From Actinocatenispora sera (lineage in GTDB: Bacteria > Actinomycetota > Actinomycetes > Mycobacteriales > Micromonosporaceae): a stretch of 64,000 nucleotides of DNA. The stretch is taken from contig NZ_AP023354.1 of assembly GCF_018324685.1 (NCBI RefSeq), positions 5,084,001 through 5,148,000 on the forward strand, written 5' to 3'. Each line of letters begins with the position of its first letter. Positions within the stretch are counted from its first letter, which is position 1. This document shows positions 1 to 64,000 of this stretch, one piece after another. Both the position numbers and the translations under genes were made by a program. The notes under the pieces are model-generated. The model was not told where the DNA came from. It was given only the letters and a program-made list of their open reading frames with translations, and did not search any database.

Positions 1-313
1 GGCGGTGCGCACGCTGTCCGGCGGGGAGACGTTCCAGGCGTCGCTGGCGCTCGCGCTGGCGCTGTCCGAGCAGCTCGCCGGGCTGTCCACCACCGCGACC
101 AGTCTGGAGTCGATCATGCTGGACGAGGGGTTCGGCACCCTCGACCCGGGCACCCTGGACACCGTCGCCGCGACGCTGGAGAATCTCGCCGCGCACGGCG
201 ACCGGATGGTCGGCCTGGTCACTCACGTGGCCGAGCTGGCCGAGCGGATCCCGGTGCGGTTCGTGGTGCGCAAGGACGCCCGCGGCGCGCACGTCACCCG
301 GGAGAGCACATGA
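1..313 (+). CDS. sbcC: SbcC-type exonuclease ATPase subunit, C-terminal end (partial)
   Basis: The 5' part lies outside the window; reading begins at base 2 and about 104 residues remain. They hold the ABC signature LSGGE, a Walker B strand ending in MLDEGFGTLD, and the H-loop region (LVTHVAELAERI). This is the ATP-binding C-terminal half of an SbcC/Rad50-type SMC-like protein, which works with the SbcD nuclease on DNA ends and hairpins. Downstream lie a NurA-like nuclease gene 39 bp away and a DNA glycosylase, so it sits at the head of a repair cluster. RecF/RecN-like ATPases share these motifs, but the sequence ESIMLDEGFGTLD is typical of SbcC. Confidence 0.85.
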   Translation, partial: AVRTLSGGETFQASLALALALSEQLAGLSTTATSLESIMLDEGFGTLDPGTLDTVAATLENLAAHGDRMVGLVTHVAELAERIPVRFVVRKDARGAHVTREST

Positions 314-352
314 GCATGCGGCGTGATCGCCGGTGAGCGCGGGGGGTGTGCG

Positions 353-1399
353 GTGAGAGTGCACGTCGACGCCTGGGACCCGTCGTACGGGCGGTCCTTC
401 GAGGCGGACGCCGGTGGCGCGGCCGGCCCGGCGGCGGCGAGCAGCGCGCCGGTCGACGCCGCGGTGGAGCGACCGACCGGCGCCTGGGCGCCGCTGACAC
501 CGCCCGGTGAGGTCCGCTCCCCGCACACGGTGCTGCTGGTCGACGGGGTCCGCCGGATCGACGCGCGGGTCTGGGTGGAGGACGACGAGGGGGTCGCCCG
601 CCCCGGCGTCTGCGCGTCGTACGCGGCGGGTGCGGTGCGCTGCGATCTCGCCGCCGGCGCGGCCGAGCTGGCGCTGTCGGCGGTGACGCACGGGCTGTTC
701 GCGCCCGGCCCGTCGGTGGCGCCGCTGCGCGCCCACGACCGCGCGGTGTACGTGCCGCACCGGGTCGTCGGCGACGACCCCAGCCAGGTCGACGCGGAGC
801 TGCAGGGCCGGTTGTACGAGCTGGAGGTGCAGGTCTCCCAGCGGGTCCGGGCCGAGGCCGGCAGCAAGGACGACCTGCTCGTGGTGGACGGTCCGCTGCG
901 CGGCCGCACCGGCATGCCGCGCACCCTCGGCTACGCCAAGACGCACCACAAGCAGTACCTCGACGGCGACCTGACCCGGGTGGTCACCGCGCTCGCGCCG
1001 GGTCAGCGCACCCCGCTGTTCCTGCTCGGCGGCCAGTGGCACCGCTACTCCTGGTACCTGCGGCTGCCGGCCGGCGCGAGCTCGGCGCCGACCCGCTCGG
1101 CACCGATCGGCTCGCCGTGGTCGGGCATCGTCCGGCTGGAGTGTCCGGCCGACTGGTCGCTGCCGGACGCGATCGGCTGGGCGGATCTGTCCGCGGTGAC
1201 GCTGCCCCGGTTCGCCTCCACCCCGTACAAGGACCCGCGGGCGCCGCAGAACCTGGTGCCGATCGCCGGGCTGGAGCGCCGGCTGCGCGGCCTGCTCGGC
1301 GACCCGCGGCTGCTGCTGCGCGGCCTGCGCACCGCGGCCGCCCGCACATCGGCGGCACCGGCCGGGGCGGGCGCCGTACCGGCAAGGACGACGGCGTGA
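353..1399 (+). CDS. NurA-like nuclease domain protein
   Basis: The 348-residue protein begins MRVHVDAWDPSYG. The GTG at 353 is preferred over the in-frame GTG at 323 because a G-rich Shine-Dalgarno-like stretch lies just before 353. The arrangement resembles the NurA RNase H-like nuclease fold: a first strand with VLLVDGVRRIDARV, a second acidic strand with LLVVDGPLRGR, then GYAKTHHKQYL and a C-terminal helix pair. NurA enzymes act with the HerA helicase and SbcCD/Mre11-Rad50 in DNA-end resection, and this gene directly follows sbcC. Its stop overlaps the start of the downstream glycosylase (GTGA), suggesting co-transcription. The fold is assigned by motif only; no HerA is visible in the window. 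Confidence 0.6.
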   Translation: MRVHVDAWDPSYGRSFEADAGGAAGPAAASSAPVDAAVERPTGAWAPLTPPGEVRSPHTVLLVDGVRRIDARVWVEDDEGVARPGVCASYAAGAVRCDLAAGAAELALSAVTHGLFAPGPSVAPLRAHDRAVYVPHRVVGDDPSQVDAELQGRLYELEVQVSQRVRAEAGSKDDLLVVDGPLRGRTGMPRTLGYAKTHHKQYLDGDLTRVVTALAPGQRTPLFLLGGQWHRYSWYLRLPAGASSAPTRSAPIGSPWSGIVRLECPADWSLPDAIGWADLSAVTLPRFASTPYKDPRAPQNLVPIAGLERRLRGLLGDPRLLLRGLRTAAARTSAAPAGAGAVPARTTA

Positions 1400-2307
1400 C
1401 CGCGGCCGACCGCGTCCTCGCCGCACCCGCCCGGTACGACTTCGGCCGCACCGTCGCCGTGCTGCGCACCGGCCGGCACGATCCCACCACGCGGCTGGCT
1501 CGTGGCGAGCTGTGGAAGGCGAGCCGCACGCCGGACGGGCCGGGCACCGTGCACCTGTCGTACCGGCAGCCGGCGGTGACGGCGACCGGGTACGGGCCGG
1601 GCGCCGGCTGGCTGCTGGAGCGCGCGGATGCGCTGGCCGGGCTGCGCGACGACCCGGCCGGGTTCCTGCCGCTGGCCCGGCAGCATCCGGTGGTCGCCGT
1701 GCTCGCCGACGGGATGCCGGGGCTGCGGCTGGCCCGGACCGAGCGGGTGTTCGACGAGCTGGTCCGGGTGGTGCTGGCGCAGAAGGTGACCACCATCGAG
1801 GCGACCCGGTCGTACGCGGCGCTGGTCCGGCGGTTCGGTGAGCCGGCGCCGGGGCCGGTGCCGTTGCTGCTGCCGCCGGCCGCCGAGACGATCGCCGCGG
1901 CGCCGTACTGGATGTTCCACCCGCTCGGGATCGAGCAGCGCCGGGCCGACACGCTGCGCCGGCTCGCCGCGGTCGCCGACCGGCTGGAGTGCACCGTGCA
2001 CGAGCCGCCGGACCAGGCCCGCAGGCTGCTGATGACCCGCCCCGGGGTCGGCCCGTGGACCGCCGCCGAGGTGGCGGCGGTGGCGTACGGCGACCCGGAC
2101 GCGGTCAGCGTCGGCGACTACCACGTGCCCCACCAGGTGGCGTACGCGCTGGCCGGCGAGCAGCGCGGCACCGACCAGCGGATGCTGGAGCTGCTCGCCC
2201 CGTTCGGCGGGCACCGGGCCCGGGTGATCCGGCTGGTGGTGCACGCCGGGGTGCAGGAGCCACGCCGCGCGCCGCGGGCAGCGCTGCGCTCCTTCGCCCG
2301 GTTCTGA
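1396..2307 (+). CDS. HhH-GPD DNA glycosylase (AlkA / 3-methyladenine glycosylase family)
   Basis: This 303-residue protein should remove alkylated bases in base-excision repair. The C-terminal half carries the helix-hairpin-helix MTRPGVGPWTAAEVAAVAYG followed by the catalytic aspartate in DAVSVGDYHVPH, the HhH-GPD hallmark. The long N-terminal part before residue 100 fits the AlkA-type accessory domain. There is no C-terminal four-cysteine cluster, so it is not an endonuclease III. The GTG start overlaps the stop of the NurA-like gene by 3 bp, placing it in the sbcC-nurA-like repair transcript. Exact base specificity cannot be read from the sequence. Confidence 0.85.
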   Translation: MTAADRVLAAPARYDFGRTVAVLRTGRHDPTTRLARGELWKASRTPDGPGTVHLSYRQPAVTATGYGPGAGWLLERADALAGLRDDPAGFLPLARQHPVVAVLADGMPGLRLARTERVFDELVRVVLAQKVTTIEATRSYAALVRRFGEPAPGPVPLLLPPAAETIAAAPYWMFHPLGIEQRRADTLRRLAAVADRLECTVHEPPDQARRLLMTRPGVGPWTAAEVAAVAYGDPDAVSVGDYHVPHQVAYALAGEQRGTDQRMLELLAPFGGHRARVIRLVVHAGVQEPRRAPRAALRSFARF

Positions 2308-2340
2308 GCGGGCCCCGACGGCCTGACCGCGCCGGTCGGC

Positions 2341-2709
2341 TCAGAGGTACTCCTCGTGCAGGTCGGCGACCTCGTCGCGGGGCACCCAGGACTGGTAGAC
2401 GCCGCGGTCGAACCGGTCCAGGCCGAGCCGTTCGGCCTGCGGTGCCCGACCGCCGGTGTACTCGATGCGCAGCCACTGCTCGTGCTCGGCGAGCACCTTG
2501 ACCGGCTCGTCGCGGTAGCTGCCGGTGGTGATCACGTAGCCGAACTCGTCGAGGTCGGAGAACGGCACGACCCGGCGGTACCGGCCGGCGGTGATCGCCT
2601 CGAAGCCGACCCGGTCGGCGCGCTCGGAGTACAGGTGGGCGCCGGCGCTGCTCGGCGCGGCGTCGAACTCGTCGCCCTGCCAGCGGGCGTAGTAGCCGTC
2701 CCGGATCAC
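2341..2709 (-). CDS. hypothetical protein coupled to SseB-domain gene
   Basis: A 122-residue soluble protein starting MIRDGYYARWQGDEFDA and rich in aromatic and acidic residues. It has no signal peptide, membrane segment or cysteine motif. Its GTG start overlaps the stop of the upstream SseB-domain gene (GTGA), so the two are almost certainly translated together. I do not recognise the family. The conserved-looking YYARWQG start and the WV/DL/EEYL C-terminus suggest a small folded domain. It ends 34 bp from the convergent glycosylase gene. Confidence 0.7.
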   Translation of the reverse strand: MIRDGYYARWQGDEFDAAPSSAGAHLYSERADRVGFEAITAGRYRRVVPFSDLDEFGYVITTGSYRDEPVKVLAEHEQWLRIEYTGGRAPQAERLGLDRFDRGVYQSWVPRDEVADLHEEYL

Positions 2710-3686
2710 TGCTCCCCCACCAGTTCACGGTTGACCAGCCAGCGCCGCTCGTCCGCGTCGTACACCGCGACGAAGGTGTGTTCGCCGGCGGCGTCGATGC
2801 GCCACATCTCCGCCTGGTGCGGCAGCCGCATGCTGTGGATCTTGTACTCGGGGATGGTCAGCCGGGACCCGGCGACCTGCCCGTCGCCGGCGAACGGCGG
2901 ATGCTCCACCACCCAGCCGCCCGGCACCTCGGCGAGCCGCTCGTCGTCGGTCGCGCCGAGCGGCGGGCGGTACAGCTCGGCCCGGTACGCGGTCCAGCGC
3001 AGCAGGAACAGCGACTCGTCGGTCACCGCGAACGGCGAACCCGGGTATCCCAGGCCCAGGTTGCGCACGATGTCCGGGACGGTCTCCAACTCGGCGGTGT
3101 CCTGCCAGCGGTGCACGTAGCCGGCCACCCAGTCGTACCCCTTGTCCAGGTAGAACCGGACCTGGTTGGGCGGCACCGCCTTCTGCATCACGGTCGGCAC
3201 CGTCGTCTCGTCGTGCTCGTCCTCGGCCGGCTCGGCGTTCGGCGGCCAGTCGCGCGCCGCCGCCGGCGCCCACGGATCGTGGGCCGGCTCGTCGGCCGGT
3301 GGCTCCGGCTCGGTGACGCCGAACTCCCCGCCGGCGATCTGCCGGATCAGGCTCGCCGGCAGGTGCGCGGCGAGCACCAGCCCCGGGTCGACCACCAGCG
3401 ACCAGCCCGGGTCGGGCCACTGGTCGACCAGGTCGCGGAACCGCACCGGCCGCCCCTGCTCGTACTGGCCGACGGTGGAGACCGCCATCGCCGCCGGCGA
3501 GGTGTACGCGGCGACGAACGTGCGCTCGTCGGCGACCATCGTCGGCCACACCGTCCGGTCGTCGTCGCCGACCGGCAGCACCAACTCGGCGCCGGACAGC
3601 AGCCGCAGGTACTGCTCCTGGTCGCCGGCGGCGAGCGCCTCTCGCATCTGCCGTTCCAGGTCGTTCACCGGCTCGAACTCGGCCAC
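2706..3686 (-). CDS. SseB-domain protein
   Basis: A 326-residue protein. The N-terminal third (NDLERQMREALAAGDQEQYLRLL ... VLPVGDDDRTVWPTM ... FVAAYTSPAAM) matches the SseB N-terminal domain, common in actinobacteria and of unclear function. The middle is acidic and proline-rich. The C-terminal half carries a second, separate domain (FYLDKGYDWVAGYVHRW; IPEYKIHSMRLPHQAEMWRID). The GTG at 3686 was chosen because a GGGGAGGGG Shine-Dalgarno box precedes it; the frame stays open upstream but has no such signal. It is followed without a gap by the small hypothetical gene. Confidence 0.75.
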   Translation of the reverse strand: MAEFEPVNDLERQMREALAAGDQEQYLRLLSGAELVLPVGDDDRTVWPTMVADERTFVAAYTSPAAMAVSTVGQYEQGRPVRFRDLVDQWPDPGWSLVVDPGLVLAAHLPASLIRQIAGGEFGVTEPEPPADEPAHDPWAPAAARDWPPNAEPAEDEHDETTVPTVMQKAVPPNQVRFYLDKGYDWVAGYVHRWQDTAELETVPDIVRNLGLGYPGSPFAVTDESLFLLRWTAYRAELYRPPLGATDDERLAEVPGGWVVEHPPFAGDGQVAGSRLTIPEYKIHSMRLPHQAEMWRIDAAGEHTFVAVYDADERRWLVNRELVGEQ

Positions 3687-3986
3687 CCGCGGCCCCTCCC
3701 CGCCTCGTGCTGCACCGGCCCGTACGGCCGCGGTCTGCGCGGCGTCGGGCCCCCGGCAGGGACAACGACCCGCCGCGCGACGAGGTTGCGACACCGTCTC
3801 GTGCCGATCGCGCGCCGCCGTCACGGATGGACGGTCCGGCCCCACCGGCGACCCGGCCGTGCCGCGCCGATCGCGCCGCGACGGGAGTGTCGCGACCCGA
3901 CGACCCGGGTCTCGACGCTCGCACCGAGGCACGCCGGATCGGCGCCGAAGGGCGCGGCGAGCGCCGCGACCGGGAACAATGGCGCC
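3687..3986. other. divergent intergenic region, 300 bp
   Basis: This spacer separates the leftward SseB-domain gene from the rightward ligase gene and must hold both promoters. It is uniformly GC-rich. I see no convincing -35/-10 pair, no RNA gene and no clear dyad. Confidence 0.4.
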
Positions 3987-5060
3987 ATGCGACTGCCTGT
4001 GATGCCCCCGGTGGCGCCGATGCTGGCGAAGGCCGTGAAGCAGATCCCGGAGGGCGAGCTGTGCTACGAGCCGAAGTGGGACGGGTTCCGGTCGATCTTC
4101 TTCCGGGACGGCGCCGAGGTGGAGATCGGTAGCCGCAACGAGCGCCCGATGACCAGGTACTTCCCCGAGCTCGTGGCCGCCGCGCTGGAGCAGCTGCCGG
4201 AGCGCTGCGTGATCGACGGGGAGATCATCCTGGTGGCCGCGAGCGGTGACCGGCTCGACTTCGACGCGCTGCAGCAGCGGATCCACCCGGCCCAGAGCCG
4301 GGTGACGCTGCTGTCGGAGACCACCCCGGCCCGGTTCGTCGCGTTCGACCTGCTCGCGCTCGGCGACACCGACTACACCGACCGCCCGTTCGAGCAGCGG
4401 CGCGCCGCACTGCGCGCGGCGTTGACGGGCGTGCGGGCGCCGATCCACGTCACCGCCGCGACCACCGAGCCGGCGGTGGCGCAGCGCTGGTTCGACCAGT
4501 TCGAGGGCGCCGGGCTGGACGGCGTGGTGGCCAAGCGGCTCGCCGGCAGGTACGAGCCGGACAAGCGGACCATGTTCAAGATCAAGCACGAGCGGACCGC
4601 GGACTGCGTGGTCGCCGGGTACCGGCTGCACAAGTCCGGCCCGGACCGGATCGGCTCGCTGCTGCTCGGCCTGTACGACGACGCCGGCGAGCTGGCGAGC
4701 GTCGGGGTGATCGGCGCGTTCCCGATGGCGCGCCGGGCGGAGCTGTTCACCGAGCTGCAGCCGCTGGTGACCGACTTCGACGACCACCCGTGGGCCTGGG
4801 CCAAGCAGGAGGAGGGCACCCGTACCCCCCGCAACGCGGAGGGCAGCCGGTGGTCCGGCGGCAAGGACCTGTCGTTCGTCCCGCTACGGCCCGAGCGGGT
4901 GGTCGAGGTGCGCTACGAGCACATGGAGGGTGTGCGGTTCCGGCACACCGCCCAGTTCGTCCGGTGGCGGCCGGACCGCGACCCGCGCTCCTGCACGTAC
5001 GAGCAGCTGGACGAGCCGGCGCGCTACGACCTCAACGATGTGCTCGCCGAGCCGCTGTAG
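3987..5060 (+). CDS. ligC: ATP-dependent DNA ligase, LigC type
   Basis: The 357-residue protein begins MRLPVMPPVAPMLAKAV. The adenylated lysine lies in the EPKWDGFR motif near residue 30. Further nucleotidyltransferase motifs follow: SRNERPMTRYFPEL, VIDGEIIL, VAFDLLALGD and LDGVVAKR with FKIKHERTADCVV. The C-terminal OB-fold supplies RPERVVEVRYEHMEG. Actinobacterial LigC enzymes act in a back-up end-joining or excision-repair role beside the essential NAD ligase. At 357 residues it has no polymerase or nuclease module and so is not LigD. No Ku gene is visible nearby. Confidence 0.85.
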   Translation: MRLPVMPPVAPMLAKAVKQIPEGELCYEPKWDGFRSIFFRDGAEVEIGSRNERPMTRYFPELVAAALEQLPERCVIDGEIILVAASGDRLDFDALQQRIHPAQSRVTLLSETTPARFVAFDLLALGDTDYTDRPFEQRRAALRAALTGVRAPIHVTAATTEPAVAQRWFDQFEGAGLDGVVAKRLAGRYEPDKRTMFKIKHERTADCVVAGYRLHKSGPDRIGSLLLGLYDDAGELASVGVIGAFPMARRAELFTELQPLVTDFDDHPWAWAKQEEGTRTPRNAEGSRWSGGKDLSFVPLRPERVVEVRYEHMEGVRFRHTAQFVRWRPDRDPRSCTYEQLDEPARYDLNDVLAEPL

Positions 5061-5098
5061 CGGTCAGCGGCCCGCCCGCACCGTGCGTGCCGGGGTAG

Positions 5099-5114
5099 GA
5101 CGCCGGGCGGCGTC
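5099..5114. terminator. short hairpin between convergent genes
   Basis: A perfect GACGCC / GGCGTC stem with a GGGC loop lies between the convergent ligC and SDR genes and touches the SDR stop codon. It may serve both, but it is short and has no U-run. Confidence 0.35.
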
Positions 5115-5871
5115 ACACCATGACCGCGCCGCCGGCGACGTCCAGCACCGTACCGGTGATCCAGTCGGCGCCGTCGGCGACCAGGAAGGCGACCGCCCGG
5201 GCCACGTCGTCGGGGGTGCCGAGGCGGCGCAGCGGGTGCAGCTCGGTCAGCATGTCGAGCTGCTCGGCCGGGATCATCCGCTGGTTGCGCTCGGTCATGA
5301 TCGTCTCGGGGGCGACGCAGTTGGCCCGGATCCCGTACGGCCCGGCCTGCGCGGCGACCTGCTGGGTGAGCAGCCCGATGCCGGCCTTGGCCGCGGCGTA
5401 CGCCATCGGCGAGCGCGGGTGGGCCCGCCGACCGGCGGCGGACGAGATGGTGACGATGTCGCCCTCGCGGCGCTGCTTCATGCCGGGCAGGAAGCACTTG
5501 AGGGTCAGGAACGTGGCGAGCAGGTTGACATCGACGCCGGCCCGCCAGTCCTCTTCGGTGATGTCCTCCAGCACGGTGGGTGGGGTGGGGCTGCCGCCGG
5601 CGTTCGCCACCAGGATCCGCACCGGGCCGAGTTCGGCCTCGATCCGGGTCCGGATGGCCTCGATGTCGTCGAGTCGGGTCACGTCGCCGGTGACCCCGAG
5701 CGCGGTGCCGCCCGACTCCCGCAGCCGCGCCACCACGTCGGCGACGGCCGAGCCGTCCCTGCCGTGTACGGCGACGGCGGCGCCCTGCCGGGCGAGCTCG
5801 GCGGCGATGCCGGCGCCGATGCCCCGTGAGCTGCCGGTGACCAGTGCGATGCGTCCATCCAGGGTTCCCAT
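5113..5871 (-). CDS. SDR-family oxidoreductase, FabG-like
   Basis: A 252-residue classical short-chain dehydrogenase/reductase. Visible are the TGSSRGIG cofactor loop, VANAGG, the catalytic serine in ISSAAG, and YAAAK with the catalytic tyrosine and lysine. It ends in a typical GTVLDVAGG C-terminus. Such enzymes reduce 3-oxoacyl groups or oxidise alcohols with NAD(P)H; the substrate is not evident. The gene stands alone, and its ATG lies only 7 nt from a predicted -10 box, so the transcript is probably leaderless. A dyad in the promoter suggests a dedicated repressor. Confidence 0.85.
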   Translation of the reverse strand: MGTLDGRIALVTGSSRGIGAGIAAELARQGAAVAVHGRDGSAVADVVARLRESGGTALGVTGDVTRLDDIEAIRTRIEAELGPVRILVANAGGSPTPPTVLEDITEEDWRAGVDVNLLATFLTLKCFLPGMKQRREGDIVTISSAAGRRAHPRSPMAYAAAKAGIGLLTQQVAAQAGPYGIRANCVAPETIMTERNQRMIPAEQLDMLTELHPLRRLGTPDDVARAVAFLVADGADWITGTVLDVAGGAVMV

Positions 5872-5878
5872 GGCGATA

Positions 5879-5907
5879 ACGTTAGATGTCTAATGATGAG
5901 ACGTCAA
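5879..5907 (-). promoter_or_regulatory. SDR promoter with dyad operator
   Basis: Reading leftward, TTGACG (5907-5902) and TAACGT (5884-5879) are separated by exactly 17 bp. A perfect dyad, TTAGA-TG-TCTAA (5882-5893), covers the -10 end of the spacer. The spacing to the ATG (7 nt) predicts a leaderless mRNA. A TTAGA/TCTAA dyad of this size is typical of MarR-family operators; no MarR gene is adjacent. Confidence 0.6.
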
Positions 5908-6036
5908 GCGATTTGCCGAAAGCCGCCGGACGGCCCGCGGTGACCGGACGGACGGTGATCGCACGGCCCGGTTCGGCCGGGTTGCCGGGCGAGTAGCATC
6001 CGCGCTGAACACGGACTTGACATCCGAACGGAGTGA

Positions 6037-7023
<987 letters not shown>

Positions 7024-7036
7024 GCGAGACCACACC

Positions 7037-7068
7037 CGGCGCCGGTACCCGAGCGGGTGCCGGCGCCG
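7037..7068. terminator. bidirectional terminator, mdh / lacI-type gene
   Basis: Two 14-nt arms (CGGCGCCGGTACCC and GGGTGCCGGCGCCG) pair with one mismatch around a 4-nt loop. The hairpin lies between the convergent mdh and LacI-type genes and can serve both strands; there is no clear U-run. Confidence 0.7.
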
Positions 7069-7075
7069 CCGTCTG

Positions 7076-8065
7076 TCACGGGCGGACCGAGCTGCCCCGC
7101 AGGATCAGGTCGGTGCCGAGCACCACTCGGCGCGGCGCGGCATCCGCGGTACCGCCGATCCGGTCCACCAGCAGCGTCGCCGCCTGGGTACCGATCCGGT
7201 ACGCGGGCTGCGCGACCACCGAGATCGGCGGGTCGATGAACGGCGCCCACGGCGCGTCGTCGAAGCAGATCAGCCCCACGTCGCGGCCCGGCCGCAGCCC
7301 CCGCGCGTGCAACTCCTGCAGTACGCCCAGCGCCAGCGCCGCGTTCGCGACGAAGAACGAGTCCGGCGGCCGGTCCCGGTCGAGCAGGCTCGCCGCGCCG
7401 GCCCGGCCGCCATCCAGGTGGAAGCTGCGGTGGGTGACCCGCCGGGTCCGGATGCCCGCCGCCCGCAGCGCGTCCTCGTACCCGAGCCGGCGCAGCATTG
7501 CCGTCTCGGCCGAGCGCGGGCCGGTCACGCAGGCGGGTCGCTGCCAGCCCTGCCGGATCAGGTGTTCGGTGGCGGCGAGCGCGCCGCCGCGCGAGTCGAC
7601 CATCACCCAGTCCACCGGCGCGGCGATGCTGCGGTCGATGACCACCACCGGGATCGAGTCGGCGGCGAGCCGGTCGATCTGGGTCTGGGTGCTGTGCGGC
7701 GAGATGATCACGCCGGCCGCGTGCTCGGCGGCCGCGAGCTGGATGTACTGCGACTCCTTCGTCTCGTCCTCGTCGGCGTTGCACAGCACCACCGAGTAGC
7801 CGTTCGCGACGGCGATGTCCTCCACCCCGCGCGCCACCGAGGTGAAGAACGAGACCTCGATGTCGGAGATGATCAGCAGCCACAGGTTGGAGCGCTGCCG
7901 GCGCAGGCTGCGCGCCAGGTGGTTCGGCCGGTACCCGAGCTTCTCGGCCGCGGCCCGCACCCGCGCCGCGAGCTGCGGATCGACCCGGTCGTTGTTGTTG
8001 AGGGCGCGCGACACCGTGGCGACCGACGTACCCGCCTCGCGGGCCACGTCGACGATCTTCACCAT
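7076..8065 (-). CDS. LacI-family transcriptional regulator
   Basis: A 329-residue repressor. The N-terminal helix-turn-helix and hinge helix are clear ([20 protein letters not shown], then [13 protein letters not shown]). A periplasmic-binding-type sensor domain follows ([48 protein letters not shown]). It is the last gene of the leftward glycoside operon, 7 bp after the GH116 gene. Three LacI-type sites in the divergent promoter region at 14387-14597 are its likely targets. The sensor domain should bind a sugar or glycoside entering through the linked transporter; the ligand is unknown. Confidence 0.9.
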
Positions 8066-8072
8066 CGGCGTC

Positions 8073-10874
8073 TCATCCCCTCGCCTGTCGCGCCGCGGTG
8101 AGCGTCAACGTGCTGCCCGCGGTGAGCCGCACCGGTACGCCGAACGTGTAGCGCACCCCGTCCGGCCCGTGCTGCCGGGCCGCCTCGACCCCGACCCCGT
8201 CGAGGGCGATACCGTACCCGTCGCCGTCCGGTCCGGTGCCGCCCGCCGGGGCGCCGCCGACCCGGTCGGCGCCGTCCGGCGATCCGGTGAGCCGCAGCTC
8301 GCGCAGGTGCAGGATGCCGCCGGTGCACTCGATCGACACCGAATCCGGGCCCGCGGACAGCAGGCCGTACCCGTCGGTGGTGAGGAACGGCAGCGTCGGC
8401 GTGGCCGGATCGGGCCGCCGGAAGGCGAACGCCCCGGCGACGTTGTCGTGCCGCAGCCCGCTCATCGCCTGCAGGGCCGACCAGCCCGACAGCGACCGGA
8501 CGTAGTGGTCGCCGCACTCGACCTCGTTGTACGGGTTGCGCCGGCGCCCGTCGTAGCGCGCCCACAGCCCGGCGAGGATCGCCTCGCCCTGCTCGACCAG
8601 GCCCTCGGTCAGGCAGTGCGCGGCAACCTGCCACTCGGTACCGGTCCACACCTCGTCGGCGTACCGGGTGGGTACCTGCGGCCGGCCGCCGCGCGGCCAG
8701 CTGCACACCAGCAGGCCGGTGTCATCGCCGTCGGCGAACACCCGGTACGGATGCTCGAAGCCGGCGAAGCCGCGCCGCAGGTTGTGCCGGACCACCGCGG
8801 CGAGCGCGGTGCGTACGTGCTCGGCGGGCAGCAGGTGGCCCAGGTCGAGCTGGTGCGCCCACCACTGCCCGATCAGCTGGTCGGACAGGCAGCCGGTGAC
8901 CCACTGGTACTCGGGCCGGTCGCCGGGCAGCAGCCGCTGCTCGTAGTACTCGCCGTTGAACAGCGCCGCGTCGTAGGCCGCGCTGCCGGCCTCGAACAGC
9001 TCCCGGTAACGGCGGGCGGCCGCGTTGTCGCCGACCAGGCCGGCCATCGTCTCGGCGGCGCGCAGCGCGGCGAGCCAGTAGGTACCCATGAAGGTGTTCA
9101 GGCCGCACAGGTCGATGTCGTGGGTGCTGGGCTGGATCCCGGTCAGCATCCCGGATCCGTCGGTGTGCCAGGTTTCCTCGACGTGGTCGAGCAGCCGGGT
9201 CAGGTTCGGCCAGTACCCGCGAAGCCAGTCCAGGCCGGCCGCCGCGTCGCCGGACGGGAAGGCAGTGCCGGCTTCGCCGGACGGGAAGGCAGTGCCGGCT
9301 TCGCCGGACGGGAAGGCCCGGTACTCGCGGTAGGTCTTGAGGACGGCGCCGAGCATGCCGTCCAGCGCCGGGGTGTCCGGGCCGCCGATCGGCTCGTCCC
9401 ACAGCTGCCGCAGGTAGGTGGGCGCGACCAGCCGGTGCGGCAGGTAGCCGGCCGGCGCCTGCATCACCTCGAACTCGGTGCGGCGCATGTCGCGTTCCAG
9501 CTCGGGGAAGAACGCGGCGAGCGTCTGGGCGTAGTTCCACACGTGGTTGCAGTTGAGCGGGCAGGACCCGCCGTGGGCGCCGGACCACATGGTGGTGGAG
9601 GCGCCGAGTACCCCCTCGAAGCCGTAGAAGCGGCCGTCCGCGCCGCGGAAGCAGGTGGGGCTGCGCACGGTCGCCAGCTGCGCCGCGAACTGGGTGACCG
9701 CGTCGTCGGACAGGCTGGAGCGGGCCAGCGTGGCCGGCCAGGACAGCGAGGCGGTGCGCAGCGCGTCCCAGTCGCCGCGCACGTGATCGAGCGCCGCGAC
9801 GGCGTCCGGGTAGACGGTCGCGTAGTGGTTGCCGAGCCAGAACCTGGACAGCCCCCACTCCGGCCGCGGCGGTCCGAACTGCTCGAAGTTGACGTACCTG
9901 TTGCCGAAGCGCCAGGTCAGCGCGATCCGCACGGTGCGCCGCTCCCCCGGCGCCAGCAGGAACCCCACGCCCAGGCCGGTGTTCCAGGTACGGCCGGGCG
10001 CGCTCGCGCCGAGCGCGGCGGCGGGCCCGTGTCGCTGCGGGTCGGGGTTCGCCGCGCCGGTGTTGGCCAGCCGACCGGTGCCGTCCGCGAGCGCCCGCGA
10101 CCGCAGGAAGGTCAGGAACTCGTCCGGGTGCCGCCACTGCACCAGCGCGCTCGCCGCCGCGTCGTCGGCGGCGAGGACCAGCTGCCCGGCGCCCGGTGCG
10201 TCCGGTGCCAGGGTGTGGTTCTCCAGCGCGACACCGGTCCACCCGGCGTCGCGGAACAGCCGGTTGGTGTTGCCGCCGTAGCCGGCGCCGTCGACACCGT
10301 CGATCGGGCTCACCCCGTCCCACCCGACGCAGTTCTGCACGGCCGCGCCCAGCGTGCCGTGCACCGGGTACGCCGCCGTGTTGGTCAGGGTGAAGGTGAA
10401 CAGCGCCGCCGGGATCGAACTGGCCGCGACGTCGCCCGGCACCAGCGGGGTGAACGCCTCCAGCGCCACGTCGAGGGGCAGCTCGGGGTCGCGGTAGTCC
10501 AGCCGGGCGAACGGGTACGTGCCGCCGAACTCCACCGCGGCCACGCCCGGGTGCCGGGCGAGCAGTTCGGCCTGCCAGCCGGCGACCTCGTCGTCGGTGA
10601 CCAGCGGCGTGCGCGTCGACTGGCGTACCGGCGCCTGCAGCACCCGCACCGTGTCGAGCGGCGGCTCCCAGCAGGTGGCGCGGATGGCGAAGAACGAACC
10701 GGGCAGCGCGCCGGCGTGGTTGCCGATGTTGTGCAACTGCCACTGGCGCAACGAGCCGTCCGCGCAGATCGCCACGGTGCCGGTACCGATGCCGCCCAGC
10801 GGCATGGCGACGTGCGGGCGCTGCGCCGAGTCGTACGGCACGCACCGGTACCCGGCATCGGTGGCGGCGCTCAT
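8073..10874 (-). CDS. GH116-family glycoside hydrolase
   Basis: A 933-residue cytoplasmic enzyme related to non-lysosomal glucosylceramidase (GBA2) and bacterial beta-glucosidases and beta-xylosidases. Family features are MPLGGIGTGTVAI with GSLRQWQLHNIGNH at the N-terminus, GGSCPLNCNHVWNY followed by FPELERDMRRTEFE in the catalytic barrel, GLNTFMGTYWLAALR, and DEVWTGTEWQVAAHC near the C-terminus. There is no signal peptide, so the substrate must be imported, consistent with the linked ABC transporter. The ATG overlaps the isomerase stop (ATGA). A tandem AFPSGEAGT repeat is inserted between conserved blocks. The exact glycoside is not predictable. Confidence 0.85.
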   Translation of the reverse strand: MSAATDAGYRCVPYDSAQRPHVAMPLGGIGTGTVAICADGSLRQWQLHNIGNHAGALPGSFFAIRATCWEPPLDTVRVLQAPVRQSTRTPLVTDDEVAGWQAELLARHPGVAAVEFGGTYPFARLDYRDPELPLDVALEAFTPLVPGDVAASSIPAALFTFTLTNTAAYPVHGTLGAAVQNCVGWDGVSPIDGVDGAGYGGNTNRLFRDAGWTGVALENHTLAPDAPGAGQLVLAADDAAASALVQWRHPDEFLTFLRSRALADGTGRLANTGAANPDPQRHGPAAALGASAPGRTWNTGLGVGFLLAPGERRTVRIALTWRFGNRYVNFEQFGPPRPEWGLSRFWLGNHYATVYPDAVAALDHVRGDWDALRTASLSWPATLARSSLSDDAVTQFAAQLATVRSPTCFRGADGRFYGFEGVLGASTTMWSGAHGGSCPLNCNHVWNYAQTLAAFFPELERDMRRTEFEVMQAPAGYLPHRLVAPTYLRQLWDEPIGGPDTPALDGMLGAVLKTYREYRAFPSGEAGTAFPSGEAGTAFPSGDAAAGLDWLRGYWPNLTRLLDHVEETWHTDGSGMLTGIQPSTHDIDLCGLNTFMGTYWLAALRAAETMAGLVGDNAAARRYRELFEAGSAAYDAALFNGEYYEQRLLPGDRPEYQWVTGCLSDQLIGQWWAHQLDLGHLLPAEHVRTALAAVVRHNLRRGFAGFEHPYRVFADGDDTGLLVCSWPRGGRPQVPTRYADEVWTGTEWQVAAHCLTEGLVEQGEAILAGLWARYDGRRRNPYNEVECGDHYVRSLSGWSALQAMSGLRHDNVAGAFAFRRPDPATPTLPFLTTDGYGLLSAGPDSVSIECTGGILHLRELRLTGSPDGADRVGGAPAGGTGPDGDGYGIALDGVGVEAARQHGPDGVRYTFGVPVRLTAGSTLTLTAARQARG
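9247..9317. repeat. 27-bp tandem repeat inside the GH116 gene
   Basis: Two identical 27-bp units (9247-9273 and 9274-9300) and 17 bp of a third (9301-9317). They encode in-frame copies of the nonapeptide AFPSGEAGT. The insert lies between conserved family blocks, in a probable surface loop. Confidence 0.9.
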
Positions 10875-12526
10875 CGGGCCGCCGCCTCGGCGAGCTGGAC
10901 GTCGCCGCACAGGTGGACGGTGACGCCCCACTCGGCGAACAGGGCCGCCTTGACCGTCAGCGCCCGGTCGGCGGTCTCGGCATCCGGCGCGTACGCGACC
11001 TGCACGTGGTTCGCCTTGTGCTTGGCCATGAACTGGTTGCGGGACACGCCGTGCAGCACCGCGTGCATGATCGGCCATTCCGGGTTGGTCAGCGCCAGCC
11101 GCCGCGTGGTCTCCGCCTCCGGCAGCGCCACCACGTGGGCCCGGCCGAGGTCGACGTGCAGCGCGCCGCCGTGCACGTACACCCGGGACCAGACGATCTC
11201 GCCGGGCTTGCTGCAGCCGGACAGGGTGCCGCCGCCGAGCGGGAAGAACATCGGCGGCTGGCGCCTGCTGTACGACCTGTCGTAGCCGCCGTGGTGCGAG
11301 GCCGGCACCGCGCCGGAGATCATGAACGTCCAGACGAACTCGCCGTCGTACTCCTCGCCCCAGCGCACGTCGTGCAGCGTGGTCGCCGGGTCGAGCCGCA
11401 TCGCCGTCCAGATCCGGTTGGTGACCAGCGCGTCCACCGCAACGCCCTCGTCCACCTCGTTGAAGTGCGGCAGCGGCACGCCCGGGTACAGCTCGCGGGA
11501 GCCGTCCCGGCTGCGCACCGGCGGCCGCGACACGTTGTTCAGCAGCCCCTCGGCCAGGTCGCTGGCCGGCACGGTGTCCTTCAGCCCCTGCTGGTACTGG
11601 ATGCCGACGGCGTCCAGGCCGAAGTCGTCGGCGATGCGCAGCGCCGCGACGTACAACTTCAGCTGGCTGTGCACCTGCGCGTCGGTCAGCTCGGTCGCCT
11701 CGTCGGTACCGAGGTGGAACCGCAGGCCGGCCTCGTCCAGCCAGGCGCGGACCGCGTCCGCCTCGCTGTCGTCGACCCGCGCCATCTCCGCCACCAGGCT
11801 CGACTGGGACAGCCGCTCCTTGTAGATGCCGAGCGGGTTGAGCAGCTCGTCGTCGATGATCGCGTTGTACATGCCCATGCAGCCCTCGTCGAAGACCCCG
11901 ATGATCGCCTTGCGCCGCACCAGATCCGCCGCGAGCGCCCGGCCGAGTCGTACCTCCTCGGCGGCGTCGTCGAGCGCCGGTAGGTCGTGCACGTGGTCGG
12001 TGGGGTGCACCAGCTTCCCGGTGTCGAGCCAGGCCTTGAGTCCGGCCACCGCCCAGTCGTCGGTGAAGTCGGCGCTCCACAGCGACGAGTGGTCCACCCC
12101 GGCCTTGGTCAGGCTCGCGGTCAGGTTCAGCAGCCCGACCAGCCCCGGAAACCCACCGTCCCAGTTGGCGACGACCAGGATCGGGCCGCGGTGCGAGCGC
12201 AGCCCCGCCAGCAGGTGGTGGCTGTACTGCCACACCGCCTCGGCGACGAGCAGCGGGGCGTCCGGCGGTACGGTGCGAAACACCTCGATGCCGCGGCGCT
12301 GGCTGTCGATGAAGCCGTGCCCGGCCGCCTCGTCCACCTCGTGCGCGCGCCGGATCGTCCAGCCCAGCGCGGACACCGCGCGGGCAAGGTCCGCCTCCAG
12401 CCTGCGCTGTACCGGCCAGCAGGTGACGTTGGCGGCGGGCCGCAGATCGCCGTTGGCGACCAGGTACACCGTCCGCGGCGCCGCGGTGGGCGCGGGCACG
12501 GGCTCCGGGAAGCGGTAGCGGGTCAT
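10871..12526 (-). CDS. sugar isomerase, L-fucose/L-arabinose isomerase superfamily
   Basis: The 551-residue protein fits the FucI/AraA fold. An N-terminal region carries VYLVANGDLRPAANVTCWPVQ, the core has GVFDEGCMGMYNAIIDDELL and GIYKERLSQSSLVAEM, and a C-terminal fucose-isomerase-type domain holds FFPLGGGTLSGCSKPGEIVWSR-like sequence. These enzymes are metal-dependent aldose-ketose isomerases. With the FGGY kinase upstream it forms the usual isomerise-then-phosphorylate pair. It overlaps the GH116 start by 4 bp and lies 45 bp after the kinase. The particular aldose (fucose, arabinose, xylose or other) cannot be read off. Confidence 0.75.
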   Translation of the reverse strand: MTRYRFPEPVPAPTAAPRTVYLVANGDLRPAANVTCWPVQRRLEADLARAVSALGWTIRRAHEVDEAAGHGFIDSQRRGIEVFRTVPPDAPLLVAEAVWQYSHHLLAGLRSHRGPILVVANWDGGFPGLVGLLNLTASLTKAGVDHSSLWSADFTDDWAVAGLKAWLDTGKLVHPTDHVHDLPALDDAAEEVRLGRALAADLVRRKAIIGVFDEGCMGMYNAIIDDELLNPLGIYKERLSQSSLVAEMARVDDSEADAVRAWLDEAGLRFHLGTDEATELTDAQVHSQLKLYVAALRIADDFGLDAVGIQYQQGLKDTVPASDLAEGLLNNVSRPPVRSRDGSRELYPGVPLPHFNEVDEGVAVDALVTNRIWTAMRLDPATTLHDVRWGEEYDGEFVWTFMISGAVPASHHGGYDRSYSRRQPPMFFPLGGGTLSGCSKPGEIVWSRVYVHGGALHVDLGRAHVVALPEAETTRRLALTNPEWPIMHAVLHGVSRNQFMAKHKANHVQVAYAPDAETADRALTVKAALFAEWGVTVHLCGDVQLAEAAAR

Positions 12527-12571
12527 GGTCGGACCTTCCTGTGAGGGGTACGGGCGGCGGGACCGCTCCGG

Positions 12572-14239
12572 TCAGCCCGGTGGTCGAGGATCGCGCGCGC
12601 CGCGCTCGTCCGGCCCGCCGGTGGCCGGGTCGCCCCGCCCGCCGGTAGCCGGGGTGGCCAGCCCGCCGGTAGCCGGGGTGGCCACCCCGCGGGTAGGCGG
12701 GGCGTCCAGCCGGCGGGTGGTGCGGTCGGCGAGGGCGTGCGCGACGGGTGCGGTGCCGGCGGCCAGCTCGAGGTACAGCCGGTACAGCTCGTCGTAGTCG
12801 GCGCGCAGCTCGGCGCGCGGGGTCACCGTGCCGGCGACCGGGTTCCACGCCCGGATCGAGGCATCGCCGATCGCCCGGGCGGCGAGGTACGCGCTGCCGT
12901 AGCTCGCGCCGATGGTGTGCGTGTGCACCTGCTGGGCGAGCCCGGTGACGTCGGAGACGAGCTGGCTCCACAGCCCGCCGCGGGTGCCGCCGCCGACGGC
13001 GACCACCCGGTCGATCCGGGCGCCGGCGGCGGTGAACGCCTCGATGTTGTGCCGCACCCCGAACGCGGTCGCCTCCAGCGCCGCGCGGTACAGGTCGCCG
13101 GCGGTGTGCGACAGGGTCAGCCCGGTCAGCGTGCCGCGGGCCCGGGGGTCGTCGACCGGGGTGCGTTCGCCGGCGAAGTACGGCAGCATCAGCAGGCCGT
13201 TCGCACCGGGTCCGGACGCCTCCGCGGCGGCGGTGAGGGTGCCGAAGTCGCCGCCGACCAGCTCGCGCAGCCAGCCGGTGATCGCGCCGGAGGTCGCCAT
13301 CCCGCCAGCCAGGTTGCGGCTGCCGCGGTACACCCCGACGGTGCCCCACAGCGGCGGCGCGGTCAGCGGCGGAGCACCGGCGTCCAGCGTGTCGATCAGG
13401 AACATCGTGGTGCCGTACATCAGCAGCAGGTCGCCCGGCTGGTGCGCGTCGACGCTGACCGCCTCGGCCCACGCGTCGATGGTGCCGGTGATCACCGGGA
13501 TCCCGGCCGGCAGTCCGGTGACCCGGGCCGCCTCGGCGGTGACCGCGCCGGCGATCTCGTCCGACCAGCGCAGCGCCGGTGGCTCGATCCCGGCGGCGAG
13601 ATCGCGCCAGGCCGGCGCCCACCAGGCGTGCCCGCGCGTGTCGTACAGCGGGACCGCCTGGCTCGCCGAGTGGTGGTCGAGCAGGTACTCGCCGGTGAGC
13701 CGCCAGACGAGGTACGAGCTGGGCATGAACAGCCGGCGGGCGGCGGCGACCGTGTCCGGTTCGTGCTCGGCCAGCCAGCGCAGCTTCGGCCCGACCGCCT
13801 GGCTGGTCAGCGCCGAGCCGGCACGCTCGAGGATCGCCTCGGCCCCGTACCGCCTCGTCAGCTCGGCGATCTGCGACTGCGCGCGGGTGTCGACCCCGTA
13901 CAGGATGGCGGGCCGCAGCGGTTCGCCCGCGGCGTCGGCGAGCAGCGTGCACGGTCCCATCCCGCTCACCCCGACGGCGCCGACGGGTACGCCGGTGGCC
14001 AGCTCGCGGCACAACTCGACGAACTCGCGCCACCAGACCCGGCCGTCCATCTCCACGTGGCCGGGCCGCGGCCGGTCGACGCCGTGGTCGCGCTGCGCGC
14101 GGGCGAGGATGCGGCCGTCGGGGGCCACCAGCACGCCCTTGCTGCTGGAGGTGCCGATGTCGACGCCGAGTACCGCGACACCGGCCGGCGCGCGGTCCGG
14201 TCCGGCGTCGGTTGCCGCGGGCTGCCGGGTCGAGCTCAT
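12572..14239 (-). CDS. FGGY-family carbohydrate kinase (xylulokinase-like)
   Basis: A 555-residue two-domain sugar kinase. Visible are the N-terminal phosphate-1 loop VLGVDIGTSSSKGVLV, GVGVSGMGP, the mid-protein GTIDAWAEAVS, the second ATPase-domain motif LLMYGTTMFLID, and the adenosine region VVAVGGGTRGGLWSQLVSDV. It is the first gene of the leftward operon and should phosphorylate the ketose made by the isomerase. The last 45 or so residues are a degenerate octapeptide repeat (ATPATGGL) beyond the normal FGGY end, apparently disordered. Xylulokinase is the nearest named activity, but this is an inference. Confidence 0.85.
   Translation of the reverse strand: MSSTRQPAATDAGPDRAPAGVAVLGVDIGTSSSKGVLVAPDGRILARAQRDHGVDRPRPGHVEMDGRVWWREFVELCRELATGVPVGAVGVSGMGPCTLLADAAGEPLRPAILYGVDTRAQSQIAELTRRYGAEAILERAGSALTSQAVGPKLRWLAEHEPDTVAAARRLFMPSSYLVWRLTGEYLLDHHSASQAVPLYDTRGHAWWAPAWRDLAAGIEPPALRWSDEIAGAVTAEAARVTGLPAGIPVITGTIDAWAEAVSVDAHQPGDLLLMYGTTMFLIDTLDAGAPPLTAPPLWGTVGVYRGSRNLAGGMATSGAITGWLRELVGGDFGTLTAAAEASGPGANGLLMLPYFAGERTPVDDPRARGTLTGLTLSHTAGDLYRAALEATAFGVRHNIEAFTAAGARIDRVVAVGGGTRGGLWSQLVSDVTGLAQQVHTHTIGASYGSAYLAARAIGDASIRAWNPVAGTVTPRAELRADYDELYRLYLELAAGTAPVAHALADRTTRRLDAPPTRGVATPATGGLATPATGGRGDPATGGPDERGARDPRPPG
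12614..12709. repeat. 24-bp minisatellite at the 3' end of the kinase gene
   Basis: Four 24-bp units run from 12614. The two central units (12638-12661, 12662-12685) differ at one base; the outer two are diverged. They encode an ATPATGGL-like octapeptide repeat that lengthens the kinase C-terminus. Confidence 0.85.
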
Positions 14240-14373
14240 GGACTCCCCCTGGGGTGCACCGGATTTCGCGCCTGATCACGCCTGGTCGTCGGGCCGGCGG
14301 CAGGGTGGCCGCCGATGAGGTCACCGGCGCGACCAGCCGCCGCTCGGCCCGATCGTTCCGGCGGCGCGGCCCG

Positions 14374-14402
14374 AGCCTAGGTCCGAGAAACCGATTACGC
14401 AA
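14374..14402 (-). promoter_or_regulatory. promoter of the kinase-isomerase-GH116-lacI operon
   Basis: Reading leftward, TTGCGT (14402-14397) and TAGGCT (14379-14374) are spaced by 17 bp. Two LacI-type sites overlap the -35 region, so binding would block polymerase. The predicted 5' leader to the kinase ATG is about 130 nt. Confidence 0.55.
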
Positions 14403-14410
14403 CCGGTTCC
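14387..14410. promoter_or_regulatory. two abutting LacI-type operators
   Basis: Two 12-mers lie end to end: GAAACCGATTAC (14387-14398) and GCAACCGGTTCC (14399-14410). Both fit GnAAnCGnTTnC, the central-CG form usual for LacI-family operators. The same pattern recurs at 14586-14597. Confidence 0.6.
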
Positions 14411-14448
14411 GCGTCATCGGGTGTCGCCGGTGGCGATCGGATGCTCAC

Positions 14449-14479
14449 GCTGGATCTGTTGATTACCAACGGATCCAGC
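14449..14479. promoter_or_regulatory. 13-bp inverted repeat between divergent operons
   Basis: Arms GCTGGATCTGTTG and CAACGGATCCAGC flank ATTAC, with one mismatch. It lies between the two promoters, upstream of both. It could bind a second regulator or an activator; it is unlike the LacI-type sites. Confidence 0.5.
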
Positions 14480-14537
14480 TCGCCGGACGGACGCGGGCGG
14501 GCGAGCCGTGACGGGGCGCCGGGCGGATCGCCCGCTA

Positions 14538-14566
14538 TTGACAGCTGCCGTGGCCGGGGTTAGGTT
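14538..14566 (+). promoter_or_regulatory. promoter of the ABC transporter operon
   Basis: TTGACA (14538-14543) and TAGGTT (14561-14566) with a 17-bp spacer make the best sigma-70-like promoter in the window. The expected start is near 14573, giving a leader of roughly 85 nt to the GTG at 14657. Confidence 0.65.
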
Positions 14567-14585
14567 CCGTGCACTCAAACGGCGA

Positions 14586-14597
14586 GTAATCGATTGC
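14586..14597. promoter_or_regulatory. LacI-type operator downstream of the transporter promoter
   Basis: GTAATCGATTGC matches GnAAnCGnTTnC, inside a wider near-palindrome GAGTAATCGATTGCTC (14584-14599). It sits just after the predicted transcription start, a roadblock or repression position. Confidence 0.6.
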
Positions 14598-14656
14598 TCA
14601 TCGGGCCGCCCGGCTGCCCCCACGGCACCGAACGGGCGGACCCGGAAGGAGGCATC

Positions 14657-15988
14657 GTGGTACCGCACACTCCCCCGCCCGTACCGCGTCGGCGCGTGCT
14701 GCAGCTGCTCGGTGGCGCGGCGGTACTGCCGGCCGTCGGCGGACTCGCCGGATGCGGCGGATCCGGCGGCGGCAACGGCGCCGAGGGCTCCGGCAAGGGC
14801 ACGCTGACCCTCGCGTACCTGGGCGACGCGACGCAGCAGGCGGCGTTCAAGGCACTGTTCGCGGACTTCAACAAGGCGCACCCGGACATCAAGATCTCCG
14901 CGACCGGCATCGCGTCGGGCGACTGGGCCACCTTCGCCAGCACCATCTCCACCCGGCTCGCCGGCGGCACGCAGTACGACATCGTCGACGTGGCCACCGA
15001 GGGCCAGCTGCTGATGTCGTCGAAGAACGTGCTGGAACCGCTGGACCGCTACATCGCCAAGGACAAGGCGGTCGTCGACGCGTACTACGCCGGCATCGAC
15101 CCGCACCTGAAGGAGTGGACGAAGAAGTACGGCTCGCCGGACGGCAGGACCTACTTCATCCCCGGCGGCTACAACTCGATGGTGCTGTACTGCAACACCG
15201 AGGTGTTCGCCAAGGCCGGTGTCGAGCTGTCCGACGACGGCCAGTGGACCTGGGAGCAGTTCAAGGCCGCCGGGGAGAAGATCAATGCCAGGACCGGCGC
15301 GTACCTGACGGCGTTGGGCGACGGCGCGTTCCCGTTCGGCGACATCATGCCGTGGCTGCTCACCAACGGCGCCAGCACCCTTTCCGCCGACTGGAAGCAG
15401 CCCACCTTCAACAGCCCGCAGGCGATCGAGGCGGCCACGTTCGTCAAGAGCCTGCTCGACGCCGGCCTCGCGCCGAAGCTCGGCGGTACCTTCGACGCCG
15501 CCGCGCAGCTGGCCAAGGGCAAGCTCGCCACCCTCGGCGGCGGCCGCTGGCCGACACTGGACATGCGCCGGCTCAAGATCGTCGACAAGGTGCGCATCAT
15601 GAGCTGGCCGACCAAGACCGGCCCCGGCTCCCCGATCGGCTGGGACGGCTGGCCGATCCTGCGCGCGTCGAAGAACAAGGCGGCCGCCTGGACGTTCCTC
15701 AAGTGGCTGATGACCAAGGACGCGTCCGAGTTCTACGCCAAGGTCGGCGGCACCAACGTGCCGGCGCTGACCTCGGTCGCCGCCAGCTCGACCTTCCTCT
15801 CCGACGCCCCGAAGGGCTCCGAACTGCTGGCGGCGGCGATCGCGCACGGCACGCCGATCCCGTCGCCCAAGCAGGGCGCCGCGGTCCAGCGGGCCATCAG
15901 CGCCGGCTGGAAGAGCGCGTTGACCGGCCTCAAACCGGTCAAGCGGTCCCTGGATGCGGCGAACGAGCAGCTGAAACCGCTGCTATGA
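14657..15988 (+). CDS. ABC transporter sugar-binding lipoprotein
   Basis: A 443-residue extracellular solute-binding protein, family 1. The N-terminus has RRR, a hydrophobic stretch and the lipobox GLAGC, with lipidated Cys33. The mature part shows LTLAYLGDATQQAAF, FNKAHPDIKI, YDIVDVATEGQLL and the late WDGWPILRASKNKAAAWTFLKWLM block common to this family. The GTG at 14657 follows a GGAAGGAGG box by 4 nt; the frame is open further upstream. It captures the sugar for the two permeases that follow and its stop overlaps the first permease start. Confidence 0.92.
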   Translation: MVPHTPPPVPRRRVLQLLGGAAVLPAVGGLAGCGGSGGGNGAEGSGKGTLTLAYLGDATQQAAFKALFADFNKAHPDIKISATGIASGDWATFASTISTRLAGGTQYDIVDVATEGQLLMSSKNVLEPLDRYIAKDKAVVDAYYAGIDPHLKEWTKKYGSPDGRTYFIPGGYNSMVLYCNTEVFAKAGVELSDDGQWTWEQFKAAGEKINARTGAYLTALGDGAFPFGDIMPWLLTNGASTLSADWKQPTFNSPQAIEAATFVKSLLDAGLAPKLGGTFDAAAQLAKGKLATLGGGRWPTLDMRRLKIVDKVRIMSWPTKTGPGSPIGWDGWPILRASKNKAAAWTFLKWLMTKDASEFYAKVGGTNVPALTSVAASSTFLSDAPKGSELLAAAIAHGTPIPSPKQGAAVQRAISAGWKSALTGLKPVKRSLDAANEQLKPLL

Positions 15989-16923
15989 CGATCAGCCTGA
16001 CCCGCCGGCGGACGGCGTCTCGCCCGCCGGCCGTCCAGCCGTCCGGCAGCGCCGGCAGCCGGCAGTGGGTCGGCTACGCGTTCCTGAGCCCGGCGCTGCT
16101 GCTGTTCGTCGTGTTCGTCGCCGGCCCGTTCGTCGCGGCGATCGTGCTCAGCCTGTACCGCTGGGACATGCTCACGCCGGCGCAGTTCGCCGGGTTCGGC
16201 AACTTCACCGCGATGTTCGGCGATCCGCTGCTGTACCGGTCGCTGGCGAACACCTTCGTGTTCGCGAGCGCCTCGCTGATCACCCACCTGGTCGGCGGGC
16301 TGCTGCTCGCGCTGGGCGTCAACCGGCTCAAGAACAAGGTGCTGTCGTACTTCGTGCGCACCTCGCTGTTCTTCCCGTTCGTCATCTCCTGGGCGGCGGT
16401 CGCGCTGCTCTGGAAGTACGTGCTGGACCCGTCGTTCGGGCTGCTGACGTACTACCTGGGCCGGCTCGGTGTGGACACCCCGAACTGGTTCAACGACCCG
16501 TCCTGGGCGCTGCCGTCGATCATCGGCATCGACTTCTGGCACACCATCGGCTTCACCTTCGTGATCATGCTGGCCGGCCTGCAGACCGTGCCGAACACGC
16601 TGCTCGAGGCGGCCCGGCTGGACGGCGCCAACGCCCGGCAGACGCTGTGGCACGTCACGATCCCGATGATGTCGCCGACGATCTTCTTCGCCGCGGTCAT
16701 CACGTTCCTCGGCGCGTTCCAGATCTTCGACCCGATCCAGATCATCACCCCGCAGGGCGGGCCGGACAACTCCACCATGAGCGTGGTGATGTACCTGTAC
16801 CAGAAGGGGTTCCAGTCGTTCCAGGTCGGCTACGCCTCGGCGGTGTCGCTGCTGGTGTTCGCCGTGATGATGGTGGTCACGCTGTTGCAGTTCTGGGGGT
16901 CGCGCCGATGGGTGCACCAGTGA
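15985..16923 (+). CDS. ABC sugar transporter permease, MalF-like
   Basis: A 312-residue inner-membrane protein with about six transmembrane segments, beginning near residue 30 (YAFLSPALLLFVVFVAGPF). The cytoplasmic EAA loop is visible as LEAARLDGANARQTLWHVTIPMM. The ATG overlaps the binding-protein stop (ATGA). It pairs with the next permease to form a CUT1-type importer. No ATPase gene is present in the operon, so the subunits probably use a shared MsiK-like ATPase encoded elsewhere, as known in streptomycetes. Confidence 0.92.
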   Translation: MTISLTRRRTASRPPAVQPSGSAGSRQWVGYAFLSPALLLFVVFVAGPFVAAIVLSLYRWDMLTPAQFAGFGNFTAMFGDPLLYRSLANTFVFASASLITHLVGGLLLALGVNRLKNKVLSYFVRTSLFFPFVISWAAVALLWKYVLDPSFGLLTYYLGRLGVDTPNWFNDPSWALPSIIGIDFWHTIGFTFVIMLAGLQTVPNTLLEAARLDGANARQTLWHVTIPMMSPTIFFAAVITFLGAFQIFDPIQIITPQGGPDNSTMSVVMYLYQKGFQSFQVGYASAVSLLVFAVMMVVTLLQFWGSRRWVHQ

Positions 16924-17774
16924 CGGGGCCGGCCGCGCCGGCGCGGCGACGCCGCCCGGTCCGCCCGGCCCGGGTGGTTCTCGGGCTGGTCCTGCTGGTG
17001 GTCGGGGTGCTGATGGTCGCGCCGCTGGTGTGGTTGATCGTGCAGAGCCTCACCGCGGAGAAGGCGGCGTTCTCGCTGCCGCCCGGCTGGCTGCCGCGAC
17101 CGTTCACCCTGGACAACTTCGCCGGCATCGACGGGCTCATCCCGTTCGGCCGGATGGCGCTCAACAGCCTGCAGGTCAGCCTGATCTCCACCGTCGGCTC
17201 GATGCTGGTCGGCGTGCTCGCCGGGTACGCGTTCTCTCGGCTGCGGTTCCGCGGCCGCCAGGCGATCCTGCTGGTGATGCTGTCCGCACTGATGGTGCCG
17301 GTGCAGACCACGGTGATCCCGGTGTTCGTGCTGATGCGCAACCTCGGCCTGGTCGACCATCTGGCCGCGGTGTGGCTGCCGGCACTGATCAACGTGTTCG
17401 CGGTCTTCTTCTTCCGGCAGTACTTCAACACCATCCCGCGGGAGCTGGACGAGGCGGCGCGGATCGACGGCGCGAGCCATCCGTGGATCCTGTTCCGCAT
17501 CATCGTGCCGCTGTCCGGCCCGGCGATCGCGGCGATGACGATCCTCGCGTTCGAGACGTCGTGGAACAACTACTTCGGGCCGCTGATCTTCCTGTCCAGC
17601 CCGCAGCACATGACGCTGCCGATCGGGCTGGTGACGCTGCAGGCCGGCCAGGGCGGCTCGTCGGTCGTGGTGTTCGCCGCGATCACCGCCGTGGTGGTGC
17701 CGGTGATGGTGGTCTTCCTGGCGTTCCAGCGCAGCTTCGCGGCGAGCATCGCCTCGGCGGGTATCCGTGGTTAG
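16908..17774 (+). CDS. ABC sugar transporter permease, MalG-like
   Basis: A 288-residue membrane protein with six predicted segments. The EAA loop reads LDEAARIDGASHPWILFRIIVPL. The ATG at 16908 is used because a G-run lies 7-8 nt before it; the GTG at 16920, which overlaps the previous stop as GTGA, is an equally plausible start and removes four residues. It completes the CUT1-type permease pair. Confidence 0.9.
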   Translation: MGAPVTGPAAPARRRRPVRPARVVLGLVLLVVGVLMVAPLVWLIVQSLTAEKAAFSLPPGWLPRPFTLDNFAGIDGLIPFGRMALNSLQVSLISTVGSMLVGVLAGYAFSRLRFRGRQAILLVMLSALMVPVQTTVIPVFVLMRNLGLVDHLAAVWLPALINVFAVFFFRQYFNTIPRELDEAARIDGASHPWILFRIIVPLSGPAIAAMTILAFETSWNNYFGPLIFLSSPQHMTLPIGLVTLQAGQGGSSVVVFAAITAVVVPVMVVFLAFQRSFAASIASAGIRG

Positions 17775-18468
17775 CGCGACGCGACAGCGGCCAGGCGCCG
17801 CAGCGGTCGAGGCCGCCGCGGTGTCGCCGCGACGGCTGCTGCGCGGCGTGTGGCCGAACCTGCCGGCGCTGCTGTGCGCGAGCGTCGCGGTGTGTGTCGC
17901 GGCGACGGTGCCGGTGCTGGTCGCGCCCGGCGTCAACCCGGTCGCCGGCGCGCTGTACGCGCTGCTCGTGGCGCCCGCCGCGACGGCCCTGGCCGACACC
18001 GTGACCCGCATCGGCGGTACCGGTCGGGCGACGGTTCGCGGGTTCGCGGCCCGCCTGGTCCGGCTCTGGCCGTTCGCGGTCCGCCAGGCCCTGGTACCAG
18101 CGGTCGCCGCGGTGCTGCTGCTGGCCGCGCTGCGGGTGTGGACGGCGACCGGCAGCATGCTGCTGCTCCCGTCCGTCGCGCTGACCGGCGCGGCGACCGT
18201 GCTGGCGGTACCGGCCGCGATGGCCGCGCTGATCCTCGGCGCGGCCCGGCCGGCGCTGCGCGGTCGCCGGCTGTGGGTGACCGCGCTGCACCTGGTGGCG
18301 CGCCGGCCGGTGCGGTTCGCCGCCGCGCTGTGCCTGGTGCTGCTGGGCGTGTGGGCGGCGGCGAGCTGGTCGGCGTCGCTGCTGCTGCTCCTGCCCGCGC
18401 CGGCGGCCATCGTCGCGGTCGCGGCGGTCTGGACCACCGCCGCCGAACTGCCCACCCCCCACCACTGA
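17767..18468 (+). CDS. membrane protein linked to sugar ABC operon
   Basis: A 233-residue protein rich in alanine, leucine and valine with about five or six hydrophobic segments and short arginine-rich loops. Its GTG overlaps the permease stop by 8 bp, so it belongs to the transporter operon. The size, layout and context resemble YesL-type (DUF624) membrane proteins that often accompany CUT1 sugar importers. This assignment rests on context and topology. Its role is unknown. Confidence 0.6.
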   Translation: MVSATRQRPGAAAVEAAAVSPRRLLRGVWPNLPALLCASVAVCVAATVPVLVAPGVNPVAGALYALLVAPAATALADTVTRIGGTGRATVRGFAARLVRLWPFAVRQALVPAVAAVLLLAALRVWTATGSMLLLPSVALTGAATVLAVPAAMAALILGAARPALRGRRLWVTALHLVARRPVRFAAALCLVLLGVWAAASWSASLLLLLPAPAAIVAVAAVWTTAAELPTPHH

Positions 18469-18611
18469 CCGCCCGCGGCACGCCTGGGCGACACACCGAG
18501 CCGCACGCACTCAGCGCACCGACCTGCCTCCGCGGCGGCCGGCGCCCCACGGACCCGGTACCGACACACCAACCACGGCGCACACCAGCCGGCGTGCGTG
18601 GCGGCCGGCGG

Positions 18612-19040
18612 TCAGCCGGCCGCCACGTTCATGGCGACGTCGGCACCGAGCTGGACGGTACGGCTGACCGTGCAGAGCCGCTCGTGCGAGGTGCGGATCG
18701 CCTCCGGCAACAGCGCCCGCGCCTTGTCGCCACCCTCGCCCTCCGGGAACGTGACCCGGAACGAGACCTCGATCCCGGTCATGTGGTTGCCCTGCTCGTC
18801 GCGCACCTTGTCCCCGCTGGACTCGATGTCGAACGAGGTCGGCTCGGCCCGCCGCGAGGTCAGGATGTCCACGTCGATGGCGGTGCACCCGGCGATCGCG
18901 GCAAGCAGCAGCTCCACCGGGGTGAAGTCGGTGTCACCCCCGGAGCCGATGCTGATCTGCCCGCCACGCTCGTTACGGACCTGGTAGGTCTTGCTGCCGG
19001 TCCGATGCAGGGACACGGCGCGCTTCGTCTCGTCTGCCAC
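18612..19040 (-). CDS. OsmC-family protein
   Basis: A 142-residue OsmC/Ohr-superfamily protein. The two redox cysteines lie in AAIAGCTAIDV and HERLCTVSRTV, and ELLLAAIAGC is the family signature. OsmC proteins detoxify organic hydroperoxides through these cysteines in a dimer. The start is GTG at 19040. It is a single-gene unit; the 143 bp between it and the convergent transporter operon hold no clear feature. Confidence 0.88.
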   Translation of the reverse strand: MADETKRAVSLHRTGSKTYQVRNERGGQISIGSGGDTDFTPVELLLAAIAGCTAIDVDILTSRRAEPTSFDIESSGDKVRDEQGNHMTGIEVSFRVTFPEGEGGDKARALLPEAIRTSHERLCTVSRTVQLGADVAMNVAAG

Positions 19041-19259
19041 CCCGCCAGCCTGCCACGCACCGTGCGAGCCGTCGCGCGCGGCGGCCGGATCCGGCGAGGC
19101 GCCGGCCGGGCGGGCGGGACACCTCGCGGATCGGCCCCGATGCGCGAGGTGTCCGTGTTTTGCTGGGGACCTGGCAGGCGGATGTCCGGTCCGGGCGATC
19201 GGCTCCGACGTCTGCGGTGACGGCGGCCGACCGGGCCGCCACACACGGAGGAGACGGCG

Positions 19260-19679
19260 ATGAAGTACATGATCCTGCTCTTCGGGTCGCAACGGGACTA
19301 CGACGCGATGGCCGGCCGGCCCGGCGCCGAGCCCGCCTGGACCGGCGAGGACGTCGGCAAGCTGGCCGAGTTCATGCAGTCCTGGTGGGCCGAGGTGGTC
19401 GAGTCGGGCGAGGCGGTCGACGCGCAGGGGCTGACCGCGCCGGTGCACGCCCGCCGGGTGCGGCTGGTCGACGGCGTGCCGGTCGCGACCGACGGCCCGT
19501 ACGCGGAAACCCAGGAGGTGCTCGCCGGCTACAACATCGTCGACTGCGCGAGCTTCGACCGGGCCGTCGAGATCGCCGCCCGGCTGGCCAAGGCACCGCA
19601 CCCGGAGGGCATGCCCGACGACCGCTGGTACGTGGACGTGCGGCCGGTCGCCGACAACGCCGAGGAATCGCTGGCCTGA
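19260..19679 (+). CDS. YCII/DGPF-domain protein
   Basis: A 139-residue dimeric alpha-beta-barrel-type protein with MKYMILLFGS at the start and VATDGPYAETQEVLAGYNIVDC, the DGPF-type motif (here DGPY). Such genes sit directly upstream of ECF42 sigma factors across actinobacteria, as here. A GGAGGAGAC ribosome-binding site precedes the ATG. Biochemical function is unknown; it probably reports to or depends on the partner sigma factor. Confidence 0.85.
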   Translation: MKYMILLFGSQRDYDAMAGRPGAEPAWTGEDVGKLAEFMQSWWAEVVESGEAVDAQGLTAPVHARRVRLVDGVPVATDGPYAETQEVLAGYNIVDCASFDRAVEIAARLAKAPHPEGMPDDRWYVDVRPVADNAEESLA

Positions 19680-19707
19680 CCGAGCCACGAGACCACCGAT
19701 CCCGGCG

Positions 19708-20973
19708 GTGACCACCGTGCCCGACCACATCGAGGACCTGCTGCGCCACCAGGCGCCGCGGGTCCTCGGTGCGCTGGTCCGCCGGTACGGGCACTTCGAC
19801 CTCGCCGAGGACGCCGTGCAGGAGGCGCTTGTCGCGGCGGCGACCCGGTGGCCGGCCGAGGGTGTGCCGCAGCGGCCGCGCGGCTGGCTGCTGACCGTCG
19901 CGTCGCGCCGGCTCACCGACCTGCTGCGGGCCGAGTCGGCCCGGCGCCGGCGGGAGGCCACCGTGGCGGCCCGGACAGCGCCGGACGAGTGGCTCGCACC
20001 GGCCGCGGACCGGCCGCCGGCCGCGTCCGACGACACGCTGGTGCTGCTGTTCCTGTGCTGCCATCCGGCGCTGACCCCGGCGGGGCAGATCGCGCTGACG
20101 CTGCGCGCGGTCGGCGGGCTGTCCACCGCCGAGATCGCCCGCGCGTTCCTGGTACCCGAGGCGACGATGACCCGCCGGATCAGCCGGGCGAAGCAGACCA
20201 TCGCGGCGAGCGGTGTCCCGTTCGCCCCGCCGGTACGCGCCGAGTACGCCGCCCGCCTCGGCGCGGTGCTGCGCGTGCTGTACCTGATCTTCAACGAGGG
20301 CTATGCGAGCACCGCCGGCCCGCGACTGGCCCGTACCGAGCTGACCGGTGCGGCGATCCGGCTGACCCGGCTGGTGCACCGGCTGCTGCCGGCCGACGGC
20401 GAGGTGGCCGGGCTGCTCGCGCTGATGCTGCTCACCGACGCGCGGCGGCCGGCGCGCACCGGGCCGGACGGCGAGCTGGTACCGATGGCCGAGCAGGACC
20501 GGGGTCGCTGGGACGCCGCCGCGATCGCCGAGGGGATCGAGCTGGTCACCGCGGCGCTGCCGCGCGGGCCGACCGGCCCGTACCAGCTGCAGGCGGCGAT
20601 CGCGGCGCTGCACGACGAGGCCGCGAGCCCCGCGGACACCGATTGGCCGCAGATCCTCGCCCTGTACGAGGTGCTGTTGCGCATCGACGACAGCCCGGTG
20701 GTGCGGCTCAACCACGCGGTCGCGGTGGCGATGGTGCGTGGCCCGCGGGCCGGGCTGGACCGGCTCGACGCGCTCGATGCGCAGGCCCGGCGCGGCGACC
20801 ACCGGCCGGACGCGGTCCGGGCGCACCTGCTGGAGCTCGCCGGTGACCGGGACGCCGCGCGGCGGCACTACCTGGCCGCCGCGCAACGCGCCCTCAGCCT
20901 GCCGCAACAGCGGTACCTGCACGCCCGGGCGGCCCGCCTGCCGGCCCCGGACGAACCCGGTGCGCAGGCGTAG
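19708..20973 (+). CDS. ECF42-type RNA polymerase sigma factor
   Basis: A 421-residue sigma factor, much longer than a standard ECF sigma. Residues 1-180 hold sigma-2 (RRYGHFDLAEDAVQEAL, RPRGWLLTVASRRLTDLLR) and sigma-4 (LSTAEIARAFLVPEATMTRRISRAK). The remaining 240 residues form the helical C-terminal extension typical of ECF42, with VLYLIFNEGYAST, EIALYE-like and LNHAVAVAM blocks resembling TPR helices. ECF42 factors lack a classical anti-sigma and are paired with DGPF proteins, which this one follows by 28 bp. GTG is the start. Confidence 0.9.
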   Translation: MTTVPDHIEDLLRHQAPRVLGALVRRYGHFDLAEDAVQEALVAAATRWPAEGVPQRPRGWLLTVASRRLTDLLRAESARRRREATVAARTAPDEWLAPAADRPPAASDDTLVLLFLCCHPALTPAGQIALTLRAVGGLSTAEIARAFLVPEATMTRRISRAKQTIAASGVPFAPPVRAEYAARLGAVLRVLYLIFNEGYASTAGPRLARTELTGAAIRLTRLVHRLLPADGEVAGLLALMLLTDARRPARTGPDGELVPMAEQDRGRWDAAAIAEGIELVTAALPRGPTGPYQLQAAIAALHDEAASPADTDWPQILALYEVLLRIDDSPVVRLNHAVAVAMVRGPRAGLDRLDALDAQARRGDHRPDAVRAHLLELAGDRDAARRHYLAAAQRALSLPQQRYLHARAARLPAPDEPGAQA

Positions 20974-21063
20974 CGCGGCAGCCCGTGCGCCGTACGGTGG
21001 GGGTCTGGCGGGTGACGGATCTCGCCGGGAGCCGGCCCCGTGCGCAGCGTTTCGACAGGTCGC

Positions 21064-21133
21064 TAGATTGGGCAGAAGATCACACCGGACGTACCCGGCC
21101 AGCCGAGTAGCGTCGAAGTTACTGGCACGTAAC
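21064..21133 (+). promoter_or_regulatory. citrate synthase upstream region: -10 box and dyad
   Basis: TAGATT at 21064-21069 is a possible -10, with only a weak TGCGCA 17 bp upstream. Further down, GTTAC-TGGCAC-GTAAC (21118-21133) is a perfect 5-6-5 dyad about 100 bp before the start codon, with the half-site spacing of Crp/Fnr-type sites but not their TGTGA sequence. Confidence 0.4.
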
Positions 21134-21235
21134 AGCGATTCGGGGAGCGGACCCCAGCAGGACCTTTACCGCCACAAGTGGTAGAGAGCGGATCGACGGA
21201 CGCACACTCCCCGTCTTGAGGACGAAAGGCCTTCC

Positions 21236-22528
<1,293 letters not shown>

Positions 22529-22544
22529 CCGCAGCAGACCTCGA

Positions 22545-22575
22545 ATGCCCCGCTGGCCCTCGGCCGGCGGGGCAT
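22545..22575. terminator. terminator between gltA and the convergent nitrilase gene
   Basis: Arms ATGCCCCGCTGGCC and GGCCGGCGGGGCAT pair over 14 bp with one wobble around a CTC loop. It lies 17 bp after the gltA stop and can act in both directions. Confidence 0.75.
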
Positions 22576-22625
22576 CGTCGGGTTCGGCGCCGCGTTGCCG
22601 GCGGGGGCGCCCGACTGCGGAGGTG

Positions 22626-23510
22626 TCAGCCGCGGTCGACGGTGAGCAGCCGGCGCTCGGCCGGCTCCTCCACCGCGGCATCGGACAGCATCGTCTGCGC
22701 GCCGCGCGTGGCCGCGAGCAGTACCGGATCCAGGTCCGCGACCAGGACCGTCTCGCCGGTGTCCGGCGCCCGCACCAGCGCCCGGCCCTCCGGGTCGTAC
22801 ACCGCCGAGCCCCCGTTGAACAGCCACGGGTCGCGGCCGCCGACCCCGTTGGAGAACACCACGAACATCGTGTTGTCCAGCGCCCGCGCCGGGTAGTAGA
22901 GGTCGCGCCGGTGCTCGCCACCCACCACGTACGCGGTCGGGTAGAGCATCGCGTGCGCACCGGCCCGGGCCGCCGCCCGGGCGTGCTCCGGGAAGCAGCC
23001 GTCGTAGCAGACACCGACGCCCAGCCGCCAGCCGTCCACGGTCAACGTGGTCGCCGCGGTACCGGCGACGAACAGGTCGGTCTCCTCCACCCCGCACAGG
23101 TGCCGCTTGTGGTACGCGTCCCGGATCGAGCCGTCCGGGCCGACCAGCAGCGCGGCCAGGTAGCGGGCGCCGTCCGCGGCCCGCACCGCCGCGCCGACCA
23201 GCACCGCCACCCGGTGCGTCGAGGCCGCGGTGGCCAGCCCGTCCAGCCGCGGGTCGGTGACCACACCGGCGTCGTCGGCGGCCACCTCGCACCGGCTCGG
23301 GTCGGCGGCGAGCGTCGGCGGGTGGTAACCGGGCAGGAACAGCTCCGGCAGCACCAGCAACCGCACCCGGTCCGCTGCCGCGGTCGCCACCAGCCGAGCT
23401 GCGGTGGCCGCGTTGCCGGCGATGTCGCCCGGCTCGGCGGCGGCCTGACCGGCCCCGACCCGCAGCACCGTCTCCGGCAGCGCCACCACCGGCTCGTTCG
23501 GCTCCGTCAT
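22626..23510 (-). CDS. nitrilase-superfamily carbon-nitrogen hydrolase
   Basis: A 294-residue amidohydrolase with the complete catalytic triad: Glu56 (LVLPELFLPG), Lys135 (DAYHKRHL) and Cys168 (GVGVCYDGCFPE). These enzymes hydrolyse amides or N-carbamoyl compounds. The substrate is not apparent; no amino-acid or polyamine genes adjoin it. The ATG at 23510 gives a normal N-terminus for the family, although the frame remains open far upstream. It diverges from the CoA-transferase gene, with 108 bp between. Confidence 0.88.
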   Translation of the reverse strand: MTEPNEPVVALPETVLRVGAGQAAAEPGDIAGNAATAARLVATAAADRVRLLVLPELFLPGYHPPTLAADPSRCEVAADDAGVVTDPRLDGLATAASTHRVAVLVGAAVRAADGARYLAALLVGPDGSIRDAYHKRHLCGVEETDLFVAGTAATTLTVDGWRLGVGVCYDGCFPEHARAAARAGAHAMLYPTAYVVGGEHRRDLYYPARALDNTMFVVFSNGVGGRDPWLFNGGSAVYDPEGRALVRAPDTGETVLVADLDPVLLAATRGAQTMLSDAAVEEPAERRLLTVDRG

Positions 23511-23618
23511 CCGCACGCTCCTCTTCGCTCGCCCCCCGCCATGGTGCCAGCCGGTACGCGGCGCGGTCGCGGGCGGCGGGCAGGATGGCGGTCTGGACAC
23601 CGATCGGGAGGCACTCGG

Positions 23619-24761
23619 ATGCAGGGACCGTTGGCGGGATTCCGGATCGTGGAGCTGGCCGGGATCGGCCCGGCGCCGTTCGCCGGCATGATGCTGGCCG
23701 ATCTCGGCGCGGACGTGGTGCGGGTCGACCGGCCCGGCGGCCAGCCGGTCCCGCTCGCGGCGGGCCACCGGGTGCTCGCCCGCAACCGGCGCTCGCTCGC
23801 GGTCGATCTCAAGCAGCCGGACGGGGTGGCCGTGGTGCACCGGCTGGTGGCCGGCGCCGACGCGCTGATCGAGGGGTACCGGCCGGGCGTCGCCGAGCGG
23901 CTCGGCCTCGGCCCGGACGAGTGCCTGGCCGCGAACCCGCGCCTGGTGTACGGGCGGATGACCGGCTGGGGCCAGACCGGCCCGCTGGCCCAGCGGGCCG
24001 GCCACGACATCGACTTCATCGCGCTGGCCGGGGCGCTCGGCCTGGTCGGGGACGCCGACGCCGCGCCGACCGTACCGCTGAACCTGATCGGCGACTTCGG
24101 TGGCGGCGGCATGCTGCTCGCGGTCGGCGTGCTCGCCGCGCTGCTTCGCGCCGGCCGTACCGGTCGCGGCCAGGTGGTCGACGCGGCGATGGTGGACGGT
24201 GCGGCGGTACTGCTGTCGATGATGCTGGGGATGCGCTCGGCCGGGATGTGGGGCGGCCGGCGCGGCCGCAACCTGCTCGACGGCGGCGCCCCGTTCTACG
24301 CCGTGTACCGCTGCGCGGACGGCGGCTACGTCGCGGTCGGTGCGTTGGAGGACCCGTTCTACGCGGCGCTGCTGGACGGACTGGGCCTGGCCGACGACGA
24401 GACCGTGCCGGACCGCACCGACCGGTCGGCGTGGCCGCAGCTGCGGGAACGGTTCGCCGCGGCGTTCGCCGGCCGCACCCGGGACGAGTGGGCCGACCGG
24501 TTCGCCGGTACCGACGCCTGCGTGGCGCCGGTGCTCGACCCGGACGAGGCCGCCGCACATCCGCACCTCGCCCGGCGCGGCACGTACCGCCGGGACGGCG
24601 GGATGCTGCAACCGGCGCCCGCGCCCCGGTTCTCGGCCACCCCCGCCGGCACCCCGACGCCGGCGCCGGCGGCCGGCGCGCACACCGACGAGATCCTCGC
24701 CGAGCTGGGCTACCCGGACGCCGAGCGGGCCGCGCTGCGCGCGGCCGGCGCCATCGCCTGA
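23619..24761 (+). CDS. CaiB/BaiF family CoA-transferase or acyl-CoA racemase
   Basis: A 380-residue class III CoA-transferase fold protein. The N-terminus LAGFRIVELAGIGPAPFAGMMLADLGADVVRVDRP is split here only for illustration of the family block near residues 5-40. Further blocks are NRRSLAVDLKQPDG, LIEGYRPGVAERLGLGP and MTGWGQTGPLAQRAGHDIDFIAL, where the aspartate of GHDIDF fits the alpha-methylacyl-CoA racemase active site. That motif and the length favour alpha-methylacyl-CoA racemase over formyl-CoA transferase. It acts on branched or 2-methyl fatty acyl-CoAs. Confidence 0.82.
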   Translation: MQGPLAGFRIVELAGIGPAPFAGMMLADLGADVVRVDRPGGQPVPLAAGHRVLARNRRSLAVDLKQPDGVAVVHRLVAGADALIEGYRPGVAERLGLGPDECLAANPRLVYGRMTGWGQTGPLAQRAGHDIDFIALAGALGLVGDADAAPTVPLNLIGDFGGGGMLLAVGVLAALLRAGRTGRGQVVDAAMVDGAAVLLSMMLGMRSAGMWGGRRGRNLLDGGAPFYAVYRCADGGYVAVGALEDPFYAALLDGLGLADDETVPDRTDRSAWPQLRERFAAAFAGRTRDEWADRFAGTDACVAPVLDPDEAAAHPHLARRGTYRRDGGMLQPAPAPRFSATPAGTPTPAPAAGAHTDEILAELGYPDAERAALRAAGAIA

Positions 24762-24827
24762 CCCCGACGGCGGCCGGCCCGGCGGCCGGAACCCCCACCG
24801 TTGCGTCGCACCGCTTAGGCTGGGCGG

Positions 24828-25433
24828 ATGCACGAGACGGGATCGCTGGTGCCCTCCGACGACGACGCGGCCATGGTGCAGCAACGGGCGTCGGACACCG
24901 ACCGCAGCCAGTTCGCCGAGGTGGTTCAGGCGGCGGTCGGCGACGGCCGGCTGGACCTGGCCGAGGCCGACGATCGGCTGGCCCGGGTGTACGCCGCGCG
25001 CACCATCGCCGAGCTGACCCGCATCGTGGCCGATCTCGGCGTGACACCGGGCCCGACGGCATCCGGGCGGTCGGTGCTGGAGTTGCGCACCCGCAGCGCG
25101 CGGGTGCGCCAGGAGGGCGCCTGGGAGGTGCCGCCGCACGTGGTCGCCGAGGCGTCCAGCGGGCAGGTCCGGCTCGACTTCACCGACGCGGTGTGCCCGC
25201 ATCGGGAGGTCCGGGTGGACGCGACCTGCCGGTCCGGCAGCATTCTGGTGATCGTGCCGCGCGGCTGGGCGGTCCGTGTCGAGCAGCAGGAGACCCGCAG
25301 CGGCAGGGTGCGCAACAAGGTCACCGAACCCGCCCGGCCGGGCACCCCGCTGATCCTGCTGTACGCCAGCACGACCTCGGGCCGGGTGGTGGCGCGCTAC
25401 CCGTACGGGCGGAAGGGCCGCGTCGCCCGGTGA
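24828..25433 (+). CDS. DUF1707 SHOCT-like domain protein
   Basis: A 201-residue soluble protein. Residues 20-70 (RASDTDRSQFAEVVQAAVG, DGRLDLAEADDRLARVYAART, ELTRIVADL) form the DUF1707 domain common in actinobacterial membrane-associated or envelope-stress proteins. The C-terminal half is a beta-rich domain (VRLDFTDAVCPHREVRVDATC; GSILVIVPRGWAVRV) like the cell-wall-active-antibiotics-response/LiaF fold. No transmembrane segment is present. Function is unknown. Confidence 0.75.
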   Translation: MHETGSLVPSDDDAAMVQQRASDTDRSQFAEVVQAAVGDGRLDLAEADDRLARVYAARTIAELTRIVADLGVTPGPTASGRSVLELRTRSARVRQEGAWEVPPHVVAEASSGQVRLDFTDAVCPHREVRVDATCRSGSILVIVPRGWAVRVEQQETRSGRVRNKVTEPARPGTPLILLYASTTSGRVVARYPYGRKGRVAR

Positions 25434-25452
25434 CGGCGGCGAGCCGCGGCTA

Positions 25453-25474
25453 GCAATCCGTACGTACGGATTGC
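25453..25474. promoter_or_regulatory. perfect 22-bp palindromic operator
   Basis: The half-site GCAATCCGTAC is followed directly by its exact reverse complement. The palindrome overlaps a candidate -35 (TTGCGA, 25471-25476), which is 17 bp from CACGAT (25494-25499). The GTG start of the TetR gene follows 6 nt later, implying a leaderless mRNA and autorepression. Confidence 0.7.
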
Positions 25475-25505
25475 GAACGGCCGGATCGGCTGGCACGATC
25501 GACGG

Positions 25506-26078
25506 GTGCCCCGGGTCAGTCAAGAGCATCTCGACGCCCGCCGCCGGCAGATCCTCACCGGCGCGCGGACCTGCTTCGCCCGGCACGGGTACGAGGGCGC
25601 CACGGTGCGCCGTCTGGAGGACGCGATCGGGCTGTCCCGCGGCGCGATCTTCCACCACTTCCGGGACAAGGAGTCGCTGTTTCTCGCCGTCGCCGAGGAC
25701 GACGCGGCGAACATGGTGGCCACGGTCGCCGACAACGGCCTGGTCCAGGTGATGCGGGACATGGCCGCGCACGCGCACGAGCCGGAGGTCAGCGGCTGGC
25801 TCGGCACCCAGCTGGAGGTCTCCCGGCGGCTGCGCACCGACCCGGAGTTCGCCCGCCGCTGGGCCCAGCGGTCCGAGGCGATCGCAGCGGCGACCCGCGA
25901 CCGGCTGCTGCGCCAGCACGAGGCGGGCGTGCTGCGCGACGACGTCCCGATCGAGACGCTGCAGCGGTTCCTGGAGCTGGCGCACGACGGGCTGGTGCTC
26001 TACCTCGCGATGGGCAGCTCGGTCGACGACATCGAGCCGGTGCTCGATCTGGTCGAGGAGACCGTCCGCCGCCGCTGA
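25506..26078 (+). CDS. acnR: TetR-family repressor, AcnR-like
   Basis: A 190-residue repressor. The DNA-binding domain is at residues 10-55 (RRRQILTGARTCFARHGYEG, ATVRRLEDAIGLSRGAIFHHF, RDKESLFLAVAED). This region, the NGLVQVMRDM segment and the C-terminal LVEETVRRR closely match the aconitase repressor AcnR of corynebacteria and mycobacteria, from my memory of those proteins. AcnR is usually next to the aconitase gene acn; here no acn is within view. A perfect palindrome lies just upstream. The AcnR identity is probable, while the target is inferred. Confidence 0.7.
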   Translation: MPRVSQEHLDARRRQILTGARTCFARHGYEGATVRRLEDAIGLSRGAIFHHFRDKESLFLAVAEDDAANMVATVADNGLVQVMRDMAAHAHEPEVSGWLGTQLEVSRRLRTDPEFARRWAQRSEAIAAATRDRLLRQHEAGVLRDDVPIETLQRFLELAHDGLVLYLAMGSSVDDIEPVLDLVEETVRRR

Positions 26079-26105
26079 GCACCGGCCGCCGGTGAAGGTT
26101 TCTGA

Positions 26106-26122
26106 CATCGCATGCTGCGATG
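26106..26122. promoter_or_regulatory. perfect dyad between the TetR gene and the Tat-exported protein gene
   Basis: CATCGCA-TGC-TGCGATG, 28 bp after the TetR stop and 56 bp before the next ATG. The region just downstream is locally AT-rich and holds TAAGGT (26148-26153) as a possible -10. It could be an operator or a short terminator. Confidence 0.4.
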
Positions 26123-26178
26123 GGTGCATATTTCCGCGCGATTTCGCTAAGGTGCTCCCAACTCGCACGGAGGTGATC

Positions 26179-27390
26179 ATGAACCACCCACCCCAGTGGT
26201 CTCGCCGGCACGTCCTGATCGGCGGCGCGGTGGCCACCGCCGCCACCGGGCTCGCCGCCCTCGGCGCACCCGGTGCCGCCGCGGCGGCGACCTACCCCGC
26301 CGCGGTACGGCTCGATCCGGACGCGTTCCGCCTCACCGCCGGGCCGCGCACCGACGCGCTGCTGCACGGCCTCGACCGCGACCTGCCCCGCGCCTCGGTC
26401 CGGGAGGTACTCGCCAGCGCCGACCGCCTCGGCGCCGCCGCCACCCCGCACGCCACCGGCCTGTCCGCCGCGTTCACCTGGAACGAGGAGGACGGCGCCA
26501 CCGCGGACTGGTACCCGCAGGGCATCTCCACCAGCGGCGACGCCTCCCCCAGCGGCCGGTACGACGGTAAGCGGATGCTGTTCGCCAGCTGGTACTCCAA
26601 GAGCACCGCCCCGGACAAGGGCTCCCGGGTGTCGTTCATCGACTACACCGACCCGGCGGCCCCGCGCTACCGGCATGTGCTGCTGGTCGAGCCGTACGTC
26701 GACGACGACGGCCGGCCGAACTTCCGGGCGGTACCGGTGCACGCCGGCGGCATCGTCGTCTACGGCCACCTGCTCTACGTGGTCGACACCTGGAACGGCT
26801 TCCGGGTCTTCGACCTGCGGCACATCTGGCGGGTCGACGACTCCGACGACAACGCGGTCGGCCGCGCCGCGGACGGCAGCTACCAGGGCTTCGGCCACGC
26901 GTACGTGCTGCCGCAGTCGGTCGCGTACCTGTCCTCGACCACCGGCGACGTGGCCCAGCTGCGGTACTCCTGCTGCGGGCTGGACCGCAGCGGGCAGGCG
27001 CCGAGCATCGTGGTCGCCGAGTACAACGTGGACGGTGAGGACCCCACCGGCGCCGGTGCCCGGGTGGTGCGCTTCCCGCTGGACGGACCGACGTTCGCCA
27101 CCGCCGACGACGGGCAGGTGCACGGCACCGAGGCGTACCAGGTGTTCGTGCGCAGCATCCAGGGCGGCGTCGCCCACGGCGACCGGTTCTTCCTGTCCCG
27201 CAGCAACGGCACCACGCACTACAGCGGGCTCGTCACGTTCACCACCGACAGCGCACCGGTGCTCGCGGACGAGTCGATGCCGATCGGCACCGAGGACCTG
27301 TCGTACTGGCCGGGCCGCGACGAGGTGTGGACCCTGTGCGAGCACCCCGGCCTGCGGTTCGTCCTCGCCGTCAAGGCTGCCGCTTTCTGA
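26179..27390 (+). CDS. Tat-exported protein of unknown function
   Basis: A 403-residue secreted protein. The signal has a twin-arginine SRRHVLIGGAVATAATGL core and ends in an alanine-rich GAAAAA, so it is likely exported folded. The mature protein has repeated beta-propeller-like phrases (RMLFASWYSKST, VSFIDYTDPAAPRYRHVLLVEP, IVVYGHLLYVVDTWNGFRVFDL, AYVLPQSV, VHGTEAYQVF), suggesting a lipoprotein-free extracellular propeller. There is a YSCCG cysteine pair in the middle. A perfect CGGAGGTGATC ribosome-binding site precedes the ATG. I recognise no enzymatic motif. Confidence 0.75.
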   Translation: MNHPPQWSRRHVLIGGAVATAATGLAALGAPGAAAAATYPAAVRLDPDAFRLTAGPRTDALLHGLDRDLPRASVREVLASADRLGAAATPHATGLSAAFTWNEEDGATADWYPQGISTSGDASPSGRYDGKRMLFASWYSKSTAPDKGSRVSFIDYTDPAAPRYRHVLLVEPYVDDDGRPNFRAVPVHAGGIVVYGHLLYVVDTWNGFRVFDLRHIWRVDDSDDNAVGRAADGSYQGFGHAYVLPQSVAYLSSTTGDVAQLRYSCCGLDRSGQAPSIVVAEYNVDGEDPTGAGARVVRFPLDGPTFATADDGQVHGTEAYQVFVRSIQGGVAHGDRFFLSRSNGTTHYSGLVTFTTDSAPVLADESMPIGTEDLSYWPGRDEVWTLCEHPGLRFVLAVKAAAF

Positions 27391-27396
27391 CCCTTC

Positions 27397-27426
27397 GCCG
27401 GCCCGGCTGAGCACGGCCGGGCCGGC
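27397..27426 (+). terminator. GC-rich terminator hairpin
   Basis: Perfect 11-bp arms GCCGGCCCGGC / GCCGGGCCGGC with an 8-nt loop, 7 bp after the stop of the Tat-exported protein gene. There is no U-run, as is usual in this genome. Confidence 0.7.
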
Positions 27427-27466
27427 GGACCGGCACCGCGCGCCGTCCACGTTCTAGGCTCGGCGC

Positions 27467-28201
27467 ATGGATCTCGGACTCTCCGACCGGGTGTACCTGG
27501 TCACCGGCGGCAGCGCCGGCCTCGGCTTCGCGACCGCACGCGCCCTGGTCGACGACGGCGCCCGCGTCGTCGTCTGCTCCCGCGCGCAGGACAAGGTGGA
27601 CCGGGCGGTGGCCGACCTCGGCGCCGACCACGCCGTCGGGATCGCCGCCGACCTGGCCGACCCGGCCACCCCGCAACGGCTCATCGACACCGCCACCTCG
27701 ACGTACGGCCGACTCGACGGCGCGCTGCTGTCGGTCGGCGGGCCACCACCCGCCACCGCCGCCGGCGCCACCGACGAGCAGTGGCGGCAGGCGTTCGAGA
27801 CGGTCTTCCTCGGCGCGGTACGAGGCGCCCGCACGGTCGCCGCCGCGCTGCCCGACGGCGGCGCGATCGGCCTCGTGCTGTCCTCCTCGGTACGCTCCCC
27901 CATCACCGGCCTCGGCATCTCCAACGGGCTGCGGCCGGGGCTGGCCATGGTCACCAAGGACATGGCCGACGAGTACGGCCCGCGCGGGGTGCGGCTCGTC
28001 GGCCTGCTGCCCGGCCGGATCGCCACCGACCGGATCCTGGAGCTCGATCGCGGCACCCCGCAGTACGACGGGATCCCGCTGGGCCGCTACGGCGGGCCGG
28101 CGGAGTTCGGCGCGGTCGCCGCGTTCGTGCTCTCCCCCGCCGCGAGCTACCTGACCGGCAGCCTCATCGCCGTCGACGGCGGCGCCCTGCGCTGCCTCTG
28201 A
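27467..28201 (+). CDS. SDR-family oxidoreductase
   Basis: A 244-residue short-chain dehydrogenase. The cofactor loop is TGGSAGLGFATA, the acidic DLADPAT follows, and SVGGPPPATAA replaces the usual NNAG. The expected catalytic serine is in VLSSSVRSP. Around residues 150-160, SNGLRPGLAMVTKDMADEYG occupies the place of YxxxK with N-G-L-R, so the canonical tyrosine seems absent. Related actinobacterial proteins with this variation exist. It ends in LTGSLIAVDGGALRCL, normal for the family. Activity is therefore uncertain; the fold is clear. Confidence 0.78.
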   Translation: MDLGLSDRVYLVTGGSAGLGFATARALVDDGARVVVCSRAQDKVDRAVADLGADHAVGIAADLADPATPQRLIDTATSTYGRLDGALLSVGGPPPATAAGATDEQWRQAFETVFLGAVRGARTVAAALPDGGAIGLVLSSSVRSPITGLGISNGLRPGLAMVTKDMADEYGPRGVRLVGLLPGRIATDRILELDRGTPQYDGIPLGRYGGPAEFGAVAAFVLSPAASYLTGSLIAVDGGALRCL

Positions 28202-28245
28202 CCGACGGCCCCACACCGGCCCGACGCGACCGCCGAAGGCGGTGG

Positions 28246-28310
28246 GGTTGCACGACGACCGGACGCGGTGGCTTGCGCGACGACCGGAGGCGGCGGGTTG
28301 CGCGGCCACC
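28246..28310. repeat. 25-bp intergenic tandem repeat
   Basis: Two 25-bp units (28246-28270, 28271-28295) and a partial third, built on GTTGCRCGACGACCGGA. It lies between the convergent SDR and GAF-regulator genes. Confidence 0.7.
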
Positions 28311-28382
28311 CCGGCGGTACGGGCCGGGGCGGCCGCAGGCACCCGGGCACAGCCGGACAGGCACCCGGGTGCGTGGGTGAGG

Positions 28383-29705
28383 TTACGACCGCCACCGTTG
28401 CATCCGGGTTGCGCGCCCCCCGGCGCCGAGCTCCGCATCCAACCGGGCCAGCCGCACCGCGTACTCCCGGCGGCGCGGCGAGTCCGCCGGCAGCGCGGCG
28501 AGGGTGGCCCGGACCACCTCGGTGTCGCCGACGCCCAGCTCGCTGTCGGCGAACCGGGCCAGCGCCGTCGCATCCCGGCTGGCCAGTACGGCGGAACGCA
28601 GCTGCGCGGCGAGGTCGGCCCGCAGCGCCACCACCTCCGGCGCCTGCGACCGGGCCAGTACCGGCAGGCCGGCCAGCGCCAGGGCCCGCCGCCAGGAGCC
28701 GCGCGCGAGCAGCGCCCGGGCCTGCGCCAGGTCGGTACGAACCGGCCGGCCCAGCCGGTACGGCCGGGAGCGCAGCGCAAGCTCCGGCAGCAGCGCCCGC
28801 AACCGGGAGAGCTCCGCCCGGACCGTGACCGTTGCCGTGCTGTCGGGATACAGCGCGACCGCGAGCTGTTCGGCGCTGCGGCCGGCGGGATGCTCGCTGA
28901 GCACCAGCAGCAGCTCCGCGTGCCGCGGGCTCAACTCGACGCTGCGATGCGGCAGCCGCAGCCGGCCGAGGTCCCCGCACACGGTCAGCTGGGCCGGCTC
29001 CGGTGCCACCACCGGCCGCGGCCGGGCCAGCCGCTGCACCCGCAGCTCGGTCTCCACCGCCAGCGCGGTCGCCCGTACCAGGGCCAGCGCGTGCGGCGCC
29101 GCGACCTGGTCGCCGCCGGTGACGTCGACGAAACCGAGCACCTCGCCGGTGTCCGGGTCGTGCACCGGCGCGGCCGAACAGCTCCACGGCACGACCCGGC
29201 TGGCGAAGTGCTCGGCACCGAAGACCTGCACGCCGTGGTCGACCGCGAGCGCCATCCCGACCGCGTTGGTACCGGCGTGCCGCTCACCCCAGTTCGAGCC
29301 GGCCAGGAAGTGCATCGACTCGGCGCGGGCGCGCAGCTGCCGGTCGCCCTCCACCCACAACAGCCGACCGTCCGCGTCACCGACCGCGACGATCAGCCGG
29401 TCCAACCCGGCGGTCTCCACCAGCAACCGCCGCACGACCGGCATCGCCGCCGCGAGCTCATGGTCGGCCCGCAGCTCGCGCAGCGTGTCGTCGGTCAGCT
29501 CGACCGGTGTCTCGTGCCGGTCCGGGTCGATGCCGCTCGCCGCCGATCGTCGCCACGACTCGGCGACCACCCGCCGCACCGGTCCGCCGGCCGTACCGGT
29601 GCCGAGGAACCGGTCCCGGGCTCCGGCCAGCGCCCGGCTCAACACCCCCGGATCGCAACCCGTCGGCCACGCCAACCACTGCTCGACCATCCGCCGCTCA
29701 CCCAT
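28383..29705 (-). CDS. GAF-domain transcriptional regulator
   Basis: A 440-residue regulator. Residues 70-210 make a GAF sensor domain (GLDRLIVAVGDADGRLLWVEGD, FLAGSNWGERHAGTNAVGMAL, FASRVVPWSCSAAPVHDPDTGEVLGFVDVTGG). The C-terminal part (LSPRHAELLLVLSEHPAGRSAEQLAVALYPD, VRAELSRLRALLP) is a winged-helix-like output domain. The GTNAVG and WSCSAAPV blocks are typical of acetoin-catabolism-type GAF regulators, which in actinobacteria usually adjoin alcohol or aldehyde dehydrogenases. None is adjacent here. The 250 bp upstream of its start shows no clear motif. Confidence 0.8.
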   Translation of the reverse strand: MGERRMVEQWLAWPTGCDPGVLSRALAGARDRFLGTGTAGGPVRRVVAESWRRSAASGIDPDRHETPVELTDDTLRELRADHELAAAMPVVRRLLVETAGLDRLIVAVGDADGRLLWVEGDRQLRARAESMHFLAGSNWGERHAGTNAVGMALAVDHGVQVFGAEHFASRVVPWSCSAAPVHDPDTGEVLGFVDVTGGDQVAAPHALALVRATALAVETELRVQRLARPRPVVAPEPAQLTVCGDLGRLRLPHRSVELSPRHAELLLVLSEHPAGRSAEQLAVALYPDSTATVTVRAELSRLRALLPELALRSRPYRLGRPVRTDLAQARALLARGSWRRALALAGLPVLARSQAPEVVALRADLAAQLRSAVLASRDATALARFADSELGVGDTEVVRATLAALPADSPRRREYAVRLARLDAELGAGGRATRMQRWRS

Positions 29706-29955
29706 CTGCGCCCCGCCCGCCGCATGAGCATCCCGTCGGCACGATCAACCAGCCGCGGCCCGGCCAGGACATGCCCCGAACAGGTGACCATGTCCGCAAC
29801 GACCCGACAATGCCGGCCAGCCACACCGATACCTGCGCAGTGTCCGGTACGGGCAGGAACCGGTCAACACACCGTGACCCGTCCGAGTGCCGACGGATTC
29901 CCGCCACGCCGGCACCGCCACCCGAGCGGCGGGGGCGCACCACCCGGACCGGGCG

Positions 29956-30744
29956 TTACTCGCCGCGCCCGGCGAGGTCGGCGATCCGGCGCACCTGCGC
30001 CTCCCGTTCGGCCGCGAGCTGAGCGGGCAGGTCGTTGCCGACCGCGGCCCGCAGCAGCGCCTTCGTCTCCACCGAGGCGGCCCGCGGTGCGGCCCGCAGC
30101 GCTGCGACCAGATCGCCGGTGGCGGTGTCCAGTTCGGCCAGTGGCACGCTGAGCGTCGCGAGACCCAGCCGGTACGCCTCGGCGGCGCCGACCCGCCGGC
30201 CGGTCACGCAGATCTCCAGCGCGTGGCTGTAGCCGACCAGCTCCACCAGGTGTTTGGTGCCGCCGAGGTCGGGCACCAGCCCCAGGCTCGTCTCGGCCAT
30301 CGTGAACTGGGCGTCGTCGGCGACGATCCGCAGATCGCAGGCCAGCGCGAGCTGGAAGCCGGCACCGACCGCGTGCCCCTGCACGGCGGCGACCGACAGC
30401 AGGTCGGGCCGGCGCAGCCAGTCGAACGCCTGCTGGAACTCCGCGATCACGTCCGCACACTGGTCGGCCGGCAGCTCCGCCAGGCCGAGCAGACCGGGAT
30501 CGCCGGGACCGGAGCCGGCCAGTACGGCGGTGTCCAGGCCGGCGGAGAAGCCGCGGCCGGCGCCGCGCACCACCACGACCCGGACGTCACCGGCAAGCTC
30601 GCGACCGATCTCGCGCAGCTGCGCCCACATCTGCGGAGTCTGCGCGTTGTAGACCTCGGGGCGGTTCAGGGTCACGGTCGCCACGCCGTCGGTGACCGAC
30701 CACAGCACGTCGCCTGACGTCGAGGGGTCCTGCTGCGCGGGCAC
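29956..30744 (-). CDS. enoyl-CoA hydratase/isomerase family protein
   Basis: A 262-residue crotonase-fold protein. The oxyanion-hole segments are FSAGLDTAVL and AVQGHAVGAGFQLALACDLRIVADDAQFTMAE. The GLVPDLGGTKHL segment follows, where the second catalytic glutamate position in hydratases is occupied by a non-standard residue, so it may be an isomerase or another crotonase member. The start is GTG at 30744. It probably acts in fatty-acid or side-chain degradation. It stands alone, with no beta-oxidation partners nearby. Confidence 0.82.
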   Translation of the reverse strand: MPAQQDPSTSGDVLWSVTDGVATVTLNRPEVYNAQTPQMWAQLREIGRELAGDVRVVVVRGAGRGFSAGLDTAVLAGSGPGDPGLLGLAELPADQCADVIAEFQQAFDWLRRPDLLSVAAVQGHAVGAGFQLALACDLRIVADDAQFTMAETSLGLVPDLGGTKHLVELVGYSHALEICVTGRRVGAAEAYRLGLATLSVPLAELDTATGDLVAALRAAPRAASVETKALLRAAVGNDLPAQLAAEREAQVRRIADLAGRGE

Positions 30745-31109
30745 GCTCGTCCTCCAGCCGTCGGGGGTGTGTCACGCTACCGGTCGGCCCGGCCGCCGAA
30801 CACCGGGGTCGGTGCGCACGCTGTCGGCTCGCACGCCGCCGGCAGGCCGGAACGACGGCCGGCCGACCGGACCCGCTGGACGTCCGGACCCGCTCGGACG
30901 TCCGGACCGGAAGGGCGTCGGACGGCCGTCCAGGCTCAGGGCGGGGTTGCCGACCGGGTCCGCGAGTCGCGATCCCGCGCGGGCGGGTGCGAGTCGCAGA
31001 CCCGGCCGGAGCTGCGAGCGCACGCTGCTGTTCGATGCGCTCGTGCCGACCGCGCGGGCAGCGTCGTGCCGAGTCCAACCGGCGCCGACATCCCCGTACG
31101 CCAGGGCTC
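30745..31109. other. intergenic region, 365 bp
   Basis: This stretch lies between the enoyl-CoA hydratase gene (whose promoter must be at the left end) and the 3' end of the small HTH gene. It contains two close copies of GGACGTCCGGACC near 30870-30910 in otherwise featureless GC-rich DNA. I see no gene or RNA. Confidence 0.4.
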
Positions 31110-31337
31110 TCAGGACTTCTTGCGGCGGCGGGCGCCGCCACGCTGACGCAACTGGACGCCGGACTCGGTCAGCACGCGATGGATGAATCCGTACGAACGG
31201 CCCGTCGAGGCCGCAAGAGAACGGATGCTCTCCCCGCCGTTGTAGCGCTTGACCAGGTCCTTCGCCAGCGTCTGACGTTCGGCGCCGACGATCCGCCGCC
31301 CCTTCTCCGTGCTCGTGCTGGTGCCGGTGGCAGCCAT
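31110..31337 (-). CDS. small helix-turn-helix protein
   Basis: A 75-residue basic protein. Its middle (LAKDLVKRYNGGESIRSLAAS, TGRSYGFIHRVLTESGVQLR) is a resolvase/HTH-type DNA-binding helix pair, and it ends in an RRGGARRRKKS-like basic tail. It has no sensor or oligomerisation domain. Such mini-HTH proteins are conserved in actinobacteria with poorly known function. A GAGGG ribosome-binding site precedes the ATG, and a perfect 10-bp hairpin lies just upstream. Confidence 0.8.
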   Translation of the reverse strand: MAATGTSTSTEKGRRIVGAERQTLAKDLVKRYNGGESIRSLAASTGRSYGFIHRVLTESGVQLRQRGGARRRKKS

Positions 31338-31364
31338 ATCGATCCCTCACGTTTCACGGTGAGT

Positions 31365-31387
31365 GGTCCAACGGCCCCCGTTGGACC
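31365..31387. promoter_or_regulatory. perfect inverted repeat upstream of the HTH gene
   Basis: GGTCCAACGG and CCGTTGGACC flank a CCC loop, 27 bp before the ATG of the HTH gene. It may be an operator for the HTH protein itself or a 5'-leader hairpin. Confidence 0.5.
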
Positions 31388-31469
31388 GTCACAACGATCA
31401 TGCGGCACGACTACCACTCTCGCCAACCGAACAGCCACCACCTGTCGCCTACCCGATACCGTGTCGGCC

Positions 31470-32693
31470 GTGACGGACAGCGAACGCCCGGCCCGGCGAG
31501 ACCGGACGGCGACGGATCTGGGCGGTTGGCTGCTGCTCGTCGCACTCGGGCTGGCCGCGGTAGCGCTCGCCGGTACCCCGGCCGGAGGTGCCGTGCCTCC
31601 CGTCCTGGCCGGGTACCGGTTCGCCCCGTCACCGTGGCTCGCCGCCGCGGCGGCGCTGGCCGCGGCGGCCATCGGCGGTCAGGCGGTGCTGGCCCGGCTC
31701 GCACGGCGGCCGCCGTTCATCGCGGTCCAGGCGGTCGCCTACCTCGCCGCGCTCGGCTGGGCACTCGCGCTCGGTGCGGGCCGGCGCCACGCGCCGGCCA
31801 ACCCGGTCACCGGCGGCCCGCTGGACTACCTGCACGAGTTCGTCGACCGGCACGCCGTCGGCGGGCGACCGCCCGGTGCCGGGCTGTTGCTGTGGGCGAT
31901 CGACGCGCTCGGCCTGCCCGGCACCCTGACGGTCACCGCGCTCGGCGCGCTGACGGTGCCACTGCTGCTCGGCGCCGCGCGCAACATCTGCGGCGACACG
32001 CCGGCCCGCGGGTTCGCGCCGGTACTGGTCCTCGCGCCGTACGGGGCGCTCGTCGCCGGCGCCACCGACGGCGTCGCGGCCGCGCTCGGCGCCGGGCTGG
32101 TCGCCGCCGGCGCGCGGGCGAGCGACCGGGGCCGGACCGGCTGGCCGGCGACCGGCTGGGCGCTGCTCGCCGGGCTGCTGCTCGGGCTGGCCGCGCTGTT
32201 CAGCTATCCGGCGGTCTGGCTCGGCGGCAGCGTGGTGCTGCTCTACTTCGCCCGCCGCCGCGCCTTCCTCAACCTGGCCACCGGCCTGGGCGCGCTGGTG
32301 CTGCCGGTGGTCGCGACCGCCGGCGGGTACGCCTGGACCGCGGGGTTGGTCGCCGCCCGGGGCAGCGCCGGACCGGCCCTGTGGTGGGGCGGCATCGGGC
32401 TGGTGACGCTGCTGATGCTGACCGGGCCGCCGGTGGTCGCGAGCCTGCGCAAGGTGCGCAACACGCCGGGGTGGCCGGGCTTGGTCGGCGCCGGCGTCGC
32501 GGTCGCGTTCACCGTGCTCGGCGGCTTCGCCGGCCCGGACGTGGCGACCGCCTGGCTACCCTTCTTCGGCTGGGCCACGATCGCGGTCACCGCGCCACGA
32601 ACCCAGGCCGGACCGCCGGTGCCGGTACCGCTGCTGCTGACCGGTTCCGGCGCGCTGGTCGGCCTGCTCGTCGCCGCCGGCACCACGGCCTGA
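31470..32693 (+). CDS. GT-C-like integral membrane protein
   Basis: A 407-residue protein with about ten transmembrane segments. The loop LHEFVDRHAVGGRPPGAGLLLWA resembles the luminal loop of GT-C glycosyltransferases, where a histidine or aspartate precedes a PP motif (here GRPPG). The pattern of short loops and a long N-terminal extracytoplasmic loop fits this superfamily. It may transfer a sugar from a polyprenyl donor to an envelope glycan. The GTG at 31470 was chosen; another in-frame GTG lies 9 nt upstream. Neighbours give no functional hint. Confidence 0.6.
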   Translation: MTDSERPARRDRTATDLGGWLLLVALGLAAVALAGTPAGGAVPPVLAGYRFAPSPWLAAAAALAAAAIGGQAVLARLARRPPFIAVQAVAYLAALGWALALGAGRRHAPANPVTGGPLDYLHEFVDRHAVGGRPPGAGLLLWAIDALGLPGTLTVTALGALTVPLLLGAARNICGDTPARGFAPVLVLAPYGALVAGATDGVAAALGAGLVAAGARASDRGRTGWPATGWALLAGLLLGLAALFSYPAVWLGGSVVLLYFARRRAFLNLATGLGALVLPVVATAGGYAWTAGLVAARGSAGPALWWGGIGLVTLLMLTGPPVVASLRKVRNTPGWPGLVGAGVAVAFTVLGGFAGPDVATAWLPFFGWATIAVTAPRTQAGPPVPVPLLLTGSGALVGLLVAAGTTA

Positions 32694-32777
32694 GCACCGG
32701 CGCTCTGCCGCCGAGCGATCGCCCGGGGTCTGGCCGAGCCTCGTCGGGCAGCGGCGCCGCGAACGGTGCGGCGGGCG

Positions 32778-33773
32778 TCAGGGTACGGTGCGGGCCGGTA
32801 CCACCGGGTCGGCAAGCCGGTCGCCCAGCGTGGTGCGGGCGTACAGCACGCTGCGGCCGCTGCGGGCCCGGGTGACCAGCCCGGCGGCATGCAGTACCGA
32901 CAGTTGCTGGCTGACCGCCGCCGCCGTGACCCCGAGCCGGTAGGCGAGCTCGGTCGTGCTGGCCGGGTGTCGCAGCAGCGCGAGCAGCCGGGCCCGGGGC
33001 GCGCCGATCAGCCGCGCGAGCGCCGCCTCGGTCGCCGGCTGCGCGGCCTCCCACAGCGTCGAGCGGCCGCGCGCCGGGTACGAGATGACCGGCGGCCCGG
33101 CGGGGTCGACGACGGTCATCGCGCCGCGCGCGAACACGCTCGGTACCAGGGCGAGGCCGCGGCCGGCGACCTCCACCGCGCTGTGCTGCAGCCGGCTGGT
33201 CTGGCGCACCGTGAGTACCCCGTCGGACCAGGACACCCGGTCGTGCAGGTCGGCGAACAGCGCCCGGGCACCGCCCACGGCGAGGCTTCGGCTGCGGTGA
33301 ACGATGTCCGCGTCGAGCACCGCCCGCATCCGCGGCCACCACGGCCGCACGCAGCGCCGCCAGTACCGGTCCAGCACGGTGGCGATCTGCTCGATCAGCG
33401 CGTCCGGGTCCGCCTCGCCGGCGGCCAGTACCGGCGGCAGCCGGTCCGGACCGTAGGCGGCGAGGATGTCGTGCCACCCGAGAGCGCCCGGGGTGGCGCG
33501 GACGGTCGCGAGCTGCTCGGCGAACTTGGGGCCGGGCGCCTGCGGCCGGGGGGTGAGGAAGTCGGGCAGCCAGCGCCGGGGCGGCATCATCGCGTACAGC
33601 AGCTCGACGTCCTCGGGGTTGAGGTGCTCGGCGACGTCGTCGTGCCAGGGCAGCCGGGGCGCGTACATGCCGGGCAGCACCAGCGCGCGGACGCTGAACA
33701 CGGTCTCCTGCAGCGGCGAGTACGCGAACCACATCGACGCGAGGTCGGTCACACCCAGTCGAAGCTCCAACAT
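32778..33773 (-). CDS. ArsR-type transcriptional regulator with N-terminal extension
   Basis: A 331-residue protein. The last 90 residues are an ArsR-type winged helix (ARLIGAPRARLLALLRHPAS, TTELAYRLGVTAAAVSQQLSVL, HAAGLVTRARSGRSVLYAR). The first 230 residues form a long domain (DUF5937-like) seen in actinobacterial ArsR relatives and beginning MLELRLGVTDLASMWFAYSPLQE. It lacks the metal-binding CxC of classical ArsR. It is divergent from the MFS exporter gene with 55 bp between, so it is the probable repressor of that exporter. The 55-bp gap is locally AT-rich. Confidence 0.82.
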   Translation of the reverse strand: MLELRLGVTDLASMWFAYSPLQETVFSVRALVLPGMYAPRLPWHDDVAEHLNPEDVELLYAMMPPRRWLPDFLTPRPQAPGPKFAEQLATVRATPGALGWHDILAAYGPDRLPPVLAAGEADPDALIEQIATVLDRYWRRCVRPWWPRMRAVLDADIVHRSRSLAVGGARALFADLHDRVSWSDGVLTVRQTSRLQHSAVEVAGRGLALVPSVFARGAMTVVDPAGPPVISYPARGRSTLWEAAQPATEAALARLIGAPRARLLALLRHPASTTELAYRLGVTAAAVSQQLSVLHAAGLVTRARSGRSVLYARTTLGDRLADPVVPARTVP

Positions 33774-33828
33774 TAAGCGTCATTCTAAATCCATTGGCCG
33801 ATCGCACGGCGTGACATGGACTGGAGGC

Positions 33829-35106
33829 ATGTTCAGCACGGCACCGGACACCCCCCTCAGGACCACCGTCCGCAACCGGCTCGCCGGCCTCGTGCCGGAG
33901 GACACGGTGACCCGGCGGCTGGCCGTACAGACGCTGATCAACACGCTCGGCAACGGCCTGTTCATGACCGTCAGCGCGGTGTTCTTCACCCGCTCGGTCG
34001 GGTTGTCCGCGGTACAGGTCGGGCTCGGCCTCACCATCGCCGGCGCCTGCGGGGTCGCGGCCGGGATTCCGTTGGGCCAGCTGGCCGACCGGCTCGGCGC
34101 GAAGCGGCTGCTGATCGGGCTCTACCTGGCGCAGGCGGTCGGCCTGAGCTGCTACGCGCTGGTCGGCTCGTTCCCGGCCTTCCTGGTGGTGGCCTGCGTG
34201 GTGACCGCGCTGGACTCCGGCGGCCGGTCGGTCAAGAACGCGATGCTCGCGACCGCCCTACCGGCGCAGAGCCGGGTACGCAGCCGGGCCTACCTGCGCG
34301 CGGTCACCAACGTGGGGATCGGCGCCGGCTCGGCGCTCGCCGCGGTGGCGCTGTCGATCGACACCCGGAGCGGCTACCTGACCCTGATCGCGGTGGACGC
34401 CGCGACCTTCCTCGCCACCACCCTGCTGCTGCGCGGCATCCCGGCCGGTACTCCGGCGCGGCGTGCGGCCGACGCGCCCCGCGGCCGGCGGTTCGGCGCG
34501 CTGGGCGACCCGGCGTTCCTCGCCGTCACCGCGCTCAACGGGGTGCTGGCCATCCAGTTCAGCCTGATCGACGTGACCGTGCCGCTGTGGGTGGTCGGGC
34601 ACACGCAGGCGCCCGCCGCGGTGGTGTCCGCGATCATGATCACCAACACGGTGCTGATCGTACTGTTCCAGGTGCGCGCCACCCGCAACATCGCCGACCC
34701 GGCACCGGCGGCCCGGGTCGCCCGGCGCGCCGGGCTGCTGCTCGCCGCCGCCTGCGCGGTGTACGGCCTGGCGCACGGCGTCGGACCGGTCGCGGCGGTA
34801 CTGATCCTGTTGGCGGCCACCGGGTTGCAGGCGGTCGCCGAGATGCTGTCGTCGGCGGCCGGCTGGGCGCTGAGCTACGAGCTCGCCGATCCGGCCGCAC
34901 CCGGCGCGTACCAGGGCCTGTACAACACGGGGTTCGCCGCGGCGAGCATGCTGGCGCCGGCGCTGACCACCAACACCGCCATCCGGTTCGGGCTCGGCGG
35001 ATGGCTGGCCCTGGCCGCACTGTTCGCGGTCGCCGGCGCGGCACTGGTACCGGTCACCCGCTGGGCCCTGGCCACCCGACCGTCCACAGTGGAGGAGCAG
35101 ACATGA
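33829..35106 (+). CDS. MFS transporter
   Basis: A 425-residue major-facilitator protein with about 12 membrane segments. The loop 2-3 motif is GQLADRLGAKRLL, and ALDSGGRSVKNAML lies in segment 5. The protein is a likely drug or metabolite exporter. A GGAGG box precedes the ATG at 33829. It diverges from an ArsR regulator and overlaps a GNAT acetyltransferase gene by 4 bp (ATGA), a layout typical of small self-resistance or detoxification units. Confidence 0.88.
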   Translation: MFSTAPDTPLRTTVRNRLAGLVPEDTVTRRLAVQTLINTLGNGLFMTVSAVFFTRSVGLSAVQVGLGLTIAGACGVAAGIPLGQLADRLGAKRLLIGLYLAQAVGLSCYALVGSFPAFLVVACVVTALDSGGRSVKNAMLATALPAQSRVRSRAYLRAVTNVGIGAGSALAAVALSIDTRSGYLTLIAVDAATFLATTLLLRGIPAGTPARRAADAPRGRRFGALGDPAFLAVTALNGVLAIQFSLIDVTVPLWVVGHTQAPAAVVSAIMITNTVLIVLFQVRATRNIADPAPAARVARRAGLLLAAACAVYGLAHGVGPVAAVLILLAATGLQAVAEMLSSAAGWALSYELADPAAPGAYQGLYNTGFAAASMLAPALTTNTAIRFGLGGWLALAALFAVAGAALVPVTRWALATRPSTVEEQT

Positions 35107-35555
35107 CCGAACTGACCGTACGGCGGGCCCGCCCCGCCGACGTGCCCGCGATCGTGGCGCTGATCGCCGCCGACCAACTCGGCGCGGGCCGGGAGACACC
35201 GGACGACCCGGTGCCCTACCTCGCCGCGTTCGCCGCGATCGACGCCGATGCGAACCAGTACCTCGCCGTGGCGGAGCTCGACGGTGCGCTGGTCGGCACG
35301 CTGCAACTGACCTACCTGCCGGGACTGTCGCACCGCGGTGGCTGGCGGGCGCAGATCGAGGCGGTCCGCATCGCCGAGCCGCACCGGGGCAGCGGACTGG
35401 GCAGCGATCTGATCGCCTGGGCGATCGGGCAGGCCCGCGACCGCGGCTGCCGGATGGTGCAGCTGACCTCGAACGCCACCCGGGACGGCGCGCACCGCTT
35501 CTACACCCGGCTCGGCTTCGTGCCGAGCCACGTGGGCTTCAAGCTCGCGCTCTGA
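35103..35555 (+). CDS. GNAT-family N-acetyltransferase
   Basis: A 150-residue acetyltransferase. The acetyl-CoA loop is AEPHRGSGLGSDLIAWAI, and the C-terminal NATRDGAHRFYTRLGFVPSHVGFKLAL motif is usual for the family. It overlaps the MFS gene (ATGA), so acetylation and export are probably linked steps against the same compound. The acceptor substrate is unknown. Confidence 0.9.
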   Translation: MTELTVRRARPADVPAIVALIAADQLGAGRETPDDPVPYLAAFAAIDADANQYLAVAELDGALVGTLQLTYLPGLSHRGGWRAQIEAVRIAEPHRGSGLGSDLIAWAIGQARDRGCRMVQLTSNATRDGAHRFYTRLGFVPSHVGFKLAL

Positions 35556-35574
35556 CCCCGCCGCCGGCCGCCTG

Positions 35575-35598
35575 CCGGCCGGCACCGACACCGGCCGG
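35575..35598. terminator. terminator between convergent GNAT and ABC-F genes
   Basis: CCGGCCGG arms around an 8-nt loop. Further CCGG-rich repeats follow, so several alternative stems can form in the 89-bp convergent gap. Confidence 0.5.
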
Positions 35599-35644
35599 CC
35601 GTCGAGCAACGGCCGGGCCACGGCGTCGGGCCGGACGGCCGGCC

Positions 35645-37267
35645 TCAGGCCAGCTCGACGAGCTCGAGCAGGTCGTCGCTCCAGGCGTCCTCGTCGCCGT
35701 CGGGCAGCAGGATCGCCCGGTCCGGCCGCAGCGCCTGCACCGCGCCCGGGTCGTGGGTGACCAGCACGATCGCGCCGGGGAACCGGGAGATCGCGTCCAG
35801 CACCTGCTCCCGGCTGATCGGGTCGAGGTTGTTCGTCGGCTCGTCCAGCAGCAGCACGTTGGCGCCCGAGGTGACCAGAGTGGCCAGCGCCAGCCGGGTC
35901 TTCTCGCCACCGGAGAGCACGCCGGCCGGTTTGTCCACGTCGTCACCGGAGAACAGGAACGCACCGAGGATCTTGCGCAGGTCGGTGTCGGTCTGCTTGC
36001 CGCCGTTGGCCGAGTCGGCGGTGCGCATGTGCTCCAGTACGGACCGGTCGACGTCGAGGGTCTCGTGTTCCTGCGCGTAGTAACCGATCCGCAGGCCGTG
36101 CCCGGGGACCAGCTCGCCGGTGTCGGGCTGCTCGTACCCGCCGATCAACCGCAGCAGCGTGGTCTTACCGGCACCGTTGAGACCGAGGATGACCACCCGG
36201 GACCCGCGGTCGACGTTCACGTCGACGTCGACGAACACCTCCAGCGACCCATACGACTTGGACAGGCCGCGGGCGGTCAGCGGAACCTTGCCGCACGGCG
36301 CCGGGTTCGGGAACCGGACCTTGGCCACCTTGTCGGCGACCCGGACCTCCTCCAGCCCGGACAGCAGCTTCTCCGCCCGGCGGGCCATGTTCTGCGCGGC
36401 GGTCGCCTTGGTCGCCTTGGCGCCGAGCTTCGCCGCCTGCGCCTGCAGCGCGCCGGCCTTGCGCTCGGCGTTGGCCCGCTCCCGGCGCCGGCGGCGCTCG
36501 TCGGTCTCCCGCTGCTCCTGGTACTTCTTCCAGCCCATGTTGTACGCGTCGACCACCGAGCGGTTCGCGTCCAGGTACCAGACCTTGTTGACCACGTCGG
36601 CGAGCAGCTCGACGTCGTGGCTGATCACGATCAGGCCGCCCTTGTGCCCGGACAGGAAGCCGCGCAGCCAGGTGATCGAATCCGCGTCCAGGTGGTTGGT
36701 CGGCTCGTCCAGCAGCAGCGTGCCGCCGGATGCCCCCTCGGAGAACAGGATCCGGGCCAGCTCGATGCGCCGGCGCTGCCCGCCGGACAGGGTGCGCAGC
36801 GGCTGGGCCAGCGAACGGTCCGGCAGCGCCAGGTTCGCGCAGATCCGGGCCGCCTCGGCCTCCGCCGCGTACCCGCCGAGCGCGGCGAACCGGTCCTCCA
36901 GGTTGCCGTACCGGCGAACCAGCTTGTCGCGCTGACCGTCGTCGGCCGCCTCGGCCAGCGCGGTCTGCAGCTTGGCCATCTCGGTCAGCAGCGTGTCCAG
37001 GCCGCGGGCGGACAGCACCCGGTCCCGGCCGGTCACGTCCAGGTCACCGGTGCGTGGGTCCTGCGGCAGGTAGCCGATCGGGCCGCGGCGATCCACCGAG
37101 CCCGCGTATGGGGTGCCCTCGCCGGCGAGCACCTTCAGCGTGGTGGTCTTGCCGGCACCGTTGCGGCCGACCAGGCCGATCCGGTCACCGGGTTGCACCC
37201 GCAGCGCGGTGTCGGACAGCAGAATGCGTGATCCGGCACGCAGTTCCAGACCGGAAACGGTGATCAT
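35645..37267 (-). CDS. ABC-F family ATPase
   Basis: A 540-residue cytoplasmic protein with two ABC domains and no membrane segments. Domain 1 has GRNGAGKTTTLKV, LSGGQRRRIELARIL and LLLDEPTNHLD; domain 2 has GLNGAGKTTLLRL, LSGGEKTRLALATLV and LLLDEPTNNLD. Between them lies a charged linker of about 70 residues with Arg/Glu-rich helices, as in ribosome-bound ABC-F translation factors and antibiotic-protection proteins. The start MITVSGLEL at 37267 is the family norm. A short reading frame and a hairpin upstream suggest translation-sensing control. Confidence 0.92.
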   Translation of the reverse strand: MITVSGLELRAGSRILLSDTALRVQPGDRIGLVGRNGAGKTTTLKVLAGEGTPYAGSVDRRGPIGYLPQDPRTGDLDVTGRDRVLSARGLDTLLTEMAKLQTALAEAADDGQRDKLVRRYGNLEDRFAALGGYAAEAEAARICANLALPDRSLAQPLRTLSGGQRRRIELARILFSEGASGGTLLLDEPTNHLDADSITWLRGFLSGHKGGLIVISHDVELLADVVNKVWYLDANRSVVDAYNMGWKKYQEQRETDERRRRRERANAERKAGALQAQAAKLGAKATKATAAQNMARRAEKLLSGLEEVRVADKVAKVRFPNPAPCGKVPLTARGLSKSYGSLEVFVDVDVNVDRGSRVVILGLNGAGKTTLLRLIGGYEQPDTGELVPGHGLRIGYYAQEHETLDVDRSVLEHMRTADSANGGKQTDTDLRKILGAFLFSGDDVDKPAGVLSGGEKTRLALATLVTSGANVLLLDEPTNNLDPISREQVLDAISRFPGAIVLVTHDPGAVQALRPDRAILLPDGDEDAWSDDLLELVELA

Positions 37268-37318
37268 GGGATGACGCTGCCTCTCTGAGGGAAAGGGGAC
37301 CGACCGCGGGCACACGAA

Positions 37319-37348
37319 AGCACCGGCTGAGCGATCTCAGTCGGTGCT
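37319..37348 (-). terminator. attenuator-like hairpin in the ABC-F leader
   Basis: Two 13-nt arms (37319-37331 and 37336-37348) pair around CGAT with one A-C mismatch on the leftward transcript, followed by UUUCG. It lies about 50 nt before the ABC-F start and 7 nt after a 6-codon reading frame. AGCACCGAC in its 5' arm can alternatively pair with GTCGGGTGCT (37381-37372). It could instead merely terminate the upstream gene. Confidence 0.55.
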
Positions 37349-37355
37349 GGGCTGG

Positions 37356-37376
37356 TCAGTCTTCGCAGAGGAGCAC
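37356..37376 (-). CDS. candidate leader peptide upstream of ABC-F gene
   Basis: A GTG-started frame encoding fMLLCED and ending in TGA. The GTG lies 6 nt after a TACACT -10-like box (37388-37383), so it could be a leaderless upstream frame. Its stop is 7 nt before the attenuator hairpin, close enough for a stalled ribosome to mask the 5' arm. There is no canonical -35. This is a prediction from arrangement only. Confidence 0.45.
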   Translation of the reverse strand: MLLCED

Positions 37377-37494
37377 CCGACAAGTGTAGCGGAGCACCGC
37401 GGGCGGCCCGCCAGTGATTTACGCCAAGCCGACCCGTCGCCACCAGGCCCGTGTGCATCGGCAGGGACCCGGTTCTTCTCCCAGGTGGTCCGCA

Positions 37495-38304
37495 TCAGTC
37501 CCCCGGCTCGGTGAGCCGGATCCGGACCTCGCGGTACCGCCGGGCCACCTCGACCAGCGTCGCACGCCGCGGCTCCGGCACGTCCGGCAGTTCCACCCGG
37601 GGCAGCGCGGCGACCGGCCGCAGCCGCGGATCGTCGAGTACCGCGCTCAGCAGCGCCCGGTCCCCGCCCAGGACCAACCCGGACAGGGTCGGCTCGGACG
37701 ACAGCAGCCGGGCGGCATGGTCCGCGGCGGCCTCCGTCGACTCGCGGGTCTGCTTGTCCCGGCGCCGGGCGAACCGCTGCTGCGACCAGCCGCCCGCGGC
37801 GGTACGGCCCTGCACGTACCGGGTGTCCACCTTCGAGGTGACCAGCCGGTCGCCGTCGGCGACGCCGACCGCGTGCGCGCCGCGGCGGACCAGCAGCAGG
37901 CCGACCCGGCGCGTCGCGACCGCGGCGGCGACCAGCGCGGCGACCCCGGCACCGGACGTCCCGGCGGAATCCGCACCGAGCACCGAGGCACCATCGGTGC
38001 CGGTCCTATCCGCACCGAGCGCCGAGGCACCGTCGGTGCTGGACGTCCCGGCGGGACCCGCACCGAGCACCGGGGCGGTGGTGCCGGGTTCATCCCCGGT
38101 CGCGGGCTCGGCCGGCCAGCCGAACGGCAGGTGGCACTCGGCGCGGGCGCCGTCCGGCGCCGAAGCGACCGCACCGTCCGGAATCCTCGACCAGGCCAGC
38201 GGGGCGCCGTGCCGGTCGGCGAAGCCGTCCAGCCAGCGCGGGAGGCGGGCCGGGTCGAGCGGGATCCACCGGCCGCCGCCGGCCGCCGGACGTGGTTTCG
38301 GCAC
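37495..38304 (-). CDS. acVLRF1-type peptidyl-tRNA hydrolase
   Basis: A 269-residue actinobacterial VLRF1 protein related to Vms1/ANKZF1 and eRF1. The catalytic region holds DTRYVQGRTAAGGWSQQRF followed by ARRRDKQT, where the GGWSQQ glutamine motif matches the release-factor-like active loop. These proteins free nascent chains from stalled 60S/50S-nascent-chain complexes in ribosome-associated quality control. The start GTG at 38304 follows GGAGG. The linker before the catalytic part is expanded by a low-complexity repeat (SALGADRTGTDGASVLGAD). It lies next to an ABC-F gene, also ribosome-linked. Confidence 0.78.
   Translation of the reverse strand: MPKPRPAAGGGRWIPLDPARLPRWLDGFADRHGAPLAWSRIPDGAVASAPDGARAECHLPFGWPAEPATGDEPGTTAPVLGAGPAGTSSTDGASALGADRTGTDGASVLGADSAGTSGAGVAALVAAAVATRRVGLLLVRRGAHAVGVADGDRLVTSKVDTRYVQGRTAAGGWSQQRFARRRDKQTRESTEAAADHAARLLSSEPTLSGLVLGGDRALLSAVLDDPRLRPVAALPRVELPDVPEPRRATLVEVARRYREVRIRLTEPGD
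37970..38071. repeat. degenerate tandem repeat in the acVLRF1 gene
   Basis: Units starting at 37970, 38009 and 38057 share CCGCACCGAGCRCC and, in the first two, GAGGCACC-TCGGTGC. They encode a Gly/Ala/Ser/Thr-rich linker of about 34 residues. Confidence 0.75.
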
Positions 38305-38374
38305 CGCGACCTCCCGACACGCCGATCCGGCGATCTTCGCTTCCTGCCCGCCGACGGTACGCGATCCTGAAGGC

Positions 38375-39079
38375 GTGGCCGACACCACGAGCGGGACCGA
38401 GCTGGCCGATCGGGTACTGGACCGGCTCGACACCCTGTACGAGCCGGCCCGCGACGAGACGCGGGCGGCCGCGATGACCAGGTACATGCGCGGCGAGTTC
38501 CCGTTCCTGGGCATCCCGGCGCCGCGGCAACGGCTGCTGGCCCGGCAGGCCATCGGCACCCTGCCGCGGCCATCGGAGCCCGACCTGGTGGCCGTCGCCG
38601 TCGCCTGCTGGGACCGGGCGGAGCGGGAGTACCAGTACTTCGCCTGCGGGTACCTGCGCCGCTACGTGCGGGTGTGCTCCGCCTCGTTCGCGCCCACGGT
38701 GCAGCAGCTGATCACCACGAAGTCGTGGTGGGACACGGTCGACCCGCTCGCCGCGCACGTGGTGGGTGGCCTCGTGGCGCGGCACCCGCGGCTGGTCTCG
38801 CTGATGGACCGGTGGGCACTGTCCGACAACCGCTGGCTGGTCCGCAGCGCGCTGCTGCACCAGCTGCACTACCGGGAGAGCACCGACCCGAAGCGGCTGT
38901 TCCGGTACTGCACCGAGCAGTCCACGCATCCGGACTTCTTCGTCCGCAAGGCGATCGGCTGGGCGCTCCGGGAGTACGCGAAGACCGACCCGGGCGCGGT
39001 CCGCCGGTACGTGTCGGCGCACCGCGGTCGGATGTCGCCGCTGTCGGTGCGCGAGGCCCTCAAGCACCTCGCCGGCTGA
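38375..39079 (+). CDS. DNA alkylation repair protein, AlkD-like
   Basis: A 234-residue all-helical HEAT-like repeat protein. The conserved AlkD core is present: MRGEFPFLGIPAPRQRLL, YQYFACGYLRR, TTKSWWDTVDPLAAHVVG, DNRWLVRSALLHQL, DFFVRKAIGWALREYAKTDP and FVxxHxxxLSPLSVREALK-like VSAHRGRMSPLSVREALKHL. AlkD glycosylases remove positively charged alkylated bases such as 7-methylguanine. The GTG start diverges from the acVLRF1 gene by 70 bp. Confidence 0.9.
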   Translation: MADTTSGTELADRVLDRLDTLYEPARDETRAAAMTRYMRGEFPFLGIPAPRQRLLARQAIGTLPRPSEPDLVAVAVACWDRAEREYQYFACGYLRRYVRVCSASFAPTVQQLITTKSWWDTVDPLAAHVVGGLVARHPRLVSLMDRWALSDNRWLVRSALLHQLHYRESTDPKRLFRYCTEQSTHPDFFVRKAIGWALREYAKTDPGAVRRYVSAHRGRMSPLSVREALKHLAG

Positions 39080-39109
39080 CCGCGCGCCGGTCCGGCCGGG
39101 CCGCACACA

Positions 39110-39147
39110 CCGGGACCCGGCCCGCACGATGGCGAACCGGGTCCCGG
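39110..39147. terminator. terminator between AlkD-like gene and the SUF operon
   Basis: Perfect 11-bp arms CCGGGACCCGG / CCGGGTCCCGG with a 16-nt loop, in the 75-bp gap between convergent genes. It can end both the AlkD-like transcript and the SUF transcript. Confidence 0.7.
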
Positions 39148-39154
39148 GCGGCAC

Positions 39155-39595
39155 TCAGACGTTGAAGCCGAGCGAGCGCAGCTGCTCGCGGCCATCGTCG
39201 GTGATCTTGTCGGGGCCCCACGGCGGGATCCACACCCAGTTGATCCGAACGCCGCCGACCAGCGGACTCGGCCCGCCGCACAGCGCCTGCTGCGCCTGGT
39301 CCTCGATCACGTCGGTCAGTGGGCAGGCCGCAGAGGTCAGCGTCATGTCCACGATCGCGGTGTTCTCGTCGTCCACGTACAACCCGTAGACCAGCCCGAG
39401 GTCGACCACGTTGATGCCGAGTTCCGGGTCGACGACGTCCCGGAGCGCCTCCTCGACGTCCTCGATCTTCGCCTTGGCACCGGCGTCGGCCGGCGGGTCG
39501 GCCGGGGCCGGCGGCTGCGCCTGCTCGGCGGGCTCCGGTTCGGTCGCGCCGGCCAGCCCGGCCGGGTCGACCGTGCGCGTCTGTTGCTCGCTCAT
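39155..39595 (-). CDS. sufT: SufT-like metal-sulfur cluster assembly factor (MIP18/DUF59)
   Basis: A 146-residue protein. A disordered Pro/Ala-rich N-terminus of about 45 residues precedes the MIP18 domain: IEDVEEALRDVVDPELGINVVDLGLVY, then MTLTSAACPLTDVIEDQ with the reactive cysteine, and VRINWVWIPPWGPDKITDDG. Such proteins help deliver Fe-S clusters to client proteins. It is the last gene of the SUF operon; its ATG overlaps the sufU stop by one base (TGATG). Confidence 0.88.
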   Translation of the reverse strand: MSEQQTRTVDPAGLAGATEPEPAEQAQPPAPADPPADAGAKAKIEDVEEALRDVVDPELGINVVDLGLVYGLYVDDENTAIVDMTLTSAACPLTDVIEDQAQQALCGGPSPLVGGVRINWVWIPPWGPDKITDDGREQLRSLGFNV

Positions 39596-40083
39596 CAGTT
39601 GCCTCCTGCGGTTTCCGCGGTGGCCCGCGCGGCGGCGTCCTTGAACGCCATCCAGGACAGTAGTGCGCACTTGACCCGGGCCGGGTACCGCGCGACGCCG
39701 GCGAACGCGACCGCGTCCTCCAGCAGTTCCTCGTCCGGCTCGACCTGCCCGCGGCCGGTCATCAGCTCGTTGAACGCCTCGTGCAGCCGCAGCGCCTCGT
39801 CCAGGGTGCGACCCGACACCAGGTCGTGCAGCACGCTCGCGGACGCCTGGCTGATCGAGCAACCCATCCCGTCGTACGACACGTCCGACACCCGGGCCTT
39901 GTCGCCGTCGCCGGTCAGGTGCACTCGGACGGTCATCTCGTCACCACAGGTCGGGTTGACGTGATGCGCCTCGGCCACGTGCGGGGCGCTCTCCCCGGCC
40001 GCGTCCGGCTCCCGCAGGCCACGGCCGTGCGGATGCTTGTAGTGGTCCAGGATGATCTCCTGGTAGAGCGAGTCAAGCTGCAT
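39595..40083 (-). CDS. sufU: SufU sulfur-relay / scaffold protein
   Basis: A 162-residue zinc-dependent sulfurtransferase that accepts persulfide sulfur from SufS. The three conserved cysteines are in HVNPTCGDEM, GMGCSISQAS and PARVKCALLSWM. The N-terminal LYQEIILDHYKHPHGRG is characteristic. It follows sufS by 44 bp in the operon and overlaps sufT by one base. Confidence 0.95.
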   Translation of the reverse strand: MQLDSLYQEIILDHYKHPHGRGLREPDAAGESAPHVAEAHHVNPTCGDEMTVRVHLTGDGDKARVSDVSYDGMGCSISQASASVLHDLVSGRTLDEALRLHEAFNELMTGRGQVEPDEELLEDAVAFAGVARYPARVKCALLSWMAFKDAAARATAETAGGN

Positions 40084-40127
40084 CTCGGGTCATGATCCTC
40101 GGGTCGGTCTGGTCGGGTGAGACACGC

Positions 40128-41447
40128 TCAGGAAAACAGCTTCCGGACGCTGCCAATTCCTCGGACCAGCGCGTCGATCTCCTCGGTCGTCGTGTACAGG
40201 TAGAACGAGGCACGGGTGACCGCAGGAACGCCGAAGCGGGCACAGGTGGGCCGGGCGCAGCCGTGACCCACCCGAACCGCGACGCCCTCGGCGTCCAGCA
40301 CCTGCCCCACGTCGTGCGGGTGGATGCCGTCCAGCGCGAACGAGATCGTACCGCCGCGGCCGACCGGGACCTCCGGCCCGAAGATCCGCAGCCCCGGGAT
40401 CTCGGTGAGCGCGTCCAGCGCGTACGCGGTGAGCTCCTTCTCGTGCCAGCGCACCGCGTCCATGCCGATCGAGGTCAGGTAGTCGACCGCCGCACCGAGC
40501 CCGATCGCCTGCGCGATCGGCGGCGTACCGGCCTCGAACCGCGCCGGCGGCGGGGCGAAGGTGGAGCCCTCCATCTTCACCGTCTCGATCATCTCGCCAC
40601 CGCCCAGGAACGGCGGCATCGCGTCGAGCAGCTCCGCGCGGCCCCACAACGCCCCGATGCCGGTCGGGCCGCACATCTTGTGCCCGGTGAAGGCGAGGAA
40701 GTCGACGTCCAGGTCGGTCACGTCGACCGGCGAGTGCGGGACCGCCTGCGAGGCGTCCAGCATCACCAGCGCGCCGACCTCGTGCGCCCGGCGAACGATC
40801 TCGGCGACCGGGTTGATCGTGCCGAGGATGTTCGACTGCAGCACGTACGAGACGATCTTGGTCTTCTCGTTCACCAGCTCGTCCAGGTTGGACGTGTCGA
40901 GCCGGCCGTTGTCGGTGATGCCGAACCAGCGCAGCGTCGCGCCGGTGCGCTGGCACAGCAGCTGCCACGGCACGATGTTCGAGTGGTGCTCCATCTCGGA
41001 GATCACCACCTCGTCGCCCGGGCCCAACCGGAACCGCGGATCGACGTCCGCACCGGCGTGCCCGAACGAGTACGCGACCAGGTTCATCGCCTCGGACGAG
41101 TTCTTGGTGAACACGACCTCGCCGGCGGTGCTGGCGCCGATGAACCGGGCGATCTTCGCCCGGGCCCCCTCGTACGCGTCGGTGGCCTCGGTACCGAGCG
41201 TGTGCACGGCCCGGGCCACATTGGCGTTGTGGTGCTCGTAATGGTCGGCGAGCACCTCCAGCACCTGGCGCGGTTTCTGCGAGGTGTTGGCCGAGTCGAG
41301 GTAGACCAGCGGGTGACCGTCGATCTCCCGGGTCAGGATCGGGAAGTCGGCCCGCACCTTCGCCACGTCGAAGCGCGGCACGTCGGTGTACGCCGGCATG
41401 CCGCCATGCCGGCCCGCTGCGCGCGTGTCGCTGGTCATCTCGATCAT
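40128..41447 (-). CDS. sufS: SufS cysteine desulfurase
   Basis: A 439-residue PLP enzyme that takes sulfur from cysteine for Fe-S assembly. The PLP lysine is in FTGHKMCGPTGIGALWG, and the persulfide-bearing cysteine is in VGHGCARPTCARFGV, as in class II desulfurases. The N-terminus with YLDSANTSQKPRQVLE and VFTKNSSEAMNLVAY follows the family. The start at 41447 has a GGTGGG box about 10 nt before; ATG at 41438 is an alternative. It starts 3 bp after the sufC stop, so it is co-translated. Confidence 0.96.
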   Translation of the reverse strand: MIEMTSDTRAAGRHGGMPAYTDVPRFDVAKVRADFPILTREIDGHPLVYLDSANTSQKPRQVLEVLADHYEHHNANVARAVHTLGTEATDAYEGARAKIARFIGASTAGEVVFTKNSSEAMNLVAYSFGHAGADVDPRFRLGPGDEVVISEMEHHSNIVPWQLLCQRTGATLRWFGITDNGRLDTSNLDELVNEKTKIVSYVLQSNILGTINPVAEIVRRAHEVGALVMLDASQAVPHSPVDVTDLDVDFLAFTGHKMCGPTGIGALWGRAELLDAMPPFLGGGEMIETVKMEGSTFAPPPARFEAGTPPIAQAIGLGAAVDYLTSIGMDAVRWHEKELTAYALDALTEIPGLRIFGPEVPVGRGGTISFALDGIHPHDVGQVLDAEGVAVRVGHGCARPTCARFGVPAVTRASFYLYTTTEEIDALVRGIGSVRKLFS

Positions 41448-41450
41448 CGC

Positions 41451-42215
41451 CTATGCACCCACCTTGTTGACGAACCGCTCGTAGCCGGACGCTTCCAGGT
41501 CCTCGGCGAGCTCCTTGCCACCCTCCTCGACGATGCGCCCGGCGACGAACACGTGCACGAAGTCGGGCTGCACGTACCGCAGGATCCGGGTGTAGTGGGT
41601 GATCACCACCAGACCGGTCGAGCCGGCGTCCTTGACCCGGTTGATGCCCTGGCTGACCTCGCGCAGCGCGTCGATGTCCAGGCCGGAGTCGGTCTCGTCC
41701 AGGATCGCCATCTTCGGCTTGAGCAGTTCCAGCTGCACGATCTCGTGCCGCTTCTTCTCGCCGCCGGAGAACCCCTCGTTGACGTTGCGCTCGGCGAACG
41801 CCGGGTCCATGCCCAGCTTCTCCATCGAGGTGCGCAGCTCCTTGACCCAGGTGCGCAGCTTCGGTGCCTCGCCGTCGATCGCGGTCTTCGCGGTGCGCAG
41901 GAAGTTCGCCACCGACACGCCCGGCACCTCGACCGGGTACTGCATGGCGAGGAACAGGCCGGCCCGGGCGCGCGCGTCGACGCTCATCGACAGCACGTCC
42001 TCGCCGTCCAGCGTCACGCTGCCGCTGGTGATCTTGTACTTCGGGTGGCCGGCGATCGCGTACGCGGTCGTCGACTTGCCCGAGCCGTTCGGGCCCATGA
42101 TCGCGTGCGTCTCCCCGGACCGGATGGTCAGGTCGACGCCGTGCAGGATCGGCTTCAACTCGTCCTCGGACACCTGCACCGATGCGTGCAGGTCGCGGAT
42201 CTCCAGAACGCTCAC
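41451..42215 (-). CDS. sufC: SufC Fe-S assembly ATPase
   Basis: A 254-residue soluble ABC ATPase that drives the SufBCD scaffold. It has Walker A GPNGSGKSTTAY, signature FSGGEKKRHEI and Walker B ILDETDSGLDIDAL, all intact. It lies between the Rieske gene and sufS in the operon. Confidence 0.96.
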   Translation of the reverse strand: MSVLEIRDLHASVQVSEDELKPILHGVDLTIRSGETHAIMGPNGSGKSTTAYAIAGHPKYKITSGSVTLDGEDVLSMSVDARARAGLFLAMQYPVEVPGVSVANFLRTAKTAIDGEAPKLRTWVKELRTSMEKLGMDPAFAERNVNEGFSGGEKKRHEIVQLELLKPKMAILDETDSGLDIDALREVSQGINRVKDAGSTGLVVITHYTRILRYVQPDFVHVFVAGRIVEEGGKELAEDLEASGYERFVNKVGA

Positions 42216-42310
42216 GTCAGTCCTTGCTCTTTCGTCGTTCGGCCGCTGTCGGCCGTATCACGTCGCCGGCTTCCGCCGGCCAGGTAACGCCGGCCGCCCG
42301 CCGGCCGGGT

Positions 42311-42634
42311 TCACTTCTTCGGTTCGGGGCACACGTAGATGTCGTCGTCGCGGATCTCGACCGGGTAGACCGGCACCGGTTCGGTGGCCGGCAGCCCGGT
42401 CGGCGCACCGGTCCGCAGGTCGAAGCGGGAGCCGTGCAGCCAGCACTCCAGGGTGCAGCCCTCGATCTCCCCCTCGCTCAGCGGCACCTCGGCGTGCGAG
42501 CACACGTCGCGGATCGCGTACACCTCGCCGTTGTCGGTGTGCACCACCGCGATCGGCTCGTCGTCGATGTCGACGTGCACCGCGGTGCCCTTCTCGATCT
42601 CGTCGAGGCCACAGATGCGCAGGAAGTCGGCCAT
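42311..42634 (-). CDS. Rieske [2Fe-2S] ferredoxin-like protein in SUF operon
   Basis: A 107-residue protein with both Rieske ligand pairs: Cys-X-His in VCSHAEVPL and Cys-X2-His in LECWLHGSRFDL. It resembles the ferredoxin component of non-heme dioxygenases but has no oxygenase nearby. In actinobacterial suf operons this gene is usually found between sufD and sufC, as here. It probably donates electrons for cluster assembly, though its role is not settled. ATG at 42634 is favoured; a GTG at 42643 overlaps sufD and is an alternative. Confidence 0.88.
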   Translation of the reverse strand: MADFLRICGLDEIEKGTAVHVDIDDEPIAVVHTDNGEVYAIRDVCSHAEVPLSEGEIEGCTLECWLHGSRFDLRTGAPTGLPATEPVPVYPVEIRDDDIYVCPEPKK

Positions 42635-42635
42635 C

Positions 42636-43829
42636 TCAGGCACCGGCCTTGCTCAGCCGCTGGTCGATCTCGCCCTCCAGCCGCTCGCGCAGCTCGCCGG
42701 CCGGGATCTTCTCCAGCAGTTCGACGAAGAAGCCGCGGACCACCAGCCGCCGCGCGGACAGCTCGTCGATGCCACGCGACATCAGATAGAACAGGTGCTC
42801 GTCCTCGAACCGACCGGTGGCGCTGGCGTGCCCGGCGCCGACGATCTCGCCGGTCTCGATCTCCAGGTTCGGCACCGAGTCGGCCCGCGCACCGTCGGTG
42901 AGCACCAGGTTCCGGTTCACCTCGTACGTGTCGGTGCCGGTGGCGTTCGCCCCGATCAGCACGTCGCCGACCCAGACGGTGTGCGCGTCGACGCCCTGCA
43001 GCGCGCCGCGGTAGGTGACCCGGCTGCGGCAGTCGTTCACCTGGTGCTCGACGAACTGCCGGTGCTCCAGGTGCTGCCCGCCGTCGGCGAAGTAGACCCC
43101 GTAGGCCTCCAGGTCACCGCCCGGGCCCGCGTACTCCACCGAGACGTACTGCCGGACCAGGTCGCCGCCGAGGTTGACCGCGATGTGCACGGCGCGGGCG
43201 TCGCGGCCCAGCCGCAGCTTCTGGTGCTGTGCCTGCACCGCATCGCCGGCCCAGTCGGCCACCCACACCAGGGTCAGCCGGGCGCCGTCGCCGACCACCA
43301 CCTCGACGTTGTCGGCGTAGGTGGTGCTGCCGGTCTGGTCCACGATCAGGGTCACCTCGGCCAGCGCACCGACCTCGATGAACGTGTGCCCGAACGACGC
43401 GCCGTCGGCCCCGGTCCCGGTCAGCCGCACCGTCACCGGCTCGGCGACCACGGCCTCGCGCGCCACGTCGACCACCAGCGTCTCGGTCGACCGCTCGTAG
43501 GCCAGCGCGCTGATCCGGTCGAACGGGGTCAGCACCGAACCCTTGCGCGGCTCGTCGGCGACCCGGCGGATGGTCACCCCGGCCGGCGGCTCGTCGAACC
43601 GCGCGGCCGGCGGTGTGCCACCGTCGGCGAAGGTGTCGTCGGTCAGCCCGCGCAGCCGCTTGATCGGGGTGAACCGCCACTCCTCCTCGCGGCCGGTCAC
43701 CGCCGGGAAGTCTGCCACCGCGTACGAGCGCAGTGCCTGTGCCTTGGTCTCCGCCGGCTTGGTCGCGGCCACCGCCGCCTCGCCCCCGTGGCTGTGCGGG
43801 CGCGACACGACGGGTACGTCAGTCGTCAT
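42636..43829 (-). CDS. sufD: SufD Fe-S scaffold protein
   Basis: A 397-residue SufB/SufD-family protein of the SufBCD scaffold. The beta-helix core is seen in VEVVVGDGARLTLVWVADW, AVHIAVNLGGDLVRQYVSVEY and HQVNDCRSRVTYRGALQGVDAHTVW. The C-terminal [23 protein letters not shown] motif is shared with SufB. ATG at 43829 is preferred over an upstream in-frame TTG because of its distance to AGGAGA. It is 122 bp after sufB; the gap shows no distinct feature. Confidence 0.95.
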   Translation of the reverse strand: MTTDVPVVSRPHSHGGEAAVAATKPAETKAQALRSYAVADFPAVTGREEEWRFTPIKRLRGLTDDTFADGGTPPAARFDEPPAGVTIRRVADEPRKGSVLTPFDRISALAYERSTETLVVDVAREAVVAEPVTVRLTGTGADGASFGHTFIEVGALAEVTLIVDQTGSTTYADNVEVVVGDGARLTLVWVADWAGDAVQAQHQKLRLGRDARAVHIAVNLGGDLVRQYVSVEYAGPGGDLEAYGVYFADGGQHLEHRQFVEHQVNDCRSRVTYRGALQGVDAHTVWVGDVLIGANATGTDTYEVNRNLVLTDGARADSVPNLEIETGEIVGAGHASATGRFEDEHLFYLMSRGIDELSARRLVVRGFFVELLEKIPAGELRERLEGEIDQRLSKAGA

Positions 43830-43951
43830 CGTGCGAGTGTTCTCCTGCAATTCGTGGCCCGTAGGGGCTCAGCTGGTCAGCATGGGTCGCGCCGGAGGCA
43901 CCGCACCCCCGGCCGGCACGGCGCGCGGCGCCGACCGGGGTATCGGACCGG

Positions 43952-45409
43952 TCAGCCGACGGCGCCTTCCATCTGCATCTCGATCAGCCGGTTGAGCTCC
44001 AGCGCGTACTCCATCGGCAGCTCCTTGGCGATCGGCTCGATGAAGCCGCGGACGATCATCGCCATCGCCTCGTCCTCGGTCATCCCCCGGCTCATCAGGT
44101 AGAAGAGCTGGTCCTCGCTGACCTTGGACACCGTCGCCTCGTGGCCCATCTGCACGTCGTCCTCGCGCACGTCCACGTACGGGTAGGTGTCGGACCGGGA
44201 GATCGCGTCCACCAGCAGCGCGTCGCACTTAACCGTGCTCTTGGACTGCTCGGAGCCCTCCAGCACCTGCACCAGCCCGCGGTACGAGGTGCGGCCGCCC
44301 CCGCGCGCGATCGACTTGGAGATGATCGTCGAGGACGTGTTCGGCGCCTGGTGCACCATCTTCGCGCCGGCGTCCTGGTGCTGGCCCTCGCCGGCCATCG
44401 CGACCGACAGCACCTCGCCCTTGGCGTGCTCGCCGAGCAGGTAGACCGACGGGTACTTCATCGTCACCTTGGAGCCGAGGTTGCCGTCGATCCACTCCAT
44501 CGTCGCGCCCTCCTCGCAGGTGGCGCGCTTGGTGACCAGGTTGTAGACGTTGGTCGACCAGTTCTGGATGGTGGTGTAGCGGCAGCGGGCGCCCTTCTTG
44601 ACGATGATCTCCACGACCGCCGAGTGCAGCGAGTCGGACTGGTAGATCGGCGCCGTGCAGCCCTCGACGTAGTGCACGTAGGCGTCCTCGTCGACGATGA
44701 TCAGCGTCCGCTCGAACTGGCCCATGTTCTCGGTGTTGATCCGGAAGTAGGCCTGCAGCGGGATCTCCACGTGCACGCCCTTCGGCACGTAGATGAACGA
44801 GCCGCCGGACCACACCGCCGTGTTCAGCGCGGCGAACTTGTTGTCACCGGCCGGGATGACGGTGCCGAAGTACTCCTCGAACAGCTCCGGGTGCTCCTTG
44901 AGGCCGGTGTCGGTGTCCAGGAACAGGACGCCCTGCTCCTCCAGGTCCTCGCGGATCTTGTGGTACACGACCTCCGACTCGTACTGCGCGGCCACACCGG
45001 CGATCAGCCGCTGCTTCTCCGCCTCCGGGATACCGAGCCGGTCGTAGGTGTTCTTGATGTCCGCCGGCAGCTCGTCCCAGGTGGTCGCCTGCTTCTCGGT
45101 GGAGCGCACGAAGTACTTGATGTTGTCGAAGTCGATGCCGGACAGGTCGGCGCCCCAGTTCGGCATGGGCTTGCGGCCGAACAGCTTCAGGCCCTTGAGC
45201 CGCCGGGAGAGCATCCACTCGGGCTCGCTCTTCTTCGCCGAGATGTCGCGCACCACGGCCTCGGACAGACCACGCTTCGCCGTCGCGCCGGCCGCGTCCG
45301 AGTCGGCCCAGCCGTACTGGTAGCGGCCGATCCGCTCGAGCTCCTCGGCCTGCGCGGCCATCGGGTCGAGCACCTGCTCCGGCGCCTGGTTGGTCGTCTC
45401 TGCCGTCAT
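43952..45409 (-). CDS. sufB: SufB Fe-S scaffold protein
   Basis: A 485-residue core scaffold subunit. Typical SufB sequence runs throughout: [80 protein letters not shown] and [23 protein letters not shown]. The C-terminal [22 protein letters not shown] closes the protein. No intein interrupts it, unlike several mycobacterial SufB proteins. It overlaps the sufR stop by 4 bp (ATGA), so the repressor and scaffold are co-transcribed. Confidence 0.97.
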
Positions 45410-46305
45410 CGCATCCTCACCGGATTCGGATCATCAGTGTCGGGTTCGGCCACACCGTCGGCGCGGCCTGGTGGTGCGGGTCGTTCAACCGCCGAGTGAC
45501 TGGGCGGTTCGACCGTCGAGCGGTCTTCTGCTGGTGCCGGGTCCGCGAGCGTGCGGGCACGTCGCGGATCGGGTATGTAGGTGGTGCAGATCCCGTCGCC
45601 GTTGGCGATCGTGGCCAGCCGCTGCACGTGGGTGCCGACCAGGCGGCTGATCACCTGCGTCTCGGCCTCGCACAGCTGCGGGAACTCGGCCGCGACGTGC
45701 GCCACCGGGCAGTGGTGCTGGCACAGCTGGCCACCGGCGGCGAGGGCCGAGGCGCTCGCCGCGTACCCCTCGCCGGACAGCGCGCTGGCCAGCGCGTTCG
45801 CCCGGGCGAGCGGGTCGTCGCCGGCGTCCTCCATGGCCGTGCGGCAGCTGTCCTCCAGCGCCGCCACCTGCTGGGCGACGAACGCGGAGACCGCGTCGGC
45901 GCCGCCGGAGGCGTAGATCCAGCGCAGCGCGGCGGCGGCCAGGTCGTCGTAGGTGTGCGGGCCGCAGCTGCCCCGGCCGGAGTCGGTGAGCACGAACTCG
46001 CGGGCCGGCCGGCCGCGCCGGCGCCGGCCCCGGACCACCCGGTCACGGTCGGCGACCAGGCCGTCGGCGAGCATGGCGTCCAGGTGGCGGCGGATGGCGG
46101 CCGGACTGACCCCGAGCTCGGCGCCGAGCTCGGCGGCGGTCAGCGCGCCGCGCTCCAGCAGCAGCCGGGTGACCGCGTCCCGGGTGCGGCCGTCCCGGGC
46201 GCGCGCGTCACCGGCGGTGTCGCCGAGCCGACCGGACGACCGTGGCTCCGGCACACCGCCCGCGCGCGCCCCGAGATCCGGGGTCGAGCTGGCCGCGTTT
46301 TTCAC
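45406..46305 (-). CDS. sufR: SufR Fe-S-sensing repressor of the SUF operon
   Basis: A 299-residue winged-helix repressor. The DNA-binding domain is at residues 40-85 ([36 protein letters not shown]). The Fe-S-binding cysteines are in [11 protein letters not shown] and FPQLCEAE about residues 200-225. The C-terminal 45 residues are a Pro/Asp-rich tail beyond the usual end. When the cluster is lost, repression of suf is relieved. The start GTG at 46305 lies within a TCACA-N7-TGTGA dyad, so the gene is likely autoregulated. The frame is open upstream but without a start signal. Confidence 0.9.
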
Positions 46306-46318
46306 AACATCAGTGTGA
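46302..46318. promoter_or_regulatory. SufR-type operator at the sufR start
   Basis: Perfect dyad TCACA-ACATCAG-TGTGA. It overlaps the sufR GTG, so the transcript probably starts at or near the codon and repression is by direct occlusion. Confidence 0.6.
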
Positions 46319-46425
46319 CGTATTTCAGGGGGCCGGTGCAAACGGGGGCGGCGGTGAAACAAGACACGAAGCCGAGCCTTACCTCAATTCACGCTCATCC
46401 GCCCGCGACCAGCCCGCACACCCCG

Positions 46426-46440
46426 TCTACGACGCGTAGA
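46426..46440. promoter_or_regulatory. dyad upstream of ctaA, shared with ctaB
   Basis: TCTACG-ACG-CGTAGA, a perfect inverted repeat 23 bp before the ctaA GTG. On its coding strand ctaB carries TCTACGACACGTAGT, identical at 13 of 15 positions. The likely -10 TACGAT lies at 46452-46457, so a bound protein would cover the promoter. Confidence 0.65.
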
Positions 46441-46463
46441 ACGTCCGCGCCTACGATGGCCGG

Positions 46464-47414
46464 GTGAGTCTGGAACGGGTGCGGGTCTCGGCCACCACGG
46501 TTCGCCGACTGGCCCTCACGACGGTGGCGCTCAACGTCGTCCTGGTGGTCACCGGTGGCGCGGTGCGACTGACCGGTTCCGGCCTCGGCTGCCCCACCTG
46601 GCCGAAATGTACCGATGCGTCGTACCACAACACCCCGGCGTACGGCATCCACGGCTACATCGAGTTCAGCAACCGGATGCTGACCTTCGTCCTGGTCGGC
46701 GCGGTCGTGTTGACGTTCCTCGCGGCCCTGGTGACGAACCCGCGCCGGCGCTCGCTGATCTGGCTGTCGGTGCTGTCCGGGGCGACCATCCCGGCCCAGG
46801 CGGTCATCGGCGGCATGACCGTGCTCACCGACCTCAACCCGTACGTGGTCGCCGGGCACTTCCTGTTCACCGTGCTGATCATCGCCATCGCATACTGGCT
46901 GTGGAAGCGCAGCCGGGAGGGCGACGAGCCGGCGCAGACGCTGGTCCGGTCGCCGCTGCGCGGGCTGACCATGCTGCTCGCCGCGCTGACCGTCGCGGTG
47001 CTCACCATCGGCACCGTGGTCACCGGCTCCGGGCCGCACGCCGGCGACGAGGACGCCCGGCGGACCGGGCTGGACCCGGGCATGGTGGCACAGCTGCACG
47101 CCGACTCGGTGATGCTGCTGATCGGGGCGAGCGTCGCGGCCTGGTTCGCGTTCCGGGCGACCCGCGCACCGGCCGTGGTGCAGCGGGCCGCGGTGGCGCT
47201 GGTCGCCATCGAGCTGGCGCAGGGGGTGATCGGCTTCGTGCAGTACTTCACCCACCTGCCGATCCTGCTGGTCGGGCTGCACATGGCCGGCGCCGCCGCG
47301 GTGTGGCTCGCGGCGCTGGTCCTGCTGTTCGCCACCCGCAGCCGTGGCCCGGCGCCGGAACCGGCGACGGTGACCGGCCCGGAGGTGGTTCCGCCCGGTT
47401 CGGTCCCCGCCTGA
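46464..47414 (+). CDS. ctaA: heme A synthase (COX15/CtaA)
   Basis: A 316-residue membrane enzyme with about eight segments that oxidises heme O to heme A for the aa3 oxidase. Heme-ligand histidines appear in YGIHGYIEFSNRM, VVAGHFLFT, AQLHADSVML and VGLHMAGAAAV. The LGCPTWPKCTD pair of cysteines is usual in bacterial CtaA. The GTG start is only 6 nt after TACGAT (46452-46457), so the mRNA may be leaderless. It diverges from sufR. Confidence 0.93.
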   Translation: MSLERVRVSATTVRRLALTTVALNVVLVVTGGAVRLTGSGLGCPTWPKCTDASYHNTPAYGIHGYIEFSNRMLTFVLVGAVVLTFLAALVTNPRRRSLIWLSVLSGATIPAQAVIGGMTVLTDLNPYVVAGHFLFTVLIIAIAYWLWKRSREGDEPAQTLVRSPLRGLTMLLAALTVAVLTIGTVVTGSGPHAGDEDARRTGLDPGMVAQLHADSVMLLIGASVAAWFAFRATRAPAVVQRAAVALVAIELAQGVIGFVQYFTHLPILLVGLHMAGAAAVWLAALVLLFATRSRGPAPEPATVTGPEVVPPGSVPA

Positions 47415-47586
47415 GACAACCCGGCACCGCAGGTCATCGCGACGTCGCGGTACGAATCGAGGCATCGTCACCCGGCCTGGAACACCGCGGGTGGCAACGT
47501 ATAACGTGTCGGAGCCGACGGGATCGGCCGGCGACTGCCGGGACCGGGCCGCGGTGATGGCGATCGATCTGCCGGGGAGGGCGCAG

Positions 47587-50010
47587 GTGGCGGACGACCA
47601 CAGCGGCGAGCACGTCGGTACGGGCGGGGAAGCTCGCCGGTTGGCCGGTGCGCACGTCTTGCTCACCGGGGCGACCGGCTTCCTGGGTCAGGCGACCCTG
47701 GAGAAGCTGCTGTCCGACTATCCGGACACGCGGGTCTCGGTGCTGATCCGGCGCAAGGGCAGCACGCCCGCCGCGCAGCGACTGGACAGCATGCTGCGCA
47801 AGCCGGTGTTCAACACCTGGCGCGAGCGGGTCGGCGACGAGGAGGCGGCCCGGATCGCGGCCGAACGCGTCGACGTGGTCGAGGGCGACCTGGGCGGCAA
47901 CCCGCCGAGCCTGCCGGACGATCTGGACGTGGTGATTCACTGCGCGTCCACGGTGTCGTTCGACCCACCGATCGACGAGGCGTTCCGGACCAACGTGTCC
48001 GGCGTGGTCAACCTGTACCAGGCGATCGCGGCGACCGGCACCAGCCCGCACGTGGTGCACATCTCGACCGCGTACGTCGCCGGCGCCCGCAAGGGCGTGG
48101 TGCCCGAGGCGTCGCTGGATCACACCGTCGACTGGCAGACCGAGCTCGCCTCGGCGCTGGCCGCGCGCGACGAGGTGGAGCGCGACTCGCGCCGGCCGGA
48201 GGCGCTGCGCAAGGCGCTCGCCGAGGCCCGCGAGGAGCACGGCAAGGCCGGCCCGCAGTCGGCCGCGCTGGCCGCCGAGGAGGCCCGCAAGGAGTGGGTG
48301 TCCAAGCGGCTGATCGACTACGGCCGGCTGCGCGCGCAGAGCCTCGGCTGGCCGGACGTGTACACGTTCACCAAGGCGCTGGGCGAGCGCGCCGCGGAGC
48401 AGCTGTGGGCCGGCGCCGGCCACCGGCTGACCGTGGTGCGACCGGCGATCGTGGAAAGTGCCCTGAAGTACCCGTTCCCGGGGTGGATCGACGGCTTCAA
48501 GATGGCCGACCCGATCATCCTGGCGTACGGGCGGGGTGTGTTGCAGGAGTTCCCCGGCCTGCCGGACGGCGTGCTCGACGTGATCCCGGTCGACCTGGTC
48601 GTCAACGCCACGCTGGCCGCCGCGACCGCACCGACGCAGCCGGGCGAGGCACAGTACTTCCACGTCGGGTCCGGGCACTCCAACCCGCTGCCGATCCGGG
48701 AGATGTACCGGACCATCCGGGAGTACTTCGAGGCGCACCCGATGCCCGACGGCGGGCGCGGCGAGATCAAGGTGCCGCTCTGGACGTTCCCCGGCTCGCA
48801 GGCGGTCGAGCGGCTGCTGCGCACCGGCGAGCGGGCGACCGGTTTCGCCGAGTCCGCGCTGCTGAAGATGCCGGCGTCGCCGCGCACCCGCGACTGGATG
48901 ACCAAGGTCCACCGCAAGCAGCGCGAGCTGGAGTTCCTGCGCAAGTACTCCGATCTCTACGGGGTGTACACCGAGGCCGAGGTCATCTACACCGACGACC
49001 GGCTGCTCGCGCTGCACGAGTCGCTGCCGGCCGACGAGCGGGAGCGGCACGGCTTCGATCCGCGCGTCATCGACTGGACCTACTACCTCGAGGACGTGCA
49101 CTACCCGGCGATCACCGCGGCGATGCGGGCGATCGGGTCGCGGCCCCGCTCGCGTACCGTCGCCAAGCGCGAGACGCTGCCGGAGCGCACCGATGCGGTC
49201 GCGGTGTTCGACCTCGAGGGCACGGTCATCGCCTCGAACATGATCGAGGCGTACCTGTGGGCCCGGCTCGCCGGCCGACCGAAGTCCGGCTGGGTGGGCG
49301 AGCTGGCCGACCTGGCCACCTCGATGCCGAAGTACCTGCGCGCCGAGCGGCGCGACCGGGGCGACTTCGTCCGCACCTTCCTGCGCCGCTACGAGGGCGC
49401 CGACGAGCAGGCGCTGCGCCGGATCGTCGCGGACCGGCTCGGTGACACGCTTCTGGCCCGGGCGCTGCCGGAGGCGGTCCGGCAGATCCGCAGGCACAAG
49501 GCCGCCGGGCATCGCACGCTGCTGATCACCGGCGCGATCGACATCCTGGTCGAACCGCTGAACGGGCTGTTCGACGACATCGTGGCGAGCCGGTTGCACG
49601 TGGTGGACGGCCGGTTCACCGGCTACCTGGACGGGCCGCCGCTGGTCGGCGAGGCGCGGGCGGCGTTCCTGCGCCGCTACGCCCGGCTCAACGGGTTCGA
49701 CCTCGGCAAGTCGTACGCCTACGGCGACAGCTTCTCCGACCGACCGCTGCTCGAGGCGGTCGGCAACCCGAACGCGGTCAACCCCGACCCGAAGCTGTAC
49801 CGGCATGCGAAGCGGAAGAAGTGGACAGTGCGCGAGTGGGGTAAGCACACCCGCGGCCCGGTGGAGGCGCTGATGGACGGCAGTCGCGACAGCCTGCTCG
49901 CGGGCAGCTGGGGGCAGGCGGCGGTGTTGCCGACCGGGACGAGCACGACCGCGCTGCCGGGTGCGCCGGTCCGCTCGCTGCCCGCCGGCGGGTCGGAGGT
50001 GACCCGGTGA
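47587..50010 (+). CDS. fatty acyl reductase (SDR)-HAD-IB fusion protein
   Basis: An 807-residue two-domain protein. Residues 20-480 are an extended SDR of the fatty acyl-CoA reductase type: VLLTGATGFLGQATLEKLL, VIHCASTVSF, ISTAYVAG, and YTFTK (Tyr259-Lys263). Residues 535-740 are a HAD-IB phosphatase-like domain: motif I FDLEGT (Asp542, Glu544), motif II LLITGA, motif III/IV YAYGDSFSDRPLLEAVGN with Asp714 and Asp718. Motif I has Glu in place of the second Asp of most HADs. The GTG at 47587 follows GGGGAGG by 6 nt. It leads a four-gene operon. Confidence 0.8.
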   Translation: MADDHSGEHVGTGGEARRLAGAHVLLTGATGFLGQATLEKLLSDYPDTRVSVLIRRKGSTPAAQRLDSMLRKPVFNTWRERVGDEEAARIAAERVDVVEGDLGGNPPSLPDDLDVVIHCASTVSFDPPIDEAFRTNVSGVVNLYQAIAATGTSPHVVHISTAYVAGARKGVVPEASLDHTVDWQTELASALAARDEVERDSRRPEALRKALAEAREEHGKAGPQSAALAAEEARKEWVSKRLIDYGRLRAQSLGWPDVYTFTKALGERAAEQLWAGAGHRLTVVRPAIVESALKYPFPGWIDGFKMADPIILAYGRGVLQEFPGLPDGVLDVIPVDLVVNATLAAATAPTQPGEAQYFHVGSGHSNPLPIREMYRTIREYFEAHPMPDGGRGEIKVPLWTFPGSQAVERLLRTGERATGFAESALLKMPASPRTRDWMTKVHRKQRELEFLRKYSDLYGVYTEAEVIYTDDRLLALHESLPADERERHGFDPRVIDWTYYLEDVHYPAITAAMRAIGSRPRSRTVAKRETLPERTDAVAVFDLEGTVIASNMIEAYLWARLAGRPKSGWVGELADLATSMPKYLRAERRDRGDFVRTFLRRYEGADEQALRRIVADRLGDTLLARALPEAVRQIRRHKAAGHRTLLITGAIDILVEPLNGLFDDIVASRLHVVDGRFTGYLDGPPLVGEARAAFLRRYARLNGFDLGKSYAYGDSFSDRPLLEAVGNPNAVNPDPKLYRHAKRKKWTVREWGKHTRGPVEALMDGSRDSLLAGSWGQAAVLPTGTSTTALPGAPVRSLPAGGSEVTR

Positions 50011-51272
50011 TCCTGGCGCTGGAATACCACCGCTCCGCGGCCCGGTACATCGCGACCCGCACCGCGACCGGCACCAAGCTCGGCGGCCGGATGGCCGGCC
50101 TGCTCGTCGGCAACATGGCGCCGCTGCGGCTGACCAACAAGTCCGAGCCGCGCCGGCCCAGCGACGAGTGGACCCGGCTCAAGCCGCTGCTGTCCGGCAT
50201 CTGCGGCTCGGACCTGGGGCTGCTGTCCGGCTCGAACTCGCCCTACCTGTCGCCGATGATCTCGACGCCGTTCGTGCCCGGGCACGAGGTCGTCGCGGAG
50301 ACCATGGACGAGCTGCCCGGCCTGCCGAAGGGCAGCCGGGTGGTGATGGACCCGGTGCTGTCCTGCCGGCCGCGCGGCGTCGAGCCGTGCATCTGGTGCG
50401 CCACCGGCCGCGAGTCGCGCTGCGACCGGATCACCGGCGGCGCGGTCTCCTCCGGGTTGCAGACCGGGTTCTGCGGCGACACCGGCGGCGGCTGGAGCAA
50501 GCAGTTCGTGGCGCACGCGAGCCAGCTGCACCCGGTACCGGACGAGCTGAGCAACGAGCGCGCGGTGCTGGTCGAGCCGATCGCGTGCGCCGTGCACTCG
50601 GTCCGCCGGGTACACGTACCGGCCGGCGCCTCGGTACTGCTGATCGGCGCCGGCACGGTCGGCCTGTTCACCCTGCTGGCGCTGCGCGAGTTCACCCAGG
50701 CCGGCCCGATCTACGTCGTCGCCAAGCACCGCCACCAGCGGGAGCGCGCGCTGCAGCTGGGCGCCACCGAGGTGTTCGAGCCGAAGCGGGCGGCGCGGGC
50801 GCTGCGCCGCGCCACCGGCGGTTCGTTGCAACACCCGCAGATGGGTGCGGACTTCCTGCTCGGCGGCGCGGACATCGCGTTCGAGTGCACCGGCGGGGCC
50901 GGCGGCCTGACCTCCGCGCTGCGGATGGTGCGCGCCGGCGGCACCGTGGTCGCCTCCGGCATCCCGGCGAGCGGCGTCGACCTGACCCCGCTGTGGTACC
51001 GGGAGCTGAGCCTGGTCGGCGCCTACGCCTCCGACCACGGCGGCCCGGAGAAGGTCACCGACGACGTGCCGAACGCGGCCGAGGAGCGCACCCGCGCCGA
51101 TGGCCGGGACGGCGACTTCGCCGAGGCGATGGCGCTCGCCGGAACCGCGCCGCTGGACGGTTACGTGGACGCGGTCTACTCGCTGAGCCAGTGGCGGGAC
51201 GCGATCGGGCACGCCTTCGCGGCGGGCCGGCTCGGTACCGTCAAGGTCGCCTTCGCCCCGGGCCAGCAGTGA
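50007..51272 (+). CDS. zinc-dependent alcohol dehydrogenase, MDR family
   Basis: A 421-residue medium-chain dehydrogenase. The catalytic zinc site is suggested by LLSGICGSDLG, FVPGHEVV and the later VEPIACAVHSV, and the cofactor loop is LLIGAGTVGLFTLLAL. The structural-zinc loop region carries VLSCRPRGVEPCIWCATGRESRC with several cysteines. It would oxidise or reduce a long-chain alcohol/aldehyde, matching the upstream acyl reductase. The GTG start overlaps the previous stop (GTGA). Confidence 0.85.
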   Translation: MILALEYHRSAARYIATRTATGTKLGGRMAGLLVGNMAPLRLTNKSEPRRPSDEWTRLKPLLSGICGSDLGLLSGSNSPYLSPMISTPFVPGHEVVAETMDELPGLPKGSRVVMDPVLSCRPRGVEPCIWCATGRESRCDRITGGAVSSGLQTGFCGDTGGGWSKQFVAHASQLHPVPDELSNERAVLVEPIACAVHSVRRVHVPAGASVLLIGAGTVGLFTLLALREFTQAGPIYVVAKHRHQRERALQLGATEVFEPKRAARALRRATGGSLQHPQMGADFLLGGADIAFECTGGAGGLTSALRMVRAGGTVVASGIPASGVDLTPLWYRELSLVGAYASDHGGPEKVTDDVPNAAEERTRADGRDGDFAEAMALAGTAPLDGYVDAVYSLSQWRDAIGHAFAAGRLGTVKVAFAPGQQ

Positions 51273-51351
51273 CGGGGGCGGTCATGACGAAGGCGGCGCG
51301 GACAGACGCGATGGACACGACATTTGTTGGTACCCAACGGGAGGCTGCGGC

Positions 51352-52929
51352 GTGAGCAGGCCAGGGTTCGTACTTGAGGTCGATGAGCGGACCCCACCGC
51401 TGCTGATCCACCAGGGCGAGGGGTTCCGGCTGGAAAATCTGCCGCTGGGCAGCAAGGTCATCTACGGGCCGGATCCGCTGCCCGGGCTGCGGGACGTGAA
51501 CGCCGCGATCCGGCACGCGCTGCTGCACCCGCACGGCATGGAGCCGCTGCCCGAGCTGCTGAAGCCGGGCATGAAGCTGACGATCGCGTTCGACGACATC
51601 TCGCTGCCGTTGCCGCAGATGCAGACCCCGGACATCCGGCAGCGCATCCTCGAGCACGTGCTGGAGCTGGCCGCGCGCAAGGGCGTCAACGACGTCGAGC
51701 TGGTCGCGGCGAACGCGCTGCACCGGCGGATGACGCCGAGCGAGCTGAAGCGGGCGGTCGGCGAGCGGGTGTTCCGCGCGTTCTTCCCCGAGCACCTGCG
51801 CAACCACGACGCCGAGGACAAGGACAACATGGTCCACCTCGGCAAGACCGACCACGGTGAGGACGTGGAGCTCAACAAGCGGGCGATGGAGTCCGACCTG
51901 TTGATCTACGTCAACATCAACCTGACCCCGATGTCCGGTGGCCCGAAGTCGGTGTCGGTGGGCCTGGCCGGCTACAACAGCCTGCGCCACCACCACAACT
52001 CGCACGTGCTGAAGCACTCGCGGTCGTTCAACGACCCGCCGAACTCGGCGATGCACCACTCGTACAACCGGATGGCCGACCTGCTCGGCGGGCACGTCAA
52101 GGTGTTCACCATCGAGACGAGCGTCAACAGCGAGTCGTTCCCGTCCGCGATGGGCTTCCTGAACAAGCGCGAGTGGGAGTGGAACCTCAAGGACCAGGCG
52201 TCCTACCTCGCGGTCAAGCGGGCCAACGAGATGCTGCCGACCAAGATGCGGCGCAAGGTCTGGCAGAGCCAGTACGCGCCGTACAAGATGACCGGCATCA
52301 ACGCCGGTGCGCCGAGCGAGGTGCACCCGCTGACCATGGCCAAGGTCCACGAGCAGCAGCGGGTCGAGGTCAACGGCCAGGCCGACATCGGCATCTTCGG
52401 CGTGCCGTTCATCTGCCCCTACAACGTCAACTCGATCATGAACCCGATCCTGGTGACGTCGATGGGGCTGGGCTACCAGTTCAACATGTACCTGAACAAG
52501 CCGATCGTGCGGCAGGGCGGCGTCGGCATCTTCTACCACCCGATGCCGAACGAGTTCCATCCGGTGCACCACCCGAGCTACATCGACTTCTTCGAAGAGG
52601 TGCTGGCCGAGACGACCGACCCGGCGCAGCTGGAAGCCAAGTACGAGAAGCAGTTCGCCACCGACGAGTGGTACATCCACCTGTACCGCAACTCGTACGC
52701 GTACCACGGCGTGCACCCGTTCTACATGTGGTACTGGGCGTCGCACGCCATGGACCACCTGGGCGACGTGATCTTCGTCGGCGCGGACCGCAAGACCGCC
52801 GCACGGCTGGGCTTCCGTACCGCGACGACGCTGGGCGACGCGCTGGAGATGGCCAAGCACACGGTCGGGTCCAGCCCGGAGATCAGCTACCTGCACATGC
52901 CGCCGCTGACCCTCGCGGATGTGAGGTAG
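51352..52929 (+). CDS. LarA-like (DUF2088) nickel-pincer protein
   Basis: A 525-residue protein with the LarA N-terminal fold. Against Lactiplantibacillus LarA numbering, from memory, His124 (ALHRRMT) fits His108, Lys199 (GGPKSVSVGLAG) fits the cofactor-binding Lys184, and His215 (in LRHHHN) fits the nickel ligand His200 with the same 16-residue spacing. The position of LarA His174 (TPH) reads TPM, with several residues missing, so one catalytic histidine seems lost. Its C-terminal 200 residues (YHPMPNEFHPVHHPSYIDF, FYMWYWASHAMDHLGD) are rich in aromatic and histidine residues. GTG is the start; a GTTGG-TAC-CCAAC dyad lies 14 bp before. Confidence 0.75.
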   Translation: MSRPGFVLEVDERTPPLLIHQGEGFRLENLPLGSKVIYGPDPLPGLRDVNAAIRHALLHPHGMEPLPELLKPGMKLTIAFDDISLPLPQMQTPDIRQRILEHVLELAARKGVNDVELVAANALHRRMTPSELKRAVGERVFRAFFPEHLRNHDAEDKDNMVHLGKTDHGEDVELNKRAMESDLLIYVNINLTPMSGGPKSVSVGLAGYNSLRHHHNSHVLKHSRSFNDPPNSAMHHSYNRMADLLGGHVKVFTIETSVNSESFPSAMGFLNKREWEWNLKDQASYLAVKRANEMLPTKMRRKVWQSQYAPYKMTGINAGAPSEVHPLTMAKVHEQQRVEVNGQADIGIFGVPFICPYNVNSIMNPILVTSMGLGYQFNMYLNKPIVRQGGVGIFYHPMPNEFHPVHHPSYIDFFEEVLAETTDPAQLEAKYEKQFATDEWYIHLYRNSYAYHGVHPFYMWYWASHAMDHLGDVIFVGADRKTAARLGFRTATTLGDALEMAKHTVGSSPEISYLHMPPLTLADVR

Positions 52930-52933
52930 GGCC

Positions 52934-53926
52934 ATGGGTCTGATCAGTGAGGCCAAGCTGCTGTCGCGGGGCCGGGACTGGCGTGGCCGGTCCCGCACCC
53001 CGCGCTCGGCCGAGCCGTGGGCGCACAAGCACGAGCCGAAGGAGTTCCCGACCGCGTGGGCGCGCACCCCGGTCACCGGCATCGTGCGCACCGCGATCCA
53101 GCGCGGCGTGCTCAAGCCGGTGGCCTGGAGCCAGACCCGGGTTACCGTCGAGGGGCGCGAATACCTCGACGGGCTGCGCGGCCCGGCGATCTTCATCGCC
53201 AACCACTCCAGCCACCTCGACACGCCGATGATCCTCGGTTCGCTGCCTCGCCGGTTCACCGACCGGCTGGCGGTCGGCGCCGCGGCCGACTACTTCTTCG
53301 ACGCCCGCTGGCGCGCCTTCACCACCGCGCTGGTGTTCAACACCTTCCCGGTGGAGCGGTACGGGTCGCGCCGGCTGCGCGGGCTCGCCGGCCGGCTGGT
53401 CGACGACGCCTGGTCGCTGCTGCTGTTCCCGGAGGGCACCCGGTCGCAGGACGGCTGGATGAACCCGTTCAAGGTGGGCGCCGCGGCGCTGTGCATCTCC
53501 AAGGGCATCCCGTGCGTGCCGATCTCGCTGCGCGGCACGTACGGTGCCATGCCGCGCGGCCGCAACTGGCCGCGGCCGGGCCGCCCGAAGGTCGTCATCC
53601 GGTACGGCCGGCCGATGCGGGCCGAGGCCGGTGAGGGTGTGCGCGACTTCAGCTTCCGGATGATGTCCGAGGTCACCCGGCTGTGGAACGAGGAGGAGCT
53701 CGGCTGGTACGAGGCGCTGCGGGCCTCGGCCGCGGGCCAGCTCTCCGCCCCGACCGGGCCGAAGGCGATCGCCGCCGAGGCCACGCCGGCCATCGAGGCG
53801 GCCCCGGCCGCCGGTACCGACGTGGCGCCGGCCGAGCCGGCGGACGCGTCCCGGTGGCGGCGGATCTGGGAGTCCACCCGGCCGCTCGACGACGAGCGCC
53901 CCCGCCCGGTCTGGCCCGGCCGCTGA
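52934..53926 (+). CDS. PlsC-family acyltransferase
   Basis: A 330-residue 1-acylglycerol-3-phosphate acyltransferase-like protein. The acyltransferase motif is NHSSHLDTPMI (His-X4-Asp), the second is FPEGTRS, and VPISLRGTYGAM forms the third. A proline/alanine-rich tail of about 60 residues follows the conserved domain. It ends the module led by the acyl reductase-HAD gene, starting 4 bp after the LarA-like gene. It probably acylates a glycerophosphate or alcohol acceptor. Confidence 0.85.
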   Translation: MGLISEAKLLSRGRDWRGRSRTPRSAEPWAHKHEPKEFPTAWARTPVTGIVRTAIQRGVLKPVAWSQTRVTVEGREYLDGLRGPAIFIANHSSHLDTPMILGSLPRRFTDRLAVGAAADYFFDARWRAFTTALVFNTFPVERYGSRRLRGLAGRLVDDAWSLLLFPEGTRSQDGWMNPFKVGAAALCISKGIPCVPISLRGTYGAMPRGRNWPRPGRPKVVIRYGRPMRAEAGEGVRDFSFRMMSEVTRLWNEEELGWYEALRASAAGQLSAPTGPKAIAAEATPAIEAAPAAGTDVAPAEPADASRWRRIWESTRPLDDERPRPVWPGR

Positions 53927-53932
53927 GGCACG

Positions 53933-53962
53933 GCGGGTACCTGCCGCCCGGCAGGTGCCCGC
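53933..53962 (+). terminator. terminator of the acyl reductase-PlsC module
   Basis: Arms GCGGGTACCTGCC and GGCAGGTGCCCGC, 13 bp with one wobble, around a 4-nt loop, 6 bp after the plsC-like stop. Confidence 0.7.
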
Positions 53963-54087
53963 TCCCGGCGGACATGCCATCGCCGGCGCGGACCGCTTGA
54001 TTTTCGCTGCGGCGCCCCGTTGAAAGAATCCGATCCGGATCACCGGTACGGCCCCGCCGGCGCGACGCCCGACGGGGCCGGCGCGGG

Positions 54088-54408
54088 TCAGCGGGCCAGC
54101 GCGGTGCGGCCCATCGAACCCCACAGCGAGGGGCCGCCGTGCATGTTCTCGGTCAGTTCGCGCTCCCAGCCGTTCTCGACCGGTACGCCGGCCTCCCGGC
54201 ACGCTGCCCGGGCGACGTCGGTGGCCGGGGCGAGCTGGTCGCCCCACGCGCCGTCCTCGCCGACCAGCACGATGCGCGCGCCGCGGCGGCCGACGTACTC
54301 GATCACGGCGGTAGCACCGTCGTGCTCACTGGTGAACGCCTTGAGTCCCGCCACGATCCCGGAGGGGACCTGTTCGGACTCCGTTGAAGCCATGGGGGTA
54401 TCTGGCAT
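54088..54408 (-). CDS. small conserved hypothetical protein
   Basis: A 106-residue protein with a central alpha-beta core (TAVIEYVGRRGARIVLVGEDGAWGDQLAP, DVARAACREAGVPVENGW). No motif is recognisable. The 173 bp upstream contain its promoter and the ctaB 3' end, with no clear signals seen. Confidence 0.65.
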   Translation of the reverse strand: MPDTPMASTESEQVPSGIVAGLKAFTSEHDGATAVIEYVGRRGARIVLVGEDGAWGDQLAPATDVARAACREAGVPVENGWERELTENMHGGPSLWGSMGRTALAR

Positions 54409-54581
54409 GTCAGTGAGGCTAGGCAGTCGATGCGCGGCCCGCGGCGGAACTCGTCAAAAGCTGTGATGCGACTTACTGCTCATCGGCCCGTTTACCGCCG
54501 GTTTAGTCCGGTCCGCGAGCGCGTCCCGGACCACCATATCGATGGGCATGACATCCCTCACCCGGGGGCCCCGTTCGGTGC

Positions 54582-55541
54582 CTACAGGAAGGCGTCGACG
54601 GCCAGCGCGATGAACAACAGCGTCAGGTAGGTGATCGACCAGTGGAACAGGTACATCGGCTTGATCTTCTGACCGCGCTTCTCGCGGTGCAGCAGCCGGT
54701 GCACCTCGAACAGGAACAGCGCGCCGAGCACCACCGCGACCGCGCCGTAGACCCAGCTCGTCGCGACCGGCCAGAGCGCGATCGAGCAGGCGACCATCAA
54801 CCACGAGTAGATCGCCGACTCCACCAGCACCCGGCGCAGCGAGGCGACCACCGGCAACATCGGCACCCCGGCAGCGGCGTAGTCCTTCTTGAACTTGATC
54901 GCCAGCGCCCAGAAGTGCGGCGGCTGCCAGAAGAACACCACCGCGAACACCAGCCACGGCGTGATGCCCAGGCCGCCGGTCACGGCCGCCCAGCCGATCA
55001 GTACCGGTGCACTGCCGCAGGCGCCGCCCCAGAACGTGTTCGCCGCGGTGCGCCGCTTGAGCAGCAGCGTGTAGACCACGTCGTAGTAGAAGATCGCGGC
55101 GAGCGTCAGCCCGCCGGCCAGCCAGTTGGTGGTCAGCCCGATCAGCAGCACCGAGGTGACGCCGATGACCAGCCCGAACACCAGCGCCGCGCGCGGCGAG
55201 ACGATGTGCCGCACCAGCGGGCGGGTCGAGGTGCGCCGCATCACCTGGTCGATGTCGCGGTCGATGTAGCAGTTGAGCGCGTTGGCGCTGCCGGCGGCGA
55301 GCGCGCCGCCCACCACCACGATCACCATCGTCACGATGCTCGGCAACCCGTGCGCGGCGAGGAACATGGCCGGCACCGTGGTGATCAGCAGCAGCTCGAT
55401 GATGCGCGGCTTGGTCAGCGCCAGGTAGGCGGCGAACACCGCCCTCGCGTGCGCGGCCCGCGTCGGCGTCGAGGCAACGGCCGGGGCGGTCTCCGCGGAC
55501 TGCTGCGCGTCGGAGGCTTCGCGGTCGGCGACCGTACTCAC
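54582..55541 (-). CDS. ctaB: protoheme IX farnesyltransferase (heme O synthase)
   Basis: A 319-residue UbiA-type membrane prenyltransferase with about nine segments, adding a farnesyl group to heme B. The first aspartate-rich motif is [15 protein letters not shown], and the second region is [32 protein letters not shown], quoted here across residues 175-200. The GTG start at 55541 has GGAAGGTGG about 10 nt before. It diverges from tkt. The upstream dyad at 55605-55619 matches the one before ctaA. Confidence 0.94.
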
Positions 55542-55604
55542 GCGGATCCAGCCACCTTCCGGCGTCGGGACGAGGAGTGCTCCTGCGAACTGCACCGGAG
55601 CCGT

Positions 55605-55619
55605 ACTACGTGTCGTAGA
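55605..55619. promoter_or_regulatory. dyad upstream of ctaB, shared with ctaA
   Basis: On the ctaB coding strand this reads TCTACGACACGTAGT. The core CTACG-N3-CGTAG is a perfect inverted repeat 63 bp before the GTG. It is the counterpart of the ctaA site. Confidence 0.6.
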
Positions 55620-55981
55620 ACAGACTAGTGCCGCTCGGTGCGCCGGCTGCGGCAGGGTGCCGGATTCGGCGCGCCCATCTCACCCCGGAGGGACGGTGGC
55701 GAGCCGGTCACCCGCGGTACCGACGGACCCCCGGCGCACGCCCGCACGTCGCGATGAGAAACGATGGACAAACGATTGCCGACCAACGGCATCGACGACC
55801 GGCAGGGTGCGTTTCCCCTGACTACAGGTTGGCACAGGGTCCAGCAGGTGGCACGCGAGGGATCCAACCACGCTGCGTGCGCGGCGTGGGTAGGGTCGAC
55901 CTGGTGGGTTTCAGGCGGGCACGTGCACGCACGCCGCACACCACCGGTTCGAAGCAACGTTGAGGACAGGAGAGCCATACC
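55620..55981. other. remaining intergenic region between ctaB and tkt
   Basis: About 360 bp without a gene. It should hold the tkt operon promoter. A stretch near 55755-55795 with CGATTGCCG-ACCAA-CGGCATCG forms an imperfect dyad. I see no strong -35/-10 pair, RNA gene or riboswitch. Confidence 0.4.
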
Positions 55982-58075
55982 GTGACGGACACCCCATTCG
56001 AATGGTCTGAGCTCGACCGGCGCACGGTGGACACGGTCCGGGTCCTCGCCGCGGACGCCGTCGAGCAGGCGGGCAGCGGCCACCCCGGCACCGCGATGAG
56101 CCTCGCGCCGGCCGCGTACCTGCTGTTCCAGCGGGTGATGCGGCACGACCCGGCCAACCCCGACTGGGCCGGACGGGACCGCTTCGTGCTCTCCGCCGGG
56201 CACTCCAGCCTCACCCTGTACATCCAGCTCTACCTGGCCGGGTACGGCCTGGAGCTGGAGGACCTCAAGCAGCTGCGGCAGTGGCAGTCGCGGACCCCCG
56301 GGCACCCGGAGCACGGCCACACCGCCGGCGTCGAGACCACCACCGGGCCGCTCGGCCAGGGGCTCGGCAACGCGGTCGGGATGGCGATGGCGGCCCGCCG
56401 GGAGCGCGGCCTGTACGACCCGGACGCGGCGCCGCAGCGCAGCCCGTTCGACCACTTCGTGTACGCGATCTGCTCCGACGGCGACATCGAAGAGGGCATC
56501 ACGCACGAGGTCAGCGCGCTGGCCGGGCACCAGCAGCTGGGCAACCTGGTCGTGCTCTACGACGACAACTACATCTCGATCGAGGACGACACCAACGTCG
56601 CCAAGTCCGAGGACGTGCTGGCCCGCTACGAGGCGTACGGCTGGCACGTGCAGAAGGTGGACTGGACCACAGGTGGCGATTATCACGAGGACCCGGAGGC
56701 GCTGTACCGGGCGATCGAGGCCGCGAAGGCGGTGACCGACAAGCCGTCGTTCATCGCGCTGCGCACCATCATCGGCTGGCCGGCGCCGAACAAGCAGAAC
56801 ACCGGCAAGATCCACGGTTCGGCGCTGGGCGCCGACGAGCTCGCCGCCACCAAGAAGGTCCTCGGCTTCGACCCGGAGCAGCACTTCGCAGTCGCCGACG
56901 ACGTCCTGGCGCACGCCCGCAAGGCGCTGGCCCGCGGCGAGGCCGAGCAGGCCGAGTGGACCAAGGGCTACGACGCCTGGGCGAAGGCCAACCCGGAGCG
57001 GCACGCCCTGTACGAGCGGCTGTCCCGGCGGGCGCTGCCGGACGGCTGGCACACCGCGCTGCCGGAGTTCCCGGCCGACGCAAAGGGCATGGCCACCCGC
57101 AAGGCGTCCAGCAAGGTGATCAACTCGATCGCCGAGATGCTGCCCGAGCTGTGGGGCGGCTCCGCCGACCTGGCCGAGAGCAACAACACCACCATCGAGG
57201 GCGCCGAGTCGTTCCTGCCCACCGAGCACGCGACGAAGATGTTCCCCGGCGACCCGTACGGCCGGGTGCTGCACTTCGGCATCCGCGAGCACGGCATGGG
57301 CTCGATCCTCAACGGCATCGTGCTGCACGGCGGGACCCGCCCGTTCGGCGGCACGTTCCTGGTGTTCAGCGACTACATGCGGCCCGCGGTGCGGCTCGCG
57401 GCGCTGATGCAGCTGCCGGTGGTCTACGTGTGGACGCACGACTCGATCGGGCTGGGCGGCGACGGCCCGACCCACCAGCCGATCGAGCACCTGACCGCGC
57501 TGCGCGCCATCCCCGGCCTGGACGTGGTCCGGCCGGCCGACGCGAACGAGACCGCGTGGGCGTGGCGGGGTGCGCTGGAGCACACCGACCGGCCGACCGC
57601 GCTGGTGCTGTCCCGGCAGAACCTGCCGACCGTCGACCGTGCCACCCACGGCGCGGCCGAGGGCACCGCCAAGGGCGGGTACGTGCTCGCCGAGGCCGAG
57701 GGGGCCGCGCCGGAGGTGATCCTGGTGGCCACCGGCAGCGAGGTGCAGCTCGCGCTGCGCTCCCGGGACGCGCTGCAGGCCGAGGGGGTGCCGACCCGGG
57801 TGGTCTCGATGCCGTGCACCGAGTGGTTCGAGGCGCAGCCCCGGTCGTACCGGGACGAGGTGCTGCCGCCGTCGGTGCGGGCGCGCGTCTCGGTCGAGGC
57901 CGGCATCGCGCTGTACTGGCGGGGCATCGTGGGTGATCTGGGCGAGTCGGTGAGCATCGAGCACTACGGCGCCAGCGCACCCGACACCGTCCTGTTCGAG
58001 GAGTTCGGTTTCACCGTCGACAAGGTGGTGGCGGCCGCGCACCGCAGCCGCGAGCGGGTGGCCGCCATCGGCTGA
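55982..58075 (+). CDS. tkt: transketolase
   Basis: A 697-residue thiamine-diphosphate enzyme of the non-oxidative pentose phosphate branch. Visible are the substrate loop GSGHPGTAMSLAP, the ThDP motif CSDGDIEEGITHEVSAL with the later YDDNYISIEDD, the catalytic-histidine block GDGPTHQPIEHLTALRA and the C-terminal SIEHYGASAP. The length and domain order are standard. It is the first gene of the tkt-tal-zwf-opcA-pgl operon, 113 bp before tal. Confidence 0.97.
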   Translation: MTDTPFEWSELDRRTVDTVRVLAADAVEQAGSGHPGTAMSLAPAAYLLFQRVMRHDPANPDWAGRDRFVLSAGHSSLTLYIQLYLAGYGLELEDLKQLRQWQSRTPGHPEHGHTAGVETTTGPLGQGLGNAVGMAMAARRERGLYDPDAAPQRSPFDHFVYAICSDGDIEEGITHEVSALAGHQQLGNLVVLYDDNYISIEDDTNVAKSEDVLARYEAYGWHVQKVDWTTGGDYHEDPEALYRAIEAAKAVTDKPSFIALRTIIGWPAPNKQNTGKIHGSALGADELAATKKVLGFDPEQHFAVADDVLAHARKALARGEAEQAEWTKGYDAWAKANPERHALYERLSRRALPDGWHTALPEFPADAKGMATRKASSKVINSIAEMLPELWGGSADLAESNNTTIEGAESFLPTEHATKMFPGDPYGRVLHFGIREHGMGSILNGIVLHGGTRPFGGTFLVFSDYMRPAVRLAALMQLPVVYVWTHDSIGLGGDGPTHQPIEHLTALRAIPGLDVVRPADANETAWAWRGALEHTDRPTALVLSRQNLPTVDRATHGAAEGTAKGGYVLAEAEGAAPEVILVATGSEVQLALRSRDALQAEGVPTRVVSMPCTEWFEAQPRSYRDEVLPPSVRARVSVEAGIALYWRGIVGDLGESVSIEHYGASAPDTVLFEEFGFTVDKVVAAAHRSRERVAAIG

Positions 58076-58188
58076 CCGGGAACGTTTGACGGCGGGTTTC
58101 CCGTTGAACCCATAAAGGGAACAGAACACGAACGCAGCCGCGCGCCCCGCCGGCGGGCCTGGCGAGCGGCAGGAGGTGAAAGCTCATC

Positions 58189-59295
58189 ATGACCGACAAA
58201 CTCGCCGAACTGTCCGCAGCCGGCGTGGCGCTGTGGCTCGACGACATCTCCCGGCAACGGCTCGTCTCGGGCAACCTGGACGAGCTGCGCCGGGACAAGC
58301 ACGTCGTCGGCGTCACCAGCAACCCGACGATCTTCGCCAAGGCGCTGGCCGGTGCCGACGCGTACGCCTCGCAGGTCACCGACCTGGCGCGGCGCGGCGT
58401 CTCGCTGGACGAGGCCACCCGGATGATCACCACGTACGACGTGCGCTGGGCCTGCGACGTGCTGCGCCCCGAGTACGACGCGAGCGACGGGGTCGACGGC
58501 CGGGTCTCGCTGGAGGTCGACCCGCGACTCGCGCACGAGACCGACAAGACCGTCGCCGAGGCCAGCGCGCTGTGGTGGCTGGTGGACCGGCCGAACCTGT
58601 TCATCAAGATCCCGGCCACGCCGGAGGGCGTGCCGGCGATCACCGCCACCCTGGCGGAGGGCATCAGCGTGAACGTGACGCTGATCTTCGGCCTGGAGCG
58701 GTATGCCGAGGTGATCGACGCGTTCTTCGCCGGGCTGGAGCAGGCCAAGGCGAACGGGCACGACCTGTCCCGGCTGACCAGCGTCGCGTCGTTCTTCGTC
58801 TCCCGGGTCGACACCGAGGTGGACAAGCGCCTGGACGCGATCGGCGGCCCGGAGGCGGACAAGCTGCGCGCCACCGCGGCGATCGCCAACGCCCGGCTCG
58901 CCTACCAGCTGTACGAGCAGAAGTTCGCCTCCGAGCGGTGGCAGGCACTGGCCGCGGCCGGCGCGAAGCCGCAGCGTCCGCTGTGGGCCTCCACCAGCAC
59001 CAAGGACCCGAACCTGCGCGACACCCTGTACGTGGAGGAGCTCGTCGCCCCGGGCGTGGTGAACACCGCGCCGGAGAAGACCATCCTCGCCTACGCCGAC
59101 CACGGGGAGACCCGCGGTGACACCATCACCGGCAACTACGCCGACGCGCAGCAGGTGATGGAGTCACTCAGGGCGCTGGGCGTCGACTTCGACGACGTGA
59201 CCGCGGTGCTGGAGCGCGAGGGCGTGGAGAAGTTCGAGAAGAGCTGGCAGGAGCTGCTGGACAGCGTGTCCGACCAGCTCGGCCAGGCGAAGTGA
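58189..59295 (+). CDS. tal: transaldolase
   Basis: A 368-residue class I transaldolase. The Schiff-base lysine lies in [12 protein letters not shown], with [15 protein letters not shown] near the N-terminus and [20 protein letters not shown] late in the protein, typical of the long actinobacterial Tal. The GTG of the following frame overlaps its stop, but the zwf start is taken 75 nt later. An AGGAGG box precedes the ATG. Confidence 0.96.
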
Positions 59296-59366
59296 CCGCA
59301 TCCGCGGACGAACCCGCGGCCGCCGGGCGTAACCGCCCGGCGGCCACCGATGCAGGGAGGGCACCA

Positions 59367-60917
59367 GTGAGGCGGTCCGCCGCCACCGAGCCTGTCAAGG
59401 CTCGCAACCCGCTGCGCGATCCGCAGGATCGCCGGCTGCCGCGGGTACCGGAGCCGTGCGCCTTGGTGATCTTCGGGGTCACCGGCGACCTGGCCCGCAA
59501 GAAACTGATTCCGGCCGTCTACGACCTCGCGAACCGGGGGCTGCTGCCGCCCGGTTTCGTCATGCTGGGCTTCGCCCGGCGCGACTGGGGGCACGGCGAC
59601 TTCGAGTCCATCGCCCGGGACGCGGCGCAGCAGCATGCGCGTACCCCGTGGCGGGAGCAGGTGTGGGCCCGGCTGTCGGGCAGCATCAAGTTCGTACCGG
59701 GCTCGTTCGACGACGACGAGGCGTTCGACACGCTCGCCGCCACCCTGGACAAGCTGCGCGAGACGCACGGCATCCCCGGCAACGCGGCGTTCTACCTGTC
59801 GATCCCGCCGCCGGCGTTCCCGACCGTGCTCAAGCAGCTGGAGCGCACCGGGATGGCCGACAACGACAAGTCCGGCGGCTGGCGCCGGGTGGTGGTGGAG
59901 AAGCCGTTCGGGCACGACCTGGACTCGGCACGGGAGCTCAACGGCCTGGTGGACAACGTGTTCACCCCGCACGACGTGTTCCGCATCGACCACTACCTCG
60001 GCAAAGAGACGGTGCAGAACATCCTGGCACTGCGCTTCGCCAACACGCTGTTCGAGCCGGTCTGGAACTCGCACTACGTCGACTCGGTGCAGATCACGAT
60101 GGCCGAGGACGTCGGCATCGGTACCCGCGCCGGGTTCTACGACGCGGCCGGCGCCGCCCGGGACGTGCTGCAGAACCACCTGCTGCAGCTGCTGACGATG
60201 GTGGCGCTGGAGGAGCCGGTCAGCTTCGACTCCGAGTCGCTGCGGGTGGAGAAGCTGAAGGTGCTGCGGGCGATCACGCTGCCCGACGACACCAAGCGCT
60301 ACGCCATCCGCGGGCAGTACAGCCAGGGATGGGTCGCCGGCGAGCGCGCGATCGGCTACCACCAGGAGAAGGACGTCCCGGCCGACTCGACCACCGAGAC
60401 CTACGTCGCGGTCCGGCTCGGCGTGCAGAACCGGCGGTGGGCCGGGGTGCCGTTCTACATCCGGGCCGGCAAGCGGCTGCCGCGGCGGGTCACCGAGATC
60501 GCGGTGTCGTTCAAGACCGCGCCGCACCTGCCGTTCGCCAAGACCGACACCGAGGAGCTGGGCCACAACCAGCTGGTGATCCGGGTCCAGCCGGACGAGG
60601 GCGTCACGCTCAAGTTCGGGTCGAAGGTGCCCGGCAGCGCCATGGAGGTCCGCGACATCGCGATGGACTTCCTGTACGGCGAGGCGTTCACCGAGTCCTC
60701 CCCGGAGGCGTACGAGCGGCTCATCCTGGACGTGCTGATCGGCGACAAGACGCTGTTCCCGAACTCCCAGGAGGTCGAGGAGAGCTGGAAGATCGTCGAC
60801 CCGCTCGAGGAGTACTGGACGAACACCACGCCCTACCACTACCGGGCCGGTGAGTGGGGCCCGCGCGAGGCCGACGAGATGCTGGCCCGCGATGGTCGGA
60901 CCTGGAGGCGGCCGTGA
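59367..60917 (+). CDS. zwf: glucose-6-phosphate 1-dehydrogenase
   Basis: A 516-residue NADP-dependent enzyme opening the oxidative pentose phosphate branch. Motifs are LVIFGVTGDLARKKLIPA for NADP, VEKPFGHD, RIDHYLGKETVQN with the active-site lysine and histidine, and FYIRAGKRLPRR. The GTG at 59367 follows GGGAGG; another in-frame GTG at 59292 overlaps tal and would add 25 unconserved residues. Its stop overlaps opcA (GTGA), and OpcA is its activator. Confidence 0.97.
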   Translation: MRRSAATEPVKARNPLRDPQDRRLPRVPEPCALVIFGVTGDLARKKLIPAVYDLANRGLLPPGFVMLGFARRDWGHGDFESIARDAAQQHARTPWREQVWARLSGSIKFVPGSFDDDEAFDTLAATLDKLRETHGIPGNAAFYLSIPPPAFPTVLKQLERTGMADNDKSGGWRRVVVEKPFGHDLDSARELNGLVDNVFTPHDVFRIDHYLGKETVQNILALRFANTLFEPVWNSHYVDSVQITMAEDVGIGTRAGFYDAAGAARDVLQNHLLQLLTMVALEEPVSFDSESLRVEKLKVLRAITLPDDTKRYAIRGQYSQGWVAGERAIGYHQEKDVPADSTTETYVAVRLGVQNRRWAGVPFYIRAGKRLPRRVTEIAVSFKTAPHLPFAKTDTEELGHNQLVIRVQPDEGVTLKFGSKVPGSAMEVRDIAMDFLYGEAFTESSPEAYERLILDVLIGDKTLFPNSQEVEESWKIVDPLEEYWTNTTPYHYRAGEWGPREADEMLARDGRTWRRP

Positions 60918-61951
60918 TCGCACTGTGGGACACCACCGGTCAAGAGGTGGTCAAGGCACTGGCCGCGGAGCGGCGCAGCGCGGGCGGCGTGACCAGCGGC
61001 CTGGCGTTGACGCTGATCGCCGTGGTCGACGAGCGGCACGTGCGCGACACCGAGCAGGCCGCGATGATCGCCGCGCAGCAGCACCCGTGCCGGCTGATCA
61101 TCGTGGTCCGGCGCAACGTGCTCGACCAGGACTCCCGGCTGGACGCCGAGATCATGGTCGGCGGCCGGCTCGGCCCGTGCGAGGCGGTCATCATGCGCAT
61201 GCACGGCCGGCTCGCGCTGCACGCCGAGTCGGTGGCGCTGCCGTTGCTGGCCCCGGACGTCCCGGTGGTCACCTGGTGGCACGGCGACCCGCCGGAGAAG
61301 ATCGCGTACGACCCGCTGGGGGTGGTCGCCGACCGGCGCATCACCGACACCGCGCAGGCGGCCGACCCGGACGCGGCGCTGAAGTGGCGGGCCGAGGACT
61401 ACGCGCCGGGCGACACCGACCTGGCCTGGACCCGGCTGACACCCTGGCGCACCACGCTGGCCGGCGCGTACGACACCGCCGACGGGGTGGCCGCCGACAA
61501 GGTGACGATCAAGGGCGACCGGCACGACCCGAGTGCCCGGCTGTTGGGCGGCTGGCTGCAGGCGCGGCTGGGCGTCAAGCCGACGTACGCCGACGGGGAC
61601 GGCAAGGCGATCGCCTCGGTCGAGGTGACCGTGAAGTCCGGCGGCACGCTGAGCGTCACCGCGGACGACGGTACGGCGGTGCTCAGCCGCACCGGGTTCC
61701 CGGACCGGACGATGCCGCTGCTGCGGCAGCCGCTCGGTGAGGAGCTGGCCGAGGAGCTGCGCCGGCTCGACCCGGACGAGCCGTACGCGGCCGCCCTGTC
61801 GTCGACCACCGGCATCAGGGGCCTGAACGACCGGGAGAGCCAGCGGGTACACATCTGGCACGACCCGGCGCTGGCGGAGAAGCCGGAGCCGGACGAGCCG
61901 GACACGCCGCCACCGGCGGCACGCAAGAAGCCGGCGAAGTCCGGCAAGTGA
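60914..61951 (+). CDS. opcA: OpcA, glucose-6-phosphate dehydrogenase assembly/activation protein
   Basis: A 345-residue OpcA-family protein that activates Zwf in cyanobacteria and actinobacteria. The start VIALWDTTGQEVVKALAAERR is at the family's normal position, and the PVVTWWHGDPPEK and DLAWTRLTPWRTTLA blocks are characteristic. The C-terminal 20 residues are a Pro/Lys-rich tail. GGAGG precedes the GTG, which overlaps zwf. Confidence 0.94.
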   Translation: MIALWDTTGQEVVKALAAERRSAGGVTSGLALTLIAVVDERHVRDTEQAAMIAAQQHPCRLIIVVRRNVLDQDSRLDAEIMVGGRLGPCEAVIMRMHGRLALHAESVALPLLAPDVPVVTWWHGDPPEKIAYDPLGVVADRRITDTAQAADPDAALKWRAEDYAPGDTDLAWTRLTPWRTTLAGAYDTADGVAADKVTIKGDRHDPSARLLGGWLQARLGVKPTYADGDGKAIASVEVTVKSGGTLSVTADDGTAVLSRTGFPDRTMPLLRQPLGEELAEELRRLDPDEPYAAALSSTTGIRGLNDRESQRVHIWHDPALAEKPEPDEPDTPPPAARKKPAKSGK

Positions 61952-62064
61952 GCCGGGACCCGGGGCGCGTCGACATGGCGCGCCCCGGGTCGTCTCGGCA
62001 TCCGATCGACCGCGGCCCGTCGGCGCACCGCCGGGTCGCCGAGCAACAGGGAACGGAGAGACCG

Positions 62065-62847
62065 GTGAGTTCGAGGGTGATCGTGCACGCCGACGCCGGG
62101 GTGCTGGCGGAGGCGGTCGCGGCCCGGCTGACCACCCGGCTGCTGGACGCGCAGGCCGCCCGCGGGGTGGCCAGCGTGGTGCTGACCGGTGGGCGGATCG
62201 CGGACGCGGTGCACCGGGCGGTGGCCGCCTCCCGCGCCAGGGACGCGATCGACTGGTCCCGGGTCGACGTGTGGTGGGGCGACGAGCGGTTCCTGCCGGC
62301 CGGCGACCCGGAGCGCAACGAGACGCAGGCGCGCGCCGCGCTGCTGTCGGCGGTACCGCTGGATCCGGCGCGGGTGCACCCGATGCCGGCGAGCGACGGG
62401 CCGGACGGTGACGACGCGCAGGCGGCCGCGGAACGGTACGCGGCAGCGCTCGCCACGGCGGCCGGGCCGGGTCACCAGACGATCCCGTACTTCGACGTGC
62501 TGATGCTCGGGGTCGGCGAGGACGGGCACGTGGCGTCGCTGTTCCCGGAGCACCCGGCGGCGCACCCGGACTCGTACGGCGAGGCCACGGTGATCCCGGT
62601 GCACAACGCGCCGAAGCCGCCGCCGACCCGGTTGAGCCTGACTCCCCCGGTGATCGACTCCGCCGAGGAGGTGTGGCTGGTCGCGTCCGGCGCCGGCAAG
62701 GCACGGGCGGTCGAGCTGGCGCTGGCCGGCCCGGGCCCGGTGCAGTTGCCGGCCGGTGGGGTGCACGGCACCCAGGACACGGTGTGGCTGCTCGATCAGG
62801 CCGCGGCCGCCGGCGTCCCCGCCCGGTTCCGTTCCCCGCTTCGTTAG
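62065..62847 (+). CDS. pgl: 6-phosphogluconolactonase
   Basis: A 260-residue DevB/Pgl-type lactonase that hydrolyses the product of Zwf. Motifs are VVLTGGRIADAVH, VDVWWGDERFLP, NETQARAALL and LGVGEDGHVASLFPEH. The GTG at 62065 follows GGAGAG by 4-5 nt; the frame extends further upstream without a start signal. It ends the operon, 92 bp from the convergent rbpA. Confidence 0.94.
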   Translation: MSSRVIVHADAGVLAEAVAARLTTRLLDAQAARGVASVVLTGGRIADAVHRAVAASRARDAIDWSRVDVWWGDERFLPAGDPERNETQARAALLSAVPLDPARVHPMPASDGPDGDDAQAAAERYAAALATAAGPGHQTIPYFDVLMLGVGEDGHVASLFPEHPAAHPDSYGEATVIPVHNAPKPPPTRLSLTPPVIDSAEEVWLVASGAGKARAVELALAGPGPVQLPAGGVHGTQDTVWLLDQAAAAGVPARFRSPLR

Positions 62848-62939
62848 GTCTGCGGCCCCGGGCGACGGCCTTCGTCGCTCTCCTCGGGGCTCGGCACCCG
62901 CCGATCGGCACACCACCCGGTGTACCGGTCGGCGGCTGG

Positions 62940-63281
62940 CTACGCTCGTTCGCCGCGGAGTCGGGCGAGCGCCTCGGCGAGGATCGCCTCGCCATCGCTG
63001 TCGCTGCGGCGTTCCTTCACGTACGCGAGGTGGGTCTTGTACGGCTCGGTGCGCGGTCGCTCGGGCGGGTTGTCCCGGTCGCGTCCGGCCGGCAGGCCGC
63101 ACCGCGGGCAGTCCCAGGTGTCGGGTGCCGCGGCACCCGCCGAGAACAGCGGCCGAGCCTCATGACCGTTCGCGCACCAGTAACTGACGTGCTGCCGGGG
63201 GGCCGGTTCGGCGTGATCGGCCCAGCGTGCCGGGCCGGCGCCGACTCGTGTTCCACGGATGGCGCTGTTGCCAGTGGCCAC
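62940..63281 (-). CDS. rbpA: RNA polymerase-binding protein RbpA
   Basis: A 113-residue actinobacterial transcription factor that binds RNA polymerase and group I/II sigma factors. The zinc-binding core is VSYWCANGHEARPLFSAG with WDCPRCGLPAGRD, and the sigma-interaction region is PYKTHLAYVKERRSDSDGEAIL. The start GTG at 63281 follows an AGGAG box; more upstream residues are in frame but lack support. It is an actinobacterial hallmark. Confidence 0.94.
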   Translation of the reverse strand: MATGNSAIRGTRVGAGPARWADHAEPAPRQHVSYWCANGHEARPLFSAGAAAPDTWDCPRCGLPAGRDRDNPPERPRTEPYKTHLAYVKERRSDSDGEAILAEALARLRGERA

Positions 63282-63360
63282 GGTTTCTCGCTCCTGTCTT
63301 CGCGCTGGGGGGTGCAGAACGCAAGACACCACGCGAGTCCGCCACGACGGGCCGGGACAG

Positions 63361-63397
63361 ACTCAGCGCGCGGCCGCATTGCGGCCGCGCGCTGAGT
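63361..63397. terminator. strong terminator between secG and rbpA
   Basis: A 17-bp perfect stem (ACTCAGCGCGCGGCCGC) with an ATT loop. It ends the leftward secG transcript before rbpA; rbpA must therefore have its own promoter in the 79 bp that follow. Confidence 0.8.
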
Positions 63398-63445
63398 TTA
63401 TGACGAATCCCCTGTTCAGGCACCTGCCCGGGGGTGATTTTCACA

Positions 63446-63700
63446 TTACGACTTAGCTTGGAACACTTTCAGCAACAATCCGAGGCCGACAATGCAGGCG
63501 AACCACAGCACGCCGCAGATGACGGTGAACCGGTCCAGGTTCTTCTCCGCGACCGACGAACCGGACAGGCTCGACGACACACCGCCACCGAACATGCTGG
63601 ACAGCCCGCCGCCCTTGCCGCGGTGCAGCAGGATCAGCAGCACCATCACGCCGCTGGTGGCGAACAGGAGGCCGGTCAGGACGTACACCAACCAGTTCAT
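63446..63700 (-). CDS. secG: preprotein translocase subunit SecG
   Basis: An 84-residue membrane protein of the SecYEG channel. Two transmembrane segments (LVYVLTGLLFATSGVMVLLILL and FTVICGVLWFACIVGLGLLL, abbreviated) flank the conserved HRGKGGGLSSMFGGG loop. The ATG at 63700 gives the canonical start MNWLVYVL. Upstream, 192 bp separate it from the next gene fragment. Confidence 0.93.
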   Translation of the reverse strand: MNWLVYVLTGLLFATSGVMVLLILLHRGKGGGLSSMFGGGVSSSLSGSSVAEKNLDRFTVICGVLWFACIVGLGLLLKVFQAKS

Positions 63701-63892
63701 GCGGGGCGAATCCTCTCGGGTACATCGGGCGGTCCGGTCGCGCCGGGTCGACACGTCGGGCGGGCCGCACGCAATCAGAGCAGGGCGCCGCACACCGTGA
63801 CCGGTGTCCCAGCATAACCGGCCATCGGCGCACGACCACGGGCAGACCCGTACCGAAACGCGCCGGCCGGCGGCCTCGACGGTACCCGTCGA

Positions 63893-64000
63893 TCACGCTC
63901 GGCGCAGGCCCAGGCCCAGCACGTCCGGCTCACCGTAGACCGGCTGCATGACCGCGCCGCCGACATCGCCGCCGTACATCGCCAGGCCCCGCTCGTACAG
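63893..64000 (-). CDS. 3' end of an unrecognised gene (partial)
   Basis: The last 35 codons read leftward in one open frame (LYERGLAMYGGDVGGAVMQP, then VYGEPDVLGLGLRRA) and end in TGA. Codon usage is typical. I do not recognise the family; the 5' part lies beyond the window. Confidence 0.45.
   Translation of the reverse strand: MYERGLAMYGGDVGGAVMQPVYGEPDVLGLGLRRA

Follow-up and report, generated by a model that had tools for sequence, protein, structure and literature searches.

In animals and in other bacteria, alkylglycerone-phosphate synthase (AGPS) is the flavin enzyme of ether-lipid synthesis. Another bacterial route to ether or vinyl-ether lipids runs via Ger (glycerol ester reductase)/PlsA, as outlined in excerpts of PMC11150832. 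In Myxococcus xanthus, a single ether-lipid operon, elbA-E, combines a HAD phosphohydrolase with parts resembling a fatty acyl-CoA reductase (FAR), an AGPAT and a NAD-dependent epimerase; mutants show a role of ElbD, and possibly of ElbE, in alkyl and vinyl ether lipid formation, the effect of the HAD protein (ElbB) being ascribed to polarity (excerpted text of PMC9131029). About 46% of the phospholipids of Rubrobacterales are reportedly ether-linked (citing passage in PMC10821996, which covers the phenotype of this order only). LarA family enzymes of known activity, in turn, use 2-hydroxy acids (excerpts of PMC7583248 and PMC11770544).

We analysed a stretch of 64,000 nucleotides from Actinocatenispora sera (the window), in which four genes, all on the + strand, span positions 47491-53926 according to the ORF calls. 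They encode an SDR-type fatty acyl-CoA reductase fused to a HAD-IB phosphatase/phosphotransferase (FAR-HAD; 47491..50010, 839 aa, GTG start), a zinc-binding medium-chain dehydrogenase of the polyol/ketose-reductase type (MDR; 50007..51272, 421 aa), a member of the orphan LarAH14/15/16 group of LarA homologues, which has a single catalytic histidine and is a putative nickel-pincer nucleotide enzyme (LarAH; 51352..52929, 525 aa), and a PlsC-type 1-acyl-glycerol-3-phosphate acyltransferase (PlsC; 52934..53926, 330 aa). Since the FAR match of relatives mostly starts near residues 40-51, position 47587 is an equally possible start of FAR-HAD. FAR-HAD and MDR overlap by 4 bases, while gaps of 79 and 4 bases separate MDR from LarAH and LarAH from PlsC, in agreement with the dense packing given in a preliminary description of this DNA. 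The single terminator named there is borne out in part: folding places a 14-pair hairpin, a possible terminator without assigned strand, at 53932..53963 directly after the PlsC stop, but it has no T run, and a terminator consensus scan gave no + strand site after PlsC, only a - strand site at 54046-54030. We lean, with modest confidence, towards reading these genes as an operon by which aerobic Actinomycetota make alkyl-ether glycerophospholipids, and in which LarAH and MDR would replace AGPS and alkyl-glycerone-phosphate reductase. Underlying this reading, we observe that the genes are co-conserved, that the nickel site of LarAH is conserved, that LarAH and MDR are swapped with AGPS and SDR, and that LarAH decays beside AGPS.

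Family matches of all four proteins uphold the gene identities proposed earlier. FAR-HAD carries NAD_binding_4 and HAD (TIGR01490) domains together with a weak Sterile match under Pfam's cut-off, and its nearest solved relative is the fatty acyl-CoA reductase 7eoz (183 bits, residues 41-543). The SDR Tyr/Lys and the HAD Asp/Thr/Asp residues are conserved wherever aligned among 121 relatives, a few of which have Ser for Thr; HAD motif I reads DLEGT in the window's protein, the second acid being Asp or Glu among relatives. MDR is built from ADH_N and ADH_zinc_N, with Cys66 present in 93/94 and both His93 and Glu94 in 92/94 sequences, and the solved relatives ranked second to fourth are an NADP(H) ketose reductase, a butanediol dehydrogenase and a sorbitol dehydrogenase. 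Its Lys/Arg followed by His/Tyr after beta-2 would fit NADP. PlsC belongs to the PF01553 acyltransferases; the HX4D motif is found in 117/117 and the Glu of FPEG in 115/117 sequences.

LarAH consists of Lar_N and NCBIfam NF052592 (LarAH14/15/16; 910.9 bits over residues 6-525, with a curated cut-off of 740). Conservation was counted over the 130 loci of its module branch, i.e. those scoring >480 bits to the window's LarAH, with some genomes counted twice and rows spanning under about 380 residues dropped beforehand. The residues that mark an NPN-dependent LarA, namely the pincer lysine K199, the nickel-ligand histidine H215 and the ribose aspartate D82, are present in 130/130 loci, as is H124. 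While H124 is thus retained, none of the 130 loci has a second catalytic histidine at positions -12 to -2 before the pincer lysine, and LarAH groups 14 and 15 are described without this residue in excerpts of PMC12611868. Position 85, equated with the carboxylate-binding Arg (or Lys) from alignments to solved LarA and from the excerpted text of PMC12611868, is Leu in 108, Ile in 19, Cys in 2 and Val in 1 of the 130 loci. With neither a second catalytic histidine nor a carboxylate-binding arginine in place, a role as classical hydroxy-acid racemase appears unlikely from the sequence. A Frankia LarAH14 showed no activity in seven hydroxy-acid assays (PMC7583248, in excerpt), and a Phytophthora protein named LarAH15, which may belong to another group, is a gluconate 2-epimerase (PMC11770544, in excerpt). 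The preliminary description had assigned a hydroxy-acid step to a nickel-pincer enzyme; the residues of the nickel site speak for this type of enzyme, whereas the lost histidine, the replaced arginine and the inactive Frankia protein speak against the step. An AF2 model of LarAH (mean pLDDT 93.7) finds its best fold matches in the single-histidine LarA structures 9q3k and 9q3j. LarC and LarE were found in the window's own genome, and larB, larC and larE all lie within about 10 kb of the module in 24/90 loci; LarC occurs in 71/78 LarAH genomes compared to 145/318 others, 7/78 LarAH genomes having no LarC match.

In a survey of 396 Actinomycetota genomes, LarAH of this branch occurs in 78 and FAR-HAD in 82, both being present in 77; in the 78th LarAH genome (G194) FAR-HAD lies at a contig end, and each FAR-only genome other than G347 either is truncated by a contig end or has a partial LarAH. 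Co-conservation, set out earlier as a test of the module, thus reaches far beyond close relatives. Among the 80 closest relatives FAR is found in 76, MDR in 78 and PlsC in 77 (the latter two counted by tblastn), with constant order and strand wherever present, and missing partners coincide with contig ends except for MDR in L027 and PlsC in L016. The sizes obtained by neighbour clustering (57 MDR and 41 PlsC loci) were not used, since the ORF picker often took antisense shadows of both genes. MDR is absent between FAR and LarAH in G390 and G235, and FAR and LarAH are separate in the Rubrobacteraceae genome G062. A conserved fifth partner was sought by the same clustering and not adopted, the matches listed being lineage-specific neighbours and larBCE. 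LarAHs that share 24-42% identity with that of the window, present in 15 genomes, do not occur alongside the set, apart from a 29% HAD-type match at L118 and a 26% MDR-type match at L128; hence the lipid genes accompany one LarAH branch.

Neither the four genes of the window nor those around them encode AGPS. In Microbacteriaceae, FAR-HAD is adjoined by SDR, PlsC and AGPS in 29/29 loci read, and the PlsC proteins of 29 AGPS clusters from this family share 44-58% identity with that of the window. Microbacteriaceae FAR-HAD forms one clade next to the LarAH-type sequences in the FAR tree (from which L026, L048 and L056 were left out as too gappy), and the PlsC tree agrees. LarAH is retained in 5/56 Microbacteriaceae genomes of the FAR-HAD/AGPS type, and all five proteins have lost the nickel-site H, K and H. 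Their tree position matches that of their FAR-HAD branch, and they are 15-20 points less like the window's LarAH than their FAR is like its FAR. The ranking is the opposite in 86 module loci, where LarAH is the more similar of the two by 7-23 points. None of the trees includes an outgroup, so the direction of the swap is read from this decay of LarAH. We infer that LarAH and MDR may take over the role of AGPS and the reductase.

In Rubrobacter the module is ordered PlsY-FAR/HAD-MDR-LarAH, with PlsY upstream of FAR in 10/10 Rubrobacteraceae loci that reach that side. A paper on Rubrobacterales lipids is said to discuss candidate genes. One of the genomes, G051, is R. radiotolerans (8000/8000 bases of one contig equal its plasmid), and its locus reads PlsY-FAR-MDR-LarAH. 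No AGPS match at E ≤ 1e-20 was obtained in the 21 Rubrobacteraceae with LarAH, and both FAD-oxidase_C proteins of G051 are much closer to glycolate/lactate oxidases than to AGPS.

We infer every reaction of the route proposed here. Judging from its family, the FAR domain is predicted to convert acyl-CoA to a fatty alcohol, which LarAH, using a nickel-pincer cofactor, and MDR would place onto the glycerol phosphate backbone as an ether. In one possible version, LarAH would act on 1-acyl-glycerol-3-phosphate and abstract a hydride from its C2 carbinol, the glycerone formed transiently would permit exchange of the sn-1 acyl group for the fatty alcohol, and the hydride would then be given back or delivered by MDR, with PlsC acylating sn-2 afterwards. 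In Rubrobacter, the PlsY of the operon would provide the acyl-glycerol phosphate, and the HAD part may remove or transfer a phosphate. Only tentatively, and with more doubt than for the operon as a whole, do we propose that LarAH14/16 is a nickel-pincer-dependent ether-forming enzyme and a non-homologous counterpart of AGPS, which would swap the sn-1 acyl group for the alcohol by reversible hydride abstraction at C2. We know of no precedent for such chemistry. In the literature outside subscription papers, DUF2088 was not found together with an acyltransferase, and ether-lipid papers among the matches listed name neither nickel-pincer nor lactate racemase; the words 'lipid' and 'fatty' are absent from the main text of PMC7583248. 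The earlier guess of an unusual lipid is supported, with the Rubrobacter phenotype and the AGPS swap favouring an ether lipid, whereas its 2-hydroxyacyl and wax-ester options gained no support.

The same genes could also form a non-ether lipid module, in which FAR would yield a fatty alcohol, aldehyde or long-chain diol and LarAH would act on a 2-hydroxy or glycerate moiety of a wax ester, diol lipid, 2-hydroxyacyl or glyceric-acid lipid. FARs are enzymes of wax synthesis too, and NCBIfam names the family of LarAH hydroxyacid isomerase. The substrates of the known LarA activities, all 2-hydroxy acids (PMC7583248 and PMC11770544, in excerpt), likewise agree with such a module, which nevertheless appears unlikely in view of the same FAR-HAD and PlsC standing beside AGPS in all Microbacteriaceae loci read (29/29), the Rubrobacter ether-lipid phenotype (PMC10821996, citing passage), the carboxylate-binding arginine replaced in 130/130 loci and the seven negative assays of Frankia LarAH14 (PMC7583248, in excerpt). 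That LarAH inverts C2 of a (lyso)glycerophospholipid, resulting in an sn-glycerol-1-phosphate type or mixed stereochemistry, we consider highly improbable: carbinol inversion is the known LarA reaction and the stereochemistry of the Rubrobacter ether lipids is undetermined according to excerpts of PMC10821996, but two-faced acid-base inversion is not expected from a single catalytic histidine, following the reasoning in excerpts of PMC12611868, and the exchange with AGPS would be left unexplained.

Alternatively, LarAH could be an accessory of an ether-lipid operon, e.g. one that tailors a hydroxy or polyol group or inverts it, while AGPS or some other enzyme encoded at another site of the genome would form the ether bond. 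AGPS-like genes indeed occur in 26/78 LarAH genomes at E ≤ 1e-40 and in 39/78 at E ≤ 1e-20, including the window's own, where the gene lies away from the module, so that a strict rule by which LarAH excludes AGPS was rejected. In G342, G302 and G241 the AGPS-like gene is located 2.5-4.4 kb from FAR and the LarAH site is intact, and a LarAH reading frame survives next to AGPS in the five Microbacteriaceae. However, it is these Microbacteriaceae proteins that are devoid of the nickel site, and 39/78 LarAH genomes, among them all 21 Rubrobacteraceae, have no AGPS at E ≤ 1e-20, which makes an accessory role quite improbable in our view.

The reading of LarAH and MDR as substitutes for AGPS and its reductase offers a candidate answer to what orphan single-histidine LarA enzymes do, and to how ether lipids could arise in the absence of AGPS and Ger in Rubrobacter and possibly in many further aerobic actinobacteria. 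If true, evolution would have arrived at ether-bond formation another time, here by means of a nickel cofactor, giving a new ether-lipid route in aerobic bacteria and extending nickel-pincer chemistry to membrane lipids; to our knowledge, hydroxy-acid inversion is the one nickel-pincer reaction known so far. Within this phylum, whose alkyl ethers may have escaped notice in routine fatty-acid analysis, the operon would then also serve as a genomic marker of ether lipids.

Compared to the described systems, the module differs from Ger/PlsA, of which we take the HGD-D family to be part, in that HGD-D was found in 0/6 genomes searched (the window's own, four Rubrobacteraceae and one other module carrier). 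With the AGPS-type pathway (FAR, DHAP acyltransferase, AGPS, reductase and PlsC) it has FAR and PlsC in common, whereas the window's operon contains LarAH and MDR and neither AGPS nor SDR. FAR, AGPAT and HAD parts are common to elbA-E as well, but ElbD is a single multidomain protein with ACS and ACP domains, and neither LarAH nor a zinc MDR is named in the excerpted text of PMC9131029. With the LarA groups LarAH14-16 the window's LarAH shares NF052592, the pincer lysine, the nickel histidine, one catalytic histidine and the LarA fold; it departs from the LarA superfamily in the missing second catalytic histidine, the replaced carboxylate arginine and its strict operon with lipid genes. Its best sequence and fold matches, the single-histidine LarA proteins of Streptococcus plurextorum and Blautia wexlerae (9q3j, 9q3k), likewise have one catalytic histidine, but are only 22-26% identical over the fold alignment and carry an Asn in place of His174, while the loop around the second catalytic histidine is about 3 residues shorter in the LarAH alignment. 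Finally, the neighbours of single-histidine LarA belong to sugar metabolism according to excerpts of PMC12611868, whereas those of the window's LarAH are lipid genes.

The operon at 47491-53926 on the forward strand, between ctaA and ctaB/tkt in a 7.04-Mb actinobacterial genome, encodes a fusion of fatty acyl-CoA reductase with HAD phosphatase (FAR-HAD), a zinc dehydrogenase (MDR), a LarA homologue (LarAH) and PlsC. This module very probably constitutes a glycerolipid pathway and, among the unusual lipids considered in the preliminary description, an ether lipid is the most likely product. Because of the gene exchange and decay described below, we infer that LarAH and MDR take the place of alkylglycerone-phosphate synthase (AGPS), the ether-forming flavin enzyme found elsewhere, and of its SDR partner, and we lean towards this complete reading. 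That LarAH is itself a true nickel-pincer, ether-forming enzyme is a putative and more tentative assignment. The nearest solved structure to the reductase part is the fatty acyl-CoA reductase 7eoz, the nearest solved relatives of MDR include ketose, butanediol and sorbitol dehydrogenases, and for PlsC a match was obtained to one solved 1-acyl-glycerol-3-phosphate acyltransferase (5kym). LarAH belongs to family LarAH14/15/16, named hydroxyacid isomerase in NCBIfam. The catalytic residues inspected in all four proteins are conserved in nearly all relatives. A 106-residue open reading frame in the PlsC/ctaB interval (54088-54408, reverse strand) gave no Pfam or NCBIfam match.

The best 80 LarAH relatives from a contig scan (60-78% identity) occur in Actinoallomurus, Actinomadura, Streptomyces, Nocardioides, Kribbella, Frankia, Nitriliruptorales and Ilumatobacteraceae, and the same-strand order FAR-MDR-LarAH-PlsC is recurrent among them (FAR in 76, MDR in 78 and PlsC in 77 of the 80). 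Within a phylum sample of 396 genomes, LarAH above the family cut-off was found in 78, FAR-HAD at E<=1e-40 in 82 and both in 77 (Fisher p ~1e-74, uncorrected for shared descent). Upstream of LarAH, a same-strand FAR lies within 6 kb in 68 of the 78 genomes; in three more, the distance is about 7.7 kb. Among the seven others, contig ends break G169, G338, G261, G204, G140 and G194; in the seventh, G062 (Rubrobacteraceae), FAR and PlsY lie apart from LarAH, in the interior of two different contigs. Five genomes carry FAR without LarAH above the cut-off: G081 and G135 contain partial LarAHs, contig ends interrupt the locus in G224 and G040, which leaves G347 as the one real exception. The lipid gene set was not found beside LarAHs only 24-42% identical to that of the window (15 genomes). 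One LarAH branch at 39-42% identity (loci L118-L122) keeps the nickel-site residues, and no MDR, PlsC or full FAR-HAD adjoins LarAH there. The module is also present in a Quadrisphaera MAG (L072; Kineosporiaceae), a family to which Kineococcus rubinsiae belongs as well.

Every one of the 130 loci in the LarAH branch of the module retains the ribose Asp, catalytic His, pincer Lys and nickel His, the second catalytic His of LarA was not found in these loci, and the substrate carboxylate-binding Arg of LarA is replaced by Leu, Ile, Val or Cys. According to an excerpt of PMC12611868, groups 14 and 15 are without the second catalytic His, and the AF2 model of LarAH (mean pLDDT 93.7) best matches single-histidine LarA structures. 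In 24 of 90 loci, the three genes for synthesis of the nickel-pincer cofactor, larB, larC and larE, are found no more than about 10 kb from the module, their arrangement varying, and LarC is present in 71/78 LarAH genomes versus 145/318 others. The window's genome contains LarC and LarE plus a second Lar_N protein, so that the cofactor could serve either. As excerpted, PMC7583248 reports none of seven activities detected for purified Frankia LarAH14, and PMC11770544 describes a Phytophthora protein named LarAH15, which may or may not belong to the group, as a gluconate 2-epimerase.

The exception G347 belongs to a sample family (f9) identified as Microbacteriaceae from contigs of G524 and G471 that are identical, across the 6000 bases compared, to plasmids from Herbiconiux sp. 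L3-i23 and Glaciihabitans sp. INWT7. FAR-HAD occurs in 56 of 199 Microbacteriaceae genomes, and we read one locus in each of 29 of these 56 (L147, L196-L215, L230-L237). SDR, PlsC and AGPS stand beside FAR-HAD in all 29 loci, and an MDR match is absent in 28; the sole MDR-type match, in L205, is at 29% and lies some 3.5 kb away. Two ferritin-like proteins, flanking FAR-HAD in L147 (7992-8801 and 11058-11861), are both nearby in 27/29 loci. One shows a weak rubrerythrin match and a below-cut-off acyl-ACP desaturase match, the other matched no Pfam family, and the pair are candidates for an aerobic vinyl-ether (plasmalogen) desaturase of Microbacteriaceae.

LarAH is found in five of the 56 FAR-HAD genomes, always directly 3' of FAR-HAD and never above the family cut-off, and in none of 20 tested among the 143 FAR-less genomes. 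None of these five LarAHs retains the catalytic His, the pincer Lys or the nickel His. Measured against the window, conservation of LarAH exceeds that of FAR by 7-23 points in 86 module loci, but falls 15-20 points short of it in the five. The 21 Microbacteriaceae sequences included in the FAR-HAD tree group as a single clade (SH-aLRT 97), which joins Haloactinopolyspora, Actinoallomurus and, at a support of 99, the window; the first to branch off within the clade is L214, which retains a decayed LarAH. The LarAH tree places the decayed LarAHs in the same neighbourhood on a long stem, where the program warned of long branches meeting and of odd residue composition, and PlsC agrees. All trees are without outgroup, and a nested position of Microbacteriaceae assumes a root off their branch. 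In the simplest history, AGPS and SDR arrived and LarAH and MDR became dispensable; later MDR would have been lost, while LarAH decayed and vanished in most genomes.

Against a replacement of AGPS and SDR by LarAH and MDR we count the co-occurrence of AGPS-like genes, found at E<=1e-40 in 26/78 LarAH genomes versus 117/318 others and at E<=1e-20 in 39/78. The window's own genome is among them; its AGPS homologue (L177; G000:C1:5448059-5449552) is encoded at a great distance from the module and carries a repetitive, low-complexity N-terminal extension. Likewise, an AGPS-like gene lies 2.5-4.4 kb from FAR in G342, G302 and G241, where LarAH is intact, and in G390 and G235 LarAH follows FAR without an MDR in between.

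Sample family f20 was recognised as Rubrobacteraceae from one contig of G051, which shares all of the 8000 bases compared with plasmid NZ_CP007517 of R. radiotolerans. In G051 the gene order is PlsY-FAR/HAD-MDR-LarAH, without PlsC, and PlsY lies upstream of FAR in all ten Rubrobacteraceae loci extending far enough in that direction (L139, L140, L146, L148, L154-L157, L159, L238). In L139, a protein that looks globin-like by eye (12666-13322, reverse strand) lies between MDR and LarAH. No AGPS-like match at E<=1e-20 was found in any of the 21 Rubrobacteraceae with LarAH, and the two FAD-oxidase_C proteins that G051 encodes belong to glycolate/lactate oxidase types. Proteins of HGD-D, part of the Ger/PlsA route, were not found in the Rubrobacteraceae G051, G041, G011 and G073, nor, outside this family, in G000 (the window's genome) and G048. 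In an excerpt of PMC10821996, about 46% of Rubrobacterales phospholipids are ether-linked, their stereochemistry being stated as not determined.

Dimethyl acetals (DMAs) are read as a sign of plasmalogens in the excerpt of PMC7472656, where one DMA is reported from Kineococcus rubinsiae. The excerpt of PMC5945732 lists 6.9-17% i-16:0 DMA and 3.2-11% a-15:0 DMA for Subtercola species (Microbacteriaceae), and Frondihabitans without DMAs. For Myxococcus xanthus, excerpts of PMC9131029 state that elb mutants showed ElbD, possibly also ElbE, to matter for ether lipids, and ascribe the HAD effect to polarity. The elb operon, too, combines HAD, FAR, AGPAT and epimerase-type parts (PMC9131029, as excerpted).
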